Assembly (NCBI GenBank): GCA_012031565.1
Contig: JAAUUM010000003.1
Span: 1 to 57,814, forward strand
Direction: 5' to 3'
Origin: Synechococcaceae cyanobacterium SM2_3_2
Lineage (GTDB): Bacteria; Cyanobacteriota; Cyanobacteriia; Thermostichales; Thermostichaceae
Length of the DNA: 57,814 nucleotides
The translations under genes were made by a program, and so were the position numbers. Below are positions 1-57,814 of this stretch, piece by piece. Under the pieces are notes generated by a model. The model made no database searches and had not been told where the DNA came from. It saw only the letters and a list, made by a program, of their open reading frames with translations. The first letter of the stretch is position 1. The number at the start of each line of letters is the position of its first letter.

Positions 1-732
1 GCATCCTCCAGCATCTTGCTGGCTAAGGCGGAGTAGTGCTCGGTGAGGGGATGTGCCCCTTTCAGCTCTAAGCCAGTTGGGCTGAGACGAGCGATGCTAT
101 GGAAAAAGCAAGCCTCCTCCACCGCTGCCACCAAGGCGTGACCGATGCCCCCCAGCATGGAGTGGTAGGGCCAGATGATGAGGGGATATTTGCCCGCTTG
201 ACTGAGGCGACGAGCGTAATGAAGGGCATACCGCTGCAATTGGTCGATATCGCCGTTGGTGAGTGCTGACAGGGCTGGGTTGGGCCGCCAGATGCCTTGT
301 TCCACCAGCTCCACAGGCAACATCGTCGCTGGCTCAGGATGCTCTCCCGCCTCACTGACCCAAAAAATCGGGTGAAAGATCTGCATTGCGGTATGGGTGT
401 CTAGGGTGGGCACGATCTCCGTCAGGATACCTAAGTGGCGATAGATAAACTCACACAGCCGTTGATTGTCTTGTACTGCCCCCAAGCCAGATCGCCCCCC
501 CCACAAACAGCTCAAAGTCTGGCAGGCAAAAGGTGTTTTGCACATCCACCAACAGGAGGCCCACCCGGAGAGTGTCTTCAGAGGCCCGTGGGATCCCATG
601 CTCTGTTGCCCAAAGCTCAGCGCTCTTGGCCCGCTCTAGGTAGGGCACGCGCCACACCGACGAGAGGCTGGCAGGATTATAGTGAGCCGGCAGGGGCAAT
701 GCAGTCAGAAGCGAGGATCCCATCGGAAGCAC
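1..732 (-). CDS. Isochorismatase/nicotinamidase-fold cysteine hydrolase, partial, frame interrupted
   Basis: The minus-strand reading shows the isochorismatase-superfamily beginning [20 protein letters not shown] (Asp of the catalytic triad in LVDVQNTF), then [13 protein letters not shown], and later [20 protein letters not shown]. The frame breaks near 489-496 in a run of eight C on the plus strand (G on the coding strand). Seven would give the expected [17 protein letters not shown] and restore one open frame to the window edge, so one extra base is the simplest explanation. The 3' part of the gene lies outside the window. The family hydrolyses amide or vinyl-ether bonds; the substrate here is unknown. 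The start could be the ATG at 732 or the internal one at 723. Confidence 0.75.
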
Positions 733-812
733 CTAAAACTGGATAGAAAAAGACTGAGAGTATCATCCTAGCTAATTATGGTTAAAATTACCATAAATGG
801 GATCCCAAGGAC

Positions 813-858
813 TGAGACCTGCAAGGACAGAGACCTGCGAGGACAGAGACCTGTTAGA
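813..858. repeat. Short tandem repeat upstream of the VOC gene
   Basis: Roughly 15-base units containing GACAGAGACCTG or the variant CTGAGACCTG are repeated three times in the leader of the VOC gene. It is one of many similar tandem duplications in this window. Confidence 0.6.
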
Positions 859-891
859 AAATCGATCTATCTTTGGCAGAGCCTGATCTCT

Positions 892-1290
892 ATGCGTCTC
901 CACCATGTCTCGATCCGAACAGCCGATATCTTTCGAGCCATCGCGTTTTATCAGCATCTGGGCTTTGAGACCGAAACCCGCTTCACCACCGGCATGACGC
1001 TGGCCTGCTGGATGACGGGATCCCTGGGTCGGTTGGAGTTGATCCAGATCCCAGAGCCACAGCCTGCTGCCGATGCCTTTGGGGATCCCCATTACGTCGG
1101 CTACTATCACCTGTCGCTGGAGGTGGCGGATGTGGTAGGTCTGCTCCAGATATTGACAGACCAAGCAGGTGGCACGGTGTTATTGGATCCTCAGATCCAG
1201 CAGATTGGCGAACATGACTACCGAGTGGCCTTTCTGGCGGATCCCGATGGACTGCCGATTGAGTTGTTACAGCGGCTGGAGCAGGGCTGA
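892..1290 (+). CDS. VOC / glyoxalase-fold protein
   Basis: A protein of 132 residues with the two beta-alpha-beta-beta-beta modules of the vicinal oxygen chelate fold. It starts MRLHHVSIRTADI, and the possible metal ligands are the His of LHHVSI, the Glu of RLELIQIPEP, the His of GYYHLSLEV and the Glu of LPIELLQ. It has the family length of a single glyoxalase-I-like domain. The frame stays open upstream to 778, but that part is made of repeated DNA and has no homology signal, so the ATG at 892 is preferred. The ribosome binding site is weak. The substrate cannot be told; lactoylglutathione lyase and dioxygenase-like roles are both possible. Confidence 0.8.
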   Translation: MRLHHVSIRTADIFRAIAFYQHLGFETETRFTTGMTLACWMTGSLGRLELIQIPEPQPAADAFGDPHYVGYYHLSLEVADVVGLLQILTDQAGGTVLLDPQIQQIGEHDYRVAFLADPDGLPIELLQRLEQG

Positions 1291-1317
1291 ACGGTCGGGA
1301 TCGCTGCCCAGGCCAAA

Positions 1318-1390
1318 CGTATGACATACCAACACTTGACATACCAACACTTGACAGGCCAACGCTTGACAGGCCAACGCTGCGACATAC
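1318..1390. repeat. Tandem 15-base repeats
   Basis: About five imperfect copies of a 15-base unit, first TTGACATACCAACAC and then TTGACAGGCCAACGC, lie between the VOC gene and yajQ. No spacers separate the copies, so it is not a CRISPR. Although the unit contains TTGACA, no matching -10 element was seen. Confidence 0.7.
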
Positions 1391-1465
1391 TGGGGACATA
1401 CTAAGATCGAAATCCCTTGTAGCGGGATCAAGCCAGTTAGCCGATAGGTTTGGGAGGATGAGACT

Positions 1466-1957
1466 GTGGCTTCTTCATATTCATTTGATGTGGTCAGTGA
1501 TTTTGATTTTCAAGAATTGGTCAATGCGGTGGATCAGACTGAGCGAGAGGTGAAAGCCCGTTTTGATCTGAAGGACACCAACAGCACCATCGAGCTGGCC
1601 CAAGACTCTATCACCATCAACACCGCCAGCGACATGACCCTGCAAGCAATCCAAGATATGCTGCGGGCCAAAGCCTCCAAGCGCAACCTCAACCTCAAAA
1701 TTTTTGACTTTCAGGATCCCGAATCTGCCAGTGGCAACCGGATTCGGCAAGTGGTCGCCCTCAAGCGTGGCATAGATGGAACCTTGGCCAAGGAGATCTC
1801 CAAGTTCATCCGGGATGATTTCAAAAAAGTCCAGTCCAGCATTCAGGGAGATGCAGTCAGGGTTTCTGCCAAAAATAAGGATGATTTGCAAGCGGTGATC
1901 ACAGCCCTGAAACAGGCCGATTATCCAGTGGCTTTGCAATTCACCAATTATCGCTAG
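1466..1957 (+). CDS. yajQ: YajQ family nucleotide-binding protein
   Basis: The 163-residue product matches the YajQ/DUF520 family in length and sequence: [20 protein letters not shown] at the start, [15 protein letters not shown] in the middle, and a C-terminal ending [13 protein letters not shown]. The fold is two ferredoxin-like domains that bind nucleotides; some members bind cyclic di-GMP, which is not evident here. The start is GTG at 1466, preceded by GGAGG at 1454-1458. It stands alone, with ParA-type and VOC genes as neighbours. Confidence 0.93.
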
Positions 1958-2171
1958 TCGCTATCTCTGGCTCTTTTCTTTCTAATTGATTCAGCCTAAA
2001 TCTATATCTAGTGTGGTCTTAATGTCTTGAAGGCCAGACAGACGCTACCCATATTGTGTAGATTGTTTAGTACCTCACTCCTCTGCTTCAATTAAGACCT
2101 TTACGGTTGGGCATTGGAACGAGATTGACGCACCGTATTGACGCACTGTATTGATTTGGGAGGGGATCCCT

Positions 2172-3047
2172 ATGCCGCCGGTTATTGAGTCATCAGCAGC
2201 TTTTGCCAGCCGTGCCCAAGGACACCAAGCAAACCGACAGGCCATTGTGATCACGGTGGTCTGCCTGAGTGGGGGATCCGGGAAAACCACCACCGCCCTC
2301 AACTTGGCCACCATGCTGGCTCAGGCAGGATCCAAAACCCTGGCGATTGACTTTGATCCCCAGGGCAATCTCAGTCAATGGATGGGCTGGACGGATCTCT
2401 CAGAAACCGCCACCATTGCTGAAACGCTGCTGACTGGCCCCGACCGGGTTTCAATTGCGGACATCATTCGGGATCCGATCAATGAAGATCGTCAGGGTCG
2501 ATTGATGCTGGCCCCCAGCGACTACAGCCTGTCACGGGCCATTGATGCCATTGCGATGGAGCCGGGACGAGAACTGTTCTTGCGCCGCACCGTTAAGCCC
2601 ATTTTGAAAGACTACGACTTCATTGTCATCGATAGCCCGCCGTCCAAAGGCTTGCTCACCTACAACTCCATTTTGACCTCCAACTACTTGGTCATTCCAA
2701 CCGAATGCACCCAAAAAGGAGTGATGGGAGCCCTGAGCACCCTGATCTTGGTGAAGGAACTGGCGGACTTAGATTTTCAGGTGCCTCATGTGCTGGGAGT
2801 CCTGCCCACTCGTGATCAGTGGGTGGGCAACAATCGCACCAAAATGACCAAGGCTGCTCTAGAAGCCTTGACCGATGTGCTAGCCGGGATCCCGATGTTT
2901 AACCCTGTGCGCCAGAGCACGTTGGTGCAGCAAGCCAACAGCATGGGATGGTCGATCGCGGAAACCGGAGAAGAGACTCTAGCTGCTCCCTATCACGAGA
3001 TTTTGGGCACTCTCTATAGCCACCTGCAACACAGGATCTCGGCCTAA
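2172..3047 (+). CDS. mcdA: ParA/MinD-family ATPase, candidate McdA (carboxysome positioning)
   Basis: A 291-residue ParA-type ATPase. After a 30-residue leader comes the deviant Walker A in CLSGGSGKTTTALNLA, then Walker A' TLAIDFDPQGNLSQWMG and Walker B IVIDSPPS. The signature lysine of ParA proteins (KGGxGKT) is replaced by serine (SGGSGKT). That substitution is a described trait of cyanobacterial McdA, which uses ATP-driven gradients on the nucleoid to space carboxysomes. The next gene encodes a disordered protein with the general build of McdB. Start: ATG at 2172 after GGGAGGGG; an upstream TTG in frame at 2151 is less likely. No carboxysome genes are in the window, so a plasmid- or chromosome-partition ParA remains possible. 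Confidence 0.72.
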   Translation: MPPVIESSAAFASRAQGHQANRQAIVITVVCLSGGSGKTTTALNLATMLAQAGSKTLAIDFDPQGNLSQWMGWTDLSETATIAETLLTGPDRVSIADIIRDPINEDRQGRLMLAPSDYSLSRAIDAIAMEPGRELFLRRTVKPILKDYDFIVIDSPPSKGLLTYNSILTSNYLVIPTECTQKGVMGALSTLILVKELADLDFQVPHVLGVLPTRDQWVGNNRTKMTKAALEALTDVLAGIPMFNPVRQSTLVQQANSMGWSIAETGEETLAAPYHEILGTLYSHLQHRISA

Positions 3048-3153
3048 ATCCGCTACAATTCAGCCACAATAGATGCTGGAATCATGTTGCTGCCCGAGGT
3101 TAGTGTGATTGCTGGAGTGATGCTCTTGTTGCTGCACAGTTGATGGTGATTTC

Positions 3154-3912
3154 ATGCCTCCCCCGAAGAAGAAACTTCCCACTGGCCCAGCTCGTAGCGA
3201 TTCGGTGTCCCTCAGTAACTGGCGATCCCAACTCAAGCAGGCGGCCACTGAACCCTTTCGCTTGCCAGCAGAACTGCCAGCAGAACTGCCAGCAGAACAG
3301 GATGCCGATGGGTCTGCTCTCTCCTCATCGTCTCCAGAAATGCCACCTGAGATTATCGCCCTTGGGGATCCTGTTGACCATGATTCTGAGGACGAGCTAG
3401 GGACTGATTTTTCTAGTTCCCCATCGCTGGGGGATCCCGCTGATCAAGAACAGGTCGAGGCTTGGGTGGGGGCGGATCGCAATGGGCAGAATGCCAGCAC
3501 ATCCCCATCGGTTTTGATGCCAGCCCCATCCCAAGATCTCGATCAGATTATTAGTAAACCCACGTCTGAGACCACACTTGAGACCACACTTGGGATCCCG
3601 TCGCAGTTGTCCCCCCAACCAACCCCTCAGCATCCGTTCCCGATAGATCTATCTCCCGAAGCGCTGGCTCTCATCGATCCTTTGGAAGAACAGACACATT
3701 TGCCTGCTGACCTTTTATTAGAAGCCATGCTGACCACTTGGCCCACTTGGCCCGAAGAGATGCAGCAGCGCATCCTCCGTCAGTCCCATAGCCTCAAAGT
3801 AGAACGGCTGCTCAAAGCCCAGTCTGAAGCCTTGGCCACCCTCGAAAGACTCCTGGAGGGATCCCCAGATTGGCCGATGAAGCCGACAGATCCCAACCCA
3901 GGATCCCAGTAG
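3154..3912 (+). CDS. Low-complexity protein downstream of ParA, candidate McdB
   Basis: A product of 252 residues, probably largely disordered. A basic N-terminus (MPPPKKKLPTGPARSDS) is followed by a long Pro/Ser/Asp/Glu-rich middle holding two small in-frame tandem repeats (LPAE x3 from 12-base units near 3262-3297, ETTL x2 near 3570-3593). The C-terminal third is helical and probably coiled-coil (residues about 165-235, with EEMQQRILRQ and LKAQSEALATLERLLEG) and ends with a tryptophan ten residues before the stop. A basic start, disorder, a coiled-coil and a near-terminal Trp fit McdB, as does its place right after the ParA gene. Sequence alone does not prove it; it could be another ParA adaptor. 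Confidence 0.6.
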   Translation: MPPPKKKLPTGPARSDSVSLSNWRSQLKQAATEPFRLPAELPAELPAEQDADGSALSSSSPEMPPEIIALGDPVDHDSEDELGTDFSSSPSLGDPADQEQVEAWVGADRNGQNASTSPSVLMPAPSQDLDQIISKPTSETTLETTLGIPSQLSPQPTPQHPFPIDLSPEALALIDPLEEQTHLPADLLLEAMLTTWPTWPEEMQQRILRQSHSLKVERLLKAQSEALATLERLLEGSPDWPMKPTDPNPGSQ

Positions 3913-3982
3913 GGGCAGTGCTAAGATGCAAGCTCAGTTTTTCTGCTCATCGACCAGTACAACCCGCTAAGAGATTACCCCA

Positions 3983-5144
3983 ATGCCCCCCCGCAACAGC
4001 AGCAGCAAAGCCAAAAGCTCCGCCAAAACCACCCCCTCTTCTGAGGATCAAACGGATAAGCGCAAAGCGTTGGAGCAGGTGCTGGGGCAGATCGAGCGCA
4101 ACTTTGGCAAAGGGGCCATCATGCGGCTGGGGGATGCCTCGCGGATGCGGGTGGAAACTGTTCCCAGTGGAGCCTTGACCCTGGATCTGGCCTTGGGGGG
4201 GGATATCCCAAAGGTCGGGTCATCGAGGTGTTTGGCCCAGAATCTTCTGGTAAAACCTCCATCGCCCTCCATGCCATCGCTGAGGTGCAGAAGCAGGGGG
4301 GAACGGTCGCCTTTGTCGATGCCGAGCACGCTTTGGATCCCATCTATGCGGCTGCATTGGGGGTCAACATCCAGGACTTGCTGGTGTCTCAGCCCGATAC
4401 CGGTGAGGATGCCCTTGAAATCGTCGATCAATTGGTGCGCTCTGCTGCGGTGGATGTGGTGGTGGTGGATTCGGTTGCTGCCCTCGTGCCCCGAGCCGAG
4501 ATCGAGGGGGATATGGAGATGCCCATGTGGGACTACAAGCCCGCCTGATGAGTCAAGCCCTACGCAAAATCGCTGGCAACATCAGCAAGACGGGATCCAT
4601 TGTCATCTTTCTCAACCAGTTGCGCTCCAAGATTGGCGGCATGGGCTATGGCCCCCAAGAGACCACCACCGGTGGCAATGCCCTGAAGTTTTACGCTTCT
4701 GTCCGACTGGATATCCGCCGCATTCAAACCTTGAAAAAGGGCAATGAAGAATATGGCATCCGCGCCCGTGTCAAAGTGGTGAAAAACAAAGTTGCCCCTC
4801 CCTTCCGCAAGGCAGAATTTGACATCATCTTTGGACAGGGGATCTCATCCGTTGGTTGCATTGTGGACTTGGGGGAAGAAGCCGGAATCCTGAAGCGGCG
4901 GGGAGCTTGGTACAGCTACAAGGGCGAAAACGTCTCCCAAGGACGCGACAATCTGATCATCTACCTCAAAGAGAACCCAGAAACATTGGCAGAGGTAGAA
5001 GCCGCCCTGCGGGCCAAACTGGCTGAGGGGGTGACGGTTTCTGCCACATCGGTGGTGCCCTCCAATGATGACGAGGACGAGGATACTGAAGTCGAAGAGA
5101 TGGAGTTGGACGGAGAGGACACCTCTGGAGATGAGGACTTTTGA
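3983..5144 (+). CDS. recA: RecA recombinase, reading frame interrupted twice
   Basis: RecA forms filaments on single-stranded DNA, drives strand exchange and triggers LexA self-cleavage. The parts read in three frames: [12 protein letters not shown]... to LTLDLALGG; then [20 protein letters not shown] (Walker A GPESSGKT) to EIEGDM; then [20 protein letters not shown] with the DNA-binding loop region [20 protein letters not shown], ending in an acidic tail ([11 protein letters not shown]...). The first break is a run of eight G at 4195-4202 where nine are needed. The second is ATGGAG near 4513-4518 where ATGGGAG restores the expected [11 protein letters not shown]. With both bases restored the protein would be 387 residues. 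Codons after the breaks are fully conserved, so sequence errors are more likely than a dead gene. Confidence 0.93.
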
Positions 5145-5426
5145 TCGACAGGTACATTTGAAGCGACCGCTGTGGGAGGTTTGGCCTGTTGAGGCAGAAA
5201 CCGCTCAGACCAGACTGTCATTTGTCAACTATCCTCCAAGATGTAACAGCCTTGTCGCATCTTCTGTTTCCCGGAAAATTCCTGGCTATGATTGGAGTTG
5301 AGGGTGATAGACCCTCGTCATTCATGACTCACAGCATTCATGACTCACAGCTTAGAGCAGCTTAGAGCAAACGTTAGAGCAAAACCTAAGCTCAGCGAGT
5401 TTCTGATCCAGAGAAGGGGGATCCAT

Positions 5427-5960
5427 ATGTTTGAAAAAATGTTGGTGGCTCTTGATAATTCTGATACGAGTGTCGCTGTTTTTCGGCGGGCTCTAGAGAT
5501 GGCCGAGGCGACAGGATCCAAGCTGATGCTGCTGCACGTTCACAACCCAGGTGAACCTGGTTCTCCCGAGCCCCCCTTTGTCTTGGGTGTCGATTATGGG
5601 GCTGATATCAGCCAAGAGTTGTGGGAGTCCTATCGCGAACAGCGGTATCTCTATGAGCAAGCCCAGGTCAATCATCTGGCGGAATTGGCTCGATCTGCCG
5701 CATCCAAAGGTGTTGCGGCTGAATACACTTTTAATGGCGGTAATCCAGGCCGACTTATTTGTGAGCTGGCCACCAACTGGGATGCCGACCTGATCTTGAT
5801 GGGGCGGCGCGGCCATTCTGGGTTGAGCGAATTGGTGATGGGCAGTGTCAGCAATTACGTCATGCATCATGCCCCTTGCAGTGTCTTGATCGTCCAGGGA
5901 TCCAAAGAGAAGTTACCAGAGCCGCTGCAAGCTGTCGGGGCTAGCCGGGTGGTGGCATAG
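5427..5960 (+). CDS. Universal stress protein (UspA family)
   Basis: A single Usp domain of 177 residues. It begins MFEKMLVALDNSDTS and ends with the ATP-binding signature region LILMGRRGHSGLSELVMGSV, followed by SNYVMHHAPCSVLIV, so it is of the nucleotide-binding type. The ATG at 5427 is preceded by AGAAGGGG. A longer frame from 5340 is open, but it runs through tandemly repeated DNA (CATGACTCACAG, TTAGAGCA), so I do not use it. The target is not known; such proteins support survival under stress. Confidence 0.88.
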   Translation: MFEKMLVALDNSDTSVAVFRRALEMAEATGSKLMLLHVHNPGEPGSPEPPFVLGVDYGADISQELWESYREQRYLYEQAQVNHLAELARSAASKGVAAEYTFNGGNPGRLICELATNWDADLILMGRRGHSGLSELVMGSVSNYVMHHAPCSVLIVQGSKEKLPEPLQAVGASRVVA

Positions 5961-6110
5961 CGGCACAATCAGTTGAGGATTCAGTTGAGGATTCAGTTGA
6001 GAATGGGGATCCCTAAGCGTTAGCGGATTGAGACCGTTGCGGTTGAGATCCCTGAGATAATCAAGCTGAGATAATGAAGAAGATGACCTTCCTTTGGGAT
6101 CCCTGTGGAT

Positions 6111-6692
6111 ATGTCACTCCAGCCTGTGGCGATTTCAACCCTGCTGATGACTACGTTGCTGGCCATTGGCCTCTTTTTCTTCATCCGTGCCTCAGGTAAA
6201 GATCGGGTTGAGACTCGACTTTACAAGACGCAACAATCTTTGGAAACCTTGGGATCCCTGGTGAGGCAGTATCTCTTGGGCCGAGGGTTTGTCTTGGTTT
6301 CAGCCGATGAGAGCGGGATTGCCACCTTTCAGGGGCAGGCTCAACCCAGTGGATTTCTGGCGGTTTTATTGACCTTACTGGCGACAGTGGGGCTGGCCTG
6401 TTTGGCAATGGTGCTACAAACTTTGTTTCCCCAAGGGGGGCGGCTGGCCTGGTTATTGCTGACAGCAGCACCCCTGGCGGGGGATTACTACCGCTTTCGT
6501 AACCAGCGCCTAGAGACAGTCCGCCTTCGGATTGAGCAATCCAGTCCGGCAGAAGAAGTCGTGAACTCAGCCGTTATGGAACCGGCAGCGGACAATGGGC
6601 CAAGCGACATCAGGGCTCAGCTCCATATCTCGGGACATCGAGACGAACTGGATGACCTTGAGCTGAATTTGGGATTGGCATGGGCTGACTGA
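6111..6692 (+). CDS. CCB2/CCB4-type cytochrome b6f cofactor assembly protein
   Basis: A 193-residue membrane protein: N-terminal membrane helix (ISTLLMTTLLAIGLFFFIRA, residues about 8-27) followed by SGKDRVETRLY, then two more hydrophobic segments (about 83-105 and 110-123) and a soluble tail. The FFFIRASGKDR start and three-helix layout match the cyanobacterial/plastid CCB2_CCB4 family (formerly DUF2930), which attaches haem ci to cytochrome b6 on the stromal/cytoplasmic side. A GTG start at 6105 is also possible; no clear ribosome binding site decides. Short tandem repeats (AGGATTCAGTTG) lie just upstream. Confidence 0.7.
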   Translation: MSLQPVAISTLLMTTLLAIGLFFFIRASGKDRVETRLYKTQQSLETLGSLVRQYLLGRGFVLVSADESGIATFQGQAQPSGFLAVLLTLLATVGLACLAMVLQTLFPQGGRLAWLLLTAAPLAGDYYRFRNQRLETVRLRIEQSSPAEEVVNSAVMEPAADNGPSDIRAQLHISGHRDELDDLELNLGLAWAD

Positions 6693-6816
6693 TCGAGGGG
6701 GTGTTATCAGGGTTATCAATCAGGGTCATCAGATAGTTGAGGGGGTGGGGCTGAATGTTTTTTTTGCTCGCCAAACAGGTCTATGATCGGCCTGGATCCT
6801 CACCTGGATATCTGCT

Positions 6817-9122
6817 GTGACTGCCTACACCCCCGACCAACTGAAAGCCCGTGGTTTGACTGCGGCAGAATATGACCTGATCGTGGAACGGCTGGGGCGG
6901 GATCCCAATCCCAATGAGCTGGCCATGTTTGGGGTGATGTGGTCGGAGCACTGCTGTTACAAAAACTCCCGCCCGCTGCTGAAAACCTTTCCCACGACCG
7001 GGGAGCGCATCCTGGTGGGGCCGGGGGAGAACGCCGGAGTGGTGGACTTGGGGGATGGGGATCGGCTGGCCTTCAAAATTGAATCCCACAATCATCCCTC
7101 CGCCGTCGAGCCTTTTCAGGGGGCTACCACTGGGGTGGGGGCATCTTGCGGGATATTTTCACGATGGGGGCGCGACCGATTGCCCTGCTCAACTCGCTGC
7201 GCTTCGGATCCCCCACGGATCCCCAAACCCAACGGCTGCTGTCTGGGGTGGTGGCGGGGATCGCCCACTATGGCAACTGTACCGGCGTGCCCACTGTTGG
7301 GGGCGAAGTGGCTTTTGATCCCTGCTATCAGGGCAATCCTTTGGTCAATGCCATGTGTTTGGGGTTGATGGAGACCGCCGATATCGTCAAATCCGGTGCC
7401 CAGGGGATCGGCAATCCGGTGCTCTATGTGGGATCCACCACGGGGCGAGATGGCATGGGGGGAGCCAGTTTTGCCAGCGCCGAATTGGACGAAGAGTCGG
7501 GCCAGGATCGGCCTGCGGTGCAGGTAGGGGATCCCTTTGCGGGCAAGTGCCTGATCGAAGCCTGTCTGGAGGCTTTTGCCACCGGGGCAGTGGTGGCGGC
7601 ACAGGATATGGGGGCGGCGGGCATCACCTGCTCCACCGCAGAGATGGCGGCCAAAGGCGGGGTGGGCATCGAGTTTGACCTGGATCGGGTGCCCGTGCGG
7701 GAGACGGGAATGTTGCCCTGGGAGTTTTTGCTGTCGGAGTCACAAGAGCGGATGCTGTTTGTAGCACAGGCGGGGCGAGAGGATGAGCTGATCGAGATCT
7801 TCCAGCGCTGGGGCTTGCAGGCGGTGGTGGCGGGCAAGGTGATCGAGGATCCCATCGTTCGCATCCTGCATCAGGGATCCGTGGCGGCTGAGGTGCCAGC
7901 GACAGCCTTGGCAGAGAATACCCCCGTCTATGTGCGGGAGATCTTGGCCGATCCACCAGACTACGCCCAACAGGCATGGCAGGCTACCCCTTGGACAACC
8001 GGGATCCCCAGCCCCAAAGGGATCCAAGTGGAGACAACCCTCCTGAGCTGGGATGAAATTCTACTCAAGCTGTTGGGCAGTCCAACCATTGCCTCCAAAC
8101 AGGCCATCTATCGCCAATATGACCATCAGGTGCAGAACAATACGGTGGTCTTGCCCGGTGCTGGGGATGCGGCGGTGATGCGGATTCGGTCACAGGACTT
8201 TGGCATCGGAGAGGTGCCAACCTTGGCCTCATCCCAGAAGGGAGTGGCGGCGACGGTGGATGGCAACAGTCGCTGGGTCTATCTGGATCCCTATGAAGGG
8301 GGCAAGGCGGCAGTGGCAGAAGCCGCCCGCAACCTTAGCTGTGTCGGGGCGGATCCCCTGGCCGTTACGGACAACCTCAACTTTGGCAATCCCGAAAATC
8401 CGGTGGTCTATTGGCAATTGGCGGAAGCCTGTCGGGGCATTTCGGATGCTTGCCGCGCCTTGGGCACGCCGGTGACGGGGGGCAATGTCTCTCTCTATAA
8501 CGAGACCTTGGTGAATGGTCGCTCTCAGGCTATCTATCCCACCCCTGTGATCGGCATGGTGGGCTTGATCTCAGATTTGAGCCGGGTTTGCGGCCAAGGC
8601 TGGCAAACGGCGGGGGATCCGATCTATCTTTTGGGATCCCAAGCGGCCACCTCACTGGGGGGATCCGAGTTGACGGCGCAGCTCTATCAGTCCATCACAG
8701 GTCGTCCGGCAGCCATAGACCTAGACTTGGAAGGACAAGTACAAGCGGCTTGTCGGCACGGGATCCGGCAAAGGTGGATCCGCTCAGCTCATGATTGCAG
8801 CGAGGGGGGGCTGGCAGTTGCCCTGGCGGAAAGCTGTCTGAGTGGACACTTAGGAGCCGAGATTCAGCTACCTCAGAGTGCCGATTGTCTCGACAAACTC
8901 CTGTTTGGAGAAGGGGGATCCCGGATTGTGGTGTCGGTGGATCCCAGTCATCAAAAGGCTTGGCAGGACTATCTGCAACAGGCGCTCCCTCAGCAGTGGA
9001 TCCATCTGGGCCAAGTCCAAACAGCATCCCTCAGCATTCACACTAATGAAGGGATCCCTATCGTGGCAGCGCTGGCGATTGAAACCATGCGGGAGCAGTA
9101 TGACTCTGGCTTGATGCTGTAG
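6817..9122 (+). CDS. purL: Phosphoribosylformylglycinamidine synthase II, frame interrupted
   Basis: The ATP-using large subunit of FGAM synthase, which converts FGAR to FGAM in purine synthesis together with PurS and PurQ. Seen: [36 protein letters not shown], the substrate motif [14 protein letters not shown], then [20 protein letters not shown], and [10 protein letters not shown] near the middle of the second half. The frame breaks near 7136-7141: five G where six give [14 protein letters not shown]. With that base restored it is 768 residues, normal for the small PurL type. GTG start at 6817. The stop at 9120-9122 directly abuts the convergent cobK stop. Confidence 0.93.
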
Positions 9123-9872
9123 TCAGTTCCAGTCCTGGCAAATGGGCAGCACCTGCTCAAGATCGGATGTGACCAGAGGATACTCCAGACGGGGCCGTTC
9201 CAGCACCAGCAGCCGGATGCCTAACTCTTTGGCCAGCGTCAGCTTGAGCGGGGTTCCACCTGCTACCCCAGAGGCTTTTGTCAGCACACAATCCAGCTTC
9301 AGATCGTGCCAAAGCTGCCGCTCTCGCCAGGGATCCACAGGCAGACGCTCCAATAGCAGATACTCGGCAGGGAATCCCATTTCGAGAGCGAGGGCTGCTG
9401 ATTCTGGCAATACGCGCGCCCAGATCTGGGAGGAATTCAGCCACGGGATCAGTCGCGGCAAAAGTTTGAGGCCCAAGGTGGAGAGGATCCGCTGGTTAGC
9501 CAAATAGCGGGGCTGCAAAAGCTGCTCCACCGTCGGGATCCATTCCACAACAGGATCATCTCGCTCAATTGCCTCTGGACGCTCAAACCGGAGGTATGGG
9601 ATCCCAGCTTGGGCCGCACACCCCATCGCCATCTGGGAAGCCGCCACCGCAAAGGGATGAGAGGCATCCACCACACCTTCAATACCCCACTGCTGTACAA
9701 AGAGAAGGCCAGCTTCAGGGGTCAGGCATCCCACCATCACGGATCCTGATAGCTGAGCATAGAGCCGAGTGGCGCTGGGTCTGGTTACCGTAGCCAGCCA
9801 AGGGATCCCGGCACTGTCCAACAGCTGAGCAATCTGCCGACTGTCGCTGGTGCCGCCCATCAACCAGATCAT
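9123..9872 (-). CDS. cobK: Precorrin-6A reductase (CobK/CbiJ)
   Basis: Reduces the macrocycle of precorrin-6A (or the cobalt form, CbiJ) with NADPH in cobalamin synthesis. The 249-residue product has the family start MIWLMGGTSDSRQIAQLL, the conserved DASHPFAVAASQMAM, and C-terminal KASGVAGGTPLKLTLAKELG. Its length is normal. No other cobalamin genes or cobalamin riboswitch were seen nearby. It is convergent with purL with no spacer, so the transcripts should overlap. Confidence 0.9.
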   Translation of the reverse strand: MIWLMGGTSDSRQIAQLLDSAGIPWLATVTRPSATRLYAQLSGSVMVGCLTPEAGLLFVQQWGIEGVVDASHPFAVAASQMAMGCAAQAGIPYLRFERPEAIERDDPVVEWIPTVEQLLQPRYLANQRILSTLGLKLLPRLIPWLNSSQIWARVLPESAALALEMGFPAEYLLLERLPVDPWRERQLWHDLKLDCVLTKASGVAGGTPLKLTLAKELGIRLLVLERPRLEYPLVTSDLEQVLPICQDWN

Positions 9873-9891
9873 CTTTTAATACCACCTTGCT

Positions 9892-11235
9892 CTACCGAAG
9901 CGGCCACCGCCAGGGATGCCACCGGGGGCCTGTGTGTTCGGTGGGACGCTGGGTCAACCCCTGTGTCACGAGGCTACCGACCGCATCACCCGACTCGTAA
10001 ACTTGGCTGATCTCAGTATGAATCTGTTCGATATCGGCGGCGGTGGGCTGTCCGGTGGTGGTGGCTTTGTAAAACTGCACCGTCACCCGAATCGGAAAGC
10101 GGGGATCCCGTTCAATCGGCAAGCCATCGATCTCAGTGAATGGCCCCTCAATTTCCCCATGTCCAATCACAGCGGCTTCTACCCCAGCTCGACCCGCCAT
10201 ATCCGCACTTTCCATCATCATGGAGGCTTGGGGAGCCATGCTCAACTCAGCTGACATGGGAGGTGGCACTTGTCGTTGCTTGAGGGGCACCTGGATCATC
10301 AGCACCACATTAAGACTATCTTCCTCCACCTCAAAGGGTTCATCTTCACGAACAGGAGGCTGGTGCTGGGGATCCGCCTGAAAATCGCTCAGCCGGGTTC
10401 CGGTCAGACTGGCCCGTTCGCCATTGTTATTAAAGAAAAGCCGCTGCCCATTGGCCCAGCCCGATTGCACCGCATCCCGCTGATTGTCGATGATGGTTAT
10501 GCTGGTGCCCTGGCGGGTGGCCAAGATGGTCAAAACAGCCGGATCCCCAGGTCGGGACTGGTAGTTGAATAACACCGGGTTAAAGGTGGCCTCCCCCCCC
10601 GGAGCAATCGGCAAAAAGGCCGCTTGAGCACTGACCAAGACATGGCTATCTCGCCCCGCCAACAGGGATCCCTCCTGTCCTGTCCAGCTATCAGGCTCAC
10701 TCATGTAGTGCCGCAGATGACCCAACAGCTCCCGTAGGCTGACCGACTCTAAGGGATCCCCGCTCTGGTTTCCAACCGGCACATAAAAGCTATCCAAGGG
10801 GATATCGCTGGTGATATCGGCAAAGTTGGGATGGCGGATGACCGGCATGAGATGAAAAGCCCGCTCTGCAGAAAAGGGATGCTGCTGATGAACTTGGATG
10901 GTCATGTCGCTGATGTTGGGGCCATAGGCGGATCCTTTGTCCCGGCCTGTGTCCTCCCAGGTCAGATCGACGATAGAGAGACCCCAGCTGGAGGCCAAGT
11001 TGACGGCGGTGGGATCCGAGGTCATGGTCTGAACCTGCTGGATCACTTGGGTATAAGCCTGATCATCGGCCCATGCCTGAGAGATCTCTGTGACATCCAT
11101 CCGAGAGGCTGCTTCCGGCTGACGAGGCAGAAGTGAAGGATGAGCCGCAGGGATCCCAATGGCCATCATTGCGCCCATCAACGCAGGGATCCAGGGGGTC
11201 AATGATCGAGCAGCGGGGAAGGGATGGGCAAGCAT
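9892..11235 (-). CDS. Secreted protein of unknown function
   Basis: 447 residues with an N-terminal signal-like hydrophobic stretch (LTPWIPALMGAMMAIGIPAA). The rest is soluble with many beta-prone segments and a Met-rich patch (SAELSMAPQASMMMESADM) at about residues 345-363. No catalytic motif was recognised. The ATG at 11235 is chosen because GGAGAGG lies just ahead; a TTG 15 bases upstream is also in frame. Probably exported to the periplasm or bound to the membrane. It is not obviously co-transcribed with cobK, which starts 19 bases downstream of its stop, although the spacing would allow it. Confidence 0.7.
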   Translation of the reverse strand: MLAHPFPAARSLTPWIPALMGAMMAIGIPAAHPSLLPRQPEAASRMDVTEISQAWADDQAYTQVIQQVQTMTSDPTAVNLASSWGLSIVDLTWEDTGRDKGSAYGPNISDMTIQVHQQHPFSAERAFHLMPVIRHPNFADITSDIPLDSFYVPVGNQSGDPLESVSLRELLGHLRHYMSEPDSWTGQEGSLLAGRDSHVLVSAQAAFLPIAPGGEATFNPVLFNYQSRPGDPAVLTILATRQGTSITIIDNQRDAVQSGWANGQRLFFNNNGERASLTGTRLSDFQADPQHQPPVREDEPFEVEEDSLNVVLMIQVPLKQRQVPPPMSAELSMAPQASMMMESADMAGRAGVEAAVIGHGEIEGPFTEIDGLPIERDPRFPIRVTVQFYKATTTGQPTAADIEQIHTEISQVYESGDAVGSLVTQGLTQRPTEHTGPRWHPWRWPLR

Positions 11236-11561
11236 GGGGAACCTCTCCAAGTGGGATATTCCCGACAGTAACTGAACGATTTGGGGCTGGGAGCTGAGTT
11301 GCTAGATCTGAAACACCAGATTTGAAACATCAGATTTGAAACATCACTGGGATCCCGGATGGACTGAAACCGATTCGATAAGATCTTGCCGCAGCCTGAA
11401 AATCGGAATGCTTAGTGCCGTGGTAGCTCGCTAGCTGGGATCCCATCTGTGCTAGCATTGGATGCTGCCACTGTGCGCCAATAGGTCTCAACCGCCTTTT
11501 GTCAAGTCCAAACAAGTCCAAAACAGGTCATCTGAAGTCGGTATAAGGATAGCGTCCCGTC
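11236..11561. other. Intergenic region between divergent genes, promoter side of rplK
   Basis: This holds the upstream region of the secreted-protein gene and of rplK. Near 11304-11345 a 14-base unit (close to CAGATTTGAAACAT) is tandemly repeated about three times. No tRNA, nusG or secE was found, so rplK is not preceded by its common secE-nusG neighbours here. No clear promoter could be fixed. Confidence 0.5.
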
Positions 11562-11990
11562 ATGCCCAAAAAACTGGTTAAGGTGATTAAACTCGCCATT
11601 ACAGCAGGCAAAGCAACCCCTGCTCCTCCCATCGGCCCAGCTTTGGGTCAGCATGGGGTCAACATTATGGCTTTTTGTAAAGAATACAACGCCAAGACTG
11701 CCGACAAGACCGGCATGGTGGTTCCGGTAGAAATATCGGTCTTTGAAGATCGGAGCTTTAGCTTCATCCTCAAAACCCCCCCTGCATCTGTGCTGATCAA
11801 GAAAGCATTGGGAATTGAAAGCGGCTCTGCTGAACCCCAAAAGAACAAAGTTGGCACCCTCACCCAAGATCAATTGCGTCAGATTGCCGAAGAAAAGATG
11901 CCTGACCTCAATGCCAACGACATTGATGCAGCTATGAAGGTGATTGCCGGAACTGCCCGCAGTATGGGCGTTCTGGTGGCTGACAAATAA
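11562..11990 (+). CDS. rplK: 50S ribosomal protein L11
   Basis: 142 residues, the standard length. It begins [20 protein letters not shown], contains [20 protein letters not shown], and ends [14 protein letters not shown]. It binds 23S rRNA at the GTPase-associated centre and is needed for stringent-response signalling. It is first in the cluster rplK-rplA-rplJ-rplL, 70 bases ahead of rplA. Confidence 0.98.
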
Positions 11991-12060
11991 TCCGATAGCC
12001 TTTTTCGCAAACCCAATTTAGGGGGAGAGCCCCGCTCGTCAGAACCCCAAGGAGAACATC

Positions 12061-12774
12061 ATGACTAAGAAATTATCCAAGCGGATGCGCGAGTTGAGCG
12101 CCAAGGTGGAGCAGCGTCCTTATGGTGCAGCCGATGCGCTGGCTCTGCTCAAAGAAACCGCCACCGCCAAATTTGACGAAGCTGCCGAGGTGCATATCCG
12201 CCTGGGTATCGACCCCAAGTATGCCGACCAACAGTTGCGGACAACCGTGGTGCTGCCGCGTGGCACGGGCCAGACCGTGCGGGTGGCGGTGATCGCCCGA
12301 GGTGAAAAGGTTAATGAGGCCCAATCTGCCGGTGCAGATACCGTTGGCTCAGAAGAGCTGATCGCCGAAATCAGCCAGGGCATGATGGACTTTGACCTGC
12401 TGATCGCCACCCCTGACATGATGCCGCAGGTGGCTAAATTGGGTCGTTTGCTGGGCCCACGGGGTTTGATGCCCTCGCCCAAAGGCGGCACGGTAACCTT
12501 TGATTTGGCCAACGCGGTACAAGAGTTTAAGTCCGGTAAGTTGGAGTTCCGAGCCGATCGAACTGGAATCGTTCACGTCCTGTTCGGCAAGTGCAGCTTT
12601 GAGGCTGAGGCACTGCTGGAAAATCTCAAGGCTTTGCAAGAATCCATCGACCGTAACCGTCCGTCGGGAGCCAAAGGCAAATACTGGCGCACCATGTATG
12701 TTTCCGCCACGATGGGGCCTTCCATTGAGGTGGACATTAGTGGATTACGTGATCTAAAATTGGGAGCTGCATAA
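12061..12774 (+). CDS. rplA: 50S ribosomal protein L1
   Basis: 237 residues, normal length. Conserved regions include [20 protein letters not shown] and [21 protein letters not shown]1 forms the mobile stalk near the E site and in many bacteria represses its own L11-L1 mRNA. The start ATG at 12061 follows AAGGAG. A 587-base gap separates it from rplJ. Confidence 0.98.
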
Positions 12775-12964
12775 GATTCTGGTTCATTGGGATCAAGCGA
12801 CCCCAGATGAGCAGCAATCCCAGATGAGTTTTGGACTAGGCGATCTCACACCCGATTGTCTCTATCCAAATCCAATAAAGGGATCCAACCGACTAAACCG
12901 TATTTCAGACCATTGAGGAGCCTCGTTTTTACGAAGCATTGACCGACGCTTGCCACCTTTGATC
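12775..12964. other. rplA-rplJ spacer, upstream part
   Basis: No gene seen. It holds a partial direct repeat (CCCAGATGAG near 12801 and 12820) and one GGATCC element, and should contain the promoter of the rplJ-rplL transcript, though no clear -35/-10 pair was chosen. Confidence 0.4.
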
Positions 12965-13040
12965 TAGCCGTAGACCGCAGGTATTCGGGCCGTGATAGTT
13001 TCATGGATCCTGATCTGTAAACCCTGCCGAGGTTGGAGAC
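12965..13040 (+). promoter_or_regulatory. Ribosomal protein L10 leader (autoregulatory mRNA element)
   Basis: The leader ahead of rplJ contains GTAGACCGCAGGT at 12970-12982 and CCTGCCGAGGTTGGAG at 13023-13038. These are the two conserved halves of the bacterial L10 leader (an ACnGCAGG half paired with CCTGCCGAGG, forming a kink-turn), bound by the L10-(L12)4 complex to repress rplJ-rplL. Position and orientation fit. About 320 bases separate it from the rplJ start, so an attenuator may follow. A GC-rich hairpin-like segment with a T stretch near 13120-13143 is a weak candidate. Confidence 0.75.
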
Positions 13041-13361
13041 CTAAACATGACTGCCAGGGATCCCTGTGGGGTGATCTGAGCGGTTGGCAAGGTTTTCATC
13101 TCTCGTGACAGTCTCGGTTTCCCGCCGGGGCTGTTGTTTTTGGGGCTTATGTTCCCACTGCCATCTCCCTAGTTGGGTCAGGGATCCCAAGCACTGCCTC
13201 CATGAGCCTTGATCTGTTTGATCGCTCAGATCCCACCTGTTGCTTGATCTGTTGCCTGAATGATCTTCCCTCTTGGCCCTATGGCCCGAGTTGGAAATCA
13301 CCCCAGCCCAGGAGTCCCGATTCAGCTATGAGTCACCCAATCGTCCCAAGGAGGTGAGCTT

Positions 13362-13931
13362 ATGGGCAAGCAAACGCTAGCCCGCAAAGCCGAGATTATT
13401 GAAGATGTCCAATCTTTGCTCGATGCCAGCCAAATGGTGCTGATCATCGACTACAAAGGTCTGACCGTGTTTGAGCTTAATGACTTTCGCGCCGAGTTGC
13501 GTGAGTCTGATTCAGTCTGCATGGTGGTCAAAAATACCTTGATGCGCCGTGCTATTGCTGATCGCCCCACTTGGGTGGGGGTTTCGGAGTATTTAGCCGG
13601 CCCCTCTGCTTTTGTGATGATCCGTGGGGACATTCCCAAAGCAGTCAAAACCTATCAAGATTTCCAGAAAAAGAGCAAAAAGACCGAAGTTCGAGGCGCT
13701 GCCATCGACGGTCTGGCGCTCACTTTGGATCAAGCCAAGGCGATTGCCGATCTGCCGCCCAAGGAGATCCTTATGGCGCAAGCCGCTGGGGCAATCAAGG
13801 CCGTTGCGACCAAATTGGCGGTGGGCATCAATGCCGTACCAACCCAACTGGTCACGGGCATCAACGAGGTACCAGCCTCGCTGGCTCGTGCGCTGCAAGC
13901 GATTGCCAGCAAGCAAGACGAAGCCGCCTAA
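13362..13931 (+). CDS. rplJ: 50S ribosomal protein L10
   Basis: 189 residues. It starts MGKQTLARKAEIIEDVQSLL and contains MVLIIDYKGLTVFELNDFR. The C-terminal helix that carries L7/L12 dimers is the Ala-rich end (NEVPASLARALQAIASKQ). The ATG at 13362 follows AAGGAGG at 13349-13355. It is probably repressed through the leader at about 12965-13040. rplL follows 73 bases downstream. Confidence 0.97.
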   Translation: MGKQTLARKAEIIEDVQSLLDASQMVLIIDYKGLTVFELNDFRAELRESDSVCMVVKNTLMRRAIADRPTWVGVSEYLAGPSAFVMIRGDIPKAVKTYQDFQKKSKKTEVRGAAIDGLALTLDQAKAIADLPPKEILMAQAAGAIKAVATKLAVGINAVPTQLVTGINEVPASLARALQAIASKQDEAA

Positions 13932-14004
13932 TCGGGCTACCTCATCGGTTTGAGTTCTGTTGATCGTTTTTTGTTCGTTCGTTTTTGTTATCTAGGAGTT
14001 CACA

Positions 14005-14406
14005 ATGTCTGAGCGCGTCGAAAAAATTCTTGAAGATCTGAAAGCCTTGACCCTGCTGGAAGCCTCTGAGTTGGTCACCGCCATCGAAGAAGCTTTTGGC
14101 GTCAGTGCAGCCGCTCCTGCTGGTGGCATGATGATGGCTGCCCCCATGATGGCGGCGGCTCCCGGTGCAGCAGCTGAGCCAGAAGAAGAGAAGACCGAGT
14201 TTGATGTCATTCTGGATGAAGTGCCCGCTGACAAAAAGATCGCCATCCTCAAAGTGGTGCGCGAGCTGACTGGCTTGGGCCTGAAGGATGCCAAAGATAT
14301 GGTGGAAGCTGCCCCCAAAGCAGTCAAAGAAGCCACCACCAAAGCGGATGCCGCCGAAGTCAAGAAAAAGCTGGAAGATGCTGGCGCTAAAGTTACCGTC
14401 AAGTGA
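14005..14406 (+). CDS. rplL: 50S ribosomal protein L7/L12
   Basis: 133 residues: an N-terminal dimerisation domain ([20 protein letters not shown]), an Ala/Met-rich flexible hinge (residues about 37-58), and the C-terminal factor-binding domain ([20 protein letters not shown], ending GAKVTVK). It recruits translational GTPases. It is the last gene of the cluster; an intrinsic terminator lies 65 bases downstream. Confidence 0.98.
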
Positions 14407-14471
14407 TAGCTGGCCACTGCTGATTAGCTTGTGTTGATCAGCTCGTTCAGTTTTATGGCTTCACAGCCCAA

Positions 14472-14508
14472 AACGGGATCCTGAGCCTTGGTTCAAGATC
14501 CTGTTTTT
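14472..14508 (+). terminator. Intrinsic terminator after rplL
   Basis: Stem AACGGGATCCTGA (14472-14484) pairs with TCAAGATCCTGTT (14493-14505) with one G-U pair and one mismatch around an eight-base loop, followed by a T run to 14508. It ends the ribosomal-protein transcript. The left arm contains the GGATCC element. Confidence 0.8.
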
Positions 14509-14581
14509 ACATAGCTGTTTTTACATAGCTGTTTTTACATGGAGAGCTTACTGAGGAGTCCCTTTGAGAATCCTGGCTAGA

Positions 14582-14618
14582 GCACACCTAACCTACACCT
14601 AACCTACACCTAACCTAA
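14582..14618. repeat. Tandem 11-base repeat
   Basis: About three copies of a unit reading CACCTAACCTA lie between the rplL terminator and the end of the minus-strand kinase gene. No function seen. Confidence 0.6.
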
Positions 14619-17027
14619 CAATGGCAACCAAACCCAAACTTGTGTCCAGCCCTCCTGGCTTTCAGCTTTGGTGTATCCTCCCATCCGAATCGCCAACTCT
14701 TTGACCAGAGCCAAGCCCAGCCCGGTGCCACCGTGGTTCCAGCGATCGGATTGGGGAATACGATAGAACTTGTCAAAAATCCGGGGTAACTCGGCGGCAT
14801 CAATGCTGGCAGAATTGCCCATCACGAACCGGAGCCCCTCCTGAAAAAAGCTGATCTCCAGCCGCAGGCGGCCCTGGGGGGCGGTGTACTTAACCGCATT
14901 GAACGCCAATTCACGCAAGATTCTGGCTAGAGCCTCCCCATCCAACGGGCACTGATCAAAGGCGGGATCCTCGGCAATGGTAGGGGCAATGACCACCTCT
15001 AGCAGTTGCTCCTTATTCTGTGCCTGAGCACGGATCCCGGCCATCACCTGTTCCACAAAGGGGCAGAGGGCGATTTTTCTGGGGTTCAAAGCAGGACGCT
15101 TGCTAGCCAGCCGTTGGATATCTAATAGGTCATTGATGAAATGGATTTGGCGCTCACATTCCTGGATGGCCAGACTGAGATATTGCTCCCGTTTTTCAGG
15201 GCGTTCGGTGCGGGCCAACATGCCCAAAGCCATATGAACATTTGAGAGAGGACTGCGTAACTCTTGGGAGACGGTGCTGACAAAATCAGCCTTGAGTTGG
15301 TTGAGGCGTTCCAGCTCGGTGATCTGGGTTTGAGACACCTGGTAGAGACGGGCTTGATAAATGGCCAGTCCACAAAGGGTCGCTACCCGCTGCAAAAGAT
15401 GAATCTCGGCATCAGCAAAAACACTTAGAGACGGGCGACTAACCCGTAGGATCCCGAGCACTTCTCCCTCCACCACAATCGGACAATTCAAGAGGGTAAT
15501 CCAAGTATTTGAGACCTCGTCAAAGGTACAGGCATGGATAAACTGCCCAGCCCGATACTGTTCTTGTTCAGAATTGAGTCCTAAGGACTGGGGATCCACC
15601 AGGTTTACCCCCAGCGATTGACTATGCAGGAATAGACTTTCCTGATTGACGGTTTCATGATTGATGCTTAAATCTTGTTGTTCAAGTGGGGTGTTTTCTG
15701 ACTCATCCTGCTGGGATCCCTCTGGCACCCCGAGAGCTGGAATCACACTTGGCTGACTGGCCACAACCGTTCCTAACCTGAGGGTCATCTCAAAAATGGC
15801 ATCGGCCAATTGATCCAGTTCTGGAAAAGGAGCGGCGGGCCGTTGCAGACTGAGGTTGCCCTGTTGGGCCTGATGGGTCATGTCCACCAAGCGACTGAAG
15901 GACTGATGTAATTGTCGATAGAGCATTGTTGCGCCTGTAATCCCCACCCCCAAAACCAGCAGGGTGATCAGGGCTGTCTGGCGATGAATAGCCCAGATGG
16001 GCTCGATGAAATCGGCCTCCGGCAAGAGCACCACCAGCAGCCAATCCAGACCATAGGGATCCTGAAGCGAGGCCCATTGGAGATAGATACGCTGGCTGTC
16101 CACCTCCAGGGATCCCTGTTGGGCGTCTTGAATAGTGGCCAGACTACCCCATTGTTGAGAGAGATAGCGGGCGGCAGCCTTGATGAGAGGATCGGCACTT
16201 TGATCTGCCCGCAACCGTTCCTGCCCTCCTGGGGTACGCAAAAAGGGCGGCTCGATCTCTGAGGATGAGGCCACCAGATCTCCGTTGCGATCCATGATGA
16301 AGCTCTCTCCAGAGACCCCAATCCGCAGGGTTTGCAAAAACTCACTCAACTGGGCCAGAGTCAGATCAACCCCCAACACCCCCTGGGATCCCGATGGAGT
16401 CGCAAAGGGAATGGTGGCGGTGATGCCCAAGACTGGCTGAGAGTAAAAGACATAGATAGGCGACCATGTGGGCTGTTGAGCTTGGAGGGCTGGCCCAAAC
16501 CAAGGACGGAGACGGGGATCAAAAGCATCTCGACTCAAGAGTTCGAGCGGTTCTCCTGCCTGATTGAGGGCATAGATCGAGCGACCCCGGGGATCCCTGA
16601 GGTGGAATTGCGGTTCAGGATTATTTTGCACCAACAAAAAGGATCCCGTTTCATCCCCAAAATACAGCCGTTGGACTGCAGGATTTAGCTGCACCTGCTG
16701 CCAAAAGTAGGGCCGGATGCGGTCAGTATCTTCTAGGTCTAGTAGACCCAAACGCAGGGCTTCCGCTTGAGTCTCCAAGAGTAAATACGGAGTTGCGGAA
16801 AAGGATTGAAAATGTTCTTGAACACTGAGGGTGGATTCATAAGCAATCCGAATGGCCATTTGCTCCACCAATCGTCGGCCATTCCACTGGGTCAAAAGCC
16901 CCAGGCCCAAGGCAACAATACCAATTTCCAACAAATGGGGCAGCGTGATGGCCCACCGCAACGGTAGTCCCCCTGAGGCAGGTTTTGCAGAGATCGTAGG
17001 TGATGAGATCTGAATAGGCGGCACCAT
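14610..17027 (-). CDS. Membrane sensor histidine-kinase-like protein lacking the phospho-acceptor His
   Basis: 805 residues. Membrane helix at about 27-47; extracytoplasmic Cache-like sensor to about 345; second helix about 350-370 (LITLLVLGVGITGATMLY); HAMP-like segment to about 420; GAF-like domain about 470-580; dimerisation helix; HATPase_c to the end with RELAFNAVKYT (N box), FDKFYRIPQ and GGTGLGLALV (G2). The H box reads FVSTVSQELRSPLSN: the phospho-accepting His of SHELRTP is Gln (CAA at 15264-15266, residue 588). Either it is a pseudokinase or allosteric partner acting without its own phosphorylation, or one base is wrong (CAT/CAC). No response regulator is adjacent, so the signal and target are unknown. 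Confidence 0.88.
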   Translation of the reverse strand: MVPPIQISSPTISAKPASGGLPLRWAITLPHLLEIGIVALGLGLLTQWNGRRLVEQMAIRIAYESTLSVQEHFQSFSATPYLLLETQAEALRLGLLDLEDTDRIRPYFWQQVQLNPAVQRLYFGDETGSFLLVQNNPEPQFHLRDPRGRSIYALNQAGEPLELLSRDAFDPRLRPWFGPALQAQQPTWSPIYVFYSQPVLGITATIPFATPSGSQGVLGVDLTLAQLSEFLQTLRIGVSGESFIMDRNGDLVASSSEIEPPFLRTPGGQERLRADQSADPLIKAAARYLSQQWGSLATIQDAQQGSLEVDSQRIYLQWASLQDPYGLDWLLVVLLPEADFIEPIWAIHRQTALITLLVLGVGITGATMLYRQLHQSFSRLVDMTHQAQQGNLSLQRPAAPFPELDQLADAIFEMTLRLGTVVASQPSVIPALGVPEGSQQDESENTPLEQQDLSINHETVNQESLFLHSQSLGVNLVDPQSLGLNSEQEQYRAGQFIHACTFDEVSNTWITLLNCPIVVEGEVLGILRVSRPSLSVFADAEIHLLQRVATLCGLAIYQARLYQVSQTQITELERLNQLKADFVSTVSQELRSPLSNVHMALGMLARTERPEKREQYLSLAIQECERQIHFINDLLDIQRLASKRPALNPRKIALCPFVEQVMAGIRAQAQNKEQLLEVVIAPTIAEDPAFDQCPLDGEALARILRELAFNAVKYTAPQGRLRLEISFFQEGLRFVMGNSASIDAAELPRIFDKFYRIPQSDRWNHGGTGLGLALVKELAIRMGGYTKAESQEGWTQVWVWLPLLG

Positions 17028-17425
17028 TGTTCTGCCCTGCTGAAAATCAGGTCTACCGATGAGACTAATTCGATCATCAATTTTTGATCATCAATTTTCG
17101 ATCATCAATTCTGAAAACAATACTATTAAAGTATGAATCCTAACACTGAGCTGGAACCGTTATCCGTGGATCCCAGATGAACCGTGGATCCCAGATGAAA
17201 TCGGATGCGGGACTGCAAAACCTGATGCTCTGGCTTTATCCCACACTGGCTAGCCAGCGATTATAGTCGCAAAAACCAAACTCAAAAACCAGTGCCTTGG
17301 TAAAGAGGTAAACTGGGATCCCGGCAGGACGGGCAAGAATAGCAGCATCAGGATTGTTGCAAAACTTTACAATGCTTGTTAAGGTAAGACCATCAAAGCA
17401 AAGAGACAAAGCAAAGAGAGCCATT
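17028..17425. other. Upstream region of hli with tandem repeats
   Basis: No gene seen. It contains three copies of GATCATCAATTTT or near variants at about 17073-17110 and two copies of CCGTGGATCCCAGATGAA at 17164-17200. Both are tandem duplications. The hli promoter should lie in the last 100 bases. Confidence 0.5.
17366..17383 (+). promoter_or_regulatory. Possible HLR1 (RpaB-binding) site upstream of hli
   Basis: TTTACAAT at 17366-17373 matches one half of the cyanobacterial high-light regulatory element HLR1 exactly. After a two-base spacer, TTGTTAAG at 17376-17383 matches the second half poorly. It lies 43 bases ahead of hli, the kind of gene RpaB controls. Tentative. Confidence 0.3.
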
Positions 17426-17640
17426 ATGCCTACCTATCGTTCCGTTGTTGTTGAAGAAGGCGGTCGCCTCAATAACTATGCCATTGAGCCTGAAATGTAC
17501 GTGGACAGCACTCCCCGCTTCGGGTTCACTGAGTATGCCGAAACCTTGAATGGTCGCCTTGCATGCTGGGCTTTGTGGCCTTGGTTGCCACCGAAGTGAT
17601 CACAGGATCCCCGCTGGTTGCCATCTTGAGTCTGAATTAA
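17426..17640 (+). CDS. hli: High-light-inducible protein (Hli/Scp), frame interrupted
   Basis: A one-helix relative of plant light-harvesting proteins that binds chlorophyll and carotenoid in the thylakoid membrane and protects photosystem II during assembly and high light. It reads MPTYRSVVVEEGGRLNNYAI... then FGFTEYAETLNGRLA. One base is missing near 17563: CTTGCATGC should be CTTGCAATGC, after which the expected LNGRLAMLGFVALVATEVIT and GSPLVAILSLN follow in frame to TAA at 17638-17640 (71 residues). The chlorophyll-binding ExxNGR motif is intact. The ATG at 17426 follows AAGAGAG. Confidence 0.88.
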
Positions 17641-17792
17641 ACAACTAGACTTCAGGTTCAGACTTCAGGTTTTGACAGGTCTGCATTCGCCAAGTTTACG
17701 GCTGAGAGGAAAAACGCCGCAACTCCTCTGCGCTAGTTTTCGCCATCAGCGGTCGCGGCGATCATCACCCACCAAACCTTTCAAACCTTCTT

Positions 17793-19094
17793 TCAAACTT
17801 TGAGGATCCCTTCTGATGTGAGGTACCGTTCTGACAAAAACGGCCTGACCGCAGAGGGGATTTTTACTGTTCCATCCATCTGCTGATAGTTCTCCAACAC
17901 CGCCGCCATCGTCCGCCCCACCGCTAGACCGGATCCATTCAGGGTGTGGACATACTCCGTTCCCTTTTGCCCTGCCGTTTTGCAGCGGATATCGGCCCGA
18001 CGGGCTTGAAAATCCCAACAATTGGAGCAACTGGAGATCTCTCGATACTGATTTTGACTAGGGATCCAGACCTCAATGTCATAGCATCGGCTGGCCGAAA
18101 AGCCGATATCGGCAGTACACAGCTCCAACACTCGATAGGGCAGTTGCAGCATCTGTAAGATTGCTTCGGCATCCCGCACCAGCTTTTCGTGCTCGGCTTC
18201 CGATTGGTCAGGGGCGGTGATTTTGATCATCTCTACCTTGTTGAATTGATGCAGCCGAATCAGCCCTTTGGTGTCCTTGCCATAGCTACCTGCTTCCCGG
18301 CGAAAACAGGGGGTAAAAGCACAGAGATTAAAAGGCAACGTAGCCGCATCCAGAATCTCCCCCCGAAACAGGTTGATCAGGGGCACTTCTGAGGTGGGGA
18401 TCAGCCATAGATCATCCTCCGCACACTGAAACCCATCCTCCGCAAACTTGGGCAATTGGCCTGTGCCCTGCAAGGTGGCACTGTTGACCAAAAAGGGCGG
18501 GATCACCTCGGTATAGCCCGCTTGGGTATGACGATCCAGCATCATCCCTGCCAAGGCTCGTTCCAGCGCAGCGCCAGCCCCCATCAAGGCCACAAAGCGA
18601 GACTGGGCCACCTTGACGGCTCTCTCCACCTCCAGGATCCCCAGTTCCACAGCAATCTCGTCATGGGGTTTAACGGTGTGGGCGGGCTTAAAGTCGTCTC
18701 CCCAGCGGCGTATTTCCACATTGTCAGATTCGCTCCTGCCCACCGGTACGACGGCCAGGGTCGGGTTCGGGATCCTCAACAGTAGATCTTCGATGCGCTG
18801 GCTCAGATCCCGTTCTTGGGCTTCGATTTGGGCAATCTCTTCCTTGAGATCGGATCCCCGTTGTCGTAGTGTCGCCACATCGGATCCCTGCGGATCAGCT
18901 CCGCCTTTGATGGCTGCGCCCACCTGTTTGCCAATGCTGTTGCTCTCGGCTTGTAGCTCGGAACGTTGGGTTTGCAACTGCCGCTGCTGAGCATCCAAGG
19001 CCAGGATCCCGTCCAGATCGACTGGGGCCCGACGGTTGACCATCGCCTGTTTGATACTACCGGGATCCTCTCTCAGGCGTTTCAGATCAAGCAC
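17793..19094 (-). CDS. serS: Seryl-tRNA synthetase
   Basis: 433 residues, class II synthetase. The N-terminal coiled-coil arm that grips tRNA-Ser spans about residues 28-105. Motif 2 is CFRREAGSYGKDTKGLIRLH and motif 3 is GSGLAVGRTMAAVLENYQ. TxE serine-binding residues lie in IPTSEVPLIN. Full length and uninterrupted. It charges tRNA-Ser (and tRNA-Sec where present). The gene stands alone. Confidence 0.97.
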   Translation of the reverse strand: MLDLKRLREDPGSIKQAMVNRRAPVDLDGILALDAQQRQLQTQRSELQAESNSIGKQVGAAIKGGADPQGSDVATLRQRGSDLKEEIAQIEAQERDLSQRIEDLLLRIPNPTLAVVPVGRSESDNVEIRRWGDDFKPAHTVKPHDEIAVELGILEVERAVKVAQSRFVALMGAGAALERALAGMMLDRHTQAGYTEVIPPFLVNSATLQGTGQLPKFAEDGFQCAEDDLWLIPTSEVPLINLFRGEILDAATLPFNLCAFTPCFRREAGSYGKDTKGLIRLHQFNKVEMIKITAPDQSEAEHEKLVRDAEAILQMLQLPYRVLELCTADIGFSASRCYDIEVWIPSQNQYREISSCSNCWDFQARRADIRCKTAGQKGTEYVHTLNGSGLAVGRTMAAVLENYQQMDGTVKIPSAVRPFLSERYLTSEGILKV

Positions 19095-19198
19095 AACCTA
19101 CCTCACAATGCAGACATAAAAGCAGACATCAAAATAGTAAAGGATCCCTCCCCTCCTTTTGAGCGGGCGGAGGTAAGATGTTGCCAGCCGAGACTGGT

Positions 19199-19771
19199 CT
19201 AACCCAGCGAATTGGGCTGTTGCTCAGCTTCAGCAGCCTTAGGCACTATAGGCAACACATAGGTCAAGCCCGAAATCAGGGTCAAGACCACTGCCAGCCA
19301 AAACAAGGGGATCCCACCGGGCCACTCCCCCATCAGCACCACTAGGGCCGCCATTTGCGTCACCGTCTTGGCCTTGCCCCAGAGATTAGCCCCGGAGATT
19401 TGCGTCTGATTGACCCGCCAGCCCGCAATGGTGATCTCCCGCCCCAAGATCAAAAACACCCCCCAGGCTGGGATCCGCGCTTGTTCCAGCAAAGCCAACA
19501 GAGGAGCCATCACCAAGAGCTTGTCCACCAAGGGATCCAGAAACTTGCCCAATTCTGAGGTTTGATGCAGCCGTCGGGCCAGATAGCCATCCAGCCAATC
19601 CGTCAGGGATCCAACCCCAAACGCGATCAGCGCCACCCATCGCCCCGTCAGGGATCCCTGAGCCAAGCCCCACAAGATTAGGGGAATCGCCCCCAATCGG
19701 GCTAAGGTGATCCAAGTAGGCAGAGTGATAGTGGGCAGAGTGATAGTGGGCAGAGTGATGGAGGAAAGCAT
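19199..19771 (-). CDS. pgsA: CDP-diacylglycerol-glycerol-3-phosphate 3-phosphatidyltransferase
   Basis: 190 residues, an integral membrane enzyme making phosphatidylglycerol phosphate, the only phospholipid branch of cyanobacteria and needed for photosystems. The CDP-alcohol phosphotransferase motif is complete: DWLDGYLARR, then LGKFLDPLVDK. The N-terminus carries a 15-base tandem duplication that writes ITLPT repeatedly (19716-19760). The ATG at 19771 is used; an in-frame TTG at 19789 is possible. Confidence 0.92.
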   Translation of the reverse strand: MLSSITLPTITLPTITLPTWITLARLGAIPLILWGLAQGSLTGRWVALIAFGVGSLTDWLDGYLARRLHQTSELGKFLDPLVDKLLVMAPLLALLEQARIPAWGVFLILGREITIAGWRVNQTQISGANLWGKAKTVTQMAALVVLMGEWPGGIPLFWLAVVLTLISGLTYVLPIVPKAAEAEQQPNSLG

Positions 19772-19918
19772 AATCCAAGGGTTTCTCAAGTCTCTTCACC
19801 ATAGGATCAAATCATCCTGCTCCAGCCTCCCCAAGTCTGCCTGGATCTTGATGCTGCTAGTTTGTCCGTGGTGAGCAAACCCATTAAGGAGCATAATAAA
19901 AGCCTTTATTACAGAGCG

Positions 19919-20596
19919 ATGTCATCTTTTCGGCAGGGATTACTGGATGGGGTGCCAATTGCCTTAGGGTACGTGCCCGTAGGGGTGACCTTTGGATTAG
20001 TGGCTATTCAGCAAGGCTTTTCGATAGTAGAGGCAACTCTCAGCTCGATGCTGATCTTTTCGGGAGCGGCTCAATTTACCTTAGTGGGCCTCTTGGGGGC
20101 GGGCACCCCTGTGGGCATTGCGTGGGGGCTCTGTCTGCTGCTCAATACCCGCCATCTTTTGTATGGGCCTAGCTTAGCCGCCCAAATCCCAGCTCCACCC
20201 CTTACTGTGGCAACATTGGCCCACGGTTTGACGGATGAGGTGTTTGCGGTGGCTCTAGCTCGCTTGACAGTCTGCCCTCCAGAGACGCGGGTGGGCTGGC
20301 TGAGCGGGGTTGAGGTGGCGGCATACGGTTCGTGGGTGGGGGCAACCGTCATGGGATCCCTGGGGGGCGGATGGATCATCACCCGTCTGCCACTATTGGC
20401 CCAGGCGCTACCCTTTGCCCTGCCCGCTTTGTTTGGGGTGCTAGTCATGCCCTATATCCAGACCGGTGATCGGGGCCAGCGCATCGGTCTAGCGGTGGCG
20501 GTGCTTGGGGCAGCTATCTTGAGCTGGGTGGGGTATCCAGCCGCAGGGATCCTGGTGGCAAGTCTAGCGGGAGCTGTGATCAAGAGGATTCTATGA
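19919..20596 (+). CDS. azlC: AzlC family branched-chain amino acid exporter subunit
   Basis: 225 residues with about six hydrophobic helices. The start MSSFRQGLLDGVPIALGYVP and the motif SSMLIFSGAAQFTLVGLLGA are characteristic of AzlC. It works with the small subunit AzlD to export branched-chain amino acids. The next gene overlaps by four bases, so they are translationally coupled. Upstream in-frame TTG/GTG codons (19862 onward) are possible starts, but the family alignment begins near the ATG chosen. Confidence 0.9.
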   Translation: MSSFRQGLLDGVPIALGYVPVGVTFGLVAIQQGFSIVEATLSSMLIFSGAAQFTLVGLLGAGTPVGIAWGLCLLLNTRHLLYGPSLAAQIPAPPLTVATLAHGLTDEVFAVALARLTVCPPETRVGWLSGVEVAAYGSWVGATVMGSLGGGWIITRLPLLAQALPFALPALFGVLVMPYIQTGDRGQRIGLAVAVLGAAILSWVGYPAAGILVASLAGAVIKRIL

Positions 20597-20913
20597 GTAC
20601 CACAGGCTTGATTGTTCTGATCGCCCTAGGCACCTATCTGATGCGGGCAATACCGTTTCTCTGGGGGCGCAATCTGGATCCCAATGGTCGGGTGCTGACG
20701 TCTTTTCAAGCCCTGGGGCCGATGTTGATCGCAGCCCTGCTGGGGGTATCGGTGGCTGGAGATGCAGCGGAACAAGCGGCAGGGTGGCTACCTGTCCTGT
20801 TGGGATTGATGGGGACGGGGGTGCTCTATCGCTGGCAGGGGGGATTTGCTGTGCCCATCAGCGCAGGCGTGGCGGCTTATGCTTTGGGGCTGGGGGTGGT
20901 GAGTCTGTTGTGA
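20593..20913 (+). CDS. azlD: AzlD family branched-chain amino acid exporter subunit
   Basis: 106 residues, four hydrophobic helices. It contains the family motif TYLMRAIPFLWGR and ends in a helix-rich tail. Its ATG overlaps the azlC stop (ATGA), and the two form the AzlCD exporter in the plasma membrane. Confidence 0.9.
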   Translation: MSTTGLIVLIALGTYLMRAIPFLWGRNLDPNGRVLTSFQALGPMLIAALLGVSVAGDAAEQAAGWLPVLLGLMGTGVLYRWQGGFAVPISAGVAAYALGLGVVSLL

Positions 20914-20967
20914 TCCGGTGGGGCAGTGATCATCTGGGGGCTGCAAGCCTCTATTCATAACAGCAAT

Positions 20968-21843
20968 TTATAACAGCATCGTGTGATGACACTGGGATCC
21001 CTGAGGGAGTGCCATCTGCCAATCTGGGGACTGGGTCAAGAGAGGTGGATGAAACTCTGGATCGGGGTTAGCACTGCTGGATAGAGTTGCAATATCCCAC
21101 TGATTTCGCACAAGAGGCCGACCGGATCCCAAACTGATCACCTGCGACGTATCATCTCCCATCTCCCCGAGGCGGAACAACACCTGATTGGGAGCTTGGG
21201 GATCCCAGCCCAACAGTTCCGTAATCGATTGAGGTCTGGGGGGCTGTCGAACTTGGATTTGCGCTGATGTTTGAGATTGGACGGAAGCCATCAGGGAGGT
21301 GGATGCCACTAGAGTCGGGGAATTAAAACGATTGCCCGTAAGACTATCTCCTATAACACTGTCTAAAGAGTCCGTCTGCCAGATCACAGCCCAATCAATA
21401 AGGACATCGGACTGCAGGATCCCCTGCCTTTCTCGCACTAAGAGTTGATCCTGCTGCCAAGCAAAGGGGAGGAGGACTGCCAGATTGAAATCCGGTTCTG
21501 ATCTGACCAGAGAGCTGCTGTAGATTTGATGCAGTCTGCCGGTGGGAAGATGGCGGGCAAACAAAAGGCTGGTGAGTTGGGCCTCTCCATCAGGTTTGAC
21601 ATGTAGATCGAGACGGCTATAAACGTTCCAGGTTTGATCGGGCGATGGCAGCGGACGGCTCCGCATGAAACTGGACAAAGGACACTGCTGTTCTTGGGCA
21701 CTCTCCTGCCACTCCATCACCCATTCCCACGGGATCCGGTCGCTTTGAGCCTGAGCTGCCTGAGGGATCCCGCTCAGAGCAGCCCCCATCAGCACAGCGA
21801 CGATTCGAATTGTAATGCTATGTATCACCATGCTATGTATCAC
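20968..21843 (-). CDS. Secreted protein of unknown function
   Basis: 291 residues with a signal peptide (IRIVAVLMGAALSGIPQAAQAQS, cleavage likely after AQA). The mature part is soluble, rich in Gln, Ser and Leu, with no motif I recognise. The GTG at 21843 is preferred because GGGGAGGAG lies seven bases ahead; an ATG 12 bases inside is an alternative produced by a 12-base duplication of the start region. It probably acts in the periplasm. Confidence 0.7.
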   Translation of the reverse strand: MIHSMVIHSITIRIVAVLMGAALSGIPQAAQAQSDRIPWEWVMEWQESAQEQQCPLSSFMRSRPLPSPDQTWNVYSRLDLHVKPDGEAQLTSLLFARHLPTGRLHQIYSSSLVRSEPDFNLAVLLPFAWQQDQLLVRERQGILQSDVLIDWAVIWQTDSLDSVIGDSLTGNRFNSPTLVASTSLMASVQSQTSAQIQVRQPPRPQSITELLGWDPQAPNQVLFRLGEMGDDTSQVISLGSGRPLVRNQWDIATLSSSANPDPEFHPPLLTQSPDWQMALPQGSQCHHTMLL

Positions 21844-22072
21844 TTCAGTGCTCCTCCCCTAGCGAATGACGCAGGGCACCCCCTCATCCCCATCTTAGTC
21901 AATCAACCAGGGGCTAAGACAAACAGAGGCTCATAGCCTACTCATTTATTAACTGTTACAGCAACAGCTCCTCGCCTTGCTTAGAGCGAGTGACTGATAA
22001 AGATGGATCCCAATTGCTCTGAACACTATGTATGACCAGACATTTCAGCGAATGGGAACAACGCCATTTTGA

Positions 22073-22996
22073 CTAGGCTCCCAATAGGCTGACAACCAAA
22101 GCCTTCTGAGCATGGAGGCGATTTTCTGCCTGATCCCAAACCCGCGACCGGGATCCCTCAATGACTTCATCTGTGACCTCTTCGCCACGATGGGCAGGCA
22201 GGCAGTGCAAAAAGATCGCCTCAGAATCCGCCCCTTCTAACAAAGCCTCATTGACCTGATAGGGCATAAAAATCGGCAATCGGGATCCCGCCTCATCCTC
22301 TTGACCCATGCTGGCCCAAACATCGGTATAAATGGCCTGGGATCCCTTCACTGCTTCTTCTGGATCCGTGGTGATGGTGATGGTGGAGGCTTGGGCCAAG
22401 GCTTGAGCCTGGGCAACGATGGCTGGAACAGGGGCAAAGTCGGGCGGGGTGGCCACTCGAATGTGGATCCCGGCCATAGCGCAGGCCAACAAGAGAGAAT
22501 GGGCGACATTGTTGCCATCGCCACAGTAGGTTAAGGTCAAGCCCGCCAGGGATCCAAAGGTTTCCCGCAGGGTGAGCAAATCTGCCAGCGCTTGACAAGG
22601 ATGAAACTGATCAGTAAGGGCATTGATCACGGGGATATCGGCATAGTGGGCAAAGGTTTCCAGTTCCGACTGGTCGAACGTCCGAATGGCAACAGCGTCC
22701 AAATAACGGGAAAGCACGCGTGCTGTATCGGCAATAGGCTCCCCTCGACTGACGTGCATAACGGAGGCCATCAGATCCAACACCGTGCCCCCACACTGAA
22801 ACATTGCCGTGCTGAAGCTAACACGGGTGCGGGTGGAAGCCTTGTTAAACAGGAGTCCCAAGGTTTTGCCCGCTAGAGAAGGCTGATACTGCCCTTGCTT
22901 GAGGGCAACAGCCTGCTCGATCAATTCCAGCAATTCCGAACGGGACAGATCCGCCAGCGATAGCAGATCCCGACCCTGTAGCGATGTGGATCCCAT
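22073..22996 (-). CDS. argF: Ornithine carbamoyltransferase
   Basis: 307 residues. It makes citrulline from ornithine and carbamoyl phosphate in arginine synthesis. Seen: the carbamoyl-phosphate motif STRTRVSFS, FHPCQALADLLT, and the ornithine/catalytic motif HCLPAHRGEEVTDEV. Length and motifs are normal for the anabolic enzyme. The gene stands alone. Confidence 0.96.
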   Translation of the reverse strand: MGSTSLQGRDLLSLADLSRSELLELIEQAVALKQGQYQPSLAGKTLGLLFNKASTRTRVSFSTAMFQCGGTVLDLMASVMHVSRGEPIADTARVLSRYLDAVAIRTFDQSELETFAHYADIPVINALTDQFHPCQALADLLTLRETFGSLAGLTLTYCGDGNNVAHSLLLACAMAGIHIRVATPPDFAPVPAIVAQAQALAQASTITITTDPEEAVKGSQAIYTDVWASMGQEDEAGSRLPIFMPYQVNEALLEGADSEAIFLHCLPAHRGEEVTDEVIEGSRSRVWDQAENRLHAQKALVVSLLGA

Positions 22997-23224
22997 GTGT
23001 TGACCCCTGCTGATGCGCCCTTAACGATTTGCCTATGATACAGAAGTTCTCTCCGTGCGTTGTGTTGCTGGGCGTCATTTTAGGGACAGTCTTCTCTGGC
23101 TTAATGTCCTAGTCTAAGACTTGGCCTAAGGATCCCTTAGTATTGGTATGTTCAGTATTTCAGCCGAACTCAGTCTTCTGGAGCGAAGCAGGTCGGGAAA
23201 ACGCCACCATCAGCTCTTTTCTCT

Positions 23225-24019
23225 CTACCCCAGAGCTGTCTTCAGCTCCCGACAAAAGGATCCCACCGCTTGGATCCCTTCAGCAGGAGCCGCCGCTTGA
23301 GCCAGCCGTTGCACAAAAGCACTGCCCACAATCGCAGCATCAGCGCCCCAATCCACCACCTGACGGGCTTGATCAGGGGAAGAAATGCCAAAACCCACCC
23401 CAATCGGCAAAGAGGTTTGCTGCCGCAGACTCCCCAACAACTCAGGGATCCGCGTGGCCAATGTCTGCCGCTGCCCGGTCACACCCGTGGTGCTGACCAA
23501 GTAGACAAATCCAGACGAGCGCTGAGCAATCTGATGCATCCGCTCCGGCGTACTGGTGGGAGCCACCAACAGGATCACATCTAAATCATGAGCTTTGGCC
23601 GTATCGATCAAAGGCTGCGACTCCTCCACCGGCAGATCAGGCACCACTAAACCACTACAGCCCGCCTGCCGCACCTTGGCCATAAAGGGATCCAAGCCCG
23701 CTCGATAGATGGGGTTGTAGTAGGTGAACAACACCACCGGAGCCTTGAGGCTCAAGCCTGCTAGCCCTGCCAAAATCGCCTCCAACCGCGTCCCCTTTTG
23801 CAAGGCCCGGGTCGCCGCCGCCTGGATCACCGATCCATCTGCCAAGGGATCCGAGTAGGGCACCCCCAGCTCGATTACATCTGCCCCATTGTCATCCAGA
23901 GCCTGTAATGCCGCCCAAGTGGTATCAAGATCGGGATCCCCGGCGGTGATAAAGGGGATTAGGGCTTTAGAACCAGTGGTCTTGAGGTGGGCAAATCGTT
24001 CAGAAATAGAGACACTCAC
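23225..24019 (-). CDS. trpA: Tryptophan synthase alpha subunit
   Basis: 264 residues, TIM barrel. It splits indole-3-glycerol phosphate to indole, passed to TrpB. The catalytic Glu lies in DNGADVIELGVPYSDPLADG together with the Asp of the YSDPLADG loop; the phosphate-binding end is VGFGISSPDQARQV and GADAAIVGSAFVQ. The start overlaps the stop of serA by four bases, which suggests co-transcription from serA. trpB is not in the window. Confidence 0.96.
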   Translation of the reverse strand: MSVSISERFAHLKTTGSKALIPFITAGDPDLDTTWAALQALDDNGADVIELGVPYSDPLADGSVIQAAATRALQKGTRLEAILAGLAGLSLKAPVVLFTYYNPIYRAGLDPFMAKVRQAGCSGLVVPDLPVEESQPLIDTAKAHDLDVILLVAPTSTPERMHQIAQRSSGFVYLVSTTGVTGQRQTLATRIPELLGSLRQQTSLPIGVGFGISSPDQARQVVDWGADAAIVGSAFVQRLAQAAAPAEGIQAVGSFCRELKTALG

Positions 24020-25595
24020 AGATTCACCACAAACGCATCCCGGATCCCAGGCTCTTTACGGACTTCCTCGATGATGCCATCCGGCAGCGGATCATCCAGG
24101 CTCAGCACCATCACCGCGTCACCACGGATAATTTTGCGACCCACCTGCATACTGGCGATGTTGACATTGTAGGCTCCTAAGAGGGTGCCAATCTTGCCGA
24201 TCAAACCGGGCATATCTCGGTGAACGGTCATCAGCATATTGGCGGCAGGTGGCACGTTGATGGGGAAGCCATCGATCTCGGTCACCCGCACTTCCCGTTC
24301 CCCAATCAAGGCTCCCGTCACCGACCTCAGACCATGAGGCCCTTGTGCGGTGAGGTGAATTGCCCCTGAATAATCCTTCACGGAGGGATCCCGGGTTTCC
24401 ACCACGCGGATTCCCCGCTCTTTGGCCTCAATAGTGGCATTGACATAGTTGACCCGTTCCTGCAAAGCCAGTGTCAATAGGCCTTTCAAGGCAGCAATGA
24501 TCATGGGCTGACCATCTTTTTCGGCCAAGTCCCCCTGCAACCGGATCTCCAACTGGCTGACCCGATCCCCCGCCAACTGGCCCACCAGGTTGCCCAGCGT
24601 TTCCGCCAAGTCCAGATAGGGCTTCAATTTCTCCAGTATTTCCGGCTGCAAACCAGGGATATTCACTGCTGAGCGGGCGGGTAACCCCAACAACACATCA
24701 CGGATCTGCTCTGCCACATCGATCGCCACATTCACCTGCGCCTCTTCGGTGGACGCCCCGAGGTGAGGAGTCAGCAACATCTCGGATCCCAGCTCAAATA
24801 AAGGCGAGGATTCCAACGGTTCGGTGGCAAACACATCCAAAGCAGCCCCAGCGATTTGCTTGGCTTTCAGAGCCTCATAGAGGGCTTGCTCATCGATTAA
24901 TCCGCCCCGTGCACAGTTGATCAGCCGTGCCGTCGGCTTCATCTTTCTAAAGGCTTCGGCACCAAAAGGTTGGCAGTCTCTGGCGTTTTGGGGATATGCA
25001 GGGTGATGTAGTCGGAATCCTGTAAGAGGGTGTCCATATCCACAAGGCGCACCCCCAGTTGTTGGGCTCGCTCCAGAGAGAGATAAGGATCAAAAGCCAA
25101 CAGCTTCATACCCATCGCCGTCGCAATATGGGCCACATGGGATCCGATCCGACCCAAGCCCACAACCCCCAGAGTCTTTTTATAGACCTCCACACCCACA
25201 AACTTCTGGCGCTCCCAACGGCCTGCCTTGAGAGAGGTGCTGGCCTCGGCAATGTGACGAGAGAGAGCCATCATCAAGGAGACGGCGTGTTCAGCTGCGG
25301 CAATGGTGTTGCCCTCTGGGGAATTGACCACCAGGATCCCGGCTTTAGTAGCAACGGGCACATCCACGTTGTCTACCCCCACCCCAGCCCGACCAATGAT
25401 CTTGAGCTTGGTGCCTGCTTCGATCACCTCCCGTGTGACCTTGGTGCCTGAGCGAATCATGATGGCGTCATACTCAGGGATCACCTTCACCAACTCTTCA
25501 GGAGTCAGCTTCAGCTCGACATCCACTTGGGCAACTTGTGAGAGGATGTCAATCCCACTGGGATCGATCCGGTCAGTGACGATGACTTTGGGCAT
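24016..25595 (-). CDS. serA: D-3-phosphoglycerate dehydrogenase, frame interrupted
   Basis: First step of serine synthesis from 3-phosphoglycerate. The N-terminal half has VTDRIDPSGIDILSQ and the NAD-binding GVVGLGRIGSHVA. The C-terminal half has NCARGGLIDE, the intervening (ASB) domain and a C-terminal ACT domain (DMPGLIGKIGTLLGAYNVNI). The frame breaks near 24962: the plus strand shows CACCAAAAGG where CACCCAAAAGG would join TANLLG to AEAFRKMKPTARLINCARGG. With that base the enzyme is about 526 residues, the long SerA type. Overlap with trpA indicates an operon. Confidence 0.93.
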
Positions 25596-25970
25596 GGTGA
25601 TTAACTCTTGCTTGGCGATGACGGTGGCAGAGAAGCTATCGGGAAGGGATGTAAGGATTCTTCATCTGACCCAATCCGACCCAATCCATAGTATGCCAGG
25701 GTCTGGGATCCCTAAAGACTAAAACGATTTGGATTTGTTCTGGGAGCTTTCACTTCGATTCTTGAGCAGCAATTGACTACAGACAAGCACAGTCTTGAAA
25801 GTTAAGTGTTCCCACCGATCGCAAAAAACTGCGTCGTACTAAAAAAGACCTCATTTTCCAAAATTGCGCCATAGGATCTTCGCTTAGACGAAAGCATCTT
25901 GGGTCAGATTCATAGTAGTGTGTTGTGATGTTAAGTCAATGTAAATTTTCTTGTGATTTGGAGGATTGTC
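25596..25970. other. Intergenic region upstream of the fasciclin gene
   Basis: A divergent spacer serving serA and the fasciclin gene. It is AT-richer than its surroundings, with A-rich runs at 25824-25860. No gene or clear promoter pair was fixed. Confidence 0.4.
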
Positions 25971-26552
25971 ATGCGTCGACATCAATGGAATGCTCTAATT
26001 TTGGCGGTTACTCTGGGCTTGCTGGGTGCTGCTTGTGGTGACTCTGGTAATGAAACTGTTGCGGTTTCTCCGCCCACCCCCTTGCCGACTCCGGCCCCAA
26101 CTCCGGCTCCTCTGCCCAATATTGTCGAGTTAGCAGTCGCAACCCCGGATCTCAGCACTCTTGTCTTTGCTCTGCAACAGGCAGGCTTGGTCGATACTCT
26201 AAGCGGCCCTGGCCCCTTCACAGTCTTTGCGCCAATTAACTCTGCTTTTGAAGCACTGCCTCCAGAGAACCTGAATGCTGCCCTTCTCCCTGAAAATGTT
26301 GGGCTGCTGACAGATGTTCTCACCTATCACGTTGTCTCTGGGGCAGCTGTTTTTGCTGGCGATTTGACCAATGGTCAGCAGATCACAACGGTTGAAGGAT
26401 CCATCCTGACGGTCTCAATCCAAGGCGACAGCGTTCGCTTGATTGACGGCACTGAACGAGTGATCAATGTAATTGCTACTGATATCGAGGCCAGCAATGG
26501 TGTTGTTCACCTAATTGATCAAGTTTTGTTGCCCCCTGGCCTCAGCTTGTAG
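25971..26552 (+). CDS. Fasciclin (FAS1) domain lipoprotein
   Basis: 193 residues. A lipobox LLGAAC gives a lipid-modified Cys at about residue 21. A Pro/Thr-rich linker follows (repeats of PTPAP), then one FAS1 domain with FTVFAPINSAFEALP, LTYHVVSGAAVFAGDL and NGVVHLIDQVLLPP. FAS1 domains mediate adhesion or polymer binding at the cell surface. ATG at 25971, GGAGG at 25960-25964. A strong terminator follows. Confidence 0.92.
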   Translation: MRRHQWNALILAVTLGLLGAACGDSGNETVAVSPPTPLPTPAPTPAPLPNIVELAVATPDLSTLVFALQQAGLVDTLSGPGPFTVFAPINSAFEALPPENLNAALLPENVGLLTDVLTYHVVSGAAVFAGDLTNGQQITTVEGSILTVSIQGDSVRLIDGTERVINVIATDIEASNGVVHLIDQVLLPPGLSL

Positions 26553-26601
26553 CTAACAGCCTGTAGTTAACACTTGCTCCATCATTACAAGGTTTTGAGC
26601 T

Positions 26602-26645
26602 AAAAAGGATCCGGGGGAGGGCTTTTCTTCTCGGATCCTCTTTTT
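26602..26645 (+). terminator. Intrinsic terminator after the fasciclin gene
   Basis: Arms AAAAAGGATCCG (26602-26613) and CGGATCCTCTTTTT (26632-26645) enclose an 18-base loop and end in a T run. Both arms are built on the genome-wide GGATCC element. The A run before and T run after could let it work in both directions, serving the convergent peroxiredoxin gene as well. Confidence 0.8.
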
Positions 26646-26689
26646 ATTCTTCGTATGAAATACTTAATAAGGATAGGGATTTTTCTGCT

Positions 26690-27334
26690 TCAAACCTGTA
26701 GATCTTTGAGGGCAGCCATCACCTCTTTGACGTGAAGGGAGGGATTGACAATCGGGAAAATCTCTTGCAGTAGACCCTCTGGATCAATCAAAAAGCTATT
26801 GCGTAGGGCACTGTCCCCCAACCAAGAGCCGTAAGCCTCGCTGACGTGACCCTCCACATCCGCCAATAGAGGAAATTGCAACCCCTCAGCATCACAGAAG
26901 CGACGATGGCTTTCCACTGTATCGGCACTGATGCCCACCACTTCGGTGTTGAGGTGATGGAAGTCTGCCAACTGTTGCTGAAATCGCCGTGCCTCAATGG
27001 TGCAACCGGAAGTAAAGTCTTTGGGATAGAAGTAGAGCACCACCCACTCCCCGGTAAACTCCTGCAAGGTTCGTAGATTGCCATCACTGTCTGGCAGCGC
27101 GAAGGCTGGGGCTGGGGATCCCACTTCCGGCAAATTTGTCGTGCCCCATTGAGCGGAGACAGGTAGCGACAAAACCGTCCCCCATGATCCCGCTCCAATT
27201 AGCAGAGAAATTAGCAGAGAAATTAGCAGGAGGCCAAACTGTCGCCATCCACCGGCCAGAATCAAGCTAATAGGACAAAGCAATCGGGCCAGAGCTTGGC
27301 CAGCCTGAGGACGTGGAAACGGATAAAACAACAT
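26690..27334 (-). CDS. Peroxiredoxin (PrxQ/Bcp type), membrane-anchored or exported
   Basis: 214 residues. An N-terminal hydrophobic segment (about residues 30-47, with LLIS repeated by a 12-base tandem duplication near 27195-27225) suggests export or anchoring. The thioredoxin-fold domain begins VGSPAPAFALPDSDGNL and has the peroxidatic Cys in FTSGCTIEARRF. The second Cys usually found five residues later in PrxQ is absent (Arg-Arg-Phe there); another Cys lies in RRFCDAEGL. It reduces peroxides with thiol donors. Confidence 0.88.
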   Translation of the reverse strand: MLFYPFPRPQAGQALARLLCPISLILAGGWRQFGLLLISLLISLLIGAGSWGTVLSLPVSAQWGTTNLPEVGSPAPAFALPDSDGNLRTLQEFTGEWVVLYFYPKDFTSGCTIEARRFQQQLADFHHLNTEVVGISADTVESHRRFCDAEGLQFPLLADVEGHVSEAYGSWLGDSALRNSFLIDPEGLLQEIFPIVNPSLHVKEVMAALKDLQV

Positions 27335-27433
27335 TAGGGAGAAACTCCTGCAATGGGATCCCTTTCATTTTGATTCATTGTGATTTATCTAAGCCTGATT
27401 CATCAAAGCTGATCCAGTCGGGGGCTGACTGAT

Positions 27434-27631
27434 TTAGCTGCGCTGAAAGAGACTATTGAGATAGATCCGGGCAGCTCGGCGATCAGTATCACCATTTTGC
27501 AGTAAAAACAGAGACAAAGCTGCTGTAAACACCCGATCTTGATCCCAATCGGGATGCTGGGTCAGATAGCCTTTGAGCGTGTCATGCAGCTCTTCGGGAA
27601 TCTCAGCCAAAATACTGACACTTGGATTCAT
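27434..27631 (-). CDS. Small DUF2811-type protein
   Basis: 65 residues: SILAEIPEELHDTLKGYLTQ then HPDWDQDRVFTAALSLFLLQ, a compact helical protein resembling cyanobacterial DUF2811. The beginning resembles ribbon-helix-helix-like or CopG-like dimerising proteins, but no DNA-binding proof exists. It flanks the candidate replication origin on its left side. Confidence 0.75.
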   Translation of the reverse strand: MNPSVSILAEIPEELHDTLKGYLTQHPDWDQDRVFTAALSLFLLQNGDTDRRAARIYLNSLFQRS

Positions 27632-28084
27632 ATCACAGGACTCTACTAAACAACAGACCGACTCAATAGGGAATTCAGGGCCAGTCGGTTAACGATGTTG
27701 ATGGGCCATCACATCAGAGGCTGGCACAAGGCCAACACCGAAGGTGAACCATTACAACAGAATGGATCCGAGAGGAACTGAGGTCGTTTTATCTGGAGAC
27801 AGCCTCACCTAGCCGAGAAACGACTGTCAGAGGCTTAGGGAGGTCAACGAGGAGATCGGCCTTTGTTGCGATGGGCCTCACAAGGAGGCAAGGCTCTCTG
27901 AGTAGAGGCAGTGGGAACGGTTCGTCGGTCTTGGGTTAGACAGGGATCAGGAGATATCAAAAAGCCCCCTCACGGTCTCAGCCCCCTAGGTTTGCGTCCA
28001 CTTCACTGACACAGGTCAGATGTCGATCTAATAACAGTGGGCTTATTGTGGCCTTAACCCCGCCTGCCCTGTCAACCGGCTGTC
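27632..28084. other. Non-coding region left of the DnaA-box cluster
   Basis: No convincing gene. Between about 27780 and 27860 inverted pairs (GTCGTTT with AAACGAC; AGCCT with AGGCT; CCTA/TAGG segments) could fold into a multi-stem RNA. I could not match it to RNase P, 6S, SRP or tmRNA by eye. It ends against an AT-rich block. Confidence 0.4.
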
Positions 28085-28291
28085 AGGGTTTTTTGTTCTT
28101 CAATACTGAATTTTTGGATTGATAGTATCGGCAAAAACAAATCATTTTGTTTACATTTCTCGATATTTCCTGCTCTGGGGAGGTGATTCGAAGGTTTTCC
28201 ACAGACCCCCACTAAACCTGTTGAGAGCGGCCAAGATCCTGTGGATAAACTTTTGTTTGTCTGTGGAAAAGACCCCAAAACCTGTGGAAAA
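28085..28291. other. oriC: Candidate chromosomal replication origin (DnaA-box cluster plus AT-rich block)
   Basis: Four 9-base DnaA boxes lie within 100 bases: TTTTCCACA at 28195-28203 (plus strand), TGTGGATAA at 28240-28248 (minus-strand TTATCCACA, the bacterial consensus), and TGTGGAAAA at 28262-28270 and 28283-28291 (minus-strand TTTTCCACA, the form described for cyanobacterial origins). The last three starts are 22 and 21 bases apart, about two helical turns, so DnaA would bind one face. An AT-rich stretch (28085-28170) beside them could be the unwinding element. The whole sits in a 770-base gene-free gap. dnaA and dnaN are not in the window. Confidence 0.65.
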
Positions 28292-28402
28292 CGTTGAGTT
28301 CACAAAAAAGATCTGGGCAGAGGAAAGTTTTTTTGACGGGATCCTGGGGGCTGGTCAAGGGGTGATTTTGAGCTAAAATCAAGGCCCTTTGAGCGCATCA
28401 TC

Positions 28403-28804
28403 ATGCTGGGATCCTTTCAACAATCGACCTTGCGGCTGGAGATGGATGCCTCTGCCGCCACCCTAGAGCGTTGTCTGAAAGAGACTGCCCTGCTGCGCCA
28501 ATGGCTTTGGCCCCAACAGCTACAGGAAGGGATCCCAGAGCAGTTGCAGACGGGGATAGAGTTCGAGAGTTGGATTGGGCCTGTCCGTATTGGCCATCGG
28601 GTTGAGCAGTGCTTCGCTAACCAGCTTCAGGTCAGCCTCTGGGGGGGCGTGGATGGCATGAGCGAATGGGTCTGGGGTAACGGCTGGGCGCAACTACGGG
28701 TGGAAGCCATCTCTCTCATGCCGTTGTCTCCGGGGGTGCTGCTATCGCTGGGCCAATTACAGGCGTTTGCTCCTCAATTGACGCAATCAACCACATCCAC
28801 TTGA
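28403..28804 (+). CDS. Conserved-looking protein, possible SRPBCC fold
   Basis: 133 residues, soluble. The beginning STLRLEMDASAATLERCLKE and the central FESWIGPVRIGHRVEQ have the pattern of a START/SRPBCC-type lipid or ligand-binding fold, but I am not certain. The ATG at 28403 has no strong ribosome binding site. It is the first gene to the right of the candidate origin, with the rhodanese gene about 60 bases on. Confidence 0.6.
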   Translation: MLGSFQQSTLRLEMDASAATLERCLKETALLRQWLWPQQLQEGIPEQLQTGIEFESWIGPVRIGHRVEQCFANQLQVSLWGGVDGMSEWVWGNGWAQLRVEAISLMPLSPGVLLSLGQLQAFAPQLTQSTTST

Positions 28805-28865
28805 AGCCCGCCCGCTTCCGCCAATACTCGCTGTGGTCTGCTTTTGTCGTGGTCTCCTGTTGTCC

Positions 28866-29669
28866 ATGAGTAGTTGGATCCTTTCTCCTGAGCAGGCCCA
28901 CCAGAAGCTCCGTATGGGTGCCATCCTGTGGGATGCTCGCGATCCTCAAGAGGCTGATCTGGAGCCATTACCGGGATCCCATCGGGCCAATTGGCAGCAG
29001 TTTTCCATTATCTCCAGAGATCCCGAGAGCCCAGGCCGGGGACTACTGCTAGAAGATGGCAGCCTACAGCAACAGCTGCGAGATTTGGGGGTCTGTAACC
29101 AAGCCCCAGTGGTGGTGATGGGATCCCCGCCGGGGGATGGGCGACTGGTCTGGATGTTGCGGACGTTGGGCCATACTCAGGCGGCATTGGTGGATGGTGG
29201 CTATCGGGCTTTGGTGCAGAGCCAGACCCTACCAACCCTTGGGGCCAGGATCCCAGGGGATTTTCAGATTTGCCGTACCTCAACTTGGTGGATCCAACAG
29301 CAGGAGCTACAAGCTTGTCTGGATCAAAAGGATCTGACTTTAGTGGATGCCCGCACCCCAGCCGAATTTGCCGGGGAGATCCTGTATGGGGAGGCTCGTC
29401 CCGGTCATCTGGCCAACGCCATCAATCTCCCGATCCAAGACCTCCTCGATCCAGCCGGCCAGCTCCTATCTCCCCAACAGATCGATCAGCAGTTTGCCCA
29501 GGCTCGGCTCAAGCCCGATCAACCCCTGATTGTCTACTGTAGCGGGGGCATCCGGGCCGCTTGGCTGGCCTGTGTTCTGGTGGAGCGGGGCTTCTTGGTG
29601 CGTAACTATGCCGGATCCATGTGGGAGTGGTCAGCTGGATCCCCACACCAGTATCCTCTGTCTTTGTAG
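28866..29669 (+). CDS. Thiosulfate/3-mercaptopyruvate sulfurtransferase (two rhodanese domains)
   Basis: 267 residues. The first rhodanese domain (about 1-125: ILWDARDPQEADLEPLPGSH) lacks the active-site Cys. The second (about 145-260: TLVDARTPAEFAGE, GHLANAINLP) has the active loop VYCSGGIRAAW with the catalytic Cys. It transfers sulfane sulfur to thiols or cyanide. The ATG at 28866 is chosen; an in-frame GTG lies 33 bases upstream. Confidence 0.9.
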   Translation: MSSWILSPEQAHQKLRMGAILWDARDPQEADLEPLPGSHRANWQQFSIISRDPESPGRGLLLEDGSLQQQLRDLGVCNQAPVVVMGSPPGDGRLVWMLRTLGHTQAALVDGGYRALVQSQTLPTLGARIPGDFQICRTSTWWIQQQELQACLDQKDLTLVDARTPAEFAGEILYGEARPGHLANAINLPIQDLLDPAGQLLSPQQIDQQFAQARLKPDQPLIVYCSGGIRAAWLACVLVERGFLVRNYAGSMWEWSAGSPHQYPLSL

Positions 29670-29709
29670 TTGTGATGTTGATTGTGATGTTGAGATGAGT
29701 CGTTAGGAT

Positions 29710-29812
29710 CCCCCCAGAACTCAGCTATGCCAGAACTCAGCCATACCAGAACTCAGCCATACCAGAACTCAGCCATACCAGAACTCGGCTATACCGGAAC
29801 TCAGCCACATCA
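29710..29812. repeat. Tandem 16-base repeat array
   Basis: About five to six copies of a 16-base unit (CCAGAACTCAGCCATA with single-base variants such as CGGCTATA) lie head to tail ahead of the binding-protein gene. Copies touch without spacers, which excludes CRISPR. Its place just upstream of the start may affect expression if copy number varies. Confidence 0.85.
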
Positions 29813-29832
29813 ATCGCTACACTACACTTAGA

Positions 29833-31262
29833 ATGCGCGTTCAACAGCTTGTAATGGCAAAATCTCCGCCGCCGATTGTCTATATTGTCCTGGCGATTGG
29901 CTTGGGTGTCGGCGGTTGGTATCTTTACCGAGTTGGTCGCTTGCCAGGGATCCCGACTATCTCACTGCCCTCTATCTCACTGCCTTTTGGGGGTGGGGCA
30001 GTTCCGATCTGCTCCTCAGTAGTGGTGAGACCCTGTTGTTTACCACGCCAGCCAATCCCAATAAAACAGCAGCGGTGGAGCTGATCCAGCTGGATCGGAT
30101 TGACACCGCCATCCCACTTTTAGAAGTGGTTGTGCAGGCCGACCGCAACGATCCTGAAGCCCTGATCTACCTCAACAATGCTCGCGCCCTCCAACAGGGG
30201 GATCCCTTGGTTTTGGCGGTGGTGGTGCCCGTCTCTAGCAACCCTGACCGAGCCAAAGAAACCTTGCGCGGGGTGGCCTATGCCCAAGAACAATTTCGCC
30301 AACAGGGGGGCCTATCTGGTCGTCTCCTGCAACTCTTGATTGTGGATGATGGCGATGATGCTGAGCTGGCCAAAACGGTGGCGGAAGGGTTGGTGCGCCG
30401 CTCAGAGGTGCTGGGGGTGATCGGACACAATTCCAGCGGGGCTACCATTGCTGCCGCCGAGGTCTACCAGTCAGCAGGCTTGCCGATGATCTCCAGCACC
30501 AGCACCAGCTCCGCCATCAGCAGCCTGGGGGATGCCATCTTTCGGGTGGTGCCATCCGACCAAATCGCAGGCACCCAGTTGGCCCGCTATGCCCTCAACA
30601 CCTTGCAAGCCCGACGGGCGGCCATTCTTTACAATCCCAACAGCGCCTATAGCACTAGCCTCCGCACCGCCTTCTCCACCACCATCAATACCGAGGGTGG
30701 AGTCATTGTCACCGAGGTAGATCTATCCAGTCAGGGGTTGAATCCTGCCACGATTTTGCAGCAGCTGGTCAACCAACAGGCGGAGGTCATCTTTATGGCC
30801 CCAGACAATGCCACCGCGCCCCAAACCCGGGAGTTGATGCGGGTCAATCGCAGCCAGCCCCAGCCTCTAGCTCTATTGGGAGGAGATGTTCTGTTTAGTT
30901 TTGCCACACTACAAGAGGGATCCTCGGCTCAAGGATTGGTGGTGGCGATCCCCTGGCATCCCGCCATTCCGGCTAACCAGAGCTATGCCCAAGCTGCCGA
31001 ACGACAGTGGGGCGGTCAAGTCAGTTGGCGCACCGCATTGGGGGACGATGCAGCACGGGTTTTTTTGGCAGCTTTGACCTCAAACCCCAGTCGAGCCGGG
31101 ATCCGAGCAGCACTGTCAGATCCCAATTTCAGCCTCAATAGTGCTTCAGGATCCCTACGATTTTTGCCCTCAGGCGACCGAGATGCCCCCAATGTGTTGG
31201 TCAAGGTGGAGCCGGGATCCCGCTCAGGAACGGGCTTTGATTTTGTCCCGGCCCTGCCTTGA
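29833..31262 (+). CDS. ABC-type substrate-binding protein (branched-chain amino acid type), frame interrupted
   Basis: N-terminal membrane anchor (IVYIVLAIGLGVGGWYLY), then a linker with a TPR-like stretch (TAIPLLEVVVQADRNDPEAL), then a type-1 periplasmic-binding fold: VLAVVVPVSSNPDRAKETLR, VLGVIGHNSSGATIAAAEVY, MISSTSTSSAIS. The frame breaks near 29990-29999 in GGGGGTGGGG: one added G joins LPFGGGG to SSDLLLSSGETLLFT. Restored, it is about 476 residues. No permease or ATPase genes are nearby, so it may serve a transporter encoded elsewhere or act as a sensor. Start ATG 29833, or 29854. Confidence 0.82.
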
Positions 31263-31301
31263 AGTGTCTTGACCAGTATCCGAACCCAAGGCTCGGGATC
31301 C

Positions 31302-31994
31302 CTATCTTTTTTGATACTGCTCCGCCCCAAATAGAATCTGCTTGGCCTTGTCATCCATCGGCCCCGTCCGGCGAAACTCCGCCATCAATTCCAGTCCTCT
31401 TTGGACGGCAGGACGTTGATCGATCGCCTCAAACCACCGCTTGACCTGAGGATAGTCGTTTAGATCCTGCCCTTGGTTGGCATAGCCCCGCAGCCAGGGA
31501 AAGGTGGCGATATCAGCAATGGAATACTCCCCAGCCAGATACTCCACTTCACTCAGTCGTCGATCCAGCACCCCATACAAGCGAGTGGCTTCATTGGTGT
31601 AGCGGTTGATGGCATAAGGCACCTGTTCTGGGGCATAGTGCCGAAAGTGGTGTGCCTGCCCCAGCATCGGCCCGACGCCCCCCATCTGAAACATCAGCCA
31701 CTCGATCACCCGATAGCGGGATCCCAGCTCTGTGGGCAACAACTGGCCTGATTTGTCGGCCAGGTAGATTAAAATCGCCCCAGACTCAAACAAAGAAAAG
31801 GCTGCCCCCCCTGGCCCGTCGGGATCCACAATGGCGGGCATCTTGTTATTGGGGCTGATTTTGAGGAAGTCGGGCTTGAACTGATCCCCCTGGCCAATGT
31901 TGACAGGACTGACCTGATAAGGGATCCCCACCTCTTCCAGCAGGATCGAGATTTTGTAGGCATTGGGGGTGGGCCAAGCGTAGAGGTCGATCAT
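31302..31994 (-). CDS. Glutathione S-transferase (YghU/YfcG-like)
   Basis: 230 residues. N-terminal thioredoxin-like domain MIDLYAWPTPNAYKISILLE with the NPNNKMPAIVDP-like loop (here SPNNKMPAIVDPDG) and ESGAILIYLADK for glutathione contact. Helical C-terminal domain with YSIADIATFPWLRGY. This loop pattern is typical of the Nu/Ure2-like class, which includes disulfide-bond oxidoreductases. Substrate unknown. It is convergent with the binding-protein gene. Confidence 0.92.
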   Translation of the reverse strand: MIDLYAWPTPNAYKISILLEEVGIPYQVSPVNIGQGDQFKPDFLKISPNNKMPAIVDPDGPGGAAFSLFESGAILIYLADKSGQLLPTELGSRYRVIEWLMFQMGGVGPMLGQAHHFRHYAPEQVPYAINRYTNEATRLYGVLDRRLSEVEYLAGEYSIADIATFPWLRGYANQGQDLNDYPQVKRWFEAIDQRPAVQRGLELMAEFRRTGPMDDKAKQILFGAEQYQKR

Positions 31995-32251
31995 GTCTGG
32001 GATCCTTGGGTTATGTAACTTGGGTTAAATAAATGGTCTGTTGGGCAACTCTGCCGTTGGGGAGATTCTAGCTTAGTCAAACTGTTTGAAGAGCGATAGT
32101 CAATACATTATCTAATCGTTAACCCTAATCGTTAAGGCTGGATCCCAGAAAGCCAGCATCATGAAACTTTGATTTTCGTTTGTCGGGCTCTGTTTGTTTT
32201 AGCTTGATAACATCAGATGTTGTGCCCAGCCTCTCTATAGACTGATCCATT

Positions 32252-33280
32252 TTGAATTTATCTGTTCCCGCCACCAAACCTCTACACGTTCTTTTATTGC
32301 AGCTCTGGGATTTTAGATCCGCCCAGCTGCCCCCAGATTGGCATTGGGTTCTCCCTCAGGAGCGCTTCAGGGTGGAGGTGGCCCCGAGTCCAGACTCTTT
32401 TTTGCGGCAGGTGCAGCAACAGAGCAACGATCTGGATGTGTTGCTGTTGATGGGGAGTCAAGATGACTGGGGGGATCTATCGGGGGTGGCCCACCAACTC
32501 TGCACCTGGGGTATCCTGATGCCGGCTGTTTTGGTCTTATTGACCCATGATGCGCCTGAGTCCCTCCTGGGTAAGCCGGAACAATCCTACTATCACAATG
32601 CCACCGTGATTCGTTCGGTATCCTGGTCGGACTTTGCTGCCTCCATTGGGGATCCCGCCCCTGTTCGAGACGGCAGAAGGGAAGCAGAAGGATTAGGGCT
32701 GGTGGCATGGCTAGATCAGGCTATGGCCCGTTTCTTGCAGCTCTCCCCCACCTGCGGCTTGCCAGAGGGATCCGCCATTCAGGGCTTTCGGTCTATTCCC
32801 GATCAGATTCATGCTCAACAGACGCGATTGGCGGAGAAACTGCGGGAGCAACTGGGTTACAAGGGGGTCTACTATCACCGGGATCCCCAGCAGTTTTTTC
32901 GCAATATGTCCCGAGCTGAACAGCAGCAACTTCTGCATCGTCTGCGGGGGCTGTACCAAGCCATTGTGTTGGACTATTTTCAGGCTCCGCAACGGGCAAA
33001 TCAGCGCACCGATGAGCTGGTGGCACTGGCCTTCTTTGCAGATATGGGAGCCTCTCAGATTTTAGAACTTCACATGAGCTTGATGGATGATTTTGCCAAA
33101 CAACTCAAGATCGAGGGCCGTAATGAAGAAATTTTGCTTGACTATCGAATTACCCTGATTGATGTAATTTCCCACCTCAGTGAGATGTACCGCCGTGCCA
33201 TCCCCCGCTCTCCTGAGCTGTCAGGACAATCCGCTCCGCCCACGGTGGTTCGCTCTGATCTCAGCTCATCGTCTTTGTAG
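32252..33280 (+). CDS. kaiA: Circadian clock protein KaiA
   Basis: Binds the KaiC C-terminal tail and promotes KaiC autophosphorylation. 342 residues. The pseudo-receiver domain spans about 10-150 (LHVLLLQLWDFRSAQLPPDW, LDVLLLMGSQDDW). The all-helical KaiA/KaiC-binding domain spans about 190-312, with LGYKGVYYHRDPQQFFRNMS, DELVALAFFADMGASQILEL and RNEEILLDYRITLIDVISHL. About 30 residues after the domain are low-complexity. It is longer than the 284 residues of the Synechococcus elongatus protein. It uses a TTG start at 32252; kaiB begins 216 bases downstream. Confidence 0.95.
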   Translation: MNLSVPATKPLHVLLLQLWDFRSAQLPPDWHWVLPQERFRVEVAPSPDSFLRQVQQQSNDLDVLLLMGSQDDWGDLSGVAHQLCTWGILMPAVLVLLTHDAPESLLGKPEQSYYHNATVIRSVSWSDFAASIGDPAPVRDGRREAEGLGLVAWLDQAMARFLQLSPTCGLPEGSAIQGFRSIPDQIHAQQTRLAEKLREQLGYKGVYYHRDPQQFFRNMSRAEQQQLLHRLRGLYQAIVLDYFQAPQRANQRTDELVALAFFADMGASQILELHMSLMDDFAKQLKIEGRNEEILLDYRITLIDVISHLSEMYRRAIPRSPELSGQSAPPTVVRSDLSSSSL

Positions 33281-33496
33281 TTTTTATCTTTGTAGTTTTT
33301 ATCGTTAAGGTTAGAGAAAATTGGGAGAGACTCCATAGCCTGAACCACACTCACCTGGAAAGAACCCCAACCCCCAGTTATCAATAGACAAGTGTCAAGA
33401 GAAGTGTCAAGAGAAGTATCAAGAGAGAAATCTAGAGACTGGATCTAAGCCTCCGCCCTAGCCGCAGTAGCTGTTTGTGATAGCCAGAACTAACCT

Positions 33497-33865
33497 ATGT
33501 CCGATAAAGCGATGACTGACGAAATTTGGCCCCATGAAACCTTGCCAGAAACCGATACTCCCCTCGCTTCCATTCGCCGTGCGTATGTCTTGAAGCTTTA
33601 TGTGGCAGGCAATACCCCCAATTCGGCTCGGGCCATTCGTACCCTTCAGGACATCTTGGCCACCGAATTTCGGGGGGTCTACAGCCTCAAAGTAATCGAT
33701 GTGCTGAAAAATCCCCAGTTGGCGGAGGAGGACAAAATTTTAGCCACCCCAACTTTGTCGAAAATCTTGCCCCCACCCGTGCGTAAAATTATCGGAGATC
33801 TGTCTGATCGAGAACGGGTTTTGATTGGGCTGGACTTAATGTACGAGGAACTTGAACAAAACTGA
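33497..33865 (+). CDS. kaiB: Circadian clock protein KaiB
   Basis: 122 residues. The core [40 protein letters not shown] and [20 protein letters not shown] is very close to known KaiB. KaiB switches fold to bind the CI ring of phosphorylated KaiC and captures KaiA, closing the negative arm of the cycle. About 20 extra residues precede the usual start; a shorter start has no obvious ATG. The stop is one base ahead of the kaiC start, so the two are coupled. Confidence 0.97.
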
Positions 33866-33866
33866 T

Positions 33867-35426
33867 ATGAGCACTCCCTCCTCTTCCCCCACCCGTTCGT
33901 CCCCCCCCTCAGGTACTATTGTCAAAATTCGTACCGGCATTGAGGGCTTTGACGAGATCAGCTACGGAGGGCTCCCGGATGGGCGCACCACTTTGGTCAG
34001 TGGCACCTCCGGCACCGGCAAGACCTTGTTCGCAGTTCAGTTTTTGTACAATGGCATCCTGCAATTTGAGGAACCGGGGATCCTGGTCACCTTCGAAGAG
34101 TCACCGATTGATATCAAGCGCAATGCCCTCAGCTTTGGCTGGGATATCCAAAAGCTGATCGACGAAGGCAAGCTGTTTATTCTCGATGCGTCACCGGATC
34201 CAGAGGGATATGAAATTAGCGGCAATTTTGACCTATCTGCCCTGATCGAGCGGATCCAGTATGCCATTAACAAATATCGGGCCAAGCGAGTATCGATTGA
34301 CTCGGTCACTGCGATCTTTCAGCAATATGACTCGGTGGGCATTGTCCGGCGGGAGCTGTTTCGCCTTGCCGCCCGCCTGAAACAATCCCATGTCACCACC
34401 ATGATGACGACGGAGCGGATTGACGAGTATGGGGCGATCGCCCGCTTTGGGGTAGAAGAGTTCGTCTCGGACAATGTGGTGATCATGCGGAACACTTTGG
34501 AGGGGGAAAAACGGCGACGGACGGTGGAGATCCTGAAATTGCGGGGCACAACCCATATGAAAGGGGAATATCCGTTCACCATTGCCAACGATGGCATCAA
34601 CATTTTTCCGTTGGGAGCCATGCAGCTGACGCAGCGCTCGTCGAATGTGCGGGTTTCCTCAGGCATTGCCAAACTAGACGAGATGTGTGGCGGGGGATTT
34701 TTCAAGGACTCCATCATTTTGGTGACTGGAGCCACAGGTACGGGCAAAACCTCCCTGGTCAGCAAGTTCTCGCAAGAGGGTTGCGCCAAGGGGGAGCGCT
34801 GTATTCTGTTTGCCTATGAAGAATCGCGGGCCCAGCTCTCTCGCAATGCCTCCTCTTGGGGAATCGATCTGGAGGAATATGAGCGGCAGGGGCTGTTGCG
34901 GATCATCTGTGCCTACCCTGAGTCAGCGGGCCTAGAGGATCATCTGCAAATCATCAAAAATGAAATGACCGCCTTTAAGCCGGGTCGGATTGCCATTGAT
35001 TCTCTGTCGGCCCTAGCGCGCGGGGTGAGCCAAAATGCCTTCCGCCAGTTTGTGATTGGGGTGACGGGCTTGGCCAAGCAGGAGGAGATCACGGGCTTCT
35101 TTACCAATACCACCGACCAATTTATGGGATCCCATTCCATCACGGAGTCTCATATTTCCACCATTACCGACACGATCTTGCTATTGCAGTATGTGGAGAT
35201 TCGTGGCGAAATGACCCGTGCCCTCAATGTGTTTAAGATGCGGGGATCCTGGCATGACAAAGGGATCCGGGAGTATTTCATTGCCAGCTCCGGCATTGAG
35301 ATCAAAGATTCCTTCCGGGGCTACGAACGAATCATCAGTGGATCCCCCACTCGGATTAGCATCGACGAAAAGAATGAGCTATCTGGCATCGTCCAGAATC
35401 TCCAGCTCCGTGAACCAGAGTTGTGA
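33867..35426 (+). CDS. kaiC: Circadian clock ATPase/kinase KaiC
   Basis: 519 residues, the same length as Synechococcus elongatus KaiC. The CI half has Walker A GTSGTGKT and catalytic EE in TFEESP; the CII half has GATGTGKT and AYEESRAQL. The phosphorylation site SHISTITDT keeps the Ser and Thr equivalent to S431/T432, and T426 is present in SITESH. The C-terminal A-loop and tail (RIISGSPTRISIDEKNELSG) that KaiA binds are conserved. It forms the hexamer that keeps time. The ATG at 33867 is chosen by length and the kaiB stop. One HIP1 octamer (GCGATCGC, 34434-34441) lies inside. Confidence 0.98.
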   Translation: MSTPSSSPTRSSPPSGTIVKIRTGIEGFDEISYGGLPDGRTTLVSGTSGTGKTLFAVQFLYNGILQFEEPGILVTFEESPIDIKRNALSFGWDIQKLIDEGKLFILDASPDPEGYEISGNFDLSALIERIQYAINKYRAKRVSIDSVTAIFQQYDSVGIVRRELFRLAARLKQSHVTTMMTTERIDEYGAIARFGVEEFVSDNVVIMRNTLEGEKRRRTVEILKLRGTTHMKGEYPFTIANDGINIFPLGAMQLTQRSSNVRVSSGIAKLDEMCGGGFFKDSIILVTGATGTGKTSLVSKFSQEGCAKGERCILFAYEESRAQLSRNASSWGIDLEEYERQGLLRIICAYPESAGLEDHLQIIKNEMTAFKPGRIAIDSLSALARGVSQNAFRQFVIGVTGLAKQEEITGFFTNTTDQFMGSHSITESHISTITDTILLLQYVEIRGEMTRALNVFKMRGSWHDKGIREYFIASSGIEIKDSFRGYERIISGSPTRISIDEKNELSGIVQNLQLREPEL

Positions 35427-35432
35427 GGCCCT

Positions 35433-35735
35433 ATGCCCCTTTTACCCACCGACCTACAAGACATTCGTGATCTGGCCTGGATTGGAGATGCGGTCTTATC
35501 CCTCTATGCCCGCCAGTGGATTCTCAAGAACACCAAGCCAGGAGCCGAACGAGGCAAACTATTCACCTATTTCACCAACAATCAATTTTTGTCGGCTTTG
35601 GGGGATCCCACCCGAGTCGAGGCTCTGATTGGCCAAGCCTACGAAAAAGGCGGATTAGAGGCTGGCTTTGAGCATATCGAGATCCACATCTTGCCCCTGT
35701 TTCTAAAACAGATGCGTAACCGGGATCCCCACTAA
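35433..35735 (+). CDS. Small RNase III-domain protein
   Basis: 100 residues starting seven bases after kaiC. It reads DLAWIGDAVLSLYARQW (RNase III signature with the metal-binding Asp of GDA) and TRVEALIGQAYEKGGLEAGF (second signature with the Glu of EALIG, but Thr where the DxxE Asp usually is). It lacks a double-stranded-RNA-binding domain and is shorter than typical Mini-III (about 130). It may mature 23S rRNA as Mini-III does, or be a degenerate relative. Likely co-transcribed with kaiBC. Confidence 0.8.
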   Translation: MPLLPTDLQDIRDLAWIGDAVLSLYARQWILKNTKPGAERGKLFTYFTNNQFLSALGDPTRVEALIGQAYEKGGLEAGFEHIEIHILPLFLKQMRNRDPH

Positions 35736-36175
35736 TCTCAGTTTGAATAACTCTCGAATAACTCTTGAGGAGGGCTGGAATAGGGCAGCTGGATCCCACT
35801 CTGGCTCAGGCGCTCAGCCCAGCCGATTGTCCAGATCTGGCATGGCCAAAGTTGATCCCTTTCGGTATCTTTCCTGAGGGGAGGATAGACCCGTTGGCTT
35901 ACAATCCTGGAAATCCTGAACATGGGTTGATTGGGTTTACCGCTCTCCATCTGGGCATTGGGTCTCGGCATTGAGTTGGATAGAGAGGTGACCGCCAGAG
36001 TCTCAACATGAAGGGTTATGCCCAAGCATGAAGATCCTTTGCCTTCCCACCCTAAAGATGTTAAGAATGTTTACAAGACATCCCTGCCCTCTCAGTTTTC
36101 TTGAGGGCTTGGGTCGAAACTAGGTCTACTTGATTTTTAATCTGTTGGCTCAAACACCCCTAAGGCTAAAATCCG
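35736..36175. other. Intergenic region after the kai operon
   Basis: No convincing gene. Small tandem repeats are seen (AATAACTCT-like near 35747-35768; ATCCTGGAAATCCTG near 35904). The last 100 bases are AT-richer and probably carry the promoter of the following small gene. Confidence 0.4.
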
Positions 36176-36400
36176 ATGTTGACTCCCCTTCCGCCCCCAT
36201 CCCTTGAGCAATACCTACTAGATAAAGGCATTGTGGATAGTCCCCAGCTTGATTTGGCTAAGAAGCTTCAGCGGCGGCAGCGCGGCCCCCTGTTGATGAT
36301 TCTCTTAGAATTAAGTTTTATTGATTTGGAGCAGCTCTCCGGCCTCCTGAATCTGTATGGCTTTACCTATGGCATTACTCATGGGATCACCGGCGGCTGA
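36176..36400 (+). CDS. Small DUF2949-like protein
   Basis: 74 residues: SLEQYLLDKGIVDSPQLDLA then RGPLLMILLELSFIDLEQLS, a helical pattern like cyanobacterial DUF2949 and the N-terminal domain of type II secretion GspE. No catalytic residues. Its end overlaps the start of mazG in another frame, which suggests coupled translation. Confidence 0.6.
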   Translation: MLTPLPPPSLEQYLLDKGIVDSPQLDLAKKLQRRQRGPLLMILLELSFIDLEQLSGLLNLYGFTYGITHGITGG

Positions 36401-37292
36401 TTCTCTCAGGGGCCCAGAACTGGCCAGACCTTTGGCAGCACTACAAAGGCTGATTGAGGTGGTAGCCCAGTTGCGAGCACCAGGCGGCTGTCCCTGGGAT
36501 CAGGCGCAAACGCCTCAAACCTTGATGCCATTTATTTTGGAAGAAGCCTACGAAGCGGTGGCTGCGATCCGTTCAAACCAGCAGGCAGATATTTGTGAGG
36601 AATTGGGCGATCTGCTGCTGCAAGTGGTGTTGCAAGCCCAGATTTTTTCTGAGTATGGGCTGTTTGATCTGGGGGATGTGGCCGAGGCTATCTCGCAAAA
36701 GTTAATCCGCCGCCATCCTCACGTCTTTCAGCCTGAGCCGGGATCCCAGCTATCTCCGACGGATGTGGAGCAGCTCTGGGAGCAAACCAAGCGCACCGAG
36801 CGCCCCAGCGACCGACTCTCCAGCAAACTAGCAGATTATGCCGACACATTGCCCCCTCTGATGGCGGCTCAAAAAATTGCCCGTAAGGTGGTTCAGGTGG
36901 GGTTTGAGTGGCCCAATGTAGAGGGTGTCTGGGCCAAGGTAGCCGAAGAACAGGCGGAACTTCGCCATGCCCTCGCTCAACCTACCGACGGGATCCCTGA
37001 GTCTGAGCGAGAGCAGATCAGGCACGAACAGCTCTCAGAATTGGGGGATTTATTATTTACAGTTGTTAATCTTGGCCGCTGGTACAACCTGGATGCGGCT
37101 GAGGCGTTGGCCTTCACCAACCAAAAAGTTGTCAGACGTTTTTATCTGATGGAGGAGCAGATCAACCAGGATCCCGCCCTACAAGGTCAGCAGCTAGCAG
37201 ATTTGGATCTGGCCACACTAGAACAGCTCTGGCAAGAGGCCAAGCGTCATAGGGCGGAAGAACAGGGACATAGGGATAGCCAGAAGGAATAG
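36381..37292 (+). CDS. mazG: Nucleoside triphosphate pyrophosphohydrolase MazG
   Basis: 303 residues. Hydrolyses non-canonical or excess NTPs to NMPs. Two MazG modules: the first has CPWDQAQTPQTLMPFILEEA, EEAYEAVAAI and EELGDLLLQVVLQAQI (the ExxE and ExxD metal-binding helices); the second has ELGDLLFTVVNLGRWYNLDA. NxxVxxRF-like end is present as NQKVVRRFYLMEEQI. Starts at 36357 and 36369 are also in frame. Confidence 0.93.
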   Translation: MGSPAADSLRGPELARPLAALQRLIEVVAQLRAPGGCPWDQAQTPQTLMPFILEEAYEAVAAIRSNQQADICEELGDLLLQVVLQAQIFSEYGLFDLGDVAEAISQKLIRRHPHVFQPEPGSQLSPTDVEQLWEQTKRTERPSDRLSSKLADYADTLPPLMAAQKIARKVVQVGFEWPNVEGVWAKVAEEQAELRHALAQPTDGIPESEREQIRHEQLSELGDLLFTVVNLGRWYNLDAAEALAFTNQKVVRRFYLMEEQINQDPALQGQQLADLDLATLEQLWQEAKRHRAEEQGHRDSQKE

Positions 37293-37372
37293 CCAGCAAG
37301 GTTGCTGAGAACCTCCTGAGAAGAAAAGTACCGGGATCCCTACCCTGTCTCAAAAACTTTGTCTCAAAAGAG

Positions 37373-38251
37373 TCAATAGGGACGGCTTTCCAACAGAGCC
37401 AGCCCAGTGGGATTGCTGCTGCCCCCCAAAGGTTCTAACGTCACCCAAAAATGCTGAGGATCCCCGTCCAGGGTGGGAGCAAAACTATCGCTCAACCACT
37501 GCACCGTGCCATCTGTCGCACTCATAAAGGTACCGACACTAAGGGCTTGGTTGGGATCAGCACTGCGTGTCCACAGTTGATAGGTGAGGCCGGGATGCAC
37601 GGTGGGGATCTGTGTACCCAGCAGTAGAGCGCGATTCTCACTAGGAGACCACAACAGTTGGGCTAAAGTACCACTCTGAAGCTGGGGATCCCGGAGGGTC
37701 AGACGACGAATATCGGCTTGGTGCTGCCATTGCTGATAGGTGGCTTGCAGATCGACACTGGCTCCAGGCTCCGGTAGGGAGATGCGGGCCAAGAGGCCAG
37801 ATAGCTGATGCCACCGCCACAAGCTGATGCCTGTACTGATGCCCAGTCCTACCACTCCCAGGGCTAAAAGGTTGATCAGCCACGGGGATCCCTGAGTAGA
37901 AAAACCTCTCCGCTCCGCTGATTGGGGACGCTGCCAAGGCCATCGAGGGGAAGTCGGTAGAGCATAAGACCGGGCTAGCGCATAAAGCCATAGGGCAACT
38001 GAGCGATCCCGACGTAGATCAAAACTGTCTGCTTGTCGCCAACTCTGCTCAAAAACTTGACGTACCACCTCGTCAGCTTGATGAGGCTGGGCCAGCAGAG
38101 AGCGGGCGATGCTCAAGATCCTGTCTCGATAGCGATCTTTCAACAAAAAATAGGCACGCCGTTCTCGCGTTTGCATCTGACAGAGCAGCTCAAAATCTGT
38201 CTCGGGGTGATCGAGGGGATGGTGGATAGGGTGAGGATCAGTGAAAGTCAT
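37373..38251 (-). CDS. Fusion: ECF sigma region 2, membrane helix and RskA-type anti-sigma domain
   Basis: 292 residues. The N-terminal part (about 20-95) reads like sigma-70 region 2 of ECF factors: FLLKDRYRDRILSIARSLL, ADEVVRQVFEQSW, VALWLYALARSY. No region 4 (the -35-binding HTH) follows. Instead a linker and one membrane helix (INLLALGVVGLGISTGISLW, about 122-141) lead to an outside domain matching anti-sigma-K factor RskA: GLTYQLWTRSADPNQALSVG then FWVTLEPLGGSSNPTGLALL. One continuous frame. It could sequester or compete for RNA polymerase core as a membrane-tethered regulator; inference only. The ATG at 38251 is preferred to a TTG at 38281. Confidence 0.85.
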   Translation of the reverse strand: MTFTDPHPIHHPLDHPETDFELLCQMQTRERRAYFLLKDRYRDRILSIARSLLAQPHQADEVVRQVFEQSWRQADSFDLRRDRSVALWLYALARSYALPTSPRWPWQRPQSAERRGFSTQGSPWLINLLALGVVGLGISTGISLWRWHQLSGLLARISLPEPGASVDLQATYQQWQHQADIRRLTLRDPQLQSGTLAQLLWSPSENRALLLGTQIPTVHPGLTYQLWTRSADPNQALSVGTFMSATDGTVQWLSDSFAPTLDGDPQHFWVTLEPLGGSSNPTGLALLESRPY

Positions 38252-38398
38252 GGTGCAACGGCTCCCCTCTGCCAGATCCAAGTCATCTCAGGCTGATTGA
38301 TTTTAGATCAATCTTGGCCGGATCAGCTTCTATGGGTAGTGTTGCCAACTAAATTTATCTAGGGCAAGACGCTATGGAGAACTCAAGTCCATAAAAGT

Positions 38399-38464
38399 CC
38401 ATAGGTAGAACTACGATCTCTAAGTCAATCAAGCTCTAAGTCAATCAAGCTCTAAGTCAATCAA
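38399..38464. repeat. Tandem 16-base repeat
   Basis: Three copies of TCTAAGTCAATCAAGC lie next to the 3' end of tatA, with a smaller repeat of AGTCCATA just before at about 38388-38405. The last copy overlaps the tatA stop region. Confidence 0.75.
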
Positions 38465-38712
38465 GACTTGGTTGATTCGGCAGGTTCGGGGGCGGCGGCT
38501 TCAGGTTCCACGTCAGGAGTGGGGTTGTCCATCTCTTTTTTGAACCCCTTGATGGCTTGGCCGATGGAACTGCCCAACTCAGGGAGCTTTTTGGGGCCAA
38601 AGACCACAAGGGCAATCAAGCCAATCACCGCCATCTCAGGGATCCCCATGCCAAAAATGCCAGCAGCCAAGAGCGGAGCGCTAATGTTGGCGTCGATCAC
38701 AAAGCCGACCAT
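38461..38712 (-). CDS. tatA: Sec-independent translocase subunit TatA
   Basis: 83 residues. The core IPEMAVIGLIALVVFGPKKL then PELGSSIGQAIKGFKKEM gives the membrane helix, FGP hinge and amphipathic helix of TatA/B. The tail is acidic (VEPEAAAPEPAES). About 20 extra N-terminal residues (MVGFVIDANISAPLLAAGIF) precede the usual start; the ATG at 38712 has GGGAGAG ahead, so the extension looks real. It exports folded twin-arginine proteins into the periplasm or thylakoid lumen. tatC is not in the window. Confidence 0.9.
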   Translation of the reverse strand: MVGFVIDANISAPLLAAGIFGMGIPEMAVIGLIALVVFGPKKLPELGSSIGQAIKGFKKEMDNPTPDVEPEAAAPEPAESTKS

Positions 38713-38809
38713 ATGTGTCTCTCCCACTTTTCTACGTCACACCCTAGCACGTCCATTACCGAAAAATGGGTGGACTCCACCTCAATTCCTTACCATCCTG
38801 AAGCCTTCC

Positions 38810-38862
38810 ATTCTGGGGTTTGACTTCTCTGGGGTTTGACTTCTCTGGGGTTTGACTTCACA
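38810..38862. repeat. Tandem 16-base repeat
   Basis: Three copies of TCTGGGGTTTGACTTC (last copy slightly diverged) lie in the leader region upstream of the processing-protease gene. Confidence 0.8.
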
Positions 38863-38986
38863 CCCCACCAGCCCAGAGATGAGATCCCCAACATTCACTC
38901 CCCCAGAGCCGGAGAGAGCGGGATTGTGCTAACACAGTTAGAGAAACCTCTGCGTTGTTCAGGAACTTTTAGGAGAACATCCCATC

Positions 38987-40270
38987 ATGAGGAAGCGTGG
39001 CTTTCTGGTCAGCACTACGGTAGCCGTTGTCGGGGCCGTTTCTCTAGTCGGCTTTCAACTGGCTCTCCCTGGCTGGGCTGGCTTCCGCAGCGATCCCAAA
39101 GAGGTGGTTGATGAAGTCTGGCAGATCATCAATCGCGAGTTTGTAGATGTCAGCTTTAATGATGTCGATTGGGAAGGCACACGGCAGCAGTTGCTTTCAG
39201 AGGAGTATGCCACCGAAGAGGACGCTTACGAAGCCATTCGCGAAGCTTTAGAACAGCTAGACGATCCCTACACCCGCTTTTTGGATCCTGATCAGTTTGC
39301 AGCCATGCAGATCGATACCTCTGGCGAACTGACGGGCGTGGGCATCACTCTGGGGGTCGATGAAGAATCTGACTACCTAATCGTGATTTCTCCCATTGAG
39401 GGATCCCCGGCAGAACAAGCAGGGGTTAAGTCCCAGGATCTGATCATTGCCATTGATGGCCGAGATACCAAGGGGATGGATAGCAATGCCGCTGTGGGAC
39501 TCATTCGGGGCGAACCGGGCAGCAGCGTCACCTTAACCATCCTGCGGGATGAAGAAACCGAGATTGACTTTGACATCACCCGCGATCGGATCGAGCTGTC
39601 AGCAGTCAACTATGAACTGCGTGAACATAATGGCCAACAGATTGGCTATATCCGCCTCAATCAGTTCTCTGGTAATGCCTCCGAACGAATGGAGGAAGCT
39701 ATCAATAGCTTGGAATCTCAAGGGGCACAGGCTTACATTCTCGACCTGCGCCAAAACCCCGGTGGCCTTCTGCACGCCAGTACCGAAATCGCCCGGATGT
39801 GGCTAGATCAGGGATCCATTGTCTCCACCGTCAATCGCCAAGGTCGGCTGGATCCGATTGCCGCTAATCAGCATGCTCTCACCAACAAACCCCTCGCTGT
39901 TTTGGTGGATGGCGGATCTGCCAGTGCCAGCGAAATTCTGACCGGGGCTTTACAAGACAATAATCGGGGCACCGTCATCGGTACCCAAACCTTTGGTAAG
40001 GGGCTGGTGCAGTCCGTCCACTCCCTCTCCAACGGGTCAGGATTAGCTGTCACCATTGCCCGCTACCGCACCCCCAATGGAGCCTACATCGATAAGACCG
40101 GCATCACCCCCGACATCGTGGTGGAGCTTTCAGAGGAAGATATCGAACGGCTATCAGAAGACAGAGAAATCATCGCCACCTTAGAGGATCCCCAGTATGC
40201 CGAGGCGGTCAATGCCCTTCGTCCGGCCATTGCGGCTGAACAGGCAGGTATGTCTACCTCCTCGCTGTGA
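38987..40270 (+). CDS. C-terminal processing peptidase (S41 family, CtpA/B type)
   Basis: 427 residues. Signal peptide (about 1-31), a helical N-terminal part, PDZ domain (about 95-180, with ELTGVGITLGVDEESDYLIV), and the tail-specific protease core with the catalytic Ser in GGSASASEILTGAL and Lys in TQTFGKGLVQSV. In cyanobacteria CtpA removes the C-terminal extension of precursor D1 so the manganese cluster can form. psbA in this window does encode such an extension. CtpA, CtpB and CtpC cannot be told apart by eye. Confidence 0.92.
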   Translation: MRKRGFLVSTTVAVVGAVSLVGFQLALPGWAGFRSDPKEVVDEVWQIINREFVDVSFNDVDWEGTRQQLLSEEYATEEDAYEAIREALEQLDDPYTRFLDPDQFAAMQIDTSGELTGVGITLGVDEESDYLIVISPIEGSPAEQAGVKSQDLIIAIDGRDTKGMDSNAAVGLIRGEPGSSVTLTILRDEETEIDFDITRDRIELSAVNYELREHNGQQIGYIRLNQFSGNASERMEEAINSLESQGAQAYILDLRQNPGGLLHASTEIARMWLDQGSIVSTVNRQGRLDPIAANQHALTNKPLAVLVDGGSASASEILTGALQDNNRGTVIGTQTFGKGLVQSVHSLSNGSGLAVTIARYRTPNGAYIDKTGITPDIVVELSEEDIERLSEDREIIATLEDPQYAEAVNALRPAIAAEQAGMSTSSL

Positions 40271-40556
40271 TACTCGGGGTTAATGGGTGAGGATCCCTCT
40301 ATGCCCAGCAGCTTCGGCTGTTTAGGTATGGGGGATTAGCCTTTGAGCTGGATAAAGTTAAATCTGGATCGACATAACGTGACAAAACGCGAGATAGTCC
40401 TGAGCAAGACACAATCGTCAACTTGATGTTTTACATCAGGTATGATTTGAGAGCATAAAGCTCCTACACAAAGTGCTAACCGTGGCACTGGTGATGTGTT
40501 TGGCCACAGTTGGTACTAAGGTAGGACTAACCCCTCTGTGACTCCCGCTCCCTATT

Positions 40557-41243
40557 ATGAAAAGGATCCTCATTGTGGATGACGATGATCTTTCTCTGAA
40601 AGTGCTTACCCGTCACCTCACACAGCAGGGCTACCAAGTCTATACCGCCACCTCTGGAGCCGAGGGTCTGGAGCGATTTTCGCAAGACAATCCCGATCTG
40701 GTGGTGTCGGATGTGGTGATGCCAGACATGGATGGGTTTGAGTTCTGTCGGCAGCTGCGGTTGCGCCGGGTGGGGGAATTGGTTCCGTTTATCTTTCTAT
40801 CATCCCGAGGAGAGCTTGATGATCGGGTGCAGGGCTACGAATTGGGGGCCGATGACTATCTCACCAAGCCTTTTGAACCCCGCGAACTGACTGCCAAGAT
40901 CGAGTCTCAGATCGAGCGCACTCGCCGAATGCAGATGGAGATGATGCGCCTGATCCAAGTTCAGAAACAAGTGGATCCCCTGCCTCAGCCGCCCCCAGCC
41001 GCCGATCAACCCAAGCCAGAGGTGCTCCCCCTTACCCCTGCCGAGGAAAGAGTTTTTAGGGAGGTGATTCGGGGCGCTACCAACAAACAGGTGGGTGAGA
41101 CCCTGTTTATCAGTCCCCGCACTGTTCAGACGCACCTGACGAACATTTTGGGTAAGCTGGCTCTGGAAAACCGAGCTCAATTGGTTCGTTATGCCTATGA
41201 GCACGGTCATATTAGCGATCCACCCTCTGGTCATCAGACCTAA
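40557..41243 (+). CDS. Response regulator with LuxR/NarL-type HTH (Ycf29-like)
   Basis: 228 residues. Receiver domain with acidic pocket VDDDD, phospho-acceptor Asp52 in SDVVMPDMDG and Lys in DDYLTKPF. A Pro-rich linker (about 143-158) and the LuxR-type HTH (LTPAEERVFREVIRGATNKQ then SPRTVQTHLTNILGKL). Similar proteins are encoded as ycf29 in some algal plastids. No kinase gene is adjacent. Confidence 0.9.
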   Translation: MKRILIVDDDDLSLKVLTRHLTQQGYQVYTATSGAEGLERFSQDNPDLVVSDVVMPDMDGFEFCRQLRLRRVGELVPFIFLSSRGELDDRVQGYELGADDYLTKPFEPRELTAKIESQIERTRRMQMEMMRLIQVQKQVDPLPQPPPAADQPKPEVLPLTPAEERVFREVIRGATNKQVGETLFISPRTVQTHLTNILGKLALENRAQLVRYAYEHGHISDPPSGHQT

Positions 41244-41961
41244 TTCTTCCCCTAAGCCAAGTCATCTTGGCCCTTTTGGTCATATTTAGCAGGATTCGGT
41301 TGCACTAAGTGAATTGTGTGCTCTAAGCTATTAAAGCTGTAGAAATGTCTAGAGGTGAACTTGAACTAATTTGTGGTGGATCGGCTTACTTGGGGTCGAG
41401 CCATCTTAGATATCTCACTGCCATCCAATACTTCACCTCAATTGATAACGGTGGAAACAAGAGATGAGGTGATACCTATCCGCTCACAGATCCACATTCA
41501 AGTTAGTCTCATCAAACTGACTTTTAGTAAAAAGCCCGGGATCCTTTTCGTCCTCTGTAGAGATCGTGCCATTTTTTCAGCTACTTCCTGTAACTAGCAG
41601 AAAAGGCTGCAACTACAACACGAAAAATGATCGAAAAGTGATAGGGGCTGAGATGCGGTAAAAAGCTAAGGGCTCTGCAAGATGTGTTGTTTTTGTATCC
41701 GTCAGTAACGCCAATAAGTGGATAATAAATTACTGGTTTCTTTGCTGAGACAAGCGCTCAAGGCAGGTATGGGAGTGAATAGTGTTTTAACTGTATGACT
41801 CAAGATGTACGACTCAACAGTCTTCCTATCCTAAACATCTGATGACAGATAAATTTGATGACGGATACTGTCACCTTTGACCTCAACTTTCAGCTTTCTC
41901 ATTCACCTCCTTGTCCCTCTCGCCCTTGTTGCAACCTCTACCCAATCATCCAGGACCTGTC
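41244..41961. other. Long non-coding region upstream of the RRM-protein gene
   Basis: 718 bases without a supported gene; a 74-codon open frame at 41373-41597 shows no protein-like signal. The region is AT-richer than the rest. Long leaders are common upstream of cyanobacterial RNA-binding-protein genes, so the last 200 bases may be a regulatory 5' UTR. Small repeats (TTTGATGACGGATA-like, ATGACTCAAGATGTACGACT) lie near 41795-41870. Confidence 0.45.
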
Positions 41962-42441
41962 ATGACAGTGCGTCTCTACGTTGGAAATCTACCTGAAGAT
42001 GTCGATCGTCAGGCTCTTGAAGACTTGTTCGCCAGTGCGGGCGAGGTGATTTCCACTAAAGTTATTCGCGATCGTAAAACTGGTAAGTGTCGTGGATTCG
42101 GTTTTTTAACTGTTGCCACGGATGCAATCGCCGAAACCTACATCGAGAAGTTCAACGGAACCGAGTTTGGGGGCATCACCCTCAAGCTAGAGGTGGCTCA
42201 GCCGCGTGAACGGACTGAGGAATCTTCAGAGAGTGAATCTTCTGACACTGCCTCCAGCGCCCCCCGACCTAGTGGTGGCAGTAGTGTGATTAAACGCAAA
42301 GACAATAACAGTGCCCGAGAACGGGGCGGATCTCGTCCCAACCCAGCGGTCGCTGCGGAAAGTGCCAGTGGCCCCGACCCCCGCTGGGCTGATCAGTTAC
42401 AACGCATCAAGGAGCAACTCCAAGCGGCTGGACAAAACTAG
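41962..42441 (+). CDS. RNA-binding protein with one RRM domain
   Basis: 159 residues. RRM at about 1-80 with RNP2 (RLYVGNLP) and RNP1 (KCRGFGFLTV). The rest is Ser/Glu/Arg-rich and disordered, with a short helix at the C-terminus (RWADQLQRIKEQLQAAGQN) in place of the Gly-rich tail of cold-induced Rbp proteins. Cyanobacterial Rbp proteins bind U-rich mRNA and help cold response and mRNA localisation. The ATG at 41962 is chosen; the frame upstream is not RRM-like. Confidence 0.9.
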   Translation: MTVRLYVGNLPEDVDRQALEDLFASAGEVISTKVIRDRKTGKCRGFGFLTVATDAIAETYIEKFNGTEFGGITLKLEVAQPRERTEESSESESSDTASSAPRPSGGSSVIKRKDNNSARERGGSRPNPAVAAESASGPDPRWADQLQRIKEQLQAAGQN

Positions 42442-42481
42442 GTTATCGATGATGTCCATCTAGTGCCAGGATCAGATCTCT

Positions 42482-42516
42482 AAGCACAAGGGTAAGCACA
42501 AGGGTAAGCACAAGGG
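42482..42516. repeat. Tandem 12-base repeat
   Basis: Three copies of GTAAGCACAAGG lie between the convergent RRM and cdsA genes, directly ahead of a hairpin. Confidence 0.75.
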
Positions 42517-42547
42517 AAGCCGATTGAAGAAGTCGAGCTTCCCCTTA
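42511..42547. terminator. Hairpin between convergent genes, possible terminator
   Basis: AAGGGAAGC (42512-42520) pairs with GCTTCCCCTT (42537-42546) with one mismatch around a 16-base loop. No strong T run follows at once, so it may only be a transcript-end stabiliser. Confidence 0.4.
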
Positions 42548-42579
42548 CACCTGTTCTAATAGATCTAGTTTTAATAGAT

Positions 42580-43416
42580 CTAATTAAATGCACCCAAGTT
42601 TTCTGCTATTGCCTCCATCAATACTAAGAAAAAGTAAACCAGGGGAGCTGTAAACACATAGCTATCGCCTCGATCGAGGATCCCTCCGTGACCTGGGATC
42701 AGATCGCCTGAGTCCTTCACCCCTGCATCACGCTTCATTAAGGACTCGGTCAGATCCCCCAACAAACTAGTCAGCCCAATTAAAAAGCCCAGGATGCCGC
42801 CGAACAGCCACCACCAAGGCCAGAGCAAAAAGTAGGATCCTGCCCAGGCCAGAAGCATACTCATCAGGATCCCGCCTACTGCCCCCTCGACCGTCTTTTT
42901 GGGGCTGATGTCTGAGAGACGGGTTTTGCCAAAGGCTCGCCCGACAAAATAGGCTCCGATATCGGATGCGATGATACAGCCGTAGGCTAGAAAGGTGACC
43001 TGGAGACCTGTGCCAAGCAGGGTGTTGTGGGGCAGAGAACGCACCAGAATCCAGAAGCTGGGCAAGTAGCCGCAATAGAATAATCCCAGAACTGATGTGG
43101 CCACATCTGCAATAGTTGCCACTTTAGGCTTGAAGAGTAGATAAAAACAAATGATCGAGCCTGACACCACAAAAGCTGGTCCCGCCCAATCCGGGTGGAT
43201 AAATTGCAAGACATTCACCACCTGACTCAATACCATTGTGGTGCGGCGGGCTGGGGCAGTGCCCTTGGCCATCACTAGGTTGAAATATTCCCGTTGCCCC
43301 AACAAAATGAGCAAACCGATGGCTGCCGCGAAGGCCCATCCCCCTAGTATTGTGATGGTGAGGCCGAATGCAAGCGCCAGGAGGCCGCCAATGATGCGCG
43401 TTAAAAGCATCTTCAT
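42580..43416 (-). CDS. cdsA: Phosphatidate cytidylyltransferase
   Basis: 278 residues, seven or eight membrane helices. Makes CDP-diacylglycerol, the substrate of PgsA (also in this window). The CDS signature near the C-terminus is KRDAGVKDSGDLIPGHGGIL followed by DRGDS. The ATG at 43416 has AAGGTGG eight bases ahead; an ATG at 43443 is also in frame. Confidence 0.95.
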   Translation of the reverse strand: MKMLLTRIIGGLLALAFGLTITILGGWAFAAAIGLLILLGQREYFNLVMAKGTAPARRTTMVLSQVVNVLQFIHPDWAGPAFVVSGSIICFYLLFKPKVATIADVATSVLGLFYCGYLPSFWILVRSLPHNTLLGTGLQVTFLAYGCIIASDIGAYFVGRAFGKTRLSDISPKKTVEGAVGGILMSMLLAWAGSYFLLWPWWWLFGGILGFLIGLTSLLGDLTESLMKRDAGVKDSGDLIPGHGGILDRGDSYVFTAPLVYFFLVLMEAIAENLGAFN

Positions 43417-43655
43417 ACTGTAGCCCACCTTAGTCCAGCTCATCAGCCATGCTCTGATGTGGGGTTGTCCACTTGTGGTGGATGGTTACAGTGGATGGCA
43501 GAAAGGTTTATTGGATGACCGATGTGCCCTCTTGTCTTGTCTACTAATTGGCTTACTGAGGGGAGAAATCGATCTAAACAGTGGACAGTCGGGATCCCAG
43601 CGACTATTTTGATATCAATGGCTCTGTTTGGGCTGCTTTTTGGGAGTTAGGGTTT

Positions 43656-45023
43656 ATGTCTAAGCGAACCGTATTGATCACGCTGGCAGCCTTGGCTGGA
43701 CTCAGCCTTTGGAGAGTCATTCCCCCCCAGTCAACCCAGACTAATAGGGAGCAGGTTCTTGATCAGCAGACCACTGATCAATCCCTCACAACTTCCTCTA
43801 GCATTACTTCATATCAATCCAATCAGGCTGAATCCAGCCAGGATCCAGGCATCTGGGCCGTTCAGGGAACAGAAGCTTTGGCACTCGGTCACTATGCTGA
43901 GGCGATCCAACTGTTGTCTCAAGCTGCTGCAACGGATCCGACCAATACCCAGTTGTGGATGGATATGGCCTATGCCTATCTAGCTTTGGGCAATTGTGAC
44001 TGTGCCATCTCTCGGCTCAATTATGTTCTTCAACTGGATCCTCAACATGCCCAAGCTTATTGGCTGCGAGCCCAGGCTTATCAACAGCGAGGCTTAGCAG
44101 GGGATGAAAAACTGGCTCTAGCTGATGCCCGTCAAGCCCTTCAGTTGGCTCCTCACAACAGTCAGACTCACGAATTGGTCACAGTTTTAGAGAACTCGGC
44201 CTTGTCAAATTCGATCTCACAATGGGATCCCCGCAACTCTTTGATTGATAATCAAGCCAATCAAGCCGCTGGACGCAGCCATTCCACCCCTGTACAGACA
44301 CGGTTGCAAGCCCATCCGCAGTCCTCTCGCTCTCACGAATTGCGGTTGCTAAGCCAATACATTGATCGCCATCCCCAGGTTGCCAACGGCTACTTGCAAC
44401 GGGCTCTTTATCTGTGGAATGAATCACAGGTAAGCACCTTTAATCCATCTCCTGCGTCCGCCAGTGCGGTGACACGCTTATTGCAGTCGGTGTTGCGGGA
44501 TCTGGATGTGGCCATTGCTCTCGACCCGCACTTGGCATTAGCCTATGAGCTGCGCTCTTATGTGCATCTTCAAGCTCGCAACCTGGATCTAGCTCTGGCC
44601 GATTTAGAAGTTCTGGGATCCCTGGGATTTGCCAATGGAGCTTGGCATCAGCAGCGTGCCTTGGTTTTGTTTGAAATGGGATCCTCCTATTGGCATTTAG
44701 CCCTGGAGCATATCAACCACGCCCTGATGGTGGCAGCTGACGCAAATGAGTTTGCTGAAGGCCACATGCTGCGGGCACGAATCTTTGAAGGGCTGGGATC
44801 CTGGGATTTGGCCTTGGCAGACTACACCTATGCCTTGGGGATCCGCCCAGAGGCCGATGCCTACTACCACCGAGGAATCCTGACATTGCAGGCGGGCCTG
44901 AATCCCGTTGGAGCGTTGGCGGATCTAGAACGAGCCCTCAGCTTGTGGCAGACCACAGCGACGGGTGCTTGGGAGGATGTGATGGATGCTCAGCAGGTGC
45001 GGGATGCCCTCTTGGGATCCTAA
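43656..45023 (+). CDS. Tetratricopeptide-repeat protein, exported or membrane-anchored
   Basis: 455 residues. N-terminal signal anchor (RTVLITLAALAGLSLW), a Gln/Ser-rich linker, then TPR motifs in two groups: about 68-165 (ALGHYAEAIQLLSQAAATDP, WMDMAYAYLALGNCDCAISR, YWLRAQAYQQRG) and about 240-440 (AIALDPHLALAYELRS, MLRARIFEGLGSWDLALADY, AYYHRGILTL). It probably acts as a scaffold; the partner is unknown. The frame is open upstream to 43581 (GTG), but a signal-like start and GGGAG ahead favour the ATG at 43656. Confidence 0.82.
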   Translation: MSKRTVLITLAALAGLSLWRVIPPQSTQTNREQVLDQQTTDQSLTTSSSITSYQSNQAESSQDPGIWAVQGTEALALGHYAEAIQLLSQAAATDPTNTQLWMDMAYAYLALGNCDCAISRLNYVLQLDPQHAQAYWLRAQAYQQRGLAGDEKLALADARQALQLAPHNSQTHELVTVLENSALSNSISQWDPRNSLIDNQANQAAGRSHSTPVQTRLQAHPQSSRSHELRLLSQYIDRHPQVANGYLQRALYLWNESQVSTFNPSPASASAVTRLLQSVLRDLDVAIALDPHLALAYELRSYVHLQARNLDLALADLEVLGSLGFANGAWHQQRALVLFEMGSSYWHLALEHINHALMVAADANEFAEGHMLRARIFEGLGSWDLALADYTYALGIRPEADAYYHRGILTLQAGLNPVGALADLERALSLWQTTATGAWEDVMDAQQVRDALLGS

Positions 45024-45059
45024 TAGATAATGGACGGGGTGCTTCACCGAGCCATCTAG

Positions 45060-46226
45060 ATGTCCTCCAACCCACGCTTTTCGATCACCTGGCCAGGACT
45101 CTGGCTTTTTGCGGCAGCCCTTCTGTTGTCAATCTTGTTATGGCAATTACGCAGCTTGGTGGTCACGTTGATGATCTCGGTGGTGTTAGCCGCCACCTTA
45201 GCCCCCATCATTGATAGTGCCCAAAAGCTCAAATTGCCTCGTTGGCTCGCCGTGGTGGTGGTCTATCTGGGCTTGATTGCGGTGGTGGTGGGGGCTGGTC
45301 TGATCATTGGCCCGACGGTGGTGACTCAGATCCAACGTCTTACCCTCAAATTGCCCAGCTATCTAGAAGAATTGCGGCTGCTAATTGAGGCGTGGGTGAC
45401 TCGGTTTGGGGTAGAAGAAACCATTTTTGATCAACTGATAGACACCCAAGCCCTGACCAGTTGGTTAATCCGATCTAGCCAGCAGTTGATCATTCGTTCC
45501 GTAGGGCTGACCCGAGGGATCGTGGGTGCTTTTATCAATCTGATCCTGGCTATCGTTATTTCGGGCTACATGCTCTCTGGTAGCCAGTCTTTGATCAAAG
45601 GATTGGTCAGTCTCTTCCCTTACCCTTGGGATCGGCGGTTGGCGGCTCAAATGGATCCTGCTGCTCAACGGATGGGGGGGTATATCCAAGGTCGAGTGGT
45701 GGTCTCCGGTATTTTGGGACTTGTGATTACCTTTGGTTTGCGGGTTTTGGGTCTGTCAGAATTTGCCTTGGCCTTGGGGGTGATTGCTGGCTTTACCAAC
45801 TTGATCCCCTTTATTGGCCCGGTGTTGGGTGCTTTGCCTGCTTTGGTGGTGGCGGTATCCCAGGGAGGCTGGACAGTGCTGTGGGTCTTGGTGCTCTATC
45901 TGATCATCCAAAACGTCGAGACCTATGTGTTGGATCCTCTCTTGGTGGGATCCTCGGTGCGGGTGCATCCTCTCTATCAGTTGTTGGCGGTGATTGCAGG
46001 CACTCAGGTGCTGGGCATCATCGGGGCTTTGATCGTGCCCCCTTGGGTGGCCGGAGCCGCTGTATTGCTACAAAATCTCTACCTGCGGCCCAAACTTCTC
46101 TCGGAGCGACGGATGGCAGCAGGATTGGGAAACAAGGGTAAAGGCTCTAGCAATTCGCCTCATGAGGATCCCTCCGAAGCCAAGAGTCTGCTGGAAGGGA
46201 TCCCAGAGGAGTCAGCAACTATTTAG
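45060..46226 (+). CDS. AI-2E family permease (UPF0118/YhhT type)
   Basis: 388 residues with about eight hydrophobic helices: a pair of helices at the start, a long soluble loop (SYLEELRLLIEAWVTRFGVE), then the conserved block IAGFTNLIPFIGPVLGALPA and LYLIIQNVETYVLDPLLVGS typical of the family. Members export signals or ions by an unclear mechanism; the substrate is not predictable. The C-terminal tail is Ser/Glu-rich. It follows the TPR gene by 36 bases, so the two are probably co-transcribed. Confidence 0.92.
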   Translation: MSSNPRFSITWPGLWLFAAALLLSILLWQLRSLVVTLMISVVLAATLAPIIDSAQKLKLPRWLAVVVVYLGLIAVVVGAGLIIGPTVVTQIQRLTLKLPSYLEELRLLIEAWVTRFGVEETIFDQLIDTQALTSWLIRSSQQLIIRSVGLTRGIVGAFINLILAIVISGYMLSGSQSLIKGLVSLFPYPWDRRLAAQMDPAAQRMGGYIQGRVVVSGILGLVITFGLRVLGLSEFALALGVIAGFTNLIPFIGPVLGALPALVVAVSQGGWTVLWVLVLYLIIQNVETYVLDPLLVGSSVRVHPLYQLLAVIAGTQVLGIIGALIVPPWVAGAAVLLQNLYLRPKLLSERRMAAGLGNKGKGSSNSPHEDPSEAKSLLEGIPEESATI

Positions 46227-46284
46227 ACTTCTTGACGATCCAGTTGGGTTGATGATCCAGTTGGGTAGGAATACTGTGGTCGGC

Positions 46285-46479
46285 TCAACGCCCCAAACGG
46301 GATTGAATCGAGGATCCCAAAGCGGAGATATTATCGACAACTGTTACCCGCACCCGTGTCATGGTCGTATCAAAACGCTTCCAATCAATATCTGAGACGC
46401 TATCGCGCACCTGCACAGTGGCTTTGCGTGTCCAAGACACGACATTTTTACGAAAGGAATTGATCACAGGCTCCAACAT
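46285..46479 (-). CDS. Possible small protein of 64 residues
   Basis: MLEPVINSFRKNVVSWTRKA... is a basic, possibly amphipathic helical peptide with no recognised domain. It fills the otherwise empty spacer between the permease and trpS. The ribosome binding site is weak; it could be a chance frame. Confidence 0.4.
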   Translation of the reverse strand: MLEPVINSFRKNVVSWTRKATVQVRDSVSDIDWKRFDTTMTRVRVTVVDNISALGSSIQSRLGR

Positions 46480-46640
46480 GGCAGGGGATCCCCAGGCAAC
46501 ATAAGTGAAAACTAGCTAATAGCCTAGCAGCCCAGGGCCATTCTTGTGGATCCCTGTCAATCGCCTGATCGATCCGGCCATCGATGACCACGGGAAGCGA
46601 CAATGTAAAGCATTAATTCTCTGACCACCTGTTCCGAGCC

Positions 46641-47636
46641 ATGACCAAGCAGCGCACTTTCTCTGGGATCCAGCCCTCCGGCGACCTTCATCTGGGCAAT
46701 TATCTGGGAGCGATCCAAACCTGGGTGGCTGAGCAGGATAAATACGAGAATTATTTCTGCATTGTCGATCTCCACGCCATCACAATTCCGCAGGATCCAA
46801 AACTGCTGGCGGAATGTACCCGGCAAGTATTTGCACTCTATCTGGCCTGTGGCTTGGATCTGGAGCATTGTGTTGTCTTTGTCCAATCCCATGTGGCTGC
46901 CCATAGCGAACTGGCTTGGTTATTCAACACCATCACCCCGATGACTTGGTGTGAGCGGATGATCCAATATAAAGAAAAGAGAGAAAAGACAGGCGAGGAT
47001 ACCAGCGTTGGCCTGTTTGATTATCCTGTGCTGCAAGCGGCGGATATTTTGCTCTACACCCCGCGCTACGTGCCAGTCGGGGAAGACCAGCGACAACACA
47101 TTGAACTCTGTCGGGATATTGCCCGTCGGTTCAATGACCGATTTGGCCAGATCTTTCCCATCCCCGATGCCCTCATCCGTCAGGAAGGAGCCCGCATCAT
47201 GAGCCTGACGGATGGCACCCGCAAGATGTCCAAGTCGGATCCCTCTCCCCTCAGCCGCATTCACCTGCTGGATAGCCCGGAGGAGGTAGCCAAAAAGATC
47301 AAAAAGTGCAAGACCGATCTGGTGCGGGGCTTGAGGTTTGAGGATCCTGATCGGCCTGAGGCTCACAATCTGCTCAGTCTCTACCAACTCCTCAGCGGTC
47401 AGCCCCGTGAGTCTGTGGCTACCGAATGTGCCGAGATGGGCTGGGGGCAGTTTAAGCCTCTACTCACGGATGTCACTGTCCAAGCTCTAGAGCCGATTCA
47501 AGCCCGATATCAAGAGCTGCGTCGGGATCCCGCTTTCCTGACTCAGCTGTTGCGGGATAATGCCGACAGAGCGGGGGCACTGGCTCAGCAAACATTACAA
47601 AAAGTTCGGGATGCGATGGGCTTTTTGGCCTATTGA
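46641..47636 (+). CDS. trpS: Tryptophanyl-tRNA synthetase
   Basis: 331 residues, class I synthetase. The HIGH-like motif is SGDLHLGNYLGAIQ, the tryptophan-binding pocket includes LFDYPVLQAADILLYTPRYV then PVGEDQRQH, and the KMSKS loop is RKMSKSDPSPLS. Full length. Charges tRNA-Trp. Confidence 0.97.
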   Translation: MTKQRTFSGIQPSGDLHLGNYLGAIQTWVAEQDKYENYFCIVDLHAITIPQDPKLLAECTRQVFALYLACGLDLEHCVVFVQSHVAAHSELAWLFNTITPMTWCERMIQYKEKREKTGEDTSVGLFDYPVLQAADILLYTPRYVPVGEDQRQHIELCRDIARRFNDRFGQIFPIPDALIRQEGARIMSLTDGTRKMSKSDPSPLSRIHLLDSPEEVAKKIKKCKTDLVRGLRFEDPDRPEAHNLLSLYQLLSGQPRESVATECAEMGWGQFKPLLTDVTVQALEPIQARYQELRRDPAFLTQLLRDNADRAGALAQQTLQKVRDAMGFLAY

Positions 47637-47687
47637 TTGCTCTTTTGTTAATTGTGTTAATTGCTTGTTTGGGATCGGGGAAGGGTA

Positions 47688-48209
47688 TCAGCCGCGGGGA
47701 TCCAAGCGCATGAGAACTTGACCAAACTCAACCGGCTGGCTGTTGTCCACCAAAATCTCCATCACTTTGCCCCCTTGCTCCGCCTCAATCTCATTCATCA
47801 ACTTCATCGCCTCAATGATGCAGAGAGGCTGACCCTTTTGCACGGGATCCCCCAGTTGCACAAAAGGACTTTCTCCAGGGGCTGATGCACTGTAAAACGT
47901 CCCTACCATCGGCGAGATGATATCCACCCAATGAGCCGGACGCCCCAGATTACCAGGAGGATTACTAGGAGGTGCGGGAGCGACTTCAACAGGAGGTGTT
48001 GGCGGGGGTGGGGGAGGTGCTACGACAGGAGCGGCGGCAGGGGACGGCACCACCATAGAAAAGGATCCCTTCTTAACAGTCAGGCGAAAGGAGGAGACTT
48101 CCAGCGTTAGCTCCGACAGACTGCTAGCATCAACAAGTGCCAACAGATCCCGGATCTCTTGCCAATCCAGCGCTTGACTGGACTCTTTGTCAAAGTTCGC
48201 GCTATCCAA
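47688..48209 (-). CDS. accB: Biotin carboxyl carrier protein of acetyl-CoA carboxylase
   Basis: 173 residues. N-terminal helical part, a Pro/Ala-rich linker (about 60-95), and the biotinyl domain with the biotin Lys in IIEAMKLMNEIEAEQG and the thumb region before it (SASAPGESPFVQLGDPV). Carries CO2 from AccC to AccAD in fatty-acid synthesis. It lies after efp on the same strand, the conserved efp-accB pair, separated by 114 bases. Confidence 0.97.
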   Translation of the reverse strand: MDSANFDKESSQALDWQEIRDLLALVDASSLSELTLEVSSFRLTVKKGSFSMVVPSPAAAPVVAPPPPPPTPPVEVAPAPPSNPPGNLGRPAHWVDIISPMVGTFYSASAPGESPFVQLGDPVQKGQPLCIIEAMKLMNEIEAEQGGKVMEILVDNSQPVEFGQVLMRLDPRG

Positions 48210-48323
48210 GAACGTTCCTCTCTCCTATTGAGCTGCTGCTGAGGCAAAGCAGGGTCACAAGGTATGCCAACCCTGGGTAGATATCTGGAATCGGAAAACC
48301 CAGATTGGATCGCACAAACTACC

Positions 48324-48881
48324 TTACTCTCGGCCCAGATAGGTATCGGTGCGAGTGTCGATTTTAATCTTTTCCCCTATTTTGATAAAAAGCGGAACTT
48401 GAATCTCGGCTCCGGTTTCCAGCTTGGCGGGCTTGGTGCCTCCTGTGGCGGTATCTCCCTTGACACCAGGATCCGTTTCTGTAACCTCTAGCACGATGGT
48501 ATTGGGCAATTCTACGGCGATGACCACGTCATTCCAGCGCAAGACGGCTGCCTGCATCCCTTCCTTGAGATATTTGACCTGATCTCCAATCTGGGATGGC
48601 TGGAGAGGAGCCTGCTCATAGGTCTCCATATCCATAAAGATAAAGCCGTCTCCCTCTTGATAGAGATACTGCATGTCCACCTTTTCGATGCTGGCGGATG
48701 GCAGACTCTCCCCTGCCCGAAAGGTTCGTTCTTGAGTATTCCCGGTCTGCATGTTTTTGAGCTTGGTACGCACAAATGCGGATCCCTTGCCAGGCTTGAC
48801 ATGCAAAAATTCCACCACTTTGTAGGGCGCTCCATCCAGCTCAATGGAGGTACCAGGTCGGAGGTCGTTACTGGAAATCAT
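48324..48881 (-). CDS. efp: Elongation factor P
   Basis: 185 residues, three beta-barrel domains. Starts [20 protein letters not shown]; the modification loop is [17 protein letters not shown] with the conserved Lys; C-terminal [20 protein letters not shown] then RTDTYLGRE. It relieves ribosome stalling at polyproline. Pairs with accB. Confidence 0.97.
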
Positions 48882-48967
48882 GACAAGCGGCCAGTCGAAA
48901 AGAACTGCTCATGATTGTACCGTGCGGGCTGGGTGCTAATGGTATTCCTTCTGAGTCTTGTAATCGG

Positions 48968-49780
48968 CTATCGCTTTGGAAGGAATGCTTCTGGAGTCAC
49001 AGATGGAACGACAGCCTTGAAGACTGCGGGATCAATCGGAGGCTGACGCCCGTAATGAGGGAGAACATCTTGCCACGGAGGCCGGGATCCCTGTTGATAG
49101 GCTTGTTGGGCCAACTGAGTTAGTGCCAGCACGGGTGGATTCTGAACAGGTTCAATAATCTCATGTACTAGAGCCGCCCTTTTCCGCTGCCGCAGCATGT
49201 CCTCCCACTCTTGTAGAGTCCAGAGTTGTTCCTCCACACAGGCGATCAAGCCCCCGATTATTTGACTGGGATCCCGTTGATAGACGCTGCCGTACCATTG
49301 GCCTCGTTTTGCATCGAGTCGGACGGCCACTTCGTCAAACCCTTTCTCAAGATCTGACCCTTCATTCTGTAGGAGTTCTGGCTGTAGGAGTTCTGGCTGT
49401 AGGAGTTCTGGCTGTAGGAGTTCTGGATTGCCTGAACGGGTCTGAAAAACGGAACTAGCCCAAGCATCCAACGTGGAAATGCCATAGACCGGGATCTTGA
49501 GATTGCGTCCCAAGCAGCGGGCTACTGTCACCCCTAGCCGACAACCGGTAAAGCTACCCGGCCCAACGGCCACTGCGATTCCCGCCAGAGCAGACCACTC
49601 CACGGAAGAGATAAAGCTATCTAGGCAGATGTGCATCTCAGCTGCTAGCTGTCGATCCAATTGCCAAAACTGCTGAACCGAAGAAGCCTCTGGCCCCAAA
49701 ATCACCGGCACCCGCGCCAACCCCAAAACAGGCGTAGCTGTATAAATTCCAACTATCCAGCCTTGCTCAACCATCATCAC
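48968..49780 (-). CDS. tsaB: tRNA threonylcarbamoyladenosine protein TsaB
   Basis: 270 residues. The ASKHA-fold motif region is IAVAVGPGSFTGCRLGVTVA. It works with TsaD and TsaE to make t6A37 in tRNAs reading ANN codons. Unusual: residues about 119-138 hold ELLQP repeated, from a 15-base tandem duplication on the plus strand near 49371-49430. The repeat lies in a surface loop and keeps the frame. Start at 49780 with neighbouring Met codons. Confidence 0.9.
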   Translation of the reverse strand: MMMVEQGWIVGIYTATPVLGLARVPVILGPEASSVQQFWQLDRQLAAEMHICLDSFISSVEWSALAGIAVAVGPGSFTGCRLGVTVARCLGRNLKIPVYGISTLDAWASSVFQTRSGNPELLQPELLQPELLQPELLQNEGSDLEKGFDEVAVRLDAKRGQWYGSVYQRDPSQIIGGLIACVEEQLWTLQEWEDMLRQRKRAALVHEIIEPVQNPPVLALTQLAQQAYQQGSRPPWQDVLPHYGRQPPIDPAVFKAVVPSVTPEAFLPKR

Positions 49781-49943
49781 CTTGAACTCACAACAAACTC
49801 ACAAAACAGATCTGACCCAGCTAACCCATCCTAATCGCCGCACCCGGCTTCTGAGAAACTGAGACAGCCAGACCAGAACGACACCAAAACGACCCCAAAG
49901 GGATCCCAGTCTGAGAAACACCGCAGGCAGAACGACACAAGCA

Positions 49944-49972
49944 TTGACATTCCTTAACAATCGGCCTAATGT
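49944..49972 (+). promoter_or_regulatory. Probable psbA promoter
   Basis: TTGACA at 49944-49949 (perfect -35), a 17-base spacer, and TAATGT at 49967-49972 (-10 like). A leader of about 30 bases and AGGAG at 49997-50001 precede the psbA ATG. Confidence 0.6.
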
Positions 49973-50008
49973 GATGAATGTAAACCTACTCCAATCAGGA
50001 GTTTCTCA

Positions 50009-51073
50009 ATGACTACCGTTCTACAACGTCGCTCCAGCAGCAACGTCTGGGAACAGTTCTGCGAGTGGGTCACCTCTACCGACAACCGCCTGTATATCGG
50101 CTGGTTCGGCGTTTTGATGATCCCCACCCTGCTGACTGCTGCCACCTGCTACGTCATCGCTTTCGTCGGCGCTCCCCCTGTGGACATCGACGGCATCCGT
50201 GAGCCTGTTTCTGGCTCCTTGCTCTATGGCAACAACATTATTTCTGGCGCAGTGGTTCCTTCCTCTGCCGCTATCGGCCTGCACTTTTACCCGATTTGGG
50301 AAGCCGCTTCTTTGGATGAGTGGCTCTACAACGGCGGCCCCTACCAGCTGATCGTGCTGCACTTCCTGTTGGGTGTGGCTTGCTACATGGGTCGTGAGTG
50401 GGAATTGTCCTACCGCTTGGGTATGCGTCCTTGGATCGCTGTGGCCTATTCTGCTCCTGTGGCAGCTGCGACCGCTGTGTTCTTGATCTACCCGATTGGC
50501 CAAGGTTCTTTCTCTGACGGTATGCCTTTGGGCATTTCTGGGACTTTCAACTTCATGTTGGTGTTCCAGGCTGAGCACAACATCTTGATGCACCCGTTCC
50601 ACCAGTTGGGTGTGGCTGGTGTGTTTGGCGGTTCCTTGTTCTCTGCCATGCATGGTTCTTTGGTGACCTCCAGCTTGATTCGTGAGACCTCTGAAGATGA
50701 GTCTCAGAATGCTGGGTACAAGTTTGGCCAAGAAGAAGAGACCTACAACATCGTTGCGGCTCACGGCTACTTCGGTCGGTTGATCTTCCAATATGCGTCT
50801 TTCAACAACTCCCGTTCTTTGCACTTCTTCTTGGCAGCATGGCCAGTGGTGGGCATCTGGGCGACGGCGCTGGGCATCAGCATCATGGCGTTCAACCTGA
50901 ATGGTTTCAACTTCAACCAGTCGATTGTGGACACTGATGGACATGCCATCGGAACATGGGCCGACATCATCAACCGTGCCAACTTGGGTATGGAAGTGAT
51001 GCACGAGCGGAACGCCCACAACTTCCCGTTGGATTTGGCGGCTGTGGAAACTGCTCCTGCCATCCGTGGTTGA
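50009..51073 (+). CDS. psbA: Photosystem II D1 protein, Glu130 form
   Basis: 354 residues, reaction-centre core protein of photosystem II holding P680, pheophytin, QB and most Mn-cluster ligands. D61, Y161 (TyrZ), D170, E189, H190, H332, E333, H337, D342 and A344 are all in place, so it is an oxygen-evolving D1. Residue 130 is Glu (YMGREWEL), the mark of high-light-type D1 (D1:2 or PsbA3-like). Residue 144 is Ala where Cys is usual. The precursor tail after A344 has only ten residues ([10 protein letters not shown]) against about sixteen in many cyanobacteria. Codon use is strongly biased and repeat palindromes are absent inside the gene, as expected for very high expression. Confidence 0.99.
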
Positions 51074-51140
51074 TTGATTGAACTTCTTGATTGAATTGCA
51101 TCGCATTGATTGAATAGCAAGATTGAATGAAACTGAGGGA

Positions 51141-51173
51141 TCCCCTGGCTCACGCTGGGGGACTTCTCTTTGT
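51141..51173 (+). terminator. Intrinsic terminator after psbA
   Basis: Stem TCCCCTGGC (51141-51149) pairs with GCTGGGGGA (51154-51162) with two G-U pairs around the loop TCAC, followed by a T-rich tract to 51173. It overlaps a GGGATCCC element. Confidence 0.8.
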
Positions 51174-51421
51174 TAGATAATCTCGCAGTTCCTATCATTG
51201 CCTTATCATTTTGGTCTCTCCTTTTATCTCAATTCTTCCACTGAGCCTAACTGCGGAGGCATTGCTCCACTCACCAGCGGCAGACTCATGGGATTTCATT
51301 GAAGTTCCTAGGCAAGATGGCCCCACCCCTGAAGATTTTTTGTAAAGTGGATGCGTTAGCACATTGCCTTAGCACATCTTTGGTCAATGCAGGAGGCAGT
51401 GAGGGTTTGGGAGACATCATC
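51174..51421. other. Spacer before the nuclease-like gene
   Basis: No gene seen. A frame in phase with the downstream gene is open from 51299 (TTG) but looks unlike a signal peptide, so I treat it as untranslated leader. Confidence 0.4.
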
Positions 51422-52174
51422 ATGAGAGTAGCTCGACTGACAGCAGTAATTAAAGGGGCAATCCGTCGCACCCAGTCCCTGAGCCGTCCGACTCGGCGGT
51501 CTAGCTTCCCCCCCCGCAAATCTGCCTCCGGCATCCTGCTCAAGAGTGTGCTGAGCGGATCCCTAGTGACGGGTGGCATGATGGTGGGCTTACCCCTCTT
51601 GTCTGCTCCTGTGGCAGCTTTGGAATCCATCAGTCGTCCTGCTCTCAGCGAAACCCGGCGGGCAGAAGTGATGCAGGTGTTGGATGTCAACCGGCTGGCG
51701 GTGCGCCTAGAGGGTGAAATTTCGGTGCGGGTGGTGGAGCTGATCGGACTGAGTGGGATCCCTCCCATCAACCCAGCTTGGACAGCACTGACTCAGCAAA
51801 TACCAATGCCGGTCTACCTAGCTGCCCAGTACCTCCAAGACACCGTTAGCGGTGGTTTTGTGGATCTTGAGTTTGATCCCCGCTTAGGCAGCACTACCAA
51901 TGAGCCGATGCTGGCCTACGTCTGGAAAGCCAATACATTTGTCAATCGTGAGATGCTCTTTCGCGGTCATGCCCCTTTTATGGAAGCCAACGTTCCAACT
52001 AAATATGGCAATGCTCTGCAAGAAGCGTCCGATGTGGCCCAACGTCAGGGGCGAGGCATCTGGAGTTTTTATGGCCCTCAGCCTGTTTTAGGGGGATCCC
52101 AGCCTCAGCCCGCTGGTGAGCCCAATCTGCCCTTTGAGACCCCCTTGGATGCCATCGGCGCAGCCATTAAGTAA
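51422..52174 (+). CDS. Exported staphylococcal-nuclease-like (SNase) protein
   Basis: 250 residues. A basic N-terminus followed by a hydrophobic segment and signal-like site (LVTGGMMVGLPLLSAPVAAL). The SNase-like barrel spans about 75-215: VNRLAVRLEGEISVRVVELI, AYVWKANTFVNREMLFRGHA, and AQRQGRGIWS at the end. The usual VRLIGIDAPE-type catalytic strand is replaced by VVELIGLSGIPP, so the Arg and acidic residues of the active site look absent. It may bind rather than cut nucleic acid. The ATG at 51422 follows GGGAG. Confidence 0.75.
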   Translation: MRVARLTAVIKGAIRRTQSLSRPTRRSSFPPRKSASGILLKSVLSGSLVTGGMMVGLPLLSAPVAALESISRPALSETRRAEVMQVLDVNRLAVRLEGEISVRVVELIGLSGIPPINPAWTALTQQIPMPVYLAAQYLQDTVSGGFVDLEFDPRLGSTTNEPMLAYVWKANTFVNREMLFRGHAPFMEANVPTKYGNALQEASDVAQRQGRGIWSFYGPQPVLGGSQPQPAGEPNLPFETPLDAIGAAIK

Positions 52175-52294
52175 CCAGGGTTTGGGGCTTCTAGCAGCTT
52201 GCATATCTTTTCCCGATGTATCTCAGGCAAGAAGCTTATGCCCCTTATTGGTAGTTAGTTTGGTAGTTAGTTGATATCTTTACGCCACTAATTC

Positions 52295-53593
52295 CTAGCC
52301 TGCCAGTAAACTCTCCACCGATTCTCGATAGCGGTGAGGGAAAATCAGCAGCTCTTGGGGACGGGTATCCACCAAGGCTTTGACGAGGGACGATAACTCT
52401 GCAATCTCGCGGGAGCCACGTTCGGTGTGTAATTGGATCCCTTGGTGATAGAGGCTGTAGCCCTGGATGCGGGAGGATCGCAGCCCCACATAATAGATGG
52501 GATCCAGACCATCTTGGGCCACCTGCTGACGCAAGCCCTGCAACACCTCGTCCCGCTGGTGGGCATCCAAGTAGGAGATATTCAGCCCCTTAAAGAGATC
52601 TCGTTCTAGGTAGCGACGGGCCAGATCCTGCAAGATCGGGTCTGTGGAGCCAAAGCGGGTATCTTGCCCCAGCAGGGATCCCTGGCTCCAGAATCGCAGT
52701 GGATAGGTGAACATGATGTCGTCAGCGGCCAAATAAAGCGGTAGGGGCAGATCGTCCACCGTTTGGCTCATCCAGGCCGCCAGGATTGGATCCAGTTCCA
52801 GGTCTCCGGCTTGGAATAACACTCGGGCCCGATGAAACAACCGATCTTGGACAAATCGAGCCGCCAGACTTTTGGGGTGCTGATAGACCTGGGTATACAT
52901 GAAATAACGCACCACCAAATAGTGCTCAATCGGCCCCAATCCCTTGCGGGCAGAAATCTTTAGGGATCCCGTGTCGGGGTCATAGTCCATAACCGTGAGG
53001 ATGCGATCTAGATCGAGACGGCCATATTGTGCCCCGGTCAGCAAGCTATCCCGCAATAGATAGTCCAGCCGATCGCAGTCCAACTGGCTAGAGACCAACT
53101 GCCCCACCACCGGCAACGAGAACGTTTTTTGCACCACCTGCTGCATCTGCTCTGGCAGGCTGGGGTCATACTCACTCAACAGCTGGGCAATGGTCTGGTC
53201 TTCAGCAATGATGCGGCGCGTCCAATGCTCGTGATGACAGCCGAACATCTCCTCTCCGGCGTGGCTAAAGGGACTATGGCCAATATCATGCAGCAGGGCG
53301 GAGGCCAGCACCAGAGCGCGATAGGGTCGGAGATCGGTGTGGCGTTTGGCCATTTTGTCGAAGACGCGGCGGGCGGTATGCAGCACCCCCACCGAATGGG
53401 TAAACCGGGATCCCTCGGCCCCGTGAAAGGTAAAGGAGGCGGCATCCAACTGACGGATCCGGCGCAACCTTTGAAAGGCTGGCGTATCGATCAGCCGAAT
53501 CAACAGGGCTTCGGTGGAGTCTCCCCCATCCAGACTGATCGCCCCATGCAGCGGGTCGTGGTAGGTGCGGGATTTGCAAAAACGCAGTGCCAT
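52295..53593 (-). CDS. HD-domain phosphohydrolase (dNTPase-like)
   Basis: 432 residues. N-terminal HD domain with FTHSVGVLHTARRVFDKMAK (first metal His), LHDIGHSPFSHAGEEMFG (HD pair) and later SSQLDCDRLDYLLRDSLLTG. The layout follows the YwfO/dGTPase-like family, which hydrolyses dNTPs or related nucleotides. The ATG at 53593 (MALRFCKSRTYHDPLHGAIS) matches the family start; an in-frame start at 53638 would add 15 residues. A divergent promoter region to pmbA lies at 53594-53734. Confidence 0.9.
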   Translation of the reverse strand: MALRFCKSRTYHDPLHGAISLDGGDSTEALLIRLIDTPAFQRLRRIRQLDAASFTFHGAEGSRFTHSVGVLHTARRVFDKMAKRHTDLRPYRALVLASALLHDIGHSPFSHAGEEMFGCHHEHWTRRIIAEDQTIAQLLSEYDPSLPEQMQQVVQKTFSLPVVGQLVSSQLDCDRLDYLLRDSLLTGAQYGRLDLDRILTVMDYDPDTGSLKISARKGLGPIEHYLVVRYFMYTQVYQHPKSLAARFVQDRLFHRARVLFQAGDLELDPILAAWMSQTVDDLPLPLYLAADDIMFTYPLRFWSQGSLLGQDTRFGSTDPILQDLARRYLERDLFKGLNISYLDAHQRDEVLQGLRQQVAQDGLDPIYYVGLRSSRIQGYSLYHQGIQLHTERGSREIAELSSLVKALVDTRPQELLIFPHRYRESVESLLAG

Positions 53594-53734
53594 AACAGGG
53601 ATCCCGAGGGTCAAGACAAGTGATATTCGCCCCTTCAACCATAGCCAAATTCTCGTCCTTGGCCCCCCTGTTGGGATCCCGGTGGCTGTGTCAGACTTTT
53701 AGAGTGTGATTTTTCATCTCTGGACTTCTTGCCC

Positions 53735-55104
53735 ATGTCTGCTAATCTGCCCGCCATCCCTGACGTTATTGATGAAGCCCGGTTGCTGGAGATGTGTGAG
53801 CAGGGGGTCAAGTATGCCCTGGCCGCTGGAGCCGACCAAGCGGAAGTCTTTGCCAGTTCGGGCCGCGAGACGGAGGTAGCTTTTGAGAAAAACGACCTCA
53901 ACTTGACCAGCATTCTCTCAGAGACGATCTTCGGGATCCGGGTGTTCAGTCAGGGCGCTTGGGCTTTGCCACTTCCAATAACCCTGATGATCTGGCGGAT
54001 GTCGCTGCCGAAGCAGTCACCCTGGCCAAAGCCTCCCCCGCCGATCCCCTCAATGGATTGCCGGAGCCTCAACCGCTGCCCGCCCATGCGACTGAGTTGG
54101 ACTTGAAACTGCTGCAATTGGATCCCGCCACCTTGACTCAGCTGGGATCCGAATTATTGGAGCAAGTCCGCAGCCGGGATCCCCGCATCACCATCGACAG
54201 CGGCGCGGTGGGGGTGAGTGCGGATGTCTCTGCCATTGCCTCTTCTTTGGGGATCCGGGCCAGTTGCACCAGTGCCGAGGCGGATGGCTACCTGTTTGGC
54301 ATGGCCATTGATGGCGAAGAGGTGGGCAGCTTTGCCTACGATGGCGACAGTGTGCAGCAGGCCGATCAACTGCGGGGCAAGCTGGAGATCGCCTTTGATC
54401 GGTTTGTGGAAAAGTGCGTCGGGGCCATAGGTGCCCGTCATGGGGAGAGCTTTCGGGGGCCGATCATCATTCCTGCCGATACCGTCGGTGAGTTTTTGGG
54501 GGATCTGATCGCGGTGCTGGGGGCGGATATGGTACGCAAGGGAAAAAGTCCCCTGGCCAATAAGCTAGGCCAACTGATTGCCAGTCCTCTGCTCACGTTG
54601 GTGGAAGGTGGGGCCGGTTTACCGGGATATCCCCTGGATCCATTTGATCGGGAAGGGATCCCCCGCCAGTTGACGCCGCTGCTGAATGAAGGGGTGCTCT
54701 GCAACTTTTTGTACAACGGCTATGAAGCCCGCTCAGCCGGGATCCTCTCCAATGGTCATGCCAGTGGTGGGGCGGGATCCCTGCCGGGGGTGGGGCCAGC
54801 CTGTTTGCAAGTGGCTCCAGGTCAATCGCCACTGTCGGATCTCTACCAGCTGGACAAAGGGATCCTGGTGACGCGCTTTTCGGGCAGCAGCAACCCGATC
54901 ACGGGGGATTTTTCGGGAGTGGTGAAGGGAGGGTTTTTGCTCAAGGCGGGGGAACGGATCCCTGTGATGGAGACCACACTGGCGGGCAACCTCTACGACT
55001 GCCTCAAAAATATCTCGATGGTGTCACAAGAGATCAGCGTCTTTGGGGGGACAACCGCCTTTCCCGCTATCCGCATCGAGGATGTGTCGATTACAGCGGG
55101 ATAG
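53735..55104 (+). CDS. pmbA: TldD/PmbA family metalloprotease, frame interrupted
   Basis: Seen: an N-terminal DQAEVFASSGRETEVAFEKN, later SEAD-like TSAEADGYLFGM, LGADMVRKGKSPLANKLGQ, and the C-terminal LVTRFSGSSNPITGDFSGVV with KGGFLLKAGE, the layout of PmbA/TldE. The frame breaks near 53963-53967: GGCGCTTGGGC needs one more base to link RVFSQGA to GFATSNNPDDLADV. Restored length is 456 residues. TldD-TldE process small peptides or antitoxins; here no tldD is adjacent. Confidence 0.9.
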
Positions 55105-55515
55105 GGGACTGATTTCAGTGTATTTCAACCCCGCAACTCAGCTTTGAGATCTTATTTTTCCCCTAGAATAGCTACCGCATGGGACAAGAGGCCAAAGTCC
55201 TGAGTCTGATGACTGTCTTGGCTATAGTCTCTCCAATCACACTGATGGGGTCTGGATGACTTTTCATCTTCTGGATTTAACCACTATTGAACCTTGGATT
55301 CTCAGTGCCTTTTTTGTTCGGCCATCAAGATCAATTGAATCGTTGATTGAATCTAGAGATCACCTCTTACTCTCAGCTGTATGAGCCGAACAGAACTGCC
55401 GAATCCTCAAGAACCTACTGTGGGGATGTCACAATAACAGAGATAATTGCCCCAACAGAGGGATCCCTGTGACTGGGGATACCTGCTCTGTATCGGCATT
55501 TTTTTTAGTAGACCC
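55105..55515. other. Intergenic region before the helicase gene
   Basis: No gene seen. Inverted repeats occur at 55447-55475 (CCCCAACAGAGGGATCCCTG with its partner TGGGG, centred on a GGGATCCC) and at 55478-55494 (GATAC pairing with GTATC) followed by a run of T at 55499-55506, which may be a terminator or leader hairpin. Confidence 0.4.
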
Positions 55516-57814
55516 ATGACTCAAGACCTGCTCGCCAGCCTTAACCCCTCCCAACGACAAGCGGCTCAACACCACTGCGGCCCCCTGCTGGTGGTGGCGG
55601 GGGCAGGCTCTGGCAAAACGCGGGCGTTGTCCTATCGCATCGCCCATCTGGTGTTGCAGCATGAAGTGGATCCCGGCGATATCTTGGCGGTGACCTTCAC
55701 CAACAAGGCGGCTCGGGAGATGAAGCTACGGATCGAGCGGCTGTTTGCCGAGCAATCATGCTTGAGCGAATACGGGATCCCGTTGGCCGAGCTAGAACCC
55801 CACAAGCAAACCCGCCTGCGCTCTCAGGTCTATCGCAAGTTAATCAAACCCCTCTCGATCGGCACCTTCCACAGCTTGTTTAGCCGTCTGCTGCGACTAG
55901 AAATCGAGAAATATCGGGATCCCAAGGGTCGGCAGTGGAACCGCAATTTCTCCATCTTTGACGAATCCGACGTGCAGGGATTGATCAAAGAGATCATCAC
56001 CCAAACCCTGAAATTGGATGATCGTCGCTACGAACCCCGAGCGGTACGCTATGCCATCAGCAATGCCAAAAACCAAGGCTGGACACCCGAAGAGCTGGAG
56101 CGGCAGCAGCCCAATGTCCGGGGTCGCACCATCGCCCAAGTGTATGCCCACTATCTCGATCAACTGGCGGCTAACAATGGGCTGGATTTCGATGATCTGA
56201 TTTGGATCCCGGTGCAACTATTTCGCCAAAATCCTGAGGTGTTGGCCTACTGGCATCACCGCTATCGCCACATTTTGGTGGATGAATATCAGGATACCAA
56301 CCGAACTCAATATGAGTTGATTCAGATGTTATCCACCAATGGAGAAACCCGCAAAGAGCATCTGAACTGGGAACAACGATCGATTTTTGTGGTGGGGGAT
56401 AGCGATCAGAGTATCTACAAGTTTCGTGGGGCCGACTTCACCATTTTGATGGAGTTTCAGGAGTCCTTTGGGGATGGCTTGGTTGATAGTAAAACCCAAA
56501 CTATGGTCAAATTGGAGGAGAATTATCGCTCCACTCAGGCTATTTTAGGATTAGCTAATCACCTGATCGAACACAACAGCGAACGAATTGAAAAAACCCT
56601 AAGGGCCACCCGCGAACAAGGGGATCCCGCTGTTTGTTTCAAGGCCGACAATGAGCAGGTTGAGGCGGATTTTGTAATCACCCGCATTCGTCAACTGTAT
56701 GGTCAACAGACGTATGGACAACAGACGTATGGACAACAGCCTGACTCGGAGGGCAGCTGGGGGGACTTTGCCATCTTGTACCGCACCAATGCCCAATCTC
56801 GCCCCTTAGAAGAAGCCCTGATGAGAGCCGGGATCCCATACCTGATTGTGGGGGGCTTGCGCTTTTATGACCGCCGCGAGATCAAAGATGTGCTGGGTTA
56901 TTTGCGGGCGGTGATGAATCCTGCCGATACCCTCAGTCTGTTGCGGGTGATCAACACTCCTCGGCGCGGGGTGGGCAAGACCACCATCGACAAGCTCACC
57001 GCCACTGCTGCCACCTTGGGGGTGCCCCTGTGGGAGATTTTATCGGATCCCACCTCTGTCAAAACGGTGGCGGGTCGCTCGGCTCAGCCGGTGATCAATT
57101 TCGCCAAACTGATCCAGCATTGGCATCAACAAGTCCAGTCCGTCACAGCGGGGGAGGTGATCAAAGGGATCCTGGATGAATCGGGTTATTGGGATGATCT
57201 GAAGGCCCAGGGCACTGATGAGGCGGAGGATCGGGCCCAGAACGTGATGGAACTGCTCAATGCCGCTCGCCAATTTGAGGAAGAAGAAGGGGATCCCAGT
57301 CTGGAAAGTTTCCTCAGCAATGCCTCTTTAGCCAGTGATTTAGACAATCTGGATGACAATGGTGGGCGGGTCTCCTTGATGACCCTGCACTCCTCCAAAG
57401 GGTTAGAGTTTCCCACCGTCTTTTTGGTGGGTTTAGAACAGGGGCTTTTTCCCAATCACCGCTCGATTGATGATCCTGTTTCGCTAGAAGAAGAACGCCG
57501 CCTCTGCTATGTGGGCATCACCCGCGCTCAGCAACATCTCTTTCTCACCTACACCCAAGAACGGCGACTATACGGATCCCGTGAACCCGCCTTTCCCTCT
57601 ATGTTTTTGGAGGAATTGCCCCGCGAATGGTTGCACATGGAAGGGGGGGCGTTGCCGATTGGCCGCTCTGTCAAACGCTCGCGTCCGGCGGAGACCCGAT
57701 CTACCGCCACAACAGCCACCCCCTCAGCAAAAAGCACTCCCTCTACGACCGCCAAACCCCGAGGGATCCGAGCCGATCAGTCCTGGACAGTGGGGGAACG
57801 GATCGAGCACTCGG
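55516..57814 (+). CDS. pcrA: UvrD/PcrA-type superfamily 1 DNA helicase, partial at window end
   Basis: At least 766 residues, still open at the window edge. Motifs: Walker A VVAGAGSGKTRALSYR, motif Ia TFTNKAAREMKLRI, motif II HILVDEYQDTNRTQYE, motif III VVGDSDQSIYKFRGADF, motif IV ENYRSTQAILGLANHL, motif V VSLMTLHSSKGLEFPTVFLV and motif VI YVGITRAQQHLFL. It unwinds DNA 3' to 5' in repair and displaces RecA. Residues about 395-408 hold YGQQT repeated almost three times, a 15-base duplication (56697-56740) in frame. The C-terminus after residue 715 is Ser/Thr-rich. The ATG at 55516 is the natural start; UvrD, PcrA and Rep cannot be fully separated by eye. Confidence 0.93.
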   Translation, partial: MTQDLLASLNPSQRQAAQHHCGPLLVVAGAGSGKTRALSYRIAHLVLQHEVDPGDILAVTFTNKAAREMKLRIERLFAEQSCLSEYGIPLAELEPHKQTRLRSQVYRKLIKPLSIGTFHSLFSRLLRLEIEKYRDPKGRQWNRNFSIFDESDVQGLIKEIITQTLKLDDRRYEPRAVRYAISNAKNQGWTPEELERQQPNVRGRTIAQVYAHYLDQLAANNGLDFDDLIWIPVQLFRQNPEVLAYWHHRYRHILVDEYQDTNRTQYELIQMLSTNGETRKEHLNWEQRSIFVVGDSDQSIYKFRGADFTILMEFQESFGDGLVDSKTQTMVKLEENYRSTQAILGLANHLIEHNSERIEKTLRATREQGDPAVCFKADNEQVEADFVITRIRQLYGQQTYGQQTYGQQPDSEGSWGDFAILYRTNAQSRPLEEALMRAGIPYLIVGGLRFYDRREIKDVLGYLRAVMNPADTLSLLRVINTPRRGVGKTTIDKLTATAATLGVPLWEILSDPTSVKTVAGRSAQPVINFAKLIQHWHQQVQSVTAGEVIKGILDESGYWDDLKAQGTDEAEDRAQNVMELLNAARQFEEEEGDPSLESFLSNASLASDLDNLDDNGGRVSLMTLHSSKGLEFPTVFLVGLEQGLFPNHRSIDDPVSLEEERRLCYVGITRAQQHLFLTYTQERRLYGSREPAFPSMFLEELPREWLHMEGGALPIGRSVKRSRPAETRSTATTATPSAKSTPSTTAKPRGIRADQSWTVGERIEHS
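56697..56740. repeat. In-frame 15-base tandem duplication in the helicase gene
   Basis: TATGGTCAACAGACG is followed by TATGGACAACAGACG and a shortened third copy. The reading frame is kept and adds YGQQT units in an insertion between helicase motifs. Confidence 0.85.

Follow-up and report, generated by a model that had tools for sequence, protein, structure and literature searches.

A sigma-70 region 2 domain joined through a membrane helix to an RskA outer domain in one cyanobacterial family: a possible membrane-tethered sigma mimic

The window analyzed here, the whole stretch of 57,814 nucleotides from Synechococcaceae cyanobacterium SM2_3_2, carries on its minus strand a gene in which a single uninterrupted frame, running from an ATG at 38251 to a stop codon at 37373-37375, joins part of a sigma factor to part of a membrane-bound anti-sigma factor. 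The features of the locus are as follows.

37373..38251, minus strand: fusion gene, 292 aa, in the order sigma-70 region 2, linker, one membrane helix, RskA_C
37952..38203, minus strand: sigma-2-like domain, residues 17-100 (Pfam 39-96), by Pfam, structure model and Foldseek
38036..38086, minus strand: region 2.2 helix, residues 56-72, PHQADEVVRQVFEQSWR, by residue table by position
37961..37972, minus strand: region 2.4 motif, residues 94-97, by alignment and residue table
37883..37951, minus strand: variable linker, residues 101-123, with an invariant RWxW, by alignment; low model confidence
37814..37882, minus strand: single membrane helix, about residues 124-146, by hydropathy in 8/8 proteins; modelled helix 124-157
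37406..37759, minus strand: RskA_C domain, residues 165-282, beta-sandwich, predicted to lie on the outer side, by Pfam and model
38461..38727, minus strand: tatA/E-like gene directly upstream of the fusion, at a distance of 209 nt; the two genes are adjacent in this orientation in 8/8 genomes

The sequence-only reading of this locus had described a region 2 without region 4, a membrane helix and the RskA outer domain in one frame, and had proposed an HMM search of both halves. With Pfam, Sigma70_r2 matches residues 39-96 of the fusion (E 1.1e-8, 35.2 bits, cut-off 24) and RskA_C matches residues 165-282 (E 3.6e-13, 50.4 bits, cut-off 29.4), while Pfam, hydropathy and the model all place RskA_C after one membrane helix. 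The region-4 model has no match in the window fusion at E up to 1, and none in any of the eight family fusions at E up to 0.01. By Pfam and hydropathy, the description is exact. The further claim, that a half sigma factor replaces the anti-sigma domain, is correct as well; the sigma-2 domain occupies the place of the RskA-type cytoplasmic anti-sigma domain, and the models of N-terminal anti-sigma domains (RskA_N, zf-HC2) have no match in the window fusion at E up to 1.

The same full-length fusion, free of stops and 42-50% identical, is present in 7/7 other genomes of the family, which represent three genera when the window's own is counted. The family set is therefore n = 8 genomes including the window's, and two of the relatives are single-contig genomes. 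Both Pfam models match all eight proteins with the domains in the same order, and hydropathy predicts one membrane helix in the window fusion and in every relative. The only other genome examined of the same order carries a separate sigma gene alone, without the fusion. About 280 other genomes of the class showed no fusion, their sigma and RskA being encoded by separate genes, and neither did 386 genomes sampled across the phylum. These data confirm that the architecture is real and that the fusion is conserved across one cyanobacterial family.

A sequence error was a fair worry, since three other genes of the window are frameshifted. The recA gene (window 3983-5144, plus strand) has at least two frameshifts, so that its reading runs through three frames; purL (6817-9122, plus strand) falls into two overlapping frames through a frameshift; and serA, for phosphoglycerate dehydrogenase (24016-25595, minus strand), is likewise broken by a frameshift, giving two frames. 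Together these indicate indel errors in the window's contig. A merger of two genes through sequencing or assembly error, which such errors would make conceivable, nevertheless has next to no probability given the identical architecture and uninterrupted frame in seven other genomes, two of them single-contig, and we rejected it. Thus, neither of the findings that the sequence-only reading had named as evidence against a genuine fusion, its absence from close relatives or an error in the sequence, applies to this family.

The tatA/E-like gene is the only conserved neighbor found, lying on the same strand as the fusion in 8/8 family genomes at a distance of 73-238 nt. No sigma gene adjoins the fusion, and none of the other window genes from 28 to 46 kb was found beside it in the relatives. 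The conserved adjacency suggests that tatA and the fusion are co-transcribed. We rejected the adjacency as an ancient trait, as 30 tatA-family loci sampled across the class have no sigma or RskA homologue beside them. A conserved promoter between the two genes was also rejected, as there is no sigma-70-type site in the window and the intergenic DNA is poorly conserved.

Ordinary ECF-RskA_C operons, which we call K1 and K2, are located elsewhere in the family genomes. K1 is present in seven and missing from the window's genome, and K2 is present in seven and missing from the relative G101; these two genomes are each about 90% complete. An RskA paralogue occurs in every family genome, and in both genomes inspected a SigG gene is followed by a gene for a small SapG-like membrane anti-sigma factor, the names SigG and SapG being assigned in this analysis. 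In two members of the family, an anti-sigma gene of the cupin (ChrR-like) type follows an ECF gene (L142 and L136, in G043 and G101), and the ECFs of these two loci are, by profile score, the separate sigma-2 sequences nearest to the fusion. One further sigma gene is apparently cut between contigs, with region 2 at the end of G000:C81 and region 4 at the start of G000:C270.

Structure prediction of the fusion alone, also proposed in the sequence-only reading, is consistent with the assignment of both halves. In a first model, built from eight sequences, sigma-2 was of poor quality. Once the alignment also included ECF sequences, this half was modelled with pLDDT 89-97 as helices 19-27, 31-52, 56-72 and 85-97; since this addition biases that half towards the sigma fold, it is the sequence match that provides independent evidence for the fold. 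Foldseek aligns the modelled domain to region 2 of sigma-E bound to the -10 element with an rmsd of 1.3 A and a TM-score of 0.76-0.80 on target length. The RskA_C half is predicted to be a beta-sandwich in both models, and confidence in the linker is low in both. Directly after sigma-2, the RWxW motif (R103, W104, W106; window 37934-37945, minus strand) is invariant in 8/8 proteins despite the variable linker. A twin-arginine motif ahead of the membrane helix was rejected, as the alignment shows that it is not conserved.

For comparison of individual residues we used 77 cyanobacterial ECF domains, which are those nearest to the fusions. The fold-determining residues are kept in the fusions (L37, D39, R40, Y41, A49, L53, V62, V63, V66, F67, W71, W88 and L89). 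In contrast, F35, K38, R64, Q65 and D82 are invariant in the eight fusions and occur in 0/77 ECFs. K38 replaces the Tyr of 90% of ECFs, R64 replaces Gln or Leu, Q65 replaces in 8/8 fusions the Asp or Glu found in about 97% of ECFs, and D82 replaces mostly Gly; at position 51, the Lys or Arg of ECFs has become Ala or Ser. The RSR of region 2.4 has become AFQ, AFH or GFY in 7/8 fusions, and the window copy, with RSY, keeps R94-S95 only.

Several of these positions fall on a surface of known function. Positions 34, 35, 38 and 64 of the fusion correspond to RpoE 22, 23, 26 and 51, which are among ten sigma-2 positions that touch the anti-sigma domain in four of four solved complexes (PMC7406223, Table 2), and the sigma-2 surface that contacts the anti-sigma domain also binds the beta-prime clamp (PMC7406223). 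Rewritten positions account for 4/10 contact sites vs 6/69 (p = 0.02) or 9/69 (p = 0.054) others, by threshold, and across thresholds p spans 0.02 to 0.08. This comparison of sequences is suggestive, not strong, in indicating that the rewritten residues tend to lie on the protein-binding face, that is, the face for the clamp and for anti-sigma helix 4.

These replacements bear on the first mechanism put forward in the sequence-only reading, that the fusion is a polymerase decoy. In that case the membrane-held sigma-2 would bind the beta-prime clamp helices of core RNA polymerase in competition with real sigma factors, and would be released or withdrawn once RskA_C senses a signal. The partner is available in every genome, and the clamp-binding helices retain their hydrophobic core, with V62, V63, V66, F67 and W71 invariant. 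The charges required for beta-prime binding, however, are provided by the DAED motif of region 2.2 (PMC8999054), which reads QAEE in six relatives, QADE in the window copy and KTHD in G101. The two acids at positions 60-61 thus remain in 7/8 copies, but the first acid is lost in 8/8, G101 keeps a single acid, and the acid at position 65 is Gln in every copy, with R64 and K38 fixed beside it. These changes weaken the decoy mechanism, which we regard as possible but doubtful.

Selection on the fusion is strongest in its sigma part. Within genus g2, the sigma-2 half has a dN/dS of 0.04-0.08, as against 0.08-0.21 in RskA_C and 0.13-0.47 in the linker, which makes sigma-2 the most constrained part of the protein. 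Between genera, the sigma-2 domains of the fusions are 52-64% identical, vs 55-63% for true sigma paralogues. The low dN/dS, together with a between-genus identity like that of true sigma factors, argues that the sigma half is functional. This constraint weighs against the explanation that the domain has been reused structurally, its fold merely anchoring or dimerizing the protein at the membrane while the RskA_C sensor does the work, perhaps tied to the Tat translocase via tatA. While the adjacency of tatA in 8/8 genomes and the replaced surface residues of sigma-2 would fit such a role, the strength of selection on sigma-2 and the tendency of the fixed changes towards its protein-binding face do not, and we consider this explanation unlikely.

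In the tree, the fusions form one clade (support 100/100), whose stem measures 1.41 changes per site and whose internal branches are shorter. This argues for rapid change before the last common ancestor, followed by constraint, and from the sequences we would read the shape of the tree as a change of role and its subsequent fixation. Both halves resemble the products of operons of one kind, in which an ECF gene precedes a gene for a zinc-finger-RskA_C anti-sigma factor (e.g., L104 in G320). Both trees place the fusions nearest such operons, but the sigma-2 support is weak (89/22) and long branches call for caution. Therefore, we claim only a general origin, and not descent from one identified operon. 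A joint alignment of the fusions with RskA paralogues was discarded, as their membrane helix was misplaced in it. The fusion would have arisen by the joining of an ECF sigma gene to a neighboring RskA-type anti-sigma gene, region 4 and the anti-sigma domain being lost; one in-frame deletion would yield exactly the fusion protein. The name SigK in the sequence-only reading holds as a label only, since the separate genes most closely related to the fusion are those of cyanobacterial ECF/RskA_C operons and ECF genes of the cupin (ChrR-like) type, and not SigK in particular.

The fusion shares features with several described systems. It resembles operons of the SigK-RskA type, an ECF gene followed by a gene for an RskA_C membrane anti-sigma factor, in that its halves are homologous to their two products, and RskA is known to act as both activator and inhibitor of SigK (PMC7509140). 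The fusion differs from these in being one polypeptide, in having neither region 4 nor an anti-sigma domain, and in its altered promoter and clamp surfaces. IutY/ECF243, ECF48, ECF52, ECF53 and ECF36 likewise carry a sigma part and a membrane sensor on one chain, and for IutY proteolytic release is known (PMC8999054). However, descriptions of these treat them as sigma factors whose extension holds an anti-sigma part or a zinc-finger domain, whereas the fusion has no region 4 or anti-sigma domain. No open-access paper that we found describes a fusion of RskA_C to region 2 alone.

The second mechanism suggested in the sequence-only reading, pairing with a separate sigma factor, has its model in SigO-RsoA. 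The fusion would then be half of a two-piece sigma factor: its sigma-2 would be freed by proteolysis and cooperate with a separate region-4 protein, like RsoA with SigO in Bacillus subtilis. A region-2-only partner such as RsoA is a known arrangement (PMC8103513), and the window copy does retain R94-S95. RsoA, though, works with a region-4 protein, and no such partner was found for the fusion: the family has no region-4-only gene, its strong region-4 matches lying within full sigma frames or at contig edges. A conserved region-4 hit of ~97 aa, considered as a region-4-only partner, was rejected as a LuxR-type regulator (GerE 9.9e-22). Because the promoter-contact motif is lost in 7/8 copies and no region-4-only gene was found, the pairing is weakened, and we judge it unlikely.

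PhyR offers a further likeness. As in the fusion, its sigma fold is kept while the residues that bind promoter and core are degenerate, and PhyR acts by protein binding. It is soluble and has a receiver domain and a full ECF structure in its sigma-like part, whereas the fusion has none of these; Pfam finds no receiver domain in the fusion, and PhyR_sigma2 matches the window copy at E 0.016, below the cut-off. The fusion is thus not an ECF sigma factor, as it has no region 4, not an RskA anti-sigma factor, as it has no anti-sigma domain, and not a member of the PhyR family, as it has no receiver. Though not a PhyR member, it may work like the sigma-like domain of PhyR, whose correct ECF structure with degenerated promoter and core-polymerase regions is a precedent for a mimic (PMC8103513).

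We therefore favor, at a probability of about 40%, the reading that the fusion is a sigma-2 domain repurposed as a membrane-tethered mimic, whose binding to a protein partner is controlled by RskA_C. At the same probability, it would be a membrane-spanning pseudo-sigma, in which half of an ECF sigma factor is the cytoplasmic effector of an RskA-type sensor. Instead of initiating transcription, such a protein would pass on an envelope signal by sigma mimicry, its partner switch involving either an anti-sigma factor or the polymerase clamp. In this scheme, of which we infer the loss of sigma function, the partner, the topology and the release, a former sigma factor would have turned into a membrane-held docking module. 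RskA_C, on the outer side, would receive the signal and control partner binding by sigma-2 through conformational change or proteolytic release, as in other RskA-type proteins; by analogy with RskA in mycobacteria, sigma-2 may be released by proteolysis. The likeliest partner would be the helix-4 part of an anti-sigma domain, with the SapG-like protein and the RskA paralogue as candidates. Binding of the anti-sigma factor by sigma-2 would then, in the manner of PhyR with NepR, have the net effect of freeing a real ECF sigma factor.

In favor of the mimic we count the full-length conservation in 8/8 genomes, the strong purifying selection on sigma-2, the long stem branch followed by shorter ones, the loss of RSR in 7/8 copies, the fixed new residues on the sigma-2 face, the PhyR precedent and the fold match. 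Against it, the rewritten face is the same one that an anti-sigma helix would bind, and it may bind something else altogether. The enrichment of changes on this face is weak and rests on few independent sequences, and the ECFs compared are those nearest to the fusions. Among the RskA paralogues, the window's genome lacks K1 and G101 lacks K2, at about 90% completeness in both, and the window's copy still has R94-S95.

The known sigma mimic, PhyR, is a soluble response regulator. If the mimic reading is true, a membrane-bound half-sigma mimic adds a one-protein route from the envelope to the polymerase, and the family shows a sigma/anti-sigma operon turning into a third kind of regulator. F35/K38 and R64/Q65 are small conserved surfaces that are open to testing. 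Finally, searches that define ECF sigma factors by region 2 plus region 4 would overlook proteins of this kind.
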